DNA of 28,678 nt from a virus, in the IMG/VR virus record IMGVR_UViG_3300037070_004620, positions 1 to 28,678 of that record; one strand, given 5' to 3'. The translations under genes and the position numbers were made by a program. Positions 1-28,678 of the stretch are shown here, piece by piece (the stretch's first letter is position 1; each line of letters opens with the position of its first letter). Below the pieces are notes generated by a model. The model was given only the letters and a program-made list of their open reading frames with translations. It searched no databases and had not been told where the DNA came from.

Positions 1-2
1 AA

Positions 3-290
3 GCAGAAATTATATTAGGAGTAATCATAGTTATATTGCTTGCAGAGCGTGCCTACAGGGACAGGCTAGACCGTGCTGAGAGAAAAACCTTCGTTCATGC
101 ACTAAAAGCTAAGAACGCCTATGAGATGAAAGAGCTGACAGTGGCTGAGAGAGCCAAACCTGAATCACTGGCTACACCACCTGTTGACCAAGAGTTCACC
201 CATGAGTCTGATGTCCCTGACTACGTTTGGGAGAAAGCTATTAAGCAGGAGATATTAACCGAGGAAGAAGAGGAGAAAGAGAATGGCTGA
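3..290 (+). CDS. Small membrane-anchored protein, 5' end outside window
   Basis: The frame is open to the left edge, so the gene begins before the window. A TTG at 36 is the first listed start, but translation upstream of it gives a hydrophobic stretch (AEIILGVIIVILL) that looks like the end of a transmembrane helix. That makes the longer, cut-off reading more likely. After the membrane segment comes a charged, probably helical part rich in Arg, Lys and Glu, ending in an acidic tail (TEEEEEKENG). The last 8 bases overlap the portal start. I do not recognise the family. Its position just before the portal suggests a late gene, and the acidic run near its 3' end supplies the portal's GAGGAG ribosome site. 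Confidence 0.7.
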   Translation, partial: AEIILGVIIVILLAERAYRDRLDRAERKTFVHALKAKNAYEMKELTVAERAKPESLATPPVDQEFTHESDVPDYVWEKAIKQEILTEEEEEKENG

Positions 291-2607
291 AAATCTGAGG
301 TATAACGATACCTCCAAACAAACATCCGAAGCTATCGGCACTGAAGTTGACCGCATGATGGCCTATACCCAGACCATGCGTAAGCAGTATGAACGCAAAT
401 GGTATGACAACCACTTCTTTGATGACGGCCACCACTTCAGGTATGTCTCAAGAACCACAGGACGAATTGTTGATCTTAGTGAGAAAGGCAAGAACTACAA
501 CCCCCAACGGGCTATCCCCAAAGCCTCAAGACAGATTAGAGGCATGATTAATCTCTTACTATCAGGTGCGTTAGTGCCTGTGGCCAGACCAGTCAAGCTG
601 ACCAAAGCTAACTTCCCAGACCCAGCTGAATATCAGAAAGCTTATGAGTTATCCAAAGACATCGCCAAGAGAACAGGTCATTGGTTACAGGAAGAGATGC
701 AGAAGAAACAGGACATGGACTCCAAGCTGGCATACCTGTTGACCCTGGCAGCTCTGGAGAGAGTAGCCTGGATTCAGATCTACCCTGACCCAGTCAAGGA
801 GAAAATCTGCACCGTGGTTCGGGATAACTTCGACATGTACTACATGGGTAACCTGGTTGAGTATGAGGATTCACCATACATGATATTAGCCTATCCCAAG
901 CTGGTGTCTGAGATCAAAGCTAATGAGTACTACAAGCCTGAGGAGACAGCCAAGATCACACCTGACAACAAGTATGCCCATTCGGAGATCAAACAAGCCT
1001 ACATGCAATCTAAGCTGGGTGGGGGTGAACCCTCAGACTCAGCAACCACTGTGATTGTGAAAGAGGCCTACCTCAAGGAATACCTAAATGACGAAAACAT
1101 GCCTAAGATTCGTACCCAAGAAGATGGGGAGAGAATCCTCAAAGGCCGAAAGAAAGGCGATCCAGTTATTAGACAAACCCATGTAGTCGGGGATATTGCT
1201 GTCTATGATGTTTACACCTCACTGCCAGGCTATCCGTTTGTACCCTACATGTATGAGCCAGGCCCATTGTGGGGTGTGGCCCTTATCGAACGATTTATCC
1301 CCCAAAACAAGTCACTGGACGTAGCTGTATCAAGGTTGGAGAGATTCCTCAATACCATGACTGTTGGTGTCTGGATGAAGAGGCGGGGAGAGAATGTCGA
1401 AGTGTCAAACGTAGCTGGTGGTCAGATGATTGAGTACGAAGCAACACCACCAGTTCAGGGAAATGTCACCTCACCAGGTGATGGGATATTCAAGTTCATC
1501 GGTATGCTGGAGTCCTTCATTGAAGAGCAGGGAGTAACTACCACCGCATTAGGAAAATTACCACCAGGTGTCAAAGCTAACGCTGCAATCGAATCATTAA
1601 AGGCTAGTGAGTTCGCCAACCTAAAGGTCCCATTAGACCAGCTCAAGAAAACAATCCAGAAGGTTAGTGAGAAGATGCTAGATATTGCAGACAACTACTT
1701 CGTCACACCCCAAACCGTGGAGTTCCTGAATAAGGGTGAACCTGACTACTTCGACATCATTGGGCGTGGGGCACTGGAAACATACAAGCGGATTAAGAAG
1801 GATCTACCTGAGGATGTCATCCCACTGTCTAAAGACTACGGTGTGGATATCAGTATTGAGTCAGGCTTAGGCTTTACCCCTGACGGCAAGAGACAGGGAG
1901 CTAAAGAGATCTTGGAGCTGATAACCCCGTTTGTTCAACAAGGGCTGATCCCAGGAGAGGCACTGAAACAGGTTATTGAAAAGGTTATCGATACCTATCA
2001 GTTCGGCAACACCGCCGAGTTTGGTGAAGCTCTGGAGGGCATGTCAGACAAGACAGCGCCGATGACGGATCAACAGATACTCCAGATGAAGGTAGCTATA
2101 GCCGAGGTGCTGAAAGATGCCAATGTGCTGGGAGATGGTGCCTCAGAGCAACGGATCATGGAGGGCAAGATAGCCACCGTTGAGGGTTTGAAGGATGCAG
2201 GGATGATCAAACCACAGGAAGAGAGCAAGCCACCCTCACAATCAATCCCTTACAAGGAGCTACCGCCTGAGGGAAGAGTCCAGATGGCAGCAGCAGCAGG
2301 TATAGAGCTCACCCCCGACCAGGTCATCACTGACGACGAGAGAAGAAATGCTGTGGAACTCCAGATGAAGGATGAGGAGTTGCAGCTCAAGCAGCAGGAA
2401 CACCAGATGAAGATGGCCCAACAGCGTGAAGGCATGGCTATGAAAGCTCACGTCAATCAGCAGAGCATGGCACTCAAGGAGCAAAGCACTCAGGAAGGCT
2501 TCAAGCTCAAGAAAAAGGCCATGAAGCAGTCAATTAAGATGAAAGAGGAAATGATGCAGCAAAAAACACAGGGCAACACCAAAATTGACAACAAAGGTAA
2601 GCGCTAG
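283..2607 (+). CDS. Portal (head-tail connector) protein
   Basis: The 774-residue product has the size of portals of podovirus-type phages, which form the dodecameric ring at one capsid vertex through which DNA is packaged and ejected. Recognition rests on overall character: a Tyr- and Arg-rich N-terminal region (around WYDNHFFDDGHHFRY), a long mixed alpha/beta body, a Pro/Gly-rich segment near residues 315-345 (PGYPFVPYMYEPGPLWG), and a C-terminal third dominated by Gln/Lys/Met helices. The last ~90 residues are almost pure coiled coil (QLKQQEHQMKMAQQ) and probably form the barrel or crown reaching into the capsid. ATG 283 follows GAGGAGAAAGAGA and overlaps the preceding gene. Scaffold and coat genes lie ~5 kb downstream, separated by a tail-fibre cassette. 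The final codons carry promoter P1. No Walker motif or other enzyme signature is seen. I am fairly sure of the role, less of the subfamily. Confidence 0.8.
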   Translation: MAENLRYNDTSKQTSEAIGTEVDRMMAYTQTMRKQYERKWYDNHFFDDGHHFRYVSRTTGRIVDLSEKGKNYNPQRAIPKASRQIRGMINLLLSGALVPVARPVKLTKANFPDPAEYQKAYELSKDIAKRTGHWLQEEMQKKQDMDSKLAYLLTLAALERVAWIQIYPDPVKEKICTVVRDNFDMYYMGNLVEYEDSPYMILAYPKLVSEIKANEYYKPEETAKITPDNKYAHSEIKQAYMQSKLGGGEPSDSATTVIVKEAYLKEYLNDENMPKIRTQEDGERILKGRKKGDPVIRQTHVVGDIAVYDVYTSLPGYPFVPYMYEPGPLWGVALIERFIPQNKSLDVAVSRLERFLNTMTVGVWMKRRGENVEVSNVAGGQMIEYEATPPVQGNVTSPGDGIFKFIGMLESFIEEQGVTTTALGKLPPGVKANAAIESLKASEFANLKVPLDQLKKTIQKVSEKMLDIADNYFVTPQTVEFLNKGEPDYFDIIGRGALETYKRIKKDLPEDVIPLSKDYGVDISIESGLGFTPDGKRQGAKEILELITPFVQQGLIPGEALKQVIEKVIDTYQFGNTAEFGEALEGMSDKTAPMTDQQILQMKVAIAEVLKDANVLGDGASEQRIMEGKIATVEGLKDAGMIKPQEESKPPSQSIPYKELPPEGRVQMAAAAGIELTPDQVITDDERRNAVELQMKDEELQLKQQEHQMKMAQQREGMAMKAHVNQQSMALKEQSTQEGFKLKKKAMKQSIKMKEEMMQQKTQGNTKIDNKGKR

Positions 2608-2613
2608 TACGAT
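2585..2613 (+). promoter_or_regulatory. Promoter P1 (TTGACA-17-TACGAT)
   Basis: TTGACA at 2585-2590, a 17-base spacer ending in CTAG, and TACGAT at 2608-2613. The -35 and spacer lie in the last codons of the portal gene and the portal stop TAG is the TAG of the CTAG. The next ATG (2626) is 12 bases after the -10 and has no Shine-Dalgarno, so a transcript started here would have a leader of only about 5 bases. The architecture matches P2-P5 in this window. Confidence 0.6.
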
Positions 2614-2625
2614 CAAATCACTACA

Positions 2626-2901
2626 ATGGCCAAACAATACGCATTTATAGATTACACTTTTATCCTTGATACCAACACCTGGCAGCACGTCTCCCAGTTT
2701 GAGAGTGATTTAGCTGATTTCTTCTCAGCCTACAACCTCGAATGTCAAAGGATGAACTCCATCGGAGGTCAGGTCGGCAAGAGAGTGTTTATCCTGCGCC
2801 CGATTGCGGTTTTAGGCTCACCCAAAGGCCCCTCGCAGACCAAACCCGTCTCTACCAAGACCATGTTTAAGAATGTAGCTAAGAACTTCGGAAAGAAATA
2901 A
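2626..2901 (+). CDS. Hypothetical small protein between portal and fibre genes
   Basis: A 91-residue protein that I do not recognise. The N-terminal ~60 residues look like a compact alpha/beta domain (FIDYTFILDTNTWQHVSQF, then a short helix and FILRPIAVL), and the C-terminal 30 residues are a basic, Lys/Thr/Ser-rich tail. The start at 2626 has no ribosome site upstream, but promoter P1 ends 12 bases before it, which suggests leaderless translation. The stop TAA shares its last A with the next ATG. A minor head or connector accessory role is possible from position only. Confidence 0.65.
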   Translation: MAKQYAFIDYTFILDTNTWQHVSQFESDLADFFSAYNLECQRMNSIGGQVGKRVFILRPIAVLGSPKGPSQTKPVSTKTMFKNVAKNFGKK

Positions 2902-4091
2902 TGGCAGAAAAGAACCATCAGAACGCTATCCAAGACAATAACCAATTTCCAGCAATAACCGCCCATTCAGGGACGGCAGGTACAGCTGAAACCGTTAGGC
3001 TTACAGCCACCTCAGACGGGTTTCTCAACGTCAATAGCGCAGCAGAGCTGACAGTCGGGACTATCGCCAGAGTCAGCACCATTGGCACACTAGAGGTGGG
3101 GACAGTCACTATCGGTGCGGTTAATTCTATTGGGACTATCTTAAACCTGGCGGCAGGCTCAGTCAGGGTTACTCATGGGACTATCACTGACGGCACCTTA
3201 CCTCTTGTAACAACCGTTACTAACCTCACCTCGGGCTCAGTCAGGATGACCGTTGGAACGCTGACGGTAATGCCGAATATTCCGGGTGGGACTTTGGGAC
3301 TTGTTAGCTCTGTAGCTGAAGTGGCCAATGTGGCGACAGGAACTATTGCTGCTGTTACTTCAGTCACCAATGTAGCCAACCTCGCTAAGGGAACTGTCTC
3401 CATCATTGAGAGTGGCACCATCGGTCTAGTAACAAGAGTTGGTAATGTTGGAACGGTCGAATCAGGGTCAGTCATGATCGTAGACGGTGGAGGGGCTGGG
3501 GTGAATATTATCGGCCTTGGAGCTGATGGTATGCCGAACACCAACAACCAAATGGTAGTCGCAGCAACCTCGTACGGCTTCAACGGAACTAATTGGGACC
3601 GAATAAGGGGTGAGACGACGAACGGGTTAGATGTGGACGTAACCAGGGTTCAGGGTGGTTCGATAGTAGTCACAGCAGGAACTGTTGTCGGAGGATCAAT
3701 CGCAGTAACGGCAGGCACCGTAGTCAATAATGCTGGAACTATGGGTAAGTTTGACCCTAAGCCAAACCGCAACATCTTAACTACGGGTACCACTACAGCA
3801 GGCACTATAGGTACGCTAGTAGCAGCCCCTTCTGCTGGTTCGTCCATTTGGATCACAGCTCTCGACATTAGCCAGGTGTCAGGTACTGCGGAAACCGTAG
3901 TCTCGTTCAATCTGGCTGCCTCAGGAGCTGGGATTGTGTCTAGGGGGCTCTACGCAGCAGGCGGAGGTATCGCTAAGTCCTATGTGCCAGCCACGAATGC
4001 CAACAATACAGGTACAGCCCTTACTTTCAATATGCTCTCGGGCTCAGGCACAGTCAGCTACAACGTCCACTATTTTATAGACGTACCGTAG
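2901..4091 (+). CDS. GT-rich repetitive beta-structured tail or capsid fibre protein
   Basis: A 396-residue protein in three parts. Residues ~1-40 are a short N-terminal region. Residues ~40-205 are an irregular repeat in which a Gly-Thr or Gly-Ser pair is followed by three or four beta-branched residues every 8-15 positions (STIGTLEVGTVTIGAV, NLTSGSVRMTVGTLTV). A second repeat (GGSIVVTAGTVV, then GGSIAVTAGTVV) lies near 250-275. The last ~110 residues (from about ILTTGTTTAGTIGTL) look like a compact beta-sandwich of the kind found at the tips of phage fibres. The alternation suggests a beta-solenoid shaft. The next gene is a tailspike, so a receptor-binding or adaptor-shaft role is the best inference. 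A GGAAAG ribosome site precedes ATG 2901. Confidence 0.65.
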   Translation: MAEKNHQNAIQDNNQFPAITAHSGTAGTAETVRLTATSDGFLNVNSAAELTVGTIARVSTIGTLEVGTVTIGAVNSIGTILNLAAGSVRVTHGTITDGTLPLVTTVTNLTSGSVRMTVGTLTVMPNIPGGTLGLVSSVAEVANVATGTIAAVTSVTNVANLAKGTVSIIESGTIGLVTRVGNVGTVESGSVMIVDGGGAGVNIIGLGADGMPNTNNQMVVAATSYGFNGTNWDRIRGETTNGLDVDVTRVQGGSIVVTAGTVVGGSIAVTAGTVVNNAGTMGKFDPKPNRNILTTGTTTAGTIGTLVAAPSAGSSIWITALDISQVSGTAETVVSFNLAASGAGIVSRGLYAAGGGIAKSYVPATNANNTGTALTFNMLSGSGTVSYNVHYFIDVP

Positions 4092-4098
4092 CCATGAT

Positions 4099-5616
4099 AT
4101 GCCAAGTCTTAGCGCCTACTTTCCAACATCTACACCAGATAACCCTATAACCCTCGACTCGGACATTGTCTATTCCCCAGCGAGTAGGGTCGTAGCCCCC
4201 GTTGACTCCGACATTAAGGCCGACTACTACACGGACGGAATTTCTGATAATGAGCAGATACAAGCCGCGCTGACACTAGTTGGGAATCTAGGAGGCGGAA
4301 GGGTCAGGATTAAAGAAGGCTCATATAATATTAGGGCTGTCGTAACAATTCCCAGCAACGTAATCTTAGAGGGAGAAGGTGCAGCTACAATCCTTACACT
4401 GGTAAACAATGTCAACATGTTTACGAATGCCGACACCACGGGGGGTAACAGCAACATCGTCATTAGGCGGCTTAAGCTGGTTGGTGATTCGGCTACTAAC
4501 ACCAGCGGAAACAGCGGAATATGGTTAACAAAATGTACGGACAGTGCTATTACTGATTGTATCGTCAGCGACTTTAAAGGTAATGGAATATGGCTAACCA
4601 ACTGCGCCAACACCACGGTAGCTCGCAATAAGATTCTGATTGCAGGATCGTCAGGCCACGGGTTTAAAACTTCTGGAACTACCGCCGGATATAATATTTA
4701 CCTTAAGGTACACGATAACTATATCAGTGGTTGTATTAATAATGGGGCTGAGGTAAGCGACACGACACACTCGACGTTTAACAGGAACAAGTTTCTTTCA
4801 AGTGGCAAGAATGGTGTTTCTGGCTACCGTAATTATTTCTGCATCTTTGACGGTAATCACGCTAACGACAACACTTGGTCAGGGATTGATCTGGAGGGTG
4901 CAAGAAACTGCACATTTACTAACGGTGTCTACAACAATAACACCCTAAATGGGTTGGGAGTGGAGCGGAACTACTCGGATGATATCAAGAGCCAGTTCTG
5001 CGTATTCGCAGGGAATGTAGCGAGCAACAATGGACGTTCAGGGTACTTTTGTCAGAATGCGGACTACGTAACGGTTGTGGCAAATAGTGGCGAGAACAAT
5101 AGCAGGACTACTAGTAACCTAGGAGCATTATTCCATGCCTATTTTGAATCTGGCACACCGAGCACCACCTACTGTAGTTACCTGAACATTGCCAACAACA
5201 CCTATGCTGATACGAGGGGAACGAGCTTATCCACCTATGGCATTACCGAGTCCGGCACGGCGGGAGTTAACTTCAGTATGGCGAATTCATCCGTTATGGG
5301 TAACGTTGTGAACGGGGCGTTAACTTCGAGTGTTAGAGTCCTAGGGACTACTTCATTAGCACGAAACAATAAAGGTTACACAACCGAAGCCTCAGGCACC
5401 GCCTCAGTTGCCAATGGAGCTACAGCAGGCACTGTCACTCATGGCCTGTCAGCTACTCCAACAGTCAAGGATATCTCTCTGACCCCAATCAACAACATGG
5501 GTTCTGCCTCAAAGCTCTGGGTAGCCTCAGCAGGAGCCACTACTTTTGTGGTTAATGTTAATACTGACCCTGGAGCTACCACTACCCAGTATGCCTGGAA
5601 GGCAGAGATACTTTAA
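4099..5616 (+). CDS. Tailspike-like protein with right-handed beta-helix (pectate-lyase fold)
   Basis: A 505-residue protein. Around residues 35-65 it has the entry motif typical of pectate-lyase-3 and tailspike beta-helices (DSDIKADYYTDGISDNEQIQ, then GGGRVRIKEGSYNI and VILEGEG). It then runs through many ~22-residue coils rich in Asn, Gly and Thr (NSGIWLTKCTDSAITDC, NGIWLTNCANTTVARNK, NGAEVSDTTHSTFNRNK) to about residue 400. The C-terminal ~80 residues (from EASGTASVANGATAGTV) form a separate beta-rich tip domain. Such spikes bind and often cleave host surface polysaccharide. Catalytic acids cannot be assigned by eye. The ATG at 4099 has no clear ribosome site and lies 7 bases after the previous stop, so translation may be coupled. 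The stop overlaps the next ATG (TAATGG). Confidence 0.75.
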   Translation: MPSLSAYFPTSTPDNPITLDSDIVYSPASRVVAPVDSDIKADYYTDGISDNEQIQAALTLVGNLGGGRVRIKEGSYNIRAVVTIPSNVILEGEGAATILTLVNNVNMFTNADTTGGNSNIVIRRLKLVGDSATNTSGNSGIWLTKCTDSAITDCIVSDFKGNGIWLTNCANTTVARNKILIAGSSGHGFKTSGTTAGYNIYLKVHDNYISGCINNGAEVSDTTHSTFNRNKFLSSGKNGVSGYRNYFCIFDGNHANDNTWSGIDLEGARNCTFTNGVYNNNTLNGLGVERNYSDDIKSQFCVFAGNVASNNGRSGYFCQNADYVTVVANSGENNSRTTSNLGALFHAYFESGTPSTTYCSYLNIANNTYADTRGTSLSTYGITESGTAGVNFSMANSSVMGNVVNGALTSSVRVLGTTSLARNNKGYTTEASGTASVANGATAGTVTHGLSATPTVKDISLTPINNMGSASKLWVASAGATTFVVNVNTDPGATTTQYAWKAEIL

Positions 5617-6176
5617 TGGTCAAGCTAGCGATTTGTCTTTTTCATAACAAAGGTGCTAACGCCAACGAAGCCCAGATAACCAAAGTGCTACAGGGTGTCA
5701 CCAAAGTTACCGATACCCACACCGACCCTGAGACAGGGGAATCCTTCGACACCTACCACTATGAAATATCCAGCCTGAATATCGAGCATGAAGCACGGTT
5801 CTACCAGGTCGTACCTCAGGGTGTGACCAGACCCCCAAACCTCGATCTGCTGGACTCCTGGAATGTGTTCTTCGGCCCTGACCAACCCTCACACAACAGA
5901 CGGTTCTTCAACTGGGGGTTAAAACGGGCTGTAGACCATGGAGCTGATGCTGTCATCTACATTGACGATCATGCCGAGCTGACTATCCCCAGACTGAGAA
6001 CAGCACTCCAGACACTGGCAGGCCCAAGAGTCTGGGTGGATGCCCCCTTCGGGTTTGTGGTGGAGAAGAAGGTGCTGCTTGCTATCGGGCAGATGGTGGA
6101 GGATGGGGTAACCCTGTCTCAGGCTATTTCTGAATTAAAAGGCAGGATTAGGAATGGAGGGCTGGTAGATGGGTAG
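5616..6176 (+). CDS. Possible GT-A-type glycosyltransferase-like protein
   Basis: A 186-residue protein. The pattern NRRFFNWGLKRAVDHGADAV, followed by IYIDDHAEL, resembles the segment of GT-A glycosyltransferases in which a helix precedes a strand ending in a metal-binding DxD-like motif. Here the motif is D117-D118-H119. The N-terminal part (MVKLAICLFHNKGANANE) could be a first Rossmann strand and loop. At 186 residues it is shorter than most active GT-A enzymes, so it may be a minimal or degenerate member. The gene overlaps its neighbours by 1 base upstream and 8 bases downstream, inside the receptor-binding cassette. A role in modifying the tailspike or LamG-like protein is therefore conceivable. 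Catalytic activity is not shown. Confidence 0.45.
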   Translation: MVKLAICLFHNKGANANEAQITKVLQGVTKVTDTHTDPETGESFDTYHYEISSLNIEHEARFYQVVPQGVTRPPNLDLLDSWNVFFGPDQPSHNRRFFNWGLKRAVDHGADAVIYIDDHAELTIPRLRTALQTLAGPRVWVDAPFGFVVEKKVLLAIGQMVEDGVTLSQAISELKGRIRNGGLVDG

Positions 6177-7356
6177 ATTATGGAGTTCGGGACTTGAGCT
6201 GAATAGTACAACAGCCGCAGTTGAATATGAGTCTAACTTTCAGACAACCCCAGCAATCTCAAGCTCTACATTTAGGAGTGGTAGTTATGCTCTTCAGGCA
6301 GCTTATTCGACTAATCGTGGTGGGATGAACCACGGCTACTCCGCTAACGTTGAAGATGACTACTACTTCAGATTCTATTTTAGATACGCTAATGACCCTA
6401 CCGCCTTAAAGGAAATAGCCCTATGGAGAACCACGGCGGGACTCTCTAAAGTTTCAATCAGGATGAACGTCGGTGGAGCGTTAGAACTTTGGAATGACGA
6501 GGATACCGCTCAAGTAGGCTCAGACTCTTCTGCACTAAGCGCAAATACCTGGTATAGGATTGAGGTTCGTATAAATAGTACTACATTAGCCACAACGGCA
6601 ATTGACGCCAGAATAGACGGGGTCAGTTTCGCTTCTGGAACCATTGACATAGCGGATTCTCCAGGTCAAATGCTGTTAGGTCAGCTCGGCTCAAACGACA
6701 CTCAGGATTACTTTTTTGACGACATCGCCATCAACGACTCTACAGGCTCCTTCGAAAACTCATGGCCAGGTGAAGGTGAGGTAATCCACCTCATCCCCGA
6801 TTCCGCTGGTGACAGCATGGGCTGGACAGATTCTTTGGGATCTGATGATTACACCATGATCGATGAAGTTACCCCAGACGACGGCACCACCATGATTGGT
6901 GAGTCAGCCACCGACACCTTTGATGTCAACCTGTCGGCCACTCCAGCAGCTCTAGCCTCTGATGACACCATCAACTGTGTTCAGGTAGGAGTGCGCTTCA
7001 GCGTCTCCAGTGCGGCAGGTACTCAACCCACGGTAGTTTTGAGGATCAAAGCTTCGGCAAGCGGCACCACGGAAGAATCCAGCGCGATTACCTTTAGCTC
7101 CACCTCTTGGTTTACCAACGCTATAGCAGCTCCCAGGAACTACCAACTCACACTCTATGATCTGCCAGGTGCTTCCACTACAGTCTGGACTAAAACCGAT
7201 CTCGATGCAGCTCAGATAGGTGCCAGAACTACCAACGACCCTACGGGTACAGCCCAAATCTCTACCATGTGGCTTCTGGTAGACCACAAACCAGCAGCGG
7301 CAGGAGCACCCACAGGCAACAGGGGTGCCAGAATGTTAATGGGTATCGGGCTGTAG
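6169..7356 (+). CDS. LamG/jelly-roll-like virion protein
   Basis: A 395-residue protein. The first ~200 residues read as a concanavalin/LamG-type jelly roll: SGSYALQAA-like strand (RSGSYALQAAYST), paired aromatic strands (DDYYFRFYFRYAND), the typical NTWYRIEVRINS strand, a DARIDG turn and the closing DYFFDDIAINDS. Such domains bind glycans in phage tails. Residues ~205-375 form a second beta-rich domain (SDDYTMIDEVTPDDG, STMWLLVDHKP), and the tail is GARMLMGIGL. The start at 6169 overlaps the end of the preceding gene by 8 bases, with GGAGGGCTGG giving the ribosome site. It is the last gene of the 2901-7356 fibre cassette. I do not see an enzyme signature. Confidence 0.6.
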   Translation: MGRLWSSGLELNSTTAAVEYESNFQTTPAISSSTFRSGSYALQAAYSTNRGGMNHGYSANVEDDYYFRFYFRYANDPTALKEIALWRTTAGLSKVSIRMNVGGALELWNDEDTAQVGSDSSALSANTWYRIEVRINSTTLATTAIDARIDGVSFASGTIDIADSPGQMLLGQLGSNDTQDYFFDDIAINDSTGSFENSWPGEGEVIHLIPDSAGDSMGWTDSLGSDDYTMIDEVTPDDGTTMIGESATDTFDVNLSATPAALASDDTINCVQVGVRFSVSSAAGTQPTVVLRIKASASGTTEESSAITFSSTSWFTNAIAAPRNYQLTLYDLPGASTTVWTKTDLDAAQIGARTTNDPTGTAQISTMWLLVDHKPAAAGAPTGNRGARMLMGIGL

Positions 7357-7361
7357 TGAAT

Positions 7362-7390
7362 TTGACAATAGACAATTGCCCTAGTAGCAT
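7362..7390 (+). promoter_or_regulatory. Promoter P2 (TTGACA-17-TAGCAT)
   Basis: A perfect TTGACA (7362-7367), 17-base spacer ending in CTAG, and TAGCAT (7385-7390), just after the stop of the LamG-like gene. Unlike P1, P3, P4 and P5 it is not followed by an ATG. Downstream come a 6-bp hairpin and then a strong intrinsic terminator, so it probably drives a short RNA or an attenuated leader. Confidence 0.65.
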
Positions 7391-7397
7391 CCTAAAT

Positions 7398-7463
7398 AGA
7401 TAGGTAGTTCCTATCCACAGCTAGACTAAGGGTCGGCACCAGACTATGGTGGCGGCCTTTTTT
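7398..7463 (+). ncRNA. Putative ~66-nt phage small RNA or attenuated leader
   Basis: Predicted start is near A7398, seven bases after the -10 of P2. The RNA would begin with hairpin GATAGG (7399-7404), loop TAGTT, CCTATC (7410-7415). A 15-base single-stranded stretch follows, then the terminator hairpin 7431-7457 and six T. No start codon with a ribosome site lies inside, so it would be non-coding. Alternatives are an attenuator in the scaffold/coat leader, where regulated read-through would be needed, or an RNA that loads an antitermination factor. The transcript itself is inferred. Confidence 0.45.
7431..7463 (+). terminator. Rho-independent terminator before the scaffold gene
   Basis: GGTCGGCACCA (7431-7441), loop GACTA, TGGTGGCGGCC (7447-7457), then TTTTTT. 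The 11-bp stem has one G-G mismatch and one G-T pair. It would end both read-through from the fibre genes and the short transcript from P2. Scaffold and coat lie downstream, and no strong promoter is seen between the terminator and the scaffold start. Confidence 0.8.
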
Positions 7464-7507
7464 AACGCTTACTGATCGGACAACACGATACAGAAGAAAG
7501 GGGGTGA

Positions 7508-8215
7508 ATGGATATGAACAACGACGAATTTTTCGGTGATGGTGAAGATGCTCAGGAAGAAGCACCAACCAAACTAAGGATTGGTGAAGAGGAGTTTGAT
7601 CCTGAGGAAGCACAGAAACTGATTGCTTTGGGCAAGATGGGACGGGAGGTTGAGGAAAAATACAACACCCGACTGGATCGGGTTTATCCCGAATACACCA
7701 AAGCCACTCAGGAGCTGGCAGCCATCCGTAAGGAGAAGGAAGAAGCAGAGAGAACGGCACTGCAACAGAAGCAGGAGCAGGGCTCAGAGCTGACACCTGA
7801 CGAGAAAAAACGCCTCGCCAGAGAACAGGCTAGAGAGCTTGGGATACTGACAGAGGATAGTTACTCCGAACGCTTTGACCGGGACTACGCTGAAAGGCGG
7901 GCTGGTGAGAAGCTAGTAGACAGTGTCAACGACTTAGTCAAAGACGCTAGTGAAAAAGGTATTAATACGACCAATGTCAAGATTTTGGAATTCATGCAAC
8001 AAGAAGGACTCAAAAACCCTAAGACGGCTTTCGAGCTTATGCACAAGGACGCTATTAGGTCATGGGAAGAAGAACAACTCAGAAAATCACGCCCCAACGG
8101 GCTAGTGACTGAGAGTTCTTCGACTGCGGGTGCCAAGCAACCAGAACCAGTAAAGTACACAAGAAGTAACTTACTGGACTCAGTTCTGGAGAGCTTGAAC
8201 AACGGCAGTAAGTAA
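7508..8215 (+). CDS. Capsid scaffold (assembly) protein
   Basis: A 235-residue, highly charged, mostly helical protein directly before the coat gene, the usual place for a scaffold that templates procapsid assembly and is then released. The first ~40 residues are acidic. Residues ~60-110 are a likely coiled coil (KATQELAAIRKEKEEAERTA, then QQKQEQGSE). The C-terminus is basic/polar, as expected of a coat-binding tail (KYTRSNLLDSVLESLNNGSK). There are two in-frame starts, ATG 7508 and ATG 7514. The ribosome site AGAAAGGGGGTGA lies immediately before 7508, so spacing favours the second one. No protease motif is visible. The assignment rests on composition and position. Confidence 0.75.
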   Translation: MDMNNDEFFGDGEDAQEEAPTKLRIGEEEFDPEEAQKLIALGKMGREVEEKYNTRLDRVYPEYTKATQELAAIRKEKEEAERTALQQKQEQGSELTPDEKKRLAREQARELGILTEDSYSERFDRDYAERRAGEKLVDSVNDLVKDASEKGINTTNVKILEFMQQEGLKNPKTAFELMHKDAIRSWEEEQLRKSRPNGLVTESSSTAGAKQPEPVKYTRSNLLDSVLESLNNGSK

Positions 8216-8220
8216 AAACG

Positions 8221-8265
8221 TTGCCTGTAAGATTTAGCCTAAAGCTAAACTTAAATAAACGGCAA
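8221..8265 (+). other. Foldable leader upstream of coat gene
   Basis: TTTAGC (8233-8238), loop CTAAA, GCTAAA (8244-8249) gives a 6-bp hairpin, enclosed by a possible TTGCC/GGCAA pairing (8221-8225 with 8261-8265). It ends just before the coat gene's ribosome site. There is no T-run, so it is not a terminator. It may influence coat translation or mRNA stability. Confidence 0.3.
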
Positions 8266-8273
8266 GAAAGGGA

Positions 8274-9551
8274 GTGATTACAATTCCAGTAACAATTTCA
8301 GATGTAACCGATACACTTCAAAAAATCATTATGCCCTATATTCAGGATAACCTTCCTAAACACACTATCCTTTTGGATCAGTTGAAAAGGAATGCTGGAG
8401 TTACCGTCATGAACGATAACTTCTATGCTCCTATTAGGGCATCTAGACACGGTGGAGTGGCTAACCTTGCAAACGACGCTTCCAAGCTCGTTTCAGGTGA
8501 GACCAGCTTCGACCAGGCACAGATTGGGGTCAAAATCCTAACTGGTGCGTTTGATATATCAGATTTGACAATCAAAGCGACCAATTCCGATAAAAAGGCT
8601 GTTGCGACTCAGTTAACAGTCCAAGCCGAATCCCTAGCTAGTGACTTTGCAAGAAATGTCAACCGACAGATGTGGTCAGACGGAGTAGGCGTTGTGGGCG
8701 AGATTGCAGGATCAGTATCCTCAACCGTTTTCACAATCGTCACACCGACAGGCTCCATCGACGACGGTAGAACCATCGACAACTACGGCTCCGTTAATGG
8801 AGACAGAAACGTAGCTGAATACTTGGCTCCAGGTATGCTGATCGGTATAGGAACCGCAGCAGCCGCTAAAGGAACCATTTCATCAGTCAACGCGATTGAT
8901 TCCTATTCAGGAACCGTCCATGGAACCATCACCTTGACTGGGGCTACCGCTACCGCCGCTAATGACGCTATCTTTATTCTAGATGGTGATTTAGCAGGAG
9001 CAGGTACCGCAGAAATAACAGGTATCAGAGCAGCTTTATCCTCGACAACAGGCACTTCGCTTTATGCGACAGTACCTCGTTCAACAGTAGGATGGGCTCC
9101 TCAGTTTGGTTCAGTTGCCGAGGCTTTAACACTTTCCAGAATGGAGAGTGCCTACCTCAGAGCTAAAAGGTTTTCCAAAGCAGGCGACAGATACGCCATC
9201 TTCGTTAATTTATCCCTCTACAAAAAATATGGGGATCTCTTAACTTCGATGAGACGATCTGTTGACACCGCTGACCTTTTAGGTGGTTGGACAGGATTGG
9301 AGTTTGCAGCCGGTGCGGGTAAAGTTGGGGTTTTCCTCGACTACGATGTACCAGACGGAGAGTTCTATGTGCTCAATTTAGACACATGGACAATTTGTCA
9401 GGTTGGAGACTTGGGTTGGATTGATGGGGGAACAAGCGATATGCTTAGACGCTCAGACTATTTGACCTATCAGGCCGTAATGGCTTGGTACACTAACTTG
9501 CTTTGCTTAGCTCCAGCAGCTAATGCTAGAGAAGCGCAGAAAACTGCGTAG
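8274..9551 (+). CDS. Major capsid (coat) protein
   Basis: A 425-residue protein placed between scaffold and a strong terminator. The layout fits an HK97-fold coat: a helical N-terminal segment (VTDTLQKIIMPYIQDNLPKH), a mixed region with GETSFDQAQIG (E-loop-like), and a long spine-like helix (QLTVQAESLASDFARNVNRQ). A Thr/Gly/Ala-rich insertion spans ~140-245, and the C-terminal domain ends in hydrophobic strands (VGVFLDYDVPDGEFYVLNLD). The insertion could be a surface domain. The start is uncertain. GTG 8274 is part of AGAAAGGGAGTGAT, itself a near-perfect ribosome site, so initiation a few bases later, possibly at ATT 8283, is mechanically more plausible (see findings). I infer the role mainly from order, size and composition. 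Confidence 0.8.
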   Translation: MITIPVTISDVTDTLQKIIMPYIQDNLPKHTILLDQLKRNAGVTVMNDNFYAPIRASRHGGVANLANDASKLVSGETSFDQAQIGVKILTGAFDISDLTIKATNSDKKAVATQLTVQAESLASDFARNVNRQMWSDGVGVVGEIAGSVSSTVFTIVTPTGSIDDGRTIDNYGSVNGDRNVAEYLAPGMLIGIGTAAAAKGTISSVNAIDSYSGTVHGTITLTGATATAANDAIFILDGDLAGAGTAEITGIRAALSSTTGTSLYATVPRSTVGWAPQFGSVAEALTLSRMESAYLRAKRFSKAGDRYAIFVNLSLYKKYGDLLTSMRRSVDTADLLGGWTGLEFAAGAGKVGVFLDYDVPDGEFYVLNLDTWTICQVGDLGWIDGGTSDMLRRSDYLTYQAVMAWYTNLLCLAPAANAREAQKTA

Positions 9552-9568
9552 TAGATAACGGAGTTTTG

Positions 9569-9626
9569 GTCGCGGTTTTGGCCGTTTGAGGGGAGCAATC
9601 CCAGACTCAAAACCGCGACATTTTCT
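9569..9626 (+). terminator. Strong terminator after coat gene
   Basis: A perfect 12-bp inverted repeat: GTCGCGGTTTTG (9569-9580) with CAAAACCGCGAC (9608-9619). It is followed by ATTTTCTT, ends 9 bases before the next ATG, and has a 27-base apical region between the arms. It probably ends most coat transcripts and sets the ratio of coat to downstream products. Confidence 0.75.
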
Positions 9627-9627
9627 T

Positions 9628-9963
9628 ATGAACGTAGCTAAAGAAGACTATAAATTTCTAAACCCTGGTGGTGCTCCAGACCCTGACTTCTCGCCTGAAC
9701 ACAATAAGGCTGTCATTGACTCAACCATCAAGAAGTACCACGCCATGAGGCGTAAAAAGATCAAGGAGTACAACGCAGGGATCATGGAGAGAGCTGAAGC
9801 CGCAGCATACTACCTCAAAGCCCGTGAGATGGGTGGCAACAACGTCTCCAACATCGTGGAGTACTTCGGCAAAGCTCAACTTAGACAGCTCACAGCCCAG
9901 AAGCTTGAAGCTAAAGTCCTCAGCCGCAGGAACAAGGTCATGAAGCTAGGAGCATCGAATTAA
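9628..9963 (+). CDS. Hypothetical small head-region protein
   Basis: A 111-residue protein of unknown family. The frame is open from a TTG at 9586, but that start lies inside the terminator hairpin loop, so I choose ATG 9628. The protein starts MNVAKEDYKFLNPGG, then a helical, basic middle (IKKYHAMRRKKIKEYNAGI), AEAAAYYLKAREMGGNN, and a C-terminal helix rich in Gln, Leu and Arg (FGKAQLRQLTAQKLEAKVLS). With no strong ribosome site and a terminator directly upstream, its expression may be low and depend on read-through. A nucleic-acid or capsid-interior role is possible from the basic charge. Confidence 0.6.
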   Translation: MNVAKEDYKFLNPGGAPDPDFSPEHNKAVIDSTIKKYHAMRRKKIKEYNAGIMERAEAAAYYLKAREMGGNNVSNIVEYFGKAQLRQLTAQKLEAKVLSRRNKVMKLGASN

Positions 9964-9964
9964 T

Positions 9965-10102
9965 GTGGCAAGACGCAATAGTAAGGCTAGAAGGCAATAC
10001 AAGATAAGTTTTAGAAGGTTTGCCAGGCTGGCAGGGTTAACCCCTGTCGAACGAGTTAGATTATTTAAACATATATACATGAAAGGGGGTGTGAACAAAT
10101 AA
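9965..10102 (+). CDS. Small highly basic protein (45 aa)
   Basis: GTG 9965 opens a 45-residue frame beginning MARRNSKARRQYKISF, continuing RRFARLAGLTPVERVRLF and ending MKGGVNK. About a third of the residues are Arg or Lys, so it is likely to bind nucleic acid or the capsid interior. AGGAG at 9949-9953 is a plausible ribosome site, and the gene starts 2 bases after the previous gene's stop. Its last codons contain AAAGGGGGTG, the presumed ribosome site of the next gene, which argues for translational coupling. I do not recognise the family. Length and lack of a homologue keep confidence moderate. Confidence 0.55.
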   Translation: MARRNSKARRQYKISFRRFARLAGLTPVERVRLFKHIYMKGGVNK

Positions 10103-10129
10103 TTACTGGGAACACAATAACCAGTAATT
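10101..10129 (+). other. Perfect 9-bp hairpin between ribosome site and start codon
   Basis: AATTACTGG (10101-10109) pairs perfectly with CCAGTAATT (10121-10129) around an 11-base loop. It lies after the strong ribosome site AAAGGGGGTG (10082-10091) and before the first usable in-frame start (TTG 10137). Folding would shorten the effective distance between them. There is no T-run, so termination is unlikely. Confidence 0.5.
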
Positions 10130-10136
10130 CAATAAA

Positions 10137-10811
10137 TTGTCAGGATTAAAAGATAATTTTCCAGGAGTATTTAATAAAGTTGGTACATCAGGGTGGCAGG
10201 TTTCACCCGATGAAATCGACATGGATCATCAGTATATGATCCTCAACCCGTCTGTTTCGGCTACTTACTTCGGTACAGTGGAGGCGACATCCGCCTCAGC
10301 TATCGTATTAACTCAGGCCAGAGCCGACTATCCACGAAACGTTCTTGTCACCGCATTAGGCGTTGCAGGAGGTATGGGTGGAACAGCCGTTATTAACGGT
10401 AAAAACCAGTTCGGAGAGACCATTTCCGAATCCATCGGATTTGGATCAGCAGCAGGAGGAGGAACCACAGCAGGTACGAAAATATTTGCTCAGGTTACCA
10501 ATGGTACATTCACCCCAGCAGGGTTGGGTGGTACAGCCGTTGCTACCGTTTCTCTCGGTGTAGTCATCGGAACAGTCATGCTACCTACCTTCGGACTTCC
10601 AGCCAGACTTGGTGGAACTTCCGATATTAAAGCTGTAACTTGGTTAGATGCAGATGTATCAAAAATGACTAATGCCGCATCACACGCTCAGGTTAGCCGC
10701 AGTGCTATTACAATTGAAGTAGCAGGTGGTATGGCCGCCGCTGATTCGTTCATGGTGTACTACCGACCTACCTTCAATTCAGCAGGATCTGCCAAGACCG
10801 CTAAGTTGTAA
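10137..10811 (+). CDS. Putative capsid decoration or head protein
   Basis: A 224-residue protein rich in Gly, Ala, Thr and Val with beta-strand character throughout (ATVSLGVVIGTVMLPTFG, SRSAITIEVAGG, DSFMVYYRPTF). The N-terminal ~40 residues are more polar (NKVGTSGWQVSPDEIDMDH). Its position downstream of the coat gene suits a decoration, cement or head-vertex protein, but the sequence shows no signature to prove this. TTG 10137 is the only usual start after an in-frame TAA at 10125, and its ribosome site is 45 bases upstream across a hairpin. An alternative reading begins at ATT 10103 in another frame and would need a +1 shift near 10137. Confidence 0.6.
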   Translation: MSGLKDNFPGVFNKVGTSGWQVSPDEIDMDHQYMILNPSVSATYFGTVEATSASAIVLTQARADYPRNVLVTALGVAGGMGGTAVINGKNQFGETISESIGFGSAAGGGTTAGTKIFAQVTNGTFTPAGLGGTAVATVSLGVVIGTVMLPTFGLPARLGGTSDIKAVTWLDADVSKMTNAASHAQVSRSAITIEVAGGMAAADSFMVYYRPTFNSAGSAKTAKL

Positions 10812-10849
10812 GTAGCGTTACTAACCCTACGTGAGTTAGTTGAGGCTAC
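10812..10849 (+). other. Two-stem hairpin in the spacer before the HNH gene
   Basis: GTAGC (10812-10816) pairs with GCTAC (10845-10849), and inside it ACTAAC (10820-10825) pairs with GTTAGT (10835-10840). There is no T-run. It begins directly after the stop of the putative decoration gene and could protect the 3' end of that mRNA. Between it and 10875 I see no other feature. Confidence 0.35.
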
Positions 10850-10874
10850 AACGCGGCAACGAGCTTCCAAGGAA

Positions 10875-10903
10875 TTGACAAATGGACGTTGATCCGCTAA
10901 AAC
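10875..10903 (+). promoter_or_regulatory. Possible promoter before HNH gene
   Basis: A perfect TTGACA (10875-10880) is followed, after 17 bases, by TAAAAC (10898-10903), which matches TATAAT in four of six positions and lacks the CTAG that precedes the -10 in P1-P3 and P5. The predicted start, near 10910, falls inside the 5' arm of the following hairpin. This is weaker than P1-P5. Confidence 0.35.
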
Positions 10904-10951
10904 ATAAAAAGCAGTTTTGATTATCAAGTAACAATCAGACTGCTTTTTATG
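10903..10951 (+). terminator. Long hairpin ending in the HNH start codon; possible bidirectional terminator
   Basis: CATAAAAAGCAGT (10903-10915) pairs perfectly over 13 bp with ACTGCTTTTTATG (10939-10951). Inside, TGATT and AATCA can add five pairs. The arms carry an A-run and a T-run, so the element could terminate on either strand. The ATG of the HNH gene is the last three bases of the 3' arm and would be sequestered in read-through mRNA. Confidence 0.6.
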
Positions 10952-11374
10952 TTGGGGACCAAACCAAATAAACACTGTTTAATCTGCAATAAAGCCTTCT
11001 ATGCTCCCCGATGGTTAATCAAGCAATCTGGCGCGAAGTATTGTTCTCATCCATGCTATTGGCAATCTAAGAAAGGTAATACACCGTGGAATAAGGGTAT
11101 CAAAGGCTCAGTGAAACCCAACGCTGGCTCGTTTCTTCCTCAGGAACGGACATTTAAGGGGACGATGGAAGAATATAAGGCTCTTCATTATTGGGTCAGT
11201 AAAGAGCTGGGTAAACCTAAAAAATGTCAGCTATGCGGAATAGAGGAGAAACGCCGTTATCACTGGGCAAATAAGAGCCACACCTACAAACAAGACCTAA
11301 GCGATTGGATCAGACTGTGCGTACCCTGTCATATAAGATATGACCAGAGGAAGCGGGGTTATGCAGCAGCGTAA
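10949..11374 (+). CDS. HNH endonuclease, probable free-standing homing enzyme
   Basis: A 141-residue protein with an N-terminal Cys pattern (C10, C13, C32, C36) that reads as a zinc-binding module and an NTPWNKG motif common in phage-borne HNH proteins. The C-terminal HNH/zinc core has C93-x2-C96, then H105, N108 and H111, closed by C124-x2-C127-H128. Such enzymes cut DNA and often spread between phages by homing into conserved late genes. It sits between virion genes and the sugar cassette. Its ATG has no ribosome site and lies in the base of a 13-bp hairpin, so translation from long mRNAs is probably blocked. The 3' end overlaps the next gene by 14 bases, taking ATG 11361 as its start. Target site is unknown. 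Confidence 0.8.
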   Translation: MLGTKPNKHCLICNKAFYAPRWLIKQSGAKYCSHPCYWQSKKGNTPWNKGIKGSVKPNAGSFLPQERTFKGTMEEYKALHYWVSKELGKPKKCQLCGIEEKRRYHWANKSHTYKQDLSDWIRLCVPCHIRYDQRKRGYAAA

Positions 11375-12020
11375 AGGAATTTTCTACACCGAACCAATTG
11401 AAAAACACTATCTAGGGGATATTATGATGGAGATTTTTAAGGTCAGGATTTATGACCCGTTCTTTGTAGGAAGAAAGGACCTGACGGTGATTGATGCAGG
11501 TAGCAATGTGGGAATCTTCTCCTTATACGCCCATCCTTACTCGAAGGTAATTCACGCCTTAGAGCCCGCTCAAGAACACTTTGATACCTTAAACCACATG
11601 CTGGAATACAACGGCATTGAAAACGTCAAAACCCACAAACTGGCACTCTCCCACCAGAATGGGGAAACCACCTTCTACCACACCCCCAACGTCACAGCCT
11701 ATTCCCTGAGACCAGAGATCCACGTCCCTGAGGCAGGTCAGGAGACAGTCCAGACCATCAGGCTGGATGACTTCTTTAAACAGGAGGGGATTGAGCACGT
11801 GGATTTTATGAAACTCGACATTGAAGGCTCGGAGTTCGAGGTAGTCGGCGGTGAGGGATTTGAGAACGTCGCTGACAAGATTGACGCCTTAGTGGTGGAG
11901 CTTCACGCATGGCCGGGCATCAATTACCAACAGATCATTACCAGACTCAATGACTTAGGATTTGATCTACAGCAGATGGCAACGGAAGCTACGGTCTTCG
12001 CAGGGAGACGCAGGAAATGA
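11361..12020 (+). CDS. FkbM-family methyltransferase, copy 1
   Basis: A SAM-dependent methyltransferase of the FkbM (Methyltransf_21) type, a family that O-methylates sugars or polyketides. Motif I is VIDAGSNVG (residues 43-51), followed by the acidic HALEP loop near 66-69 and the family's KLDIEGSE motif (151-158). The length of 219 residues is normal for the core domain. ATG 11340 is also in frame, but AGAGGAAGCGGGG directly before ATG 11361 favours the later start. The downstream gene is a second FkbM protein overlapping by 4 bases (ATGA), and glycosyltransferases follow. The likely substrate is therefore a sugar made or attached by this cassette. Confidence 0.85.
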   Translation: MQQRKGIFYTEPIEKHYLGDIMMEIFKVRIYDPFFVGRKDLTVIDAGSNVGIFSLYAHPYSKVIHALEPAQEHFDTLNHMLEYNGIENVKTHKLALSHQNGETTFYHTPNVTAYSLRPEIHVPEAGQETVQTIRLDDFFKQEGIEHVDFMKLDIEGSEFEVVGGEGFENVADKIDALVVELHAWPGINYQQIITRLNDLGFDLQQMATEATVFAGRRRK

Positions 12021-12622
12021 TTAGGGTCGGTGACTACAATATCCACACCCTGCCATCAGCGGAGAGGTTTATAAACGAGGTTATGGTTGGTCAGGAATAC
12101 AAGCGGGCATTTAAAGATAAGGTCATCATTGATGTCGGGGCAAATTTGGGTGCATTCACTCTTTACGCCTACGAGTACGCAGACAAGATATTTGCTATAG
12201 AACCATCACCAGTTAACTTTGAATGCCTCGTAAAAAACATCGGGGAAAACAACCTGAGTCGGGTCGAAGCCTTCAACCTGGCTATCGGCGGTAGGAACGG
12301 CAGACGGTCTCTTGATGGCAGTGATGAAGTCTCAGGCGGCTGGAAGCTCGGTGATGATGCTGAGGATGGAGTCGAAACCCTGACCCTAGCTAGCTTTATG
12401 GAGAAAAACGGAATTGAGTATGCAGACGTTATCAAGATCGATGTGGAAGGACTTGAGGATGAAATATTCAAGGCTGATGACTTTCCGAAGGTAGCAAATA
12501 GGATTGGCCTGATGGTCGGGGAAGCCCACGCAGGCACACAGATAGGCTCAATACTCAAAGAGCATGGATTCATGTACGAGCCAACAACAGCTGGCGGCTT
12601 CCTAGCTAGGAGGCAGGGATGA
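12017..12622 (+). CDS. FkbM-family methyltransferase, copy 2
   Basis: A 201-residue relative of the preceding gene. It carries motif I VIIDVGANLG (36-45), AIEPSPVNFE (60-69), and IKIDVEGLE (139-147). The two copies share order and motifs but are clearly diverged, so this is an old duplication or two separate acquisitions rather than a recent tandem repeat. The start overlaps the upstream stop as ATGA and the end overlaps the next start the same way, which indicates one translationally coupled operon. Two methyltransferases in series suggest that two positions, or two sugars, are methylated. Acceptors are unknown. Confidence 0.85.
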   Translation: MIRVGDYNIHTLPSAERFINEVMVGQEYKRAFKDKVIIDVGANLGAFTLYAYEYADKIFAIEPSPVNFECLVKNIGENNLSRVEAFNLAIGGRNGRRSLDGSDEVSGGWKLGDDAEDGVETLTLASFMEKNGIEYADVIKIDVEGLEDEIFKADDFPKVANRIGLMVGEAHAGTQIGSILKEHGFMYEPTTAGGFLARRQG

Positions 12623-13407
12623 AAAAACGAGCGGTGGCTTTCACAATTGCCGATGGCAATAATCTAGCCTGGGCCAAGATGATGATCGCGAGTCTTCGCA
12701 AATTCCACAGTGAAGAGGAGTTACCAGTATTCATCTATTCCCCTGAGCCAACAGCTCTGGCTCGTGACCCTCACTTCTTCTATCGGGCTACCCCCAACTT
12801 CGCCAAAGACCTGATTAAAGAGTATGACCTCGTAATAAAAATGGATGCGGATATGATCATTACTGGGGATCTAAACCACATCCTCAATGATGAATCCTAT
12901 GACGTGGGTGGTGTCCTGAACTGGAACAGGGTTGATCCAACACTTTACGGGTTAGTCCAGGTTTGGGATATCAAGCCTGACAAATACCTCAACTGCGGTC
13001 TGGTAGCTATGCGGAGTGAGGAATTCATCAACCACTGGTGGGCACTCTGTAACTCCGATCATTTCTTGACTTATCAGTACAGAGAGCAGGACTTGCTCAA
13101 CATCCTAGCCTGGTACGGTAACTACAAGGTTCAGGTATTCGACTGGCAGGATACTTGGAACGGTCTCATCTCCAAGGGTGAATGGCCCAGAGCCCAGCTG
13201 GTGGGAGATGACATCGTTGTCTATCCAGAGATCCAGCTTGACGGTACCAAGTTCCCTGAGATAACCAAAAAACTCAAAGTATTACATTGGGCAGGAGGTA
13301 ACGCTAACCCTGAGAAGATGAATTACAGGCTCGGATTTAACGACGACATTATTAAAAGAATAGACTATTTGGTAAAGGAGGTGAAGCATGAGCAAAGTAA
13401 AAGTTGA
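12619..13407 (+). CDS. GT8-like retaining glycosyltransferase
   Basis: A 262-residue GT-A fold protein with the marks of the GT8/glycogenin-like group. The metal- and nucleotide-sugar-binding motif is KMDAD (74-78). Also present are YLNCGLVAM (123-131), an REQD segment ending at D158, and the C-terminal LHWAGG (222-227), whose His usually completes the metal site. It probably transfers a hexose from a nucleotide sugar. The gene lies in an overlapping series with two methyltransferases upstream and a small Cys/His protein and GT4-like enzyme downstream. Whether the acceptor is a virion protein, the phage DNA or the host surface is not visible. Confidence 0.8.
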   Translation: MKKRAVAFTIADGNNLAWAKMMIASLRKFHSEEELPVFIYSPEPTALARDPHFFYRATPNFAKDLIKEYDLVIKMDADMIITGDLNHILNDESYDVGGVLNWNRVDPTLYGLVQVWDIKPDKYLNCGLVAMRSEEFINHWWALCNSDHFLTYQYREQDLLNILAWYGNYKVQVFDWQDTWNGLISKGEWPRAQLVGDDIVVYPEIQLDGTKFPEITKKLKVLHWAGGNANPEKMNYRLGFNDDIIKRIDYLVKEVKHEQSKS

Positions 13408-13588
13408 GACCGAAACGTCGGCACCTGATACGGGCTGGAGATGTACTGTCTGTCTGGAAATAGCCAGATGTCATGTCGCTGGATTTTACCTGTGCGTAAA
13501 GCACTTCAAACAGTTTAGTGGTGGATTCCACGGTGGGGATAAAACAATTCATCAAATGACAAAGGAGTATCTAAGTGAGCAAGACTAA
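13388..13588 (+). CDS. Small Cys/His-rich, probable zinc-binding protein
   Basis: A 66-residue protein with Cys spacing WRCTVCLEIARCHVAGFY followed by LCVKHF. The CxxC, CH and CxKH groups could form one or two zinc sites. It starts at ATG 13388 behind a strong AAAGGAGGTGAAGC ribosome site, inside the end of the GT8-like gene, and its end overlaps the GT4-like start by 14 bases. Being locked between two glycosyltransferases suggests a partner or regulator of the cassette, but no function can be assigned. Confidence 0.7.
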   Translation: MSKVKVETETSAPDTGWRCTVCLEIARCHVAGFYLCVKHFKQFSGGFHGGDKTIHQMTKEYLSEQD

Positions 13589-14807
13589 GAAGAGACTGAA
13601 GATATTTCTGAATTCTAATGCTCCGTTTGCCCCTAGCGGCTACGGAACTCAAACGAGTGAACTAGTCTACCGTTGGCGTGATGCAGGCTATGAAGTAGCC
13701 GTCTGCTGCTTCTACGGGTTAGAGGGAATGCCGATTATGCACGAGGGTATCAAACTGTACCCTAAGATGGCCTCAGCCTGGGGCGAAGATGCCATGGTTT
13801 ACCACGGACGGGATTTTCAGGCTGATGTCACCTTCTCGCTGCAAGACATCTGGACTTTGGATGTCAATTCCTTAAGACAGATCAACCGCTGGATACCGAT
13901 TGTGCCGATTGACCATGAGCCGGTCCCCAGATCTATCTATGACCGCCTGAAGCTGGCTTACAGGGTGGTGACCTACTCGAAGTTCGGTAAGAAACAGCTC
14001 TCAGAGATGGGAATGGCCTCAACCTACATCCCTCACACTGTTGATACCAACATCTTTAAACCGATGGATAAAGCCGAATGCCGAAAAGCCTTTGGAGTAC
14101 CTGAAAACCTGTTCCTGTTTGGTATGATCGCAGCCAATAAGGAAATGCCACCCAGAAAATCATTTCAGGAGGCAATCGACGCTTTCAAGCTGTTCCATGA
14201 CAAACACCCCGAGTCAGCGATGTACTTTAACACCTTAGTCCAGCAGCAGGGTGGGTTTGACATCCCAGGTTATGCCAACTTCTTAGGAATAGGCGAATGT
14301 ATCTACTCACTTGATCCCTACGTTCAGATGTATAAAATCGACAGGCCAACCTTAGCAAAGATCGAGAACATGTTTGATGTTCTACTTTGCCCATCACTTA
14401 ATGAGGGCTTCGGGGTACCGATTATCGAAGCCCAGGCCTGTGGGGTACCTGCGATAGTCAACAACTGCACCGCCATGCCTGAGCTGGTGATTCCGGGTAA
14501 GACTGGTGAAATCTGTGAGGTAGCATACAAACGCTGGTCACCACTGGCAGCCTACATGGGAGTACCTGACCATAAATCCCTTTACGAGCAGATGGAGAAA
14601 ATATATGCCGCAGGGACTCAAAAGTACGCTAAAAACGCCCGTAAGTTCGTTGTAGATAACTACGACTCTGAGACGGTAATTAAAGACGCTTGGTTACCGT
14701 TTCTCTCTGTACTCGAAAAGGAGGTTTATGGCGAAGACAAAAGTACTGCTGATGCCGTTGGAGTGGTGGATGAAGGTAGCGAAGTTAAACCCCAAGTGGC
14801 ACCGTGA
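13575..14807 (+). CDS. GT4-like glycosyltransferase (GT-B fold)
   Basis: A 410-residue protein. The N-terminal Rossmann half has the Gly-rich acceptor loop NAPFAPSGYGTQ (15-26). The C-terminal half carries the GT4 signature EGFGVPIIEAQACGVP (277-292), including the donor-binding second Glu (E285). A short, Val- and Asp-rich tail follows after residue 385. It probably adds a sugar from a nucleotide-sugar donor. The start is GTG 13575, after AAAGGAG, overlapping the preceding gene. The last 80 bases overlap a small gene in another frame. It is the last enzyme of the 11361-14807 sugar cassette. Confidence 0.85.
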   Translation: MSKTKKRLKIFLNSNAPFAPSGYGTQTSELVYRWRDAGYEVAVCCFYGLEGMPIMHEGIKLYPKMASAWGEDAMVYHGRDFQADVTFSLQDIWTLDVNSLRQINRWIPIVPIDHEPVPRSIYDRLKLAYRVVTYSKFGKKQLSEMGMASTYIPHTVDTNIFKPMDKAECRKAFGVPENLFLFGMIAANKEMPPRKSFQEAIDAFKLFHDKHPESAMYFNTLVQQQGGFDIPGYANFLGIGECIYSLDPYVQMYKIDRPTLAKIENMFDVLLCPSLNEGFGVPIIEAQACGVPAIVNNCTAMPELVIPGKTGEICEVAYKRWSPLAAYMGVPDHKSLYEQMEKIYAAGTQKYAKNARKFVVDNYDSETVIKDAWLPFLSVLEKEVYGEDKSTADAVGVVDEGSEVKPQVAP

Positions 14808-14898
14808 GATAGAGAATAAGACCAATTCCACTAAAGGCTGTATTCAAAGAGGACTAAGAAAATTGACAGGAGGTAAAACTCCTAGTAGCATGAAATAA
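14728..14898 (+). CDS. Small overlapping basic protein (56 aa)
   Basis: ATG 14728 lies directly after AAAAGGAGGTTT, one of the best ribosome sites in the window, and opens a 56-residue frame that overlaps the end of the GT4-like gene for 80 bases in another frame. The product starts MAKTKVLLMPLEWWMKVAK and continues NPKWHREIENKTNSTKG; it is basic, with Trp residues near the N-terminus. The stop TAA is at 14896-14898, and the 3' end contains promoter P3. Family unknown. The strong ribosome site is the main evidence. Confidence 0.6.
   Translation: MAKTKVLLMPLEWWMKVAKLNPKWHREIENKTNSTKGCIQRGLRKLTGGKTPSSMK
14863..14891 (+). promoter_or_regulatory. Promoter P3 (TTGACA-17-TAGCAT)
   Basis: TTGACA 14863-14868, 17-base spacer ending in CTAG, TAGCAT 14886-14891, inside the end of the 56-aa gene. 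ATG 14901 is 9 bases after the -10. A start at A14898 would leave a 3-base leader, and there is no ribosome site. The stretch GAAATAACAAT after the -10 is almost repeated after P5. Confidence 0.7.
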
Positions 14899-14900
14899 CA

Positions 14901-15203
14901 ATGGCATCACAACCCGTCAGCGCAGCATCCATGACCAGGGTCTCAGGCACCGCAGCAGGTACCACGGTTATAGCAGCAACACCCGTTAACTTCACGAGAG
15001 TGTATGTGCCAGCTAACAGGACAGGAACAGCCTCTTTCTACAACGCCACCACAGGCGCTGGAACAGCCGCAGGTAACTTTCTCTTTGACCTTGCAAATAC
15101 CGTTGGATCAATCCCAACTAACATTGAGGTTGGGGTCAGGTGTAATCGGGGTTTGACCGTAGTTGTCGGTGGAACCGTCGATTTTAACGTAATTTGGGAA
15201 TAA
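14901..15203 (+). CDS. Small beta-rich virion protein candidate
   Basis: A 100-residue protein with several beta-strand stretches (GTTVIAATPVNFTRVYVP, GLTVVVGGTVDFNVIWE) and Thr/Ala/Gly-rich loops. It looks like a small jelly roll or Ig-like fold of the type used as cement or spike-base proteins. It is the first gene after promoter P3, and its ATG has no ribosome site, so it is probably read from a nearly leaderless mRNA. Read-through ribosomes from the upstream gene could also reinitiate. The function is inferred from composition only. Confidence 0.6.
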   Translation: MASQPVSAASMTRVSGTAAGTTVIAATPVNFTRVYVPANRTGTASFYNATTGAGTAAGNFLFDLANTVGSIPTNIEVGVRCNRGLTVVVGGTVDFNVIWE

Positions 15204-15210
15204 TAAATGA

Positions 15211-15990
15211 ATGGCTTATCCTGCAACAATAGACTCATTAACTAACCCTTCGGGGACTCAGACTCTTGCTTCACCTGACCACGCTTTACAACACTCAAAT
15301 GCTAATGACGCTATCGAAGCCATAGAGGCTGTCATCGGTACCACCGCTGGAACCTCCATCGCCAAGAACTTCACCGCAGGCCAGTTTGCAGCTCGCACTA
15401 CGGGTGAGACCTTTACCAACACCACCATCTCCTCAGGCACGATCAACAACGTGATCTTCGGCACACCTCGGGCTACGGGAGGGACAGTCTCAGGGGCGAT
15501 GCTGGGAACCAACACCATCACAGGAGGCACCATCACCACCATCTTGATGTCAGGGGGGACGATCAACAGCACGACTCTGGGTACGCCTGTCATCTCCCAC
15601 ATCACCACCGCTGCAACAACGACTCCTCACAGCTTCCTGAGAGCTGTAGTGCCGATTGTTGGGACGATTGCGGATGCTCCCAGTGGGACAATCACCGCTA
15701 ACGCCTCCTCTCAGCAGATAGTAGAGGTCACCTTCGGCACCCATGCAGTCAACAGGACGATAGGCACCCCCACGAATCCCTCAGACGGACAGTTTCTAGG
15801 TTTCCGCATTAAAAACAACGCTACTTCGACAGGTACGTTAGTCTGGGCTTCAGTCTTCCGCTTTGCCTCAGGTACGGCTGGAACCATTGTCATGGGTACC
15901 ACCGCTTCAAGCTGGACTTACGCAGGATTTAGATACAACCAGACCGATGTAAAGTGGGACGATCTAGGACAGAATAAAAACATCGTTTAA
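15211..15990 (+). CDS. Tail fibre-like protein with GT repeats
   Basis: A 259-residue protein. The N-terminus has the ALQHSNANDAIEAIEAVIG segment seen in many phage tail and fibre proteins, a short helix that probably forms a trimeric coiled coil. It is followed by a Gly-Thr-rich repeat region (TISSGTINNVIFGTP, TITGGTITTILMSGG, TINSTTLGTPV), probably a beta-prism or solenoid shaft. The C-terminal ~90 residues are a globular beta domain ending in TDVKWDDLGQ. The repeats resemble those of the protein encoded at 2901-4091, which suggests either a common shaft architecture or shared building blocks. Role as fibre or appendage is inferred. Confidence 0.65.
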   Translation: MAYPATIDSLTNPSGTQTLASPDHALQHSNANDAIEAIEAVIGTTAGTSIAKNFTAGQFAARTTGETFTNTTISSGTINNVIFGTPRATGGTVSGAMLGTNTITGGTITTILMSGGTINSTTLGTPVISHITTAATTTPHSFLRAVVPIVGTIADAPSGTITANASSQQIVEVTFGTHAVNRTIGTPTNPSDGQFLGFRIKNNATSTGTLVWASVFRFASGTAGTIVMGTTASSWTYAGFRYNQTDVKWDDLGQNKNIV

Positions 15991-15993
15991 TTT

Positions 15994-16650
15994 ATGATCG
16001 CATTTGACGCAGCAACGAGTGGTACAGCAGCCGCTTCTACATCATTACTTATTACTCATACCTGTACAGGTACGGAACTGATCCTTTTGGTTGGGGTGAG
16101 GGTTAACGGTGATCCTACCGATAATATTACTGGCGTTACCTACAATGGGGTAGCAATGACCCGAATCACTAAAACAAATTTCGCTGCCTCAACAAGTATC
16201 TATCTGTACTACTTGATAGCCCCTGACGCTGGACTCCATAACGTAGTTATTTCCTGTAGTGCTAGTCGTGATTTAAAAGGTGTTGCAGCTTCTTATACGG
16301 GTGCCAAACAATCAGCTCAACCAGATGCTTCCAGTAGTGCGGTCGTTGAGCCTGCGGCTACTTCAATATCAACAAACATTACTACTATTGTTAATGGTAG
16401 CTGGGGTGTAAGTTTTGTGGCTAATGATTTTGGAACTGACATGGTCCCTGGTACTAACGTCGGTGCTGAAAGAAATAATGACCTTGGCGGCCACCTTTTC
16501 AGTCTTGGAGATAGTAACGCCGATATTATTCCACCTGGTTCGTATACTCAGACTTGGACATTTGCTTCTAGACCAGCCGTTATGATCCTAGCATCTATAG
16601 CTCCATCTGTGGTGCCTCCTTTGGGTGGATTACTAGGAGGGGAAATATGA
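15994..16650 (+). CDS. Beta-sandwich virion protein candidate
   Basis: A 218-residue protein that reads as a single beta-sandwich: SLLITHTCTGTELILLVGV, then GVTYNGVAMTRI, SIYLYYLIAP, HNVVISCSASRD and WGVSFVANDFG. The pattern of strand, NGVxMT-like turn and LYYLIAP is common in phage appendage proteins of unknown detail. The C-terminus is PPLGGLLGGEI. No ribosome site is obvious before ATG 15994, which lies 3 bases after the previous stop, so translation is probably coupled. It may bind glycans, but nothing proves it. Confidence 0.6.
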   Translation: MIAFDAATSGTAAASTSLLITHTCTGTELILLVGVRVNGDPTDNITGVTYNGVAMTRITKTNFAASTSIYLYYLIAPDAGLHNVVISCSASRDLKGVAASYTGAKQSAQPDASSSAVVEPAATSISTNITTIVNGSWGVSFVANDFGTDMVPGTNVGAERNNDLGGHLFSLGDSNADIIPPGSYTQTWTFASRPAVMILASIAPSVVPPLGGLLGGEI

Positions 16651-16838
16651 ACGTAAAGGATATAAGACCGAGCTTTGGAACCATTGACCCGACAGTAGCA
16701 GTATTCCAAGACTCCAGCGTTACCTACAACAGCGGCACTGTTACCTACAGCTCCAGCACCGTCACTTATGGAGGTTCTGACAGGCAGGTAGACCGCAAAC
16801 CCAGACTAAAACTTGTAAAGGACGTTAAACCTAAGTAA
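16647..16838 (+). CDS. Small protein with VTY repeats
   Basis: A 63-residue protein that overlaps the upstream stop by 4 bases (ATGA). It contains three near-tandem seven-residue units, VTYNSGT, VTYSSST and VTYGGSD (residues 25-45), flanked by a polar head and a Lys/Arg-rich tail. The repeat suggests a short beta-meander or linker. The ribosome site is AGGAGG at 16636. Its stop TAA is also the first half of the -10 of promoter P4. Function unknown. Confidence 0.6.
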   Translation: MNVKDIRPSFGTIDPTVAVFQDSSVTYNSGTVTYSSSTVTYGGSDRQVDRKPRLKLVKDVKPK

Positions 16839-16841
16839 CAT
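16813..16841 (+). promoter_or_regulatory. Promoter P4 (TTGTAA-17-TAACAT)
   Basis: TTGTAA 16813-16818, 17-base spacer ending in CTAAG, TAACAT 16836-16841. The -10 overlaps the stop of the upstream gene. ATG 16849 is 7 bases after the -10 with no ribosome site. It is weaker than P1-P3 in both hexamers but has the same geometry and the same AACA-rich start region. Confidence 0.45.
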
Positions 16842-16848
16842 AACATCA

Positions 16849-17979
16849 ATGATAATTCGCGTTCAAAATAACTTAGCTGACTTCTCCGAAAAGAGCTTTC
16901 TATCGTTCCCTGAAGCAGCTGGGGTTGGTACTATCAGGGTCAGCAACATCAACGCCTATGCTTCTAACTGGGCGGTCCAGATTGGTGCTACAGGGCAGGA
17001 GCAATCCGAAATCAAGCTGATTAGCTCTGGCGCTATCTCTGGCACTTCCTTAGTACTGACTGCTAACACCACCTACCCACATCCTGCGGTCACCCCAGTC
17101 TATGCCATCAAATACGATCAGATGATCTTTAAACGCTCAACTTCAGGTACTTCTGGTGTAGCTACTGCCTTAACCAACGGCACGGTATCCATTACCCCCG
17201 ACTCAGCCCACACCGTGTTTGATGACACCACAGGGGCTTCCACCTACGCCTACAAGGCCACCTTCAGGAATTCAGTCACAGGGGATGTTTCCTCAGACTC
17301 AGACTGGATAACCCCAGCAGGTTTTAACTGGTATGCCCTAGCTAATATCAGGGAACGGGTAAAGAGTAAACTCTTCTCAGCAGGCTACATCAAAGATGAT
17401 GCCGAGATAGACTCATGGATTAATGAGCATCTGGAGAGCATGAACGCCGCTGCGGTTGATGTGAACGAGGATTATGCTCTAGGAACGGTTGATGTTGGCT
17501 TTGCAGTCAGTACAGGTTTGGGCACAATCACCAGCTCTGACTTTCTATTCCCTGTCAGGATATTCATTACTTATGATGGGGTTAACTACTTTCAGGGCGG
17601 CAAGATGAAACACAACAGCTACGCTCCAAATGAGGTATTCAACGCTACCCACCCCTATGTATCTTTTAGAGGTGATACAGTCTTTGAAATTAAGCCCAAC
17701 GATCAGGCAGGTACCGCCAGTATCGTCTATCAACGTCTGTTTACACCCCTTGCTAACGACACTGACGAAATACCAATGTACATGCGAAACCACACCTCAG
17801 GATTTGTCAGTGCGGCGTTGGCTCAGGCTCTTAAGAAGGATGACAAATGGCAGGAAGCCAAAGCTGAGGAGGCGGTAGCAATTAGGCAACTTCAAGCATT
17901 TAAGGTAGCCATCTCCCCACGGATGAAGACGGGACAGACTTTTATCCAGATGATTGAAGCTACCTCAGGAGATGACTAA
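16849..17979 (+). CDS. Head-tail adaptor-like / tail tubular protein A-like
   Basis: A 376-residue protein. The N-terminal ~165 residues are beta-rich (IGATGQEQSEIKLISSGAIS, STYAYKATFRNSVTG) and look like an added surface or fibre-attachment domain. From ~residue 167 it becomes helical (NIRERVKSKLFSAGYIKDD, EIDSWINEHLESMNAAAVDV), and it ends with another helix pair (FVSAALAQALKKDDKWQEAK). This helix-strand-helix layout, with the sequence PLANDTDEIPMYMRN between, fits adaptor proteins such as T7 gp11 or P22 gp4-type connectors that extend the portal. Placement directly before a nozzle-like gene supports this. No ribosome site; probably expressed leaderless from P4 or by read-through. Confidence 0.6.
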   Translation: MIIRVQNNLADFSEKSFLSFPEAAGVGTIRVSNINAYASNWAVQIGATGQEQSEIKLISSGAISGTSLVLTANTTYPHPAVTPVYAIKYDQMIFKRSTSGTSGVATALTNGTVSITPDSAHTVFDDTTGASTYAYKATFRNSVTGDVSSDSDWITPAGFNWYALANIRERVKSKLFSAGYIKDDAEIDSWINEHLESMNAAAVDVNEDYALGTVDVGFAVSTGLGTITSSDFLFPVRIFITYDGVNYFQGGKMKHNSYAPNEVFNATHPYVSFRGDTVFEIKPNDQAGTASIVYQRLFTPLANDTDEIPMYMRNHTSGFVSAALAQALKKDDKWQEAKAEEAVAIRQLQAFKVAISPRMKTGQTFIQMIEATSGDD

Positions 17980-17982
17980 TTT

Positions 17983-19395
17983 ATGCCTAGACTCGCTATT
18001 GCTAATTTGGGAGGGTTAAACCTCCAGACAAACCCATTGCTTTTAAAAGACGGTGACATGATCCGTTCAGTTAACGTCGACTGCTTCCCCTTTGGTGCCA
18101 AGAGTAAACGACCAGGCTATGGCACCTTTTTAGGCACTGCTGATGGTTCAGCTCCGACCTCACTTTTTTCATGGACCAAGAATGACGGTACCAGCCTCTT
18201 TTTATACCGGGCTTCAGGATCGCTAATCCATTACTCAACCCAAGGCACAGGTGCTTGGACCGTGGCAGACAACGGCACCATCAGCCCTGGAGCTCATGTC
18301 GGATACACCGTTTTAGACAACACCTTAATTGTCGGGGATGGGGTAGGTGCAGCTCGTCACACCACCAACGGCACGGCTTTCACCAACACCTCACTAGCTC
18401 CGATAGGTGAATATTTCAACCAGTACCAGAACAGGGTGTATGTGGGCGGTACCAGCTCCACCCTCTTTTACTCAACGACAGGCGATGCTACCAATTGGTC
18501 AACCTCAGGAACTTCGGACTCCTCCTCTATCGACATTCCAGGGGCTGGCAAGCTCAACGGGGTTTTCAAGCTGGCAGACAGGATCGTCCCCACTAAGAAC
18601 TCAGGACTGCTGTTTAGATGGGATGGTTTCTCTTTAGTTGACACCGCCACTAAACTTGGACCCACCTCACCGTATTCGTTTGCTAAGAGTGAAGACTACG
18701 CTTTCTGGCTCAACAACTTGGGCTTCTTTGGTTCGGGAGGTGACAAACCACAGCTTCTGTCAAACCCAATCCAGCGCCAGATCTACAACGACTCAGGTTC
18801 AGCCGTGGTCGGTTCGGTCTTTGGAACTGCACCAGCTGAGGTTCACCGTTACGACTATTACTGTGCTGTTGGGGATACCACCGATGACTTAACGGCAAAG
18901 ACGGTCGGAGGCTGCATCATGAAATACAACTACCAGCTAAACGAATGGGGCAATTACAGCTTCGCCAACTTCCCGAGCGCTTTCCATTCGTATAAGGACG
19001 CCAACGGAGTTGACCGGCTGATATTTGGAGACAGCTCAGGCCAGTGCTTCACATACGGTGGTACAGCGTTAACCGACAACGGCTCACCGATCGAGGCGGT
19101 GATGGAGTTTTTAGTTCACGGCAGCATGCCCTTTACCGATAAAAAATGGAACTGGTGTCGGGCGGTTTTCAACCCGGGATCACAGGCCAAGATTCAGGTA
19201 GCTGTGGCTGACAGGCTGGATGTCTCATCCCTCAACTGGGTGGATCTGGGTGACACCTCACGAGGCTTCGTCGAGTACCGCTTCCCTCAGGGCTCGCGTG
19301 GTCACTTCCTGTTTGTCCGTATTAGTGAGAACTCCACCCACTCCCGTTTTTCCTTCTACGGCTTCGAATACGACTTTGACCCAATCCAAAGATGA
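17983..19395 (+). CDS. Tail nozzle / tubular protein B-like beta-propeller
   Basis: A 470-residue protein. It opens with LGGLNLQTNPLLLKDGDM and SVNVDCFPFGAKSKRPGYG, a pattern typical of phage tail-hub or stabilisation proteins of podoviruses (T7 gp12 or P22 gp10-like). It then shows repeated propeller-blade strands with Trp/Phe turns (SLFLYRASGSLIHYST, RVYVGGTSSTLFYSTTGD, LLFRWDGFSLVDT). The C-terminal ~100 residues form a beta-sandwich (KIQVAVADRLDVSSLNWVDL, HFLFVRISENS). It would close the tail tube. ATG 17983 follows GGAGATGACTAATTT. The stop overlaps the next start as ATGA. Confidence 0.7.
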   Translation: MPRLAIANLGGLNLQTNPLLLKDGDMIRSVNVDCFPFGAKSKRPGYGTFLGTADGSAPTSLFSWTKNDGTSLFLYRASGSLIHYSTQGTGAWTVADNGTISPGAHVGYTVLDNTLIVGDGVGAARHTTNGTAFTNTSLAPIGEYFNQYQNRVYVGGTSSTLFYSTTGDATNWSTSGTSDSSSIDIPGAGKLNGVFKLADRIVPTKNSGLLFRWDGFSLVDTATKLGPTSPYSFAKSEDYAFWLNNLGFFGSGGDKPQLLSNPIQRQIYNDSGSAVVGSVFGTAPAEVHRYDYYCAVGDTTDDLTAKTVGGCIMKYNYQLNEWGNYSFANFPSAFHSYKDANGVDRLIFGDSSGQCFTYGGTALTDNGSPIEAVMEFLVHGSMPFTDKKWNWCRAVFNPGSQAKIQVAVADRLDVSSLNWVDLGDTSRGFVEYRFPQGSRGHFLFVRISENSTHSRFSFYGFEYDFDPIQR

Positions 19396-20201
19396 ACAGC
19401 GGAACAGCTAATCCTTACCTGCAATCGCCAAACTCACCCATCTCCCGTAAGCGGGGGTTTCAGGCAGGAGCGGACTTCGACCTCCAGACAGACAGAAACA
19501 TTATAACCACCCCCAAGGTTCAGGACGGCTCCATCACTGATGATAAGATCGATTCACTAAGCTTTAATAAAGCCTCAGGTGGAACACTGGTCTTAGGTGG
19601 CTCAGGTAACGGTAATGGCGTGATGCTGATTAAAAATTCTGTTGATTCAACGGTGGTGACAGCCAACAACGCTGGAATTGCCATCACGGACGGTAACATC
19701 ACCATTGAAAATTCTGGGGGTACCACGATTATTGACGGCAGTGGGTTAGTCTCAACCGCCAACTTCCCCTCTGATCAGGTCATCAACTCGACAGGCTACA
19801 CCACCGCTTCTACCTCGCTGATTGATGTCACAGGTTCAAGCTTGGCAGCGTTCACTTTAGACAGAACTACCAAGATACTAATCACAGTTCAGGCGCAGCT
19901 ACGAAATGACAACTACGTCAATGATGGGAGTTTAGCCGAACTGGTGTGTAACGACTCAGTTGAGGGTGATCTCATCACCTTCGATTCTCCCACCGACTGG
20001 TACCTGACCGCGATTAATGAAGACGGTTTTGGTTTCATCACCAGCTGGGATATTGACACAGACTACCGCTTTATGGGGGTGTCATTGATTACTGAGTTGG
20101 TGGCAGGTTCACACATCCTGAAACTGAGGTTCAGAGTGGATGGAACAGGCACGGCTAGGATTGGAACTTATATATTGTCGTATATCGTGTTAGGAACTTA
20201 G
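19392..20201 (+). CDS. Tail appendage protein candidate
   Basis: A 269-residue protein. Residues ~1-45 are polar and Pro/Gln-rich. Residues 45-130 contain short GG/DG-centred beta repeats (SGGTLVLGGSGNGNGVM, NAGIAITDGNITIENSGG, GTTIIDGSGLV) that look like part of a solenoid, as in phage needle and fibre shafts. From ~135 to the end a beta-sandwich of about 130 residues is seen (TTKILITVQAQLRND, HILKLRFRVDGTGTARIG). A fibre-tip or tail-needle role is likely from its place after the nozzle gene. Family name not recognised. Confidence 0.6.
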   Translation: MNSGTANPYLQSPNSPISRKRGFQAGADFDLQTDRNIITTPKVQDGSITDDKIDSLSFNKASGGTLVLGGSGNGNGVMLIKNSVDSTVVTANNAGIAITDGNITIENSGGTTIIDGSGLVSTANFPSDQVINSTGYTTASTSLIDVTGSSLAAFTLDRTTKILITVQAQLRNDNYVNDGSLAELVCNDSVEGDLITFDSPTDWYLTAINEDGFGFITSWDIDTDYRFMGVSLITELVAGSHILKLRFRVDGTGTARIGTYILSYIVLGT

Positions 20202-20202
20202 T

Positions 20203-20442
20203 ATGGAGCATAAAAAGGCACTCGCTAAATTCAAAGAGAAGAAAAATCAACGCAAACAGCTCCAGCTAGTAGGTGGTGAGTTTGTGGTGGGAACTGAGGC
20301 TGACGAGAAGAATCAGCTGTGGTATGTGATTGATCGAGGTGGAGTTCTGGTGTTAGAGCCAGCCAGAGGTCAGAAGGTACGCCAAATCTTTAAGCTCAAA
20401 GACAGGGGTACGGTGACTGTCACCAAGTTACCCAAAAATTGA
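20203..20442 (+). CDS. Small basic hypothetical protein
   Basis: A 79-residue protein starting MEHKKALAKFKEKKNQRK, a strongly basic helix, then a compact beta domain (GEFVVGTEADEKNQLWYVI, GGVLVLEPARG, RGTVTVTKLPKN). It follows the appendage gene after one base, and its ribosome site is GGAAC. The stop TGA lies inside the -35 of promoter P5. Unknown family; a small tail or head accessory is possible by position. Confidence 0.6.
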   Translation: MEHKKALAKFKEKKNQRKQLQLVGGEFVVGTEADEKNQLWYVIDRGGVLVLEPARGQKVRQIFKLKDRGTVTVTKLPKN

Positions 20443-20467
20443 CTTTGGGAATTTTGACTAGTACCAT
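20439..20467 (+). promoter_or_regulatory. Promoter P5 (TTGACT-17-TACCAT)
   Basis: TTGACT 20439-20444, 17-base spacer ending in CTAG, TACCAT 20462-20467. The upstream gene's stop lies in the -35. ATG 20480 is 12 bases after the -10, with no ribosome site. The sequence GAAATAACAAT between -10 and ATG also follows P3. Confidence 0.65.
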
Positions 20468-20479
20468 CGAAATAACAAT

Positions 20480-21400
20480 ATGGCACAGCTCGTTTATACA
20501 ACACCAGAGTCATTAGCAGGGAAATCACTGCGTCAGATCCATGATGACCCTTCAATGATCAACAGATTCGATGCTCCCGACCAGCTAGGAGTCGGATTCG
20601 ATTCACCACTCACCAAAGGTCAACAGTTTAGTTACACCACCGATGATCCAACTTATCAGGGCGGTAGCATGTTTCAGTCTCTAAACCGTGTGTTTGGTCA
20701 AGCCATGTCCCCAGAGCAGGCCGCTGTCCAGCCAGCCATCAAATCCCTTCAGGAGTCAGCCCCCGAGATCTCTCAGAAGTTTGCGACCGAGAAACAACGC
20801 CTAGAAGGTGAGAAAGACCCCCTCAAAAACCGCTATGACGCTTTAATCGGTGAGCTGAAAGGCAAGCAGACAGCCACCGAAAACTCAGCGGTTAAACGGA
20901 CCGCTGGAGAGTTTGGCAAGCGTGGTATCCCTCTGACCTCGAGTCTCTACGGCAATGAGGAAGCAGCCGTCCTAGACCCGATCCGCTCCCAGTACGGAGG
21001 ACTACAAAAAGACGCTTACCTAGGCATGGAAGACAGCATGAGGAATATCACCAACCTGATCTCAGGTCTGGTGCCTCAGGAGGTAGAAGCCCAAAGGGGA
21101 ATCACCAATGCCATAGCCCAGCTCCAGAGTGGGGCGGGGAAAGACGCCATCGCCAATGCCTTCCAGCAGCTCCAGTTCCAAGAAGGACAGAGACAATTCA
21201 ACCAACAGCAATCACTAGCTCAGAACAGGCTTGACTTCGAGAAAACTCAAACCAAGGCAGATGAACAGAGCTTAAGGGATCAGTTCATGACCCTACCTGA
21301 GGGCAATACCCTATTCAACCTCCTAACAGGAAAAGCTCAGTACACAGCCCCTAAGACCTACAAGCCAGATAGCAGTTCAGGAGATGGGGATTGGGGATGA
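20480..21400 (+). CDS. Candidate internal virion (ejection) protein
   Basis: A 306-residue, Gln- and Ala-rich protein, largely helical after residue 80 (QQLQFQEGQRQFNQQQSLAQ, NRLDFEKTQTKADEQSLRDQ), with no transmembrane segment. The N-terminal part has IHDDPSMINRF and a Gly/Ser/Pro-rich loop. Size, helicity and placement just before a second long protein with small-residue-rich helices and a transglycosylase match the inner-core or ejection proteins of short-tailed phages. These leave the capsid with the DNA and help it cross the envelope. The ATG is 12 bases behind P5 and lacks a ribosome site. Confidence 0.55.
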   Translation: MAQLVYTTPESLAGKSLRQIHDDPSMINRFDAPDQLGVGFDSPLTKGQQFSYTTDDPTYQGGSMFQSLNRVFGQAMSPEQAAVQPAIKSLQESAPEISQKFATEKQRLEGEKDPLKNRYDALIGELKGKQTATENSAVKRTAGEFGKRGIPLTSSLYGNEEAAVLDPIRSQYGGLQKDAYLGMEDSMRNITNLISGLVPQEVEAQRGITNAIAQLQSGAGKDAIANAFQQLQFQEGQRQFNQQQSLAQNRLDFEKTQTKADEQSLRDQFMTLPEGNTLFNLLTGKAQYTAPKTYKPDSSSGDGDWG

Positions 21401-22755
21401 AACTTCTACCTGACGGCACAGTTGAAATCCGCAACAAAAAGACAGGGGCTACGAAGGTAGTTAAGCCCAACGATCTCCCTTCCTACGGTATACCCTACAC
21501 CGCCTATGAGGGTGAGCTGAAATCAGCTAAGAATGTAGGTATCCAAACCACGGCCCAGCTTATGCCTGAAGAGGATAAAGCAGCTACAGCAGTCGAGAAA
21601 GATAAACAGAAAAAAGCGCAGATTGCTCTTGAAGCGTTGGGCAGGGTTGAGCAGAGTCTGGGGCAAGATCCAAACTTGTTACTCAAGAAATCATTACCGT
21701 TCGCTCCAGGCGCCAGAGCCTTTGAGGGTGATGTTTCATCCTTAACTGACATTTTGGGAAACCTCCGCACTGGTGCCACGATCACGCCTGAACAACAGAA
21801 GCTGTATCAGAACATTCTCCCCAAGCTTGGAGACAGCCCCGAAACCATCGCCAAGAAAATTGAAGCGGTACGGACGGAGCTTGGTCAATACGCCCCACAG
21901 GAACAGGCTGGTATGGCTCCTACACCTGAGATGTCAGGTTCAATCGTTGGTCAACCTCAGGAAGGTTTGGCGATGCAGACAGCCAGACAGAGAGCACCCC
22001 AACCTAAGGGCGGGCTGGATATGCTGACAGATTTCCTCTTTGGGAACATCAAACAGGCTCCAGGTCGGATTAATCAGCTATCACAGGAGCAGGCAGCCAG
22101 ACCCAAAGCCAAGGGTATTGGTGAGGTGGTCGGGCGATCAGCTAAAGACACGATGTCCCTTTTAGGGATAGCAGCTCCAGCAGGTGTGGAAGCAGGTCTA
22201 AGTCTGGGAGGTATGCTCGGTATTGGTAAAGGAGCACAGGCTACGGGTAAGGTGGCCAGTAAGGTTGCAGGTAAGGCTGTCTCACCCGTTACTAACAAGT
22301 TATCCCTCAAGGCAATAGGCAAGGAGAGAGACGCCGCTATCGAGGCTGCAAAAAAGGTGACCGTTAACGGTGACGACCTCGTCAAACCGTTGTTGAAATA
22401 TGTGGAGAATGACCCCTTGGCTAAAAACGTCGCCAATAAGATAATCCCTTCGATAAAAGGCAAAACGATTGATCTACCCACTCTGATGGAGAAGATTGAT
22501 GTCTGGAACGATGCTTATACCCAAGCTGGTAGAGTCGGAAAGTCGGCTGAGGCTGGAGCTAATAATGTTCTAGCTAGAGCCGCGAAAGAGATACTGAAGG
22601 ACAAAGCACCACAAGTCAGCAAAGCTAATCAAAAGTTTTCTGGAGCTTATAAGGGAAGAAGAATACTGAGTCGGTCTATTCCGTATGTTGCGGGTGGTAT
22701 TGGCTTATCAGCAGGCGGCGATATATTAAAAGAAATGTTGTTTGGAAGAGACTAG
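21397..22755 (+). CDS. Candidate ejection protein with glycine-rich hydrophobic region
   Basis: A 452-residue protein. I choose ATG 21397, which overlaps the previous stop as ATGA and follows AGGAG, rather than TTG 21391. The N-terminus carries a small beta motif (LPDGTVEIRNKKTGATKVV) with mixed helices after it. Residues ~250-285 are rich in Ala/Gly (LLGIAAPAGVEAGLSLGGM, GIGKGAQATGKVASKV) and could insert into a membrane. The rest is basic and helical to a second hydrophobic patch near the end (IPYVAGGIGLSAGGDI). Together with the preceding gene and the downstream transglycosylase it forms a probable DNA-ejection module. The family is not certain. Confidence 0.55.
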   Translation: MKLLPDGTVEIRNKKTGATKVVKPNDLPSYGIPYTAYEGELKSAKNVGIQTTAQLMPEEDKAATAVEKDKQKKAQIALEALGRVEQSLGQDPNLLLKKSLPFAPGARAFEGDVSSLTDILGNLRTGATITPEQQKLYQNILPKLGDSPETIAKKIEAVRTELGQYAPQEQAGMAPTPEMSGSIVGQPQEGLAMQTARQRAPQPKGGLDMLTDFLFGNIKQAPGRINQLSQEQAARPKAKGIGEVVGRSAKDTMSLLGIAAPAGVEAGLSLGGMLGIGKGAQATGKVASKVAGKAVSPVTNKLSLKAIGKERDAAIEAAKKVTVNGDDLVKPLLKYVENDPLAKNVANKIIPSIKGKTIDLPTLMEKIDVWNDAYTQAGRVGKSAEAGANNVLARAAKEILKDKAPQVSKANQKFSGAYKGRRILSRSIPYVAGGIGLSAGGDILKEMLFGRD

Positions 22756-22895
22756 GCTAATATAGTCCAGCAAACCCAAACGAAGATAAAGAACAGGGCT
22801 AGTGCTAACCACCAGGGAATCAATAGGCCAATGGCGAGACTAACTCCGCCGATACCTAATAAATAACCCAAGTGTGGGGATTCAGAATTGTCCAT
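22752..22895 (-). CDS. Small membrane protein on the opposite strand
   Basis: ATG at 22895 on the minus strand opens a 47-residue frame starting MDNSESPHLGYLL, with one long or two short hydrophobic segments (GIGGVSLAIGLLIPWWLALA, then LFFIFVWVCWTILA). The 168-base gap between the ejection protein and the transglycosylase holds no plus-strand gene, and this frame fills it. Its stop overlaps the convergent stop at 22753-22755. No ribosome site is present. TGCTATATA lies 9 bases before the ATG and could be an extended -10 for a leaderless mRNA. Composition is convincingly that of a membrane protein, but the isolated strand calls for caution. Confidence 0.45.
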   Translation of the reverse strand: MDNSESPHLGYLLGIGGVSLAIGLLIPWWLALALFFIFVWVCWTILA

Positions 22896-22923
22896 CTAAT
22901 TAATTATATAGCAATTGTCAAGC

Positions 22924-23634
22924 ATGAACGAATTTATAGCCAAATTAATAAAATCACTCGCACCTGTCTCTAAGGTCACCAACGACTTTAAACAGGAACG
23001 AGCCAACGCCATGCCCATGCAGATGGGTGCTCCTGCTCAGGGAGCTTTTGATGATGTCCAGAGAGTCGGAGCTGAGGACTATCCCGCATCAACCGCGCAA
23101 CCTATCGCGCAATCCCCTCAAGCTTCACCTCAGGCTATGGCTCAAGCTATCTGGAGAGCTAAATACCAGGACATCTGGGAGAGGGAATTCAAGAAACGTG
23201 GGTTACCTCCTGAGGCTATCAAGCTCCTTGTAATGAGTGAGAACGGTCAGGAAAACCCAGGCTTGGAAATGCCAAATGTCGACAAGAAGACAGGCAAAGT
23301 CAACAGTGTTGACGTGGGACTGGGACAGGTTAATGTCGATCCTAACAACCGAGCTGAAATAGAACGCCTCAAAAATCCAGACTACAACGTCTCCAGATCA
23401 GCTGATATCTATCAAGGCAGACTCAAGAACCTAGAAGACCCACTCCTAGCCTTCGCTTCCTACAACAAAGGAGCTGGGGGGGCTGTTTTAGACCCTGAGG
23501 GCTCACTAAAACGGGCCACCGATCTGTACAACCATGCTGGGGTACCAATCCCTGAAAATGATTTTAAGAAAGACCCGTCAGGCTATGTCAAAAAGAGAAT
23601 GGATATGTACAAAAGTATGGGTCTGTTTAAATGA
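22924..23634 (+). CDS. Lytic transglycosylase (SLT-like), virion or lysis muramidase
   Basis: A 236-residue protein. The N-terminal ~75 residues are a Gln/Ala/Pro-rich arm. Residues ~95-200 show the soluble-lytic-transglycosylase pattern: a likely catalytic Glu in VMSENGQE (E106), GLGQVN (132-137) and AFASYNKGAGG (176-186). It cleaves peptidoglycan glycan strands. Its place after the ejection-protein candidates suggests a virion-borne enzyme used at entry, although the holin and endolysin genes also follow. A TTG at 22915 is in frame, but ATG 22924 is preferred. Neither has a ribosome site, and the region 22896-22923 is AT-rich and could hold promoters for both directions. Confidence 0.75.
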   Translation: MNEFIAKLIKSLAPVSKVTNDFKQERANAMPMQMGAPAQGAFDDVQRVGAEDYPASTAQPIAQSPQASPQAMAQAIWRAKYQDIWEREFKKRGLPPEAIKLLVMSENGQENPGLEMPNVDKKTGKVNSVDVGLGQVNVDPNNRAEIERLKNPDYNVSRSADIYQGRLKNLEDPLLAFASYNKGAGGAVLDPEGSLKRATDLYNHAGVPIPENDFKKDPSGYVKKRMDMYKSMGLFK

Positions 23635-24041
23635 ACGAGACAATATCAATTATCAGCTTAGCAGGAATAGGAGTACTGGCCTTCTCAATGTTTTACAACA
23701 ACTGGAGAAGCGGTAAGGACAAGGTTGGAACTGAAGTATTAGCTCTATACAAAGAACAGATAACCGCTTTAGAGGCCGACGTTCTGAGGGGGCGTGATAA
23801 AGGTCATGAATTGGGAAACCAACTTCAATTACTAACCCTGGAAGTGGGTAAGCTACAAGGAGAAATAGCAGCCAGAGATAAACAGATAGCTGAATACAGA
23901 GAGATCTTCCAGAACAGAGATCCTCAATTACAAGAGATATTGAGGGAAATCAGAGACTTTATGGCATCCCTGGATGCTAAGACAGATAGAAACGAAAGAA
24001 GAAATAATAGGAAAGATAAAGAGGAGGAGGCTAGTAAATGA
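23631..24041 (+). CDS. Membrane-anchored coiled-coil protein, spanin- or holin-accessory-like
   Basis: A 136-residue protein with an N-terminal transmembrane segment (ISIISLAGIGVLAFSMFY), then a long coiled coil (EQITALEADVLRGRDKG, LTLEVGKLQGEIAARDKQIA) and a charged Lys/Arg/Glu tail. It overlaps the transglycosylase by 4 bases and the endolysin start by 4 bases, so it is in the lysis operon. An inner-membrane spanin-like or holin-regulating role fits the layout, but this topology is shared by many phage proteins. Confidence 0.65.
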   Translation: MNETISIISLAGIGVLAFSMFYNNWRSGKDKVGTEVLALYKEQITALEADVLRGRDKGHELGNQLQLLTLEVGKLQGEIAARDKQIAEYREIFQNRDPQLQEILREIRDFMASLDAKTDRNERRNNRKDKEEEASK

Positions 24042-24727
24042 CATTTGATGAGTTCTTAAACAAATATAATGGTAAGGGTATCGACTTTGATAAATACTAC
24101 GGATTTCAATGTATGGATCTCTACCAGCAGTATAACCAGGAAGTGGTAGGTGGTAACTATGTGCCTCAACCCGCTGCTGCCGATGTCTGGAACAGCTACC
24201 CGAAAGACCATTACGAGAAGATAGCCAACGGCCCGTACAACTTCCCTGAGAAGGGTGACATCGTCATCTGGAAGAAAGCTTCCTCTCTACCCTATGGTCA
24301 CATCGCCGTGGCTGTATCGGCTAATCAGGACACCTTTACTTCTTTTGATCAGAACTGGCCCACAGGCTCGATCTGCCACCACCAGCTCCACAACTACACC
24401 AACGTAGCAGGCTGGCTCAGACCGAAGAAACCAGTGGTAGCTCCTCCACCACCGCCTCCAGCTCCCTATAACCCCAACCTATTAAATGACGATGAAGTCG
24501 AGCTGGTACGGAAGATCGAAGCCTACAGAAGCACAAACCCTGAGGGTGGGCAGGAATCTTCGCTGCCTGCTTTTGGGGATCGCCTAATCCTCCATGATGG
24601 TAACTACTACGCTTTAGGCAGAACCGTTGTCGAGATGGTCAACGCAACCAAGGTTGAGGTAGCAGAACCAACCTTTACCAACCCATTAGCCAAACTTTTG
24701 TACCAAGCTGCCAAGCAGCTAGGCTAG
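24038..24727 (+). CDS. CHAP-domain endolysin
   Basis: A 229-residue two-domain lysin. Residues ~1-128 are a CHAP (cysteine/histidine amidohydrolase or peptidase) domain. The catalytic Cys is in FQCMD (C25), the His in YGHIAV (H88), and the polar third residue is in FDQNW (D104 or N106). A Pro-rich linker (132-143) leads to a ~85-residue C-terminal region (ALGRTVVEMVNATKVEV) that is probably a cell-wall-binding or oligomerisation domain. There is no signal peptide, so release depends on a holin, with candidates directly downstream. Start ATG 24038 follows GAGGAGG and overlaps the upstream stop. Confidence 0.85.
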   Translation: MTFDEFLNKYNGKGIDFDKYYGFQCMDLYQQYNQEVVGGNYVPQPAAADVWNSYPKDHYEKIANGPYNFPEKGDIVIWKKASSLPYGHIAVAVSANQDTFTSFDQNWPTGSICHHQLHNYTNVAGWLRPKKPVVAPPPPPPAPYNPNLLNDDEVELVRKIEAYRSTNPEGGQESSLPAFGDRLILHDGNYYALGRTVVEMVNATKVEVAEPTFTNPLAKLLYQAAKQLG

Positions 24728-24737
24728 GTTTGGGGTG

Positions 24738-24896
24738 ATGAAATGGAACGTAACAATCCAGAAGATGGGACGTGACCTGACAGGGTTCTATACCACTGTG
24801 CCTAAGAACAAAGTGGAGCGTAGAGCCTGGATGTTGGTTTGTACAACCAGCATAGTCAGCATTTCAGTCATTCTTGTGTGTTTATTAACTAAATGA
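24738..24896 (+). CDS. Small single-pass membrane protein in lysis block
   Basis: ATG 24738 opens a 52-residue frame starting MKWNVTIQKMGRDLTG, then a basic patch (KNKVERRAW) and a C-terminal transmembrane segment (MLVCTTSIVSISVILVCLL). The stop is at 24894-24896. GGGGTG directly precedes the ATG. The basic patch before the membrane span suggests an N-in, C-out topology. It may be a small holin, antiholin or pinholin-type protein. No family recognised. Confidence 0.6.
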   Translation: MKWNVTIQKMGRDLTGFYTTVPKNKVERRAWMLVCTTSIVSISVILVCLLTK

Positions 24897-24916
24897 AAGT
24901 GAGGTGATTTTAAAAA

Positions 24917-25102
24917 ATGTTATCAGGAACAAATTTAATAGGAGTATTAGTACAGCTTGTAATAGCAGGAATTATCCTTTACGGGGTATACCTGTTTCTC
25001 AATATGCTCAATCTACCACAACCGATAAGAACAATCATCATGTTAGTAATTGCAGTTATCGGATTAGTGTTTCTCGCAGGTTTATTTGGTGTGAGAGTAT
25101 AA
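24917..25102 (+). CDS. Two-TM holin-like protein, copy A
   Basis: A 61-residue protein with two hydrophobic segments (LIGVLVQLVIAGIILYGVYL and TIIMLVIAVIGLVFLAGLFG) joined by a short NMLNLPQPIR loop. The length and topology are typical of class II holins and of small membrane proteins in phage lysis blocks. A very strong ribosome site (GTGAGGTGATTTT) precedes ATG 24917, and the same GAGGTGATTTT is repeated before the next gene. Holin function is inferred from location. Confidence 0.65.
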   Translation: MLSGTNLIGVLVQLVIAGIILYGVYLFLNMLNLPQPIRTIIMLVIAVIGLVFLAGLFGVRV

Positions 25103-25121
25103 AAGAAATGAGGTGATTTTT

Positions 25122-25382
25122 ATGGAACTACCAAGTCAAGACTCGGCAACGGGTCGATCATTAAAAGCAGGGTCTTATGCAGCCATTAGCGCTGTTAGTG
25201 TGTTTTTTCTCGGATTAGTTACAGTCGTTAATACAATACCTGGATGCTCAGAAGCTGTATTCAATTATGTGTACAGCCACGTCTATGAACTCATACTAGC
25301 TATTGGGCTTGCCGTTGGCGTACCAGCAGGTGCCATGAGCTTCTTAGTCAATTTTACAAGGAAAGGGGTAAAGAACTATTAA
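25122..25382 (+). CDS. Two-TM holin-like protein, copy B
   Basis: An 86-residue protein. A polar head (MELPSQDSATGRSLKAGSY) is followed by two likely transmembrane segments (AAISAVSVFFLGLVTVVNTI and LILAIGLAVGVPAGAMSFLV) and a basic C-terminus (TRKGVKNY). This layout is that of a holin. TTG 25113 is in frame, but ATG 25122 lies at the right distance from GAGGTGAT. Together with the preceding genes it gives three consecutive small membrane proteins after the endolysin, probably a holin/antiholin group. Confidence 0.7.
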   Translation: MELPSQDSATGRSLKAGSYAAISAVSVFFLGLVTVVNTIPGCSEAVFNYVYSHVYELILAIGLAVGVPAGAMSFLVNFTRKGVKNY

Positions 25383-25419
25383 AGAGGTAGGCCGTTATGA
25401 TACGGAACTCCATCAGTTT

Positions 25420-25635
25420 GTGGAGGAAGCTCAGCCTGTGAATATGAACAGGCTCCTTTTCCAACGCTGGTTAGTTCAAAACGGTCGTGGTGAGCATTTC
25501 CCAGAGAGCCGTCCAGTGGGTGAGCTTGCTATGGCTATGGTGCTCAAATCCAATAAGCCGATTGAAGATGCAGTCAGGGATGCTATGAGACCCAGGTCAG
25601 TGAGAGAGCAGGTGGAGCGCACAGGAGACTATTAA
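25420..25635 (+). CDS. Hypothetical protein near the end of the plus-strand operon
   Basis: A 71-residue reading from GTG 25420. It is helical and mixed-charge (NMNRLLFQRWLVQNGRGEHF, AMAMVLKSNKPIEDAVRD) with an Arg-rich end. No ribosome site precedes this GTG. The frame is open upstream through a plausible coding stretch (KEVGRYDTELHQFVEEA) to ATT 25378, which is correctly spaced from GAAAGGGG (25361-25368), so the true start may be at ATT 25378, giving 85 residues. ATG 25444 is a third option. Family unknown. Confidence 0.6.
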   Translation: MEEAQPVNMNRLLFQRWLVQNGRGEHFPESRPVGELAMAMVLKSNKPIEDAVRDAMRPRSVREQVERTGDY

Positions 25636-25866
25636 ATGGAACGAAATCAGATCAGACCCAGCGGTTATGAACAACGAGCAAGAGCTATCAAAATGGCTAA
25701 CGTTATGGAACGTGAACTTCAAAGGGAACGCAACAAAATGATGGCTGGCCTCCGCTCGGAGATTGGAGTTTCGGTGCTGTGGCGAAATGGTAGGATTATT
25801 ACTCACAGGCTGTTGTCCTCAGAGGAACCTAAAAATCAGCCTCCTTACGAGCTTCTTCTCCAGTAA
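25636..25866 (+). CDS. Hypothetical basic protein, last plus-strand gene
   Basis: A 76-residue protein starting immediately after the upstream stop, with AGGAGA as ribosome site. The first 50 residues are a strongly charged helix (ERELQRERNKMMAGLRSEI), followed by a beta hairpin (VSVLWRNGRIITHRLL) and a Pro-rich end. Its last 38 bases overlap, tail to tail, the convergent ArdC-like gene. No terminator is visible between them, so antisense overlap of the two transcripts is likely. Function unknown. Confidence 0.6.
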   Translation: MERNQIRPSGYEQRARAIKMANVMERELQRERNKMMAGLRSEIGVSVLWRNGRIITHRLLSSEEPKNQPPYELLLQ

Positions 25867-26650
25867 GCTTATCAATCATTATTCCACTAACCCGTTGGAT
25901 CTGTCCCAGAGCTGCCCGTAGGACGTTCTTATCCTGAGCCCACGTACTGATGTACGGAAACGACCTCTCCCCCGAATCCAACCCAAACCGTCTCAGCACT
26001 ACATAGGCTACTCCCTCGGCCTCAGTCTCGGTAGCTGGGCCTGATTGCTCGTGGTTGGCGTAGAAATGTCCGATTTCGTGAGCTAGGGTTTTGGTAGCTT
26101 GGAGCTGTGAGACACCATCCCTGACAACGATCCTCTTAGTAGGACGATCCAAGAAACCCATCACCGAGGGCCGCAGATCCAGCATCGGGTCAGTTCTCGA
26201 CACCGACAACCCCTCACTCCCAGCCAGGTCGTTCATCCTGCCATAGAGCTCCCCTCCAGCCTCGGAGTCCAGTACAGGAACAGGGATAGTCGGCAGGTCC
26301 TCCCCCTCAGTTTGTTCCTGAGCAAATACAGATACAGCTCTGAACCCACTGACTCGGTAGCCATCCTCACCAGTCTCCTCATCGGTAAACTTCCGCTTCA
26401 TGGGGGCTAGGATACGGATGGACTTCTCCCCCTTCCTGACGAAACGATTCATCTGCTGCCAAGATCGGTATCCAGCTACACGAGAAGCCTCAGGGTACTG
26501 GGCCATAATAAGCAAAACATTATTGAAACTATATTGGTGGAACCTGGCTTGATAATCCAGATACTGGCGGAAAGTGTCACTGTCCTGAATCTCTGAAACT
26601 TTGGACTCTAGGGTTTTAAGGGCTGTAGCAACATGATCGGTTTCCTTCAT
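25829..26650 (-). CDS. ArdC-like antirestriction protein with zinc metalloprotease domain
   Basis: A 273-residue protein. Residues ~20-110 match the ArdC N-terminal domain (SFNNVLLIMAQYPEASRVAG, then SWQQMNRFVRKGEKSIRIL), a single-stranded-DNA-binding antirestriction module. Residues ~185-250 carry the zinc-peptidase motif LAHEIGHF (H191, E192, H195) with a third-ligand segment ETEAEGVAY near 208-216. ArdC of conjugative plasmids protects incoming DNA from restriction; the same role at phage entry is likely. It is the last gene of the minus-strand block and starts behind element copy 26648-26662 instead of a Shine-Dalgarno. Zinc dependence is inferred from the motif. Confidence 0.8.
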   Translation of the reverse strand: MKETDHVATALKTLESKVSEIQDSDTFRQYLDYQARFHQYSFNNVLLIMAQYPEASRVAGYRSWQQMNRFVRKGEKSIRILAPMKRKFTDEETGEDGYRVSGFRAVSVFAQEQTEGEDLPTIPVPVLDSEAGGELYGRMNDLAGSEGLSVSRTDPMLDLRPSVMGFLDRPTKRIVVRDGVSQLQATKTLAHEIGHFYANHEQSGPATETEAEGVAYVVLRRFGLDSGERSFPYISTWAQDKNVLRAALGQIQRVSGIMIDKLTGEEARKEADF

Positions 26651-26708
26651 CTTTGGACGTTTCTTTCATCTCCTCAACTTTGGTGAGGTAGACTGTTGAT
26701 CTCTTCAT
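26616..26708 (-). CDS. Tiny ORF overlapping the ArdC start
   Basis: ATG 26708 opens a 30-residue frame (MKRSTVYLTKVEEMKETS, then KDEGNRSCCYSP) preceded by a full copy of the start-associated element. It runs 35 bases into the ArdC-like gene in another frame and contains the next element copy in its own codons. The well-placed element is the main reason to report it. It may be a leader peptide coupling translation to ArdC rather than a functional protein. Confidence 0.4.
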   Translation of the reverse strand: MKRSTVYLTKVEEMKETSKDEGNRSCCYSP

Positions 26709-26718
26709 CTTTGGACGT

Positions 26719-26883
26719 TTATATAAATACTTTAAATTCTTCTTCTGTTGCTTCTCTGTCTAATAATGACTTGAATAAATCATAAAACATAAAGGTGTTA
26801 ATGCCACAATCCTCTTGTTTACATTGCTCCTTATGTTCTTTTACCAGTTGTAAAAGCATCATTGCTAAATGTTCATTCTTCAT
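26719..26883 (-). CDS. Small helical acidic protein (54 aa)
   Basis: ATG 26883 opens a 54-residue frame (MKNEHLAMMLLQLVKEHKEQ, later FMFYDLFKSLLDREATEEEF). It appears fully helical and amphipathic, with two Cys. It starts two bases after a variant element (AGGTCCA), and its stop TAA lies in the next element copy. Family unknown; a small early-phage regulatory or host-takeover protein is plausible only by context. Confidence 0.6.
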   Translation of the reverse strand: MKNEHLAMMLLQLVKEHKEQCKQEDCGINTFMFYDLFKSLLDREATEEEFKVFI

Positions 26884-26888
26884 TGGAC

Positions 26889-27029
26889 CTATCTAATAGG
26901 AGCCTCTAATGTGGTTGGTTTCTTGTGACCACAGACTCTTCTACCCATCATTTTGATACTTGAGGGCATACAGCCTAAACAAGTCCAAACAGCCATAATT
27001 GCTCCTGTTCTTAGTTTCTGTTTTTTCAT
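26889..27029 (-). CDS. Small basic Cys-containing protein (46 aa)
   Basis: ATG 27029 opens a 46-residue frame starting MKKQKLRTGAIMAVW, with TCLGC, later RRVCGHKK, so a single small zinc site (CxxC plus CxH) is possible. It begins directly after element copy 27027-27041 (AACGTCCG). The stop TAG overlaps the next, variant element. No family recognised. Confidence 0.55.
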   Translation of the reverse strand: MKKQKLRTGAIMAVWTCLGCMPSSIKMMGRRVCGHKKPTTLEAPIR

Positions 27030-27036
27030 CGGACGT

Positions 27037-27225
27037 TTATGTTATTTTCAATACCAGATACTTCACTGCTTCAATTAAACTACCAAACATATTTTGACGA
27101 ACCTCAGAAATTAGGACTTCTTGTACTTCAGAAATCTTACTCCCATCCTTTTCATCGTAATATCTTGTTTCATACTCACGTATGATGATATCCACTTCAA
27201 TTCTTTTACTGTTTGTTATTGCCAT
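27037..27225 (-). CDS. Small hypothetical protein (62 aa)
   Basis: The frame is open from 27261, but the element variant ACATCCAAA directly precedes ATG 27225, so I choose that start. The product begins MAITNSKRIEVDIIIREYET, then an acidic stretch and a helix ending in FGSLIEAVKYLVLKIT. It reads as a small beta-alpha domain. The stop is part of the next element copy. It overlaps the upstream 40-aa membrane gene by 20 bases. Confidence 0.6.
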   Translation of the reverse strand: MAITNSKRIEVDIIIREYETRYYDEKDGSKISEVQEVLISEVRQNMFGSLIEAVKYLVLKIT

Positions 27226-27328
27226 TTTGGATGTTCCTAACAACCATTTCAAGCAATGCAATTAACCCAACAGTAGCAAAAGGACTCATAATAGTAATGA
27301 TGACAATATAGGTTTGCTCGTTATTCAT
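27206..27328 (-). CDS. Small membrane protein (40 aa)
   Basis: ATG 27328 opens a 40-residue frame (MNNEQTYIVIITIMSPFATV, then GLIALLEMVVRN) with one transmembrane helix and a short polar tail. Unlike its neighbours it has a purine-rich ribosome-site candidate (AAAAAGG) near the ATG, with GGGAGG further up. The element copy between it and the upstream gene (27364-27376) lies 36 bases before the ATG, so this is the one gene in the block where the element is not at the start. Confidence 0.5.
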   Translation of the reverse strand: MNNEQTYIVIITIMSPFATVGLIALLEMVVRNIQNGNNKQ

Positions 27329-27372
27329 TATTCAACCTTTTTCGTGACCTCCCGAATATGGTATTTGGACGT

Positions 27373-27603
27373 TTATATTATTCTCCCCAATTTCACTTCT
27401 AACATTTTGATAAGGTAGCTATCTTTGCAGAAATACCAATACTTCTCGTCGGAATCAAAAGGAACCATACCGTAGTGGGTTTTGATGGTATCCGTACCAA
27501 GAAAATCCGCTAAATCCCTTTCTTGCCTTATAACAGAACCATCAATCGACATATCTAAACGATGTCCGATTTTAGTCCATGTGGTTTTTGGTAATTTCTT
27601 CAT
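27373..27603 (-). CDS. Hypothetical protein (76 aa)
   Basis: ATG 27603 follows an exact element copy (AACGTCCAAAG). The product is basic at the N-terminus (MKKLPKTTWTKIGHRL), with mixed strands and helices (VIRQERDLADFLGTDTIKTH, FDSDEKYWYFCKDSYLIKML). It looks like a compact globular domain but matches no family I know. The stop is fused with the following element copy. Confidence 0.6.
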   Translation of the reverse strand: MKKLPKTTWTKIGHRLDMSIDGSVIRQERDLADFLGTDTIKTHYGMVPFDSDEKYWYFCKDSYLIKMLEVKLGRII

Positions 27604-27612
27604 CTTTGGACG

Positions 27613-27699
27613 TTATTGATTCCTCTTCCAGTTAAGGAATTTGAATATCGAAAACCAAATCAAATTTGCTAGTGTAAATCCTACTAAAAATTCACTCAT
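27613..27699 (-). CDS. Micro membrane protein (28 aa)
   Basis: ATG 27699 opens a 28-residue frame: MSEFLVGFTLANLIWFSI, then FKFLNWKRNQ. It is a single hydrophobic helix with a basic end, the layout of a phage microprotein that inserts in the inner membrane. It is preceded by element AACGTCCA one base before the ATG, and its stop TAA is part of the next copy. The double element context is strong evidence that it is translated. Confidence 0.55.
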   Translation of the reverse strand: MSEFLVGFTLANLIWFSIFKFLNWKRNQ

Positions 27700-27706
27700 T
27701 GGACGT

Positions 27707-27928
27707 TTATTTAAGTTCCTTATATTTTCCAGAATTTATTACTCTAAGTAATTTTCTACATTCTTCAATCAAACCTTTCAGCATTGAATTATCGTCATCT
27801 ATACCATCTGAAGAGATATCATACTGGTTAACTTTTTCTTCGAACCGCTCAAATGCCTCAATAAGAGACTTTTGTTCCTCTCGTATTCGTGTTAGCAATG
27901 CTACTTCTGTTGCTGTTATCTTCTTCAT
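27707..27928 (-). CDS. Coiled-coil hypothetical protein (73 aa)
   Basis: ATG 27928 follows the variant element AGTCCAAAG. The product is helical and charged (LTRIREEQKSLIEAFERFEE, NSMLKGLIEECRKLLRVI), with an acidic DISSDGIDDD loop in the middle. It is probably a two-helix coiled coil that oligomerises. Function unknown. Confidence 0.6.
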   Translation of the reverse strand: MKKITATEVALLTRIREEQKSLIEAFERFEEKVNQYDISSDGIDDDNSMLKGLIEECRKLLRVINSGKYKELK

Positions 27929-27935
27929 CTTTGGA

Positions 27936-28085
27936 CTATTCTTTCACTACCTCTTTCTTAATTACGTTCTTGCACCTATCACACCAGAGATAAGCATACT
28001 CGACTGCTGTTGTGGTTCCAGTCAGTCCAGATGGATACTCCCATGAAGTGTGTAGGAACTGTAATTTGTGGTTGTGTTTCTTCAT
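27936..28085 (-). CDS. Small CxxC protein (49 aa)
   Basis: ATG 28085 opens a 49-residue frame starting MKKHNHKLQFLHTSWEYPSG, with AYLWCDRCKNVI near the end and a Lys/Glu-rich tail. With the N-terminal His residues the CxxC pair could bind one zinc. The element copy AACGTCCA is directly before the ATG, and the stop TAG is embedded in the next, degenerate copy. Unknown family. Confidence 0.6.
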   Translation of the reverse strand: MKKHNHKLQFLHTSWEYPSGLTGTTTAVEYAYLWCDRCKNVIKKEVVKE

Positions 28086-28091
28086 TGGACG

Positions 28092-28229
28092 TTATTGATT
28101 CTTTCTACTACTCCACCAAATAATTATTATAATTCCAATAATCCCTGCTAAAAGGAATAATCCATAGCCAGGGGCATCATAGATGTATGGTTGTGTGTAG
28201 TGTGCTGCTGAGCCTATTCCTGGTATCAT
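28092..28229 (-). CDS. Small membrane protein (45 aa)
   Basis: ATG 28229 overlaps the upstream stop as ATGA and opens a 45-residue frame (MIPGIGSAAHYTQPYIYDAP, then GYGLFLLAGIIGIIIIIWW and SSRKNQ). It has one strong transmembrane helix with a basic cytoplasmic end. It has no element of its own, consistent with translation coupled to the overlapping upstream gene. Its stop is fused with the next element copy. Confidence 0.55.
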   Translation of the reverse strand: MIPGIGSAAHYTQPYIYDAPGYGLFLLAGIIGIIIIIWWSSRKNQ

Positions 28230-28486
28230 TGTTTCTTTCTAATAACTATCTGAATTACTCGTTTCCAACCCCATCGCCACTTCTTTATGTTATCTGGAGC
28301 TATGGGGTCTCGGTTCCAGTGTTTGGTATGGTACAACCAAGGAATCATCAACACGAAATATAGCCATAATCCCTGTAGGTTGATAGCAAATCCCAAAGGC
28401 ATATAAATTGAAAACATACTGCCTTCGTTAAAATTAATCCCCCATTTCCAAACCCATAGGCCTTCCATTAGTTTTTTATGATTCAT
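28226..28486 (-). CDS. Trp-rich membrane protein (86 aa)
   Basis: An 86-residue protein with about ten Trp. MEGLWVWKWGINFNEGSMF leads to two hydrophobic segments (FSIYMPLGFAINLQGLWLYF, then VLMIPWLYH), followed by a basic C-terminal tail (KKWRWGWKRVIQIVIRKKQ). It is a likely inner-membrane protein of the early block. The ATG at 28486 is 4-5 bases from element AACGTCCAAA. Family unknown; superinfection exclusion is only a contextual guess. Confidence 0.6.
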   Translation of the reverse strand: MNHKKLMEGLWVWKWGINFNEGSMFSIYMPLGFAINLQGLWLYFVLMIPWLYHTKHWNRDPIAPDNIKKWRWGWKRVIQIVIRKKQ

Positions 28487-28501
28487 TTTATTTGGACGTT
28501 A

Positions 28502-28678
28502 TTAAAAATCAAACGGCAGTCTCGAAACTGCTAACAATTCTCCACCGCAATCACAATGGCAGGTCTCAATATCCACTCCTTGAGGGACAGTACCCTTTGC
28601 TACCACACGACACCGCTTACAAAACCACTTGACGTTTACTCTCGGCTTTTGAACCTGAGGCTTGGACTGCTCGTTCGT
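28502..28678 (-). CDS. Zinc-ribbon-like small protein, 5' end outside window
   Basis: The frame is open from the right edge to TAA at 28502-28504. The visible 58 residues contain VNVKWFCKRCRVVAKGTV and later ETCHCDCGGELL. The two Cys clusters (CxxC and CxCxCGG) about 20 residues apart are typical of a zinc ribbon, followed by a short hydrophobic end (AVSRLPFDF). A second TAA immediately after its stop forms the start of element copy 28491-28501. It might bind nucleic acid or act as a small regulator. Confidence 0.6.
   Translation of the reverse strand, partial: TNEQSKPQVQKPRVNVKWFCKRCRVVAKGTVPQGVDIETCHCDCGGELLAVSRLPFDF

Follow-up and report, generated by a model that had tools for sequence, protein, structure and literature searches.

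A candidate late-gene transcription attenuator ahead of the scaffold and coat genes of a virus and before virion operons of its relatives

The DNA that we analyzed, referred to here as the window, is a virus record of 28,678 bases. At the locus described, a sigma-70-type promoter is followed by a 5' hairpin, a strong intrinsic terminator, a scaffold gene, and a coat gene, in that order. The individual features, with the hairpins designated P1, P2, and P3, are as follows.

7362-7390, + strand: promoter with 10/12 matches, consisting of TTGACA (7362-7367), a 17-nt spacer, and TAGCAT (7385-7390)
7396-7398, + strand: predicted transcription start, about 7397, placed by its distance from the -10 hexamer
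7399-7415, + strand: 6-bp hairpin P1, GATAGG-TAGTT-CCTATC, with which the RNA opens at its 5' end, from folding, with a covarying counterpart in relatives
7420-7437, + strand: P2, a 7-bp candidate antiterminator hairpin containing a bulged A, GCU(a)GACU-AAG-GGUCGGC
7428-7463, + strand: intrinsic terminator from folding, stem about 7428-7460, U6 run 7458-7463
7472-7493, + strand: hairpin P3, adjoining the Shine-Dalgarno sequence, CTG-ATCG-gacaaca-CGAT-(A)-CAG, in which one A of the 3' side is unpaired
7497-7507, + strand: Shine-Dalgarno sequence of the scaffold gene (AAAGGGGGTGA), from the sequence
7508-8215, + strand: putative scaffold gene, 235 aa, so named for where it lies and for its size and composition; its product has no PHROG or Pfam match
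8274-9551, + strand: major capsid protein gene, 425 aa, phrog_14242, E 7e-20

The first-pass annotation of this DNA placed a promoter, a 5' hairpin, and a terminator within positions 7362-7463, and the sequence and its folding bear out all three. The terminator has a folding energy of -20.3 kcal/mol and shows the G+C-rich stem with a U-run directly after it that characterizes intrinsic terminators, and transcription from the predicted start at about 7397 would yield a terminated RNA of about 67 nt. A generic terminator scan of the window does not list the terminator at 7428-7463, probably because its stem contains mismatches. The window leader folds far better than its dinucleotide shuffles (z -4.9 and z -3.8). 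The promoter bears a window-specific extension, CTAGTA, at 7381-7386, and its score is equaled in the window by three more sites on the + strand and one on the - strand. From the terminator to the coat gene, our promoter scan found no + strand site of at least 9/12, in agreement with the earlier remark that no other strong promoter is seen for the coat genes. Promoter-like and terminator-like matches are as numerous in the window as in shuffled sequence; therefore, the presence of a promoter and a terminator in the window alone is weak evidence. On its own the window arrangement is near chance expectation, and it is the relatives that make the case convincing.

Relatives of the window coat (phrog_14242) in IMG/VR are mostly 52-62% identical to it, and we gathered further coat branches by searching with the coats of these relatives. 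A promoter and a terminator are kept upstream of the scaffold gene in 28 phage loci, the window included, whose coats are 49-62% identical, and the relatives carry a consensus TTGACA...TATAAT promoter at a position matching that of the window promoter. The 5' hairpin is present in nearly all of the 28 loci, with stem sequences that differ from one locus to another; L009, L039, and L068 have no clear P1. The terminator is absent from L008, L017, L018, L024, L031-L033, L053, and L054, some relatives have a promoter and a hairpin but no U-run, and the entire module is absent from the relatives L004, L022, L026, L029, and L059. No recognizable module was found in Microbacterium phage Shocker, a distant coat relative, and a portal search for nearer relatives of the window phage returned none. 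A descriptor scan for the promoter-terminator combination gave 22 occurrences in seven related genomes versus 2-4 in shuffles, and a pattern scan of viral contigs for a promoter, GAATTAGAAGG, and a U-run returned only the known phages and two chance matches within coding sequence (L103 and L104).

Candidate Phyla Radiation phages are known almost only from sequence. Phages of Roizmanbacteria have been reported (PMC6509639), and one coat relative, 49% identical to the window coat, lies on a 487-kb contig of a Candidatus Roizmanbacteria MAG (G001), where the module is also present. The coat was found in one of the 373 genomes of the host class, and the link to a host is based on this one MAG contig.

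In the relatives, the stretch between P1 and the terminator is complementary to the 5' arm of the terminator. The predicted hairpin P2 that this stretch forms and the terminator are mutually exclusive, since the 3' arm of P2 is the 5' arm of the terminator. When the P2 5' arm is compared with the terminator arm, the matched value is 10.2 and the value for arms swapped between phages is 7.1 (z 4.8, p 5e-5). Across the family, P1 begins at the predicted RNA start and has a conserved A-rich loop, about AYAAAANAG, and P2 occurs mostly in one register with a loop consensus of about GAAUUAGAAG; some P2 helices are just 3 bp long. We aligned eleven scaffold copies with MAFFT to give the seed alignment A6, in which 79.1% of cells are paired versus 55.5% after shuffling and all 10 pairs of P1 and P2 have changed on both sides. 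Thus, when the stems are examined for conservation and covariation, a check that the first-pass annotation itself had proposed, the family keeps its structures through two-sided base changes while its sequence has diverged. A pairing between the P1 loop and the U-tail, striking in single copies, was rejected as not significant (p 0.065).

The window shows the same arrangement less distinctly. A window transcript ended at 7445 folds P2 exactly as listed above, and the 3' arm of P2 (7431-7437) is a portion of the terminator 5' arm. Taken by itself, the window P2 is not significant (z -0.89), whereas P2 is strong in the family.

A covariance model, R1, was built solely from the eleven scaffold-leader copies, and it finds more copies elsewhere in the same phages; a later model, R2, adds others. 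These extra copies precede genes for the terminase small subunit, the portal, and minor virion proteins, as well as genes of a protein family whose window homolog is the gene at 20480. The covariance model includes neither the promoter nor the terminator U-run. We examined 26 model matches. A promoter scoring at least 9/12 lies no more than 48 nt upstream of 24 of them, versus 5% of random positions, and a U-run lies downstream of 23, versus 16% of random positions. We repeated the comparison of matched and swapped arms on 27 other copies, none from scaffold leaders and all but one from phages, that had not been used to form the pairing hypothesis, and obtained 10.35 versus 7.82 (p 1e-5). An alignment of 22 distinct rows (A8), which was built after the model matches had been collected and, being fitted to the model, leans toward it, has 83.6% of cells paired, versus 55.1% after shuffling and at most 41% when slid, and 67 two-sided cells versus 21, with two-sided changes in all 10 pairs of P1 and P2. 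In 47 of 52 copies, P2 is predicted to be less stable than the terminator, with means of -4.0 and -13.0 kcal/mol, respectively. In three copies (L057, G011_33800, and G012_13403), P2 lies inside the terminator, whose stem uses the 3' arm of P1 instead, indicating that what termination excludes is P1 and P2 in combination. Stem sequences vary among the copies of one genome. The loops of copies in one genome are modestly similar, weakly above chance, and the P1 stems are slightly similar too, so we have not used loop similarity as main evidence.

When sets of 373 and 380 host genomes were searched with the model, few matches appeared, none clearly real except those in G001, where the copy adjoins a phage coat, and in G242. 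The matches in G460 and G372 appear to lie within coding sequence and those in G263 and G113 are unconvincing; all four were set aside. The G242 match (L151; contig 35, 7058-7105) comes from a host-class genome and is an orphan module whose P1, P2, and terminator are all good; it lies near a tRNA gene and has no evident downstream gene on the same strand. In the phage record G011, a match to the manA RNA (RF01745; L092, 1339-1492, minus strand; 42.3 bits, E 5e-8, below the gathering score of 55.2) lies just downstream of an attenuator copy and before the terminase gene.

The window copy has diverged from this family. It scores nothing in the R2 model search, and its loops, UAGUU in P1 and AAG in P2, are both off the family consensus, with the architecture kept. 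On the basis of these sequences, we hold the claim for the family more firmly than the claim for the window, whose membership is less certain. The exact motif TTGAC-N14-CTAGTANNAT occurs at four window promoters, beginning at 2585, 7362, 14863, and 20439, and is absent from the other phage loci that we fetched. The three besides the coat-operon promoter are as follows.

2585-2613, + strand: sister promoter with TTGAC-N14-CTAGTANNAT and no attenuator, ATG at 2626
14863-14891, + strand: sister promoter with the same motif and no attenuator, ATG at 14901
20439-20467, + strand: sister promoter with the same motif and no attenuator, ATG at 20480

In all three cases, a structural gene without a Shine-Dalgarno sequence has its ATG 9-13 nt after the promoter, which suggests nearly leaderless mRNAs and a lineage-specific promoter signal. 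Possibly, the window lineage controls its late genes at the promoter and retains an altered attenuator at the coat operon only. Elsewhere in the window (10862-10945), a long hairpin whose arms are AAAAAGCAG/CTGCTTTTT stands between a TTGACA and an HNH endonuclease-like gene, possibly another promoter-terminator unit.

Between the terminator and the scaffold gene lies the third hairpin, P3. Hairpins of this type, with one unpaired nucleotide (most commonly A) on the 3' side, stand before the scaffold Shine-Dalgarno sequence in 29 of 43 loci versus 4.6 expected, while the version with a 5'-side bulge is found 3 times versus 4.4 expected. By comparison, the P3-type hairpin precedes the coat gene in 5 of 43 loci and is found in 98 of 830 cases before all genes of at least 100 aa. 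P3 is independent of the attenuator in that it occurs also where the attenuator is absent. A natural guess is that P3 is a candidate translational operator; it would probably add translational control, perhaps feedback by the scaffold or coat protein. As a small hairpin with an unpaired A beside a ribosome binding site, P3 resembles the coat operators of the MS2 type, from which it differs in its loop, its position, and its gene, the scaffold gene of a dsDNA phage.

Other genes in these records may be mentioned here. The window encodes an ArdC-like anti-restriction protein with an IrrE-type peptidase domain (25829-26650, minus strand; PF08401 and PF06114). In G387, GroES- and GroEL-like proteins are encoded downstream of the coat gene (18957-19247 and 19266-20834), with relatives in three other records. 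Outside the virion block, G005, G011, G012, and G014 carry sugar-phosphate genes, judged by eye from the sequence: phosphoheptose isomerase-like, heptose kinase-like, nucleotidyltransferase, transketolase halves, and epimerase.

Given the comparisons and predicted folds described above, we judge it probable that the element is a late-gene transcription attenuator, one copy of a leader module that is repeated before the virion operons of related phages. The default should be off because the terminator is more stable than P2: the terminator, being much more stable, would win and give an RNA of 60-70 nt. Late in infection, a factor that is probably phage-encoded would bind the loops of P1 and P2 and hold the P1+P2 state, and RNA polymerase would then read into the structural genes. 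The terminated RNA of about 67 nt would probably be a by-product. Controlled read-through by an antitermination factor was one of two ideas in the first-pass annotation and is the one that fits best, although the decisive second hairpin overlapping the terminator had been missed, and in related phages the element exists in many copies.

The other of those ideas was a self-contained small RNA. Here the terminated transcript of 60-70 nt would function in trans, and its several copies would form an RNA family, for example decoys for an RNA-binding protein. The compact units of promoter, hairpin, and terminator, the conserved loops, the hairpin at the very 5' end, and predicted terminated products of about 62 nt all suit such an RNA. 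Its P2 5' arm, however, would be unpaired and under no need to fit the terminator arm, which it nevertheless matches; the copies stand directly before virion operons on the same strand, a placement that a small RNA leaves unexplained; and the in-genome similarity of the loops is weakly above chance. We therefore regard a dedicated small RNA as unlikely. Still less probable, in our judgment, is processive antitermination of the put type, in which P1 and P2 would bind RNA polymerase directly and, with no phage protein needed, carry it past the adjacent terminator and those beyond. In its favor, putL of HK022 is likewise described as a pair of stem-loops with which a phage transcript of about 70 nt begins (PMC9378689), and our searches for ANTAR and NusG-family proteins, given below, brought up no phage factor; but putL acts on terminators elsewhere, while the arm common to P2 and the adjacent terminator is the signature of a local switch, and a constitutive put element would leave that terminator purposeless.

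Two further readings were rejected on the evidence against each. Because the terminator sits between two gene groups, it could be an insulator that ends transcription from the portal side, with the promoter and hairpin incidental. This is very improbable, given that in module copies the terminator comes after the promoter, whose distance to P1 hardly varies, and that the model finds the same order before other operons. The inverted repeat directly downstream of the promoter could likewise be a repressor site, that is, a palindrome in the DNA after the -10 hexamer. In G005, however, the arms differ between copies (GCGG, CTAG, CCTG, and CCAG) with the loop conserved, and G-U pairs occur, all of which points to an RNA hairpin and leaves a DNA operator scarcely credible.

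Returning to the attenuator, we searched 13 phage records, several of them incomplete, for its factor. No ANTAR match and no NusG-family match was found in them; one ANTAR match lies in the host genome G001. A comparison of gene content between phages with and without the module gave no candidate regulator. Host ANTAR proteins are present in 13 of 110 genomes of the class, and the module loops do not fit ANTAR. The window has no Rfam match above the gathering score, and seven module loci have no Rfam match on the module even at E 0.5. Our search of the open literature found no description of the module, nor did the papers searched contain a description of late-gene timing in Candidate Phyla Radiation phages. 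Somewhat less firmly than the attenuator itself, we lean toward the broader proposal that the copies form a new RNA family, a dual-hairpin antiterminator serving as a shared late-gene switch in Candidate Phyla Radiation phages, in which a probably phage-encoded RNA-binding factor opens many virion operons simultaneously and from which the window copy has diverged. If so, a switch governing the terminase, portal, coat, and other virion operons jointly would amount to a late-gene strategy distinct from lambda Q, phage-encoded polymerases, and put. The RNA model could be used to annotate Candidate Phyla Radiation phages, and it points to a candidate antiterminator that binds RNA, for which common laboratory bacteria could be used both to look for it and to test it.

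Several known systems resemble the module in part. In phage lambda, the strong promoter pR' is followed by the terminator tR', giving the short 6S RNA ahead of the late genes, and the DNA element on which Q loads belongs to the promoter region, between -35 and -10. The module likewise has a strong promoter, a terminator, and a short RNA before late genes, but its conserved features are RNA hairpins that are repeated at several operons. Lambda 6S RNA and HK022 put had both been named as precedents, and neither is an exact match: the former because it depends on the Q protein, and the latter because the description of put RNA includes no pair of hairpins with an arm in common with a terminator. 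The RAT of the BglG/LicT/SacY systems is a single imperfect hairpin of about 29 nt that is stabilized by protein and overlaps the terminator. This overlap is shared with the module, which differs from RAT in consensus and in not being a single hairpin.

The ANTAR targets, which are the dual-hairpin antiterminators of EutV, NasR, and AmiR, have hexanucleotide loops with A at position 1 and G at position 4 (PMC3369931). Like the module, they consist of two tandem small leader hairpins with conserved loop residues and an alternative terminator fold, and they occur in several leaders (PMC3369931). Tandem hairpins that exclude the terminator are found in the module family and weakly in the window copy. 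The A1/G4 hexanucleotide loop is found neither in the window loops nor in the two family consensus loops, which are about 7-10 and 10 nt long and have another consensus, and no ANTAR-domain protein accompanies the module in the 13 phage records noted above. HK022 put acts in cis, without a protein, on RNA polymerase at distant early-gene terminators (PMC9378689). In common with the module, it is a leader RNA of a phage, about 70 nt long, that carries two stem-loops close to a promoter and counters termination (PMC9378689). What sets the module apart from put as described is that its P2 shares an arm with the adjacent terminator and that its copies stand at virion genes.
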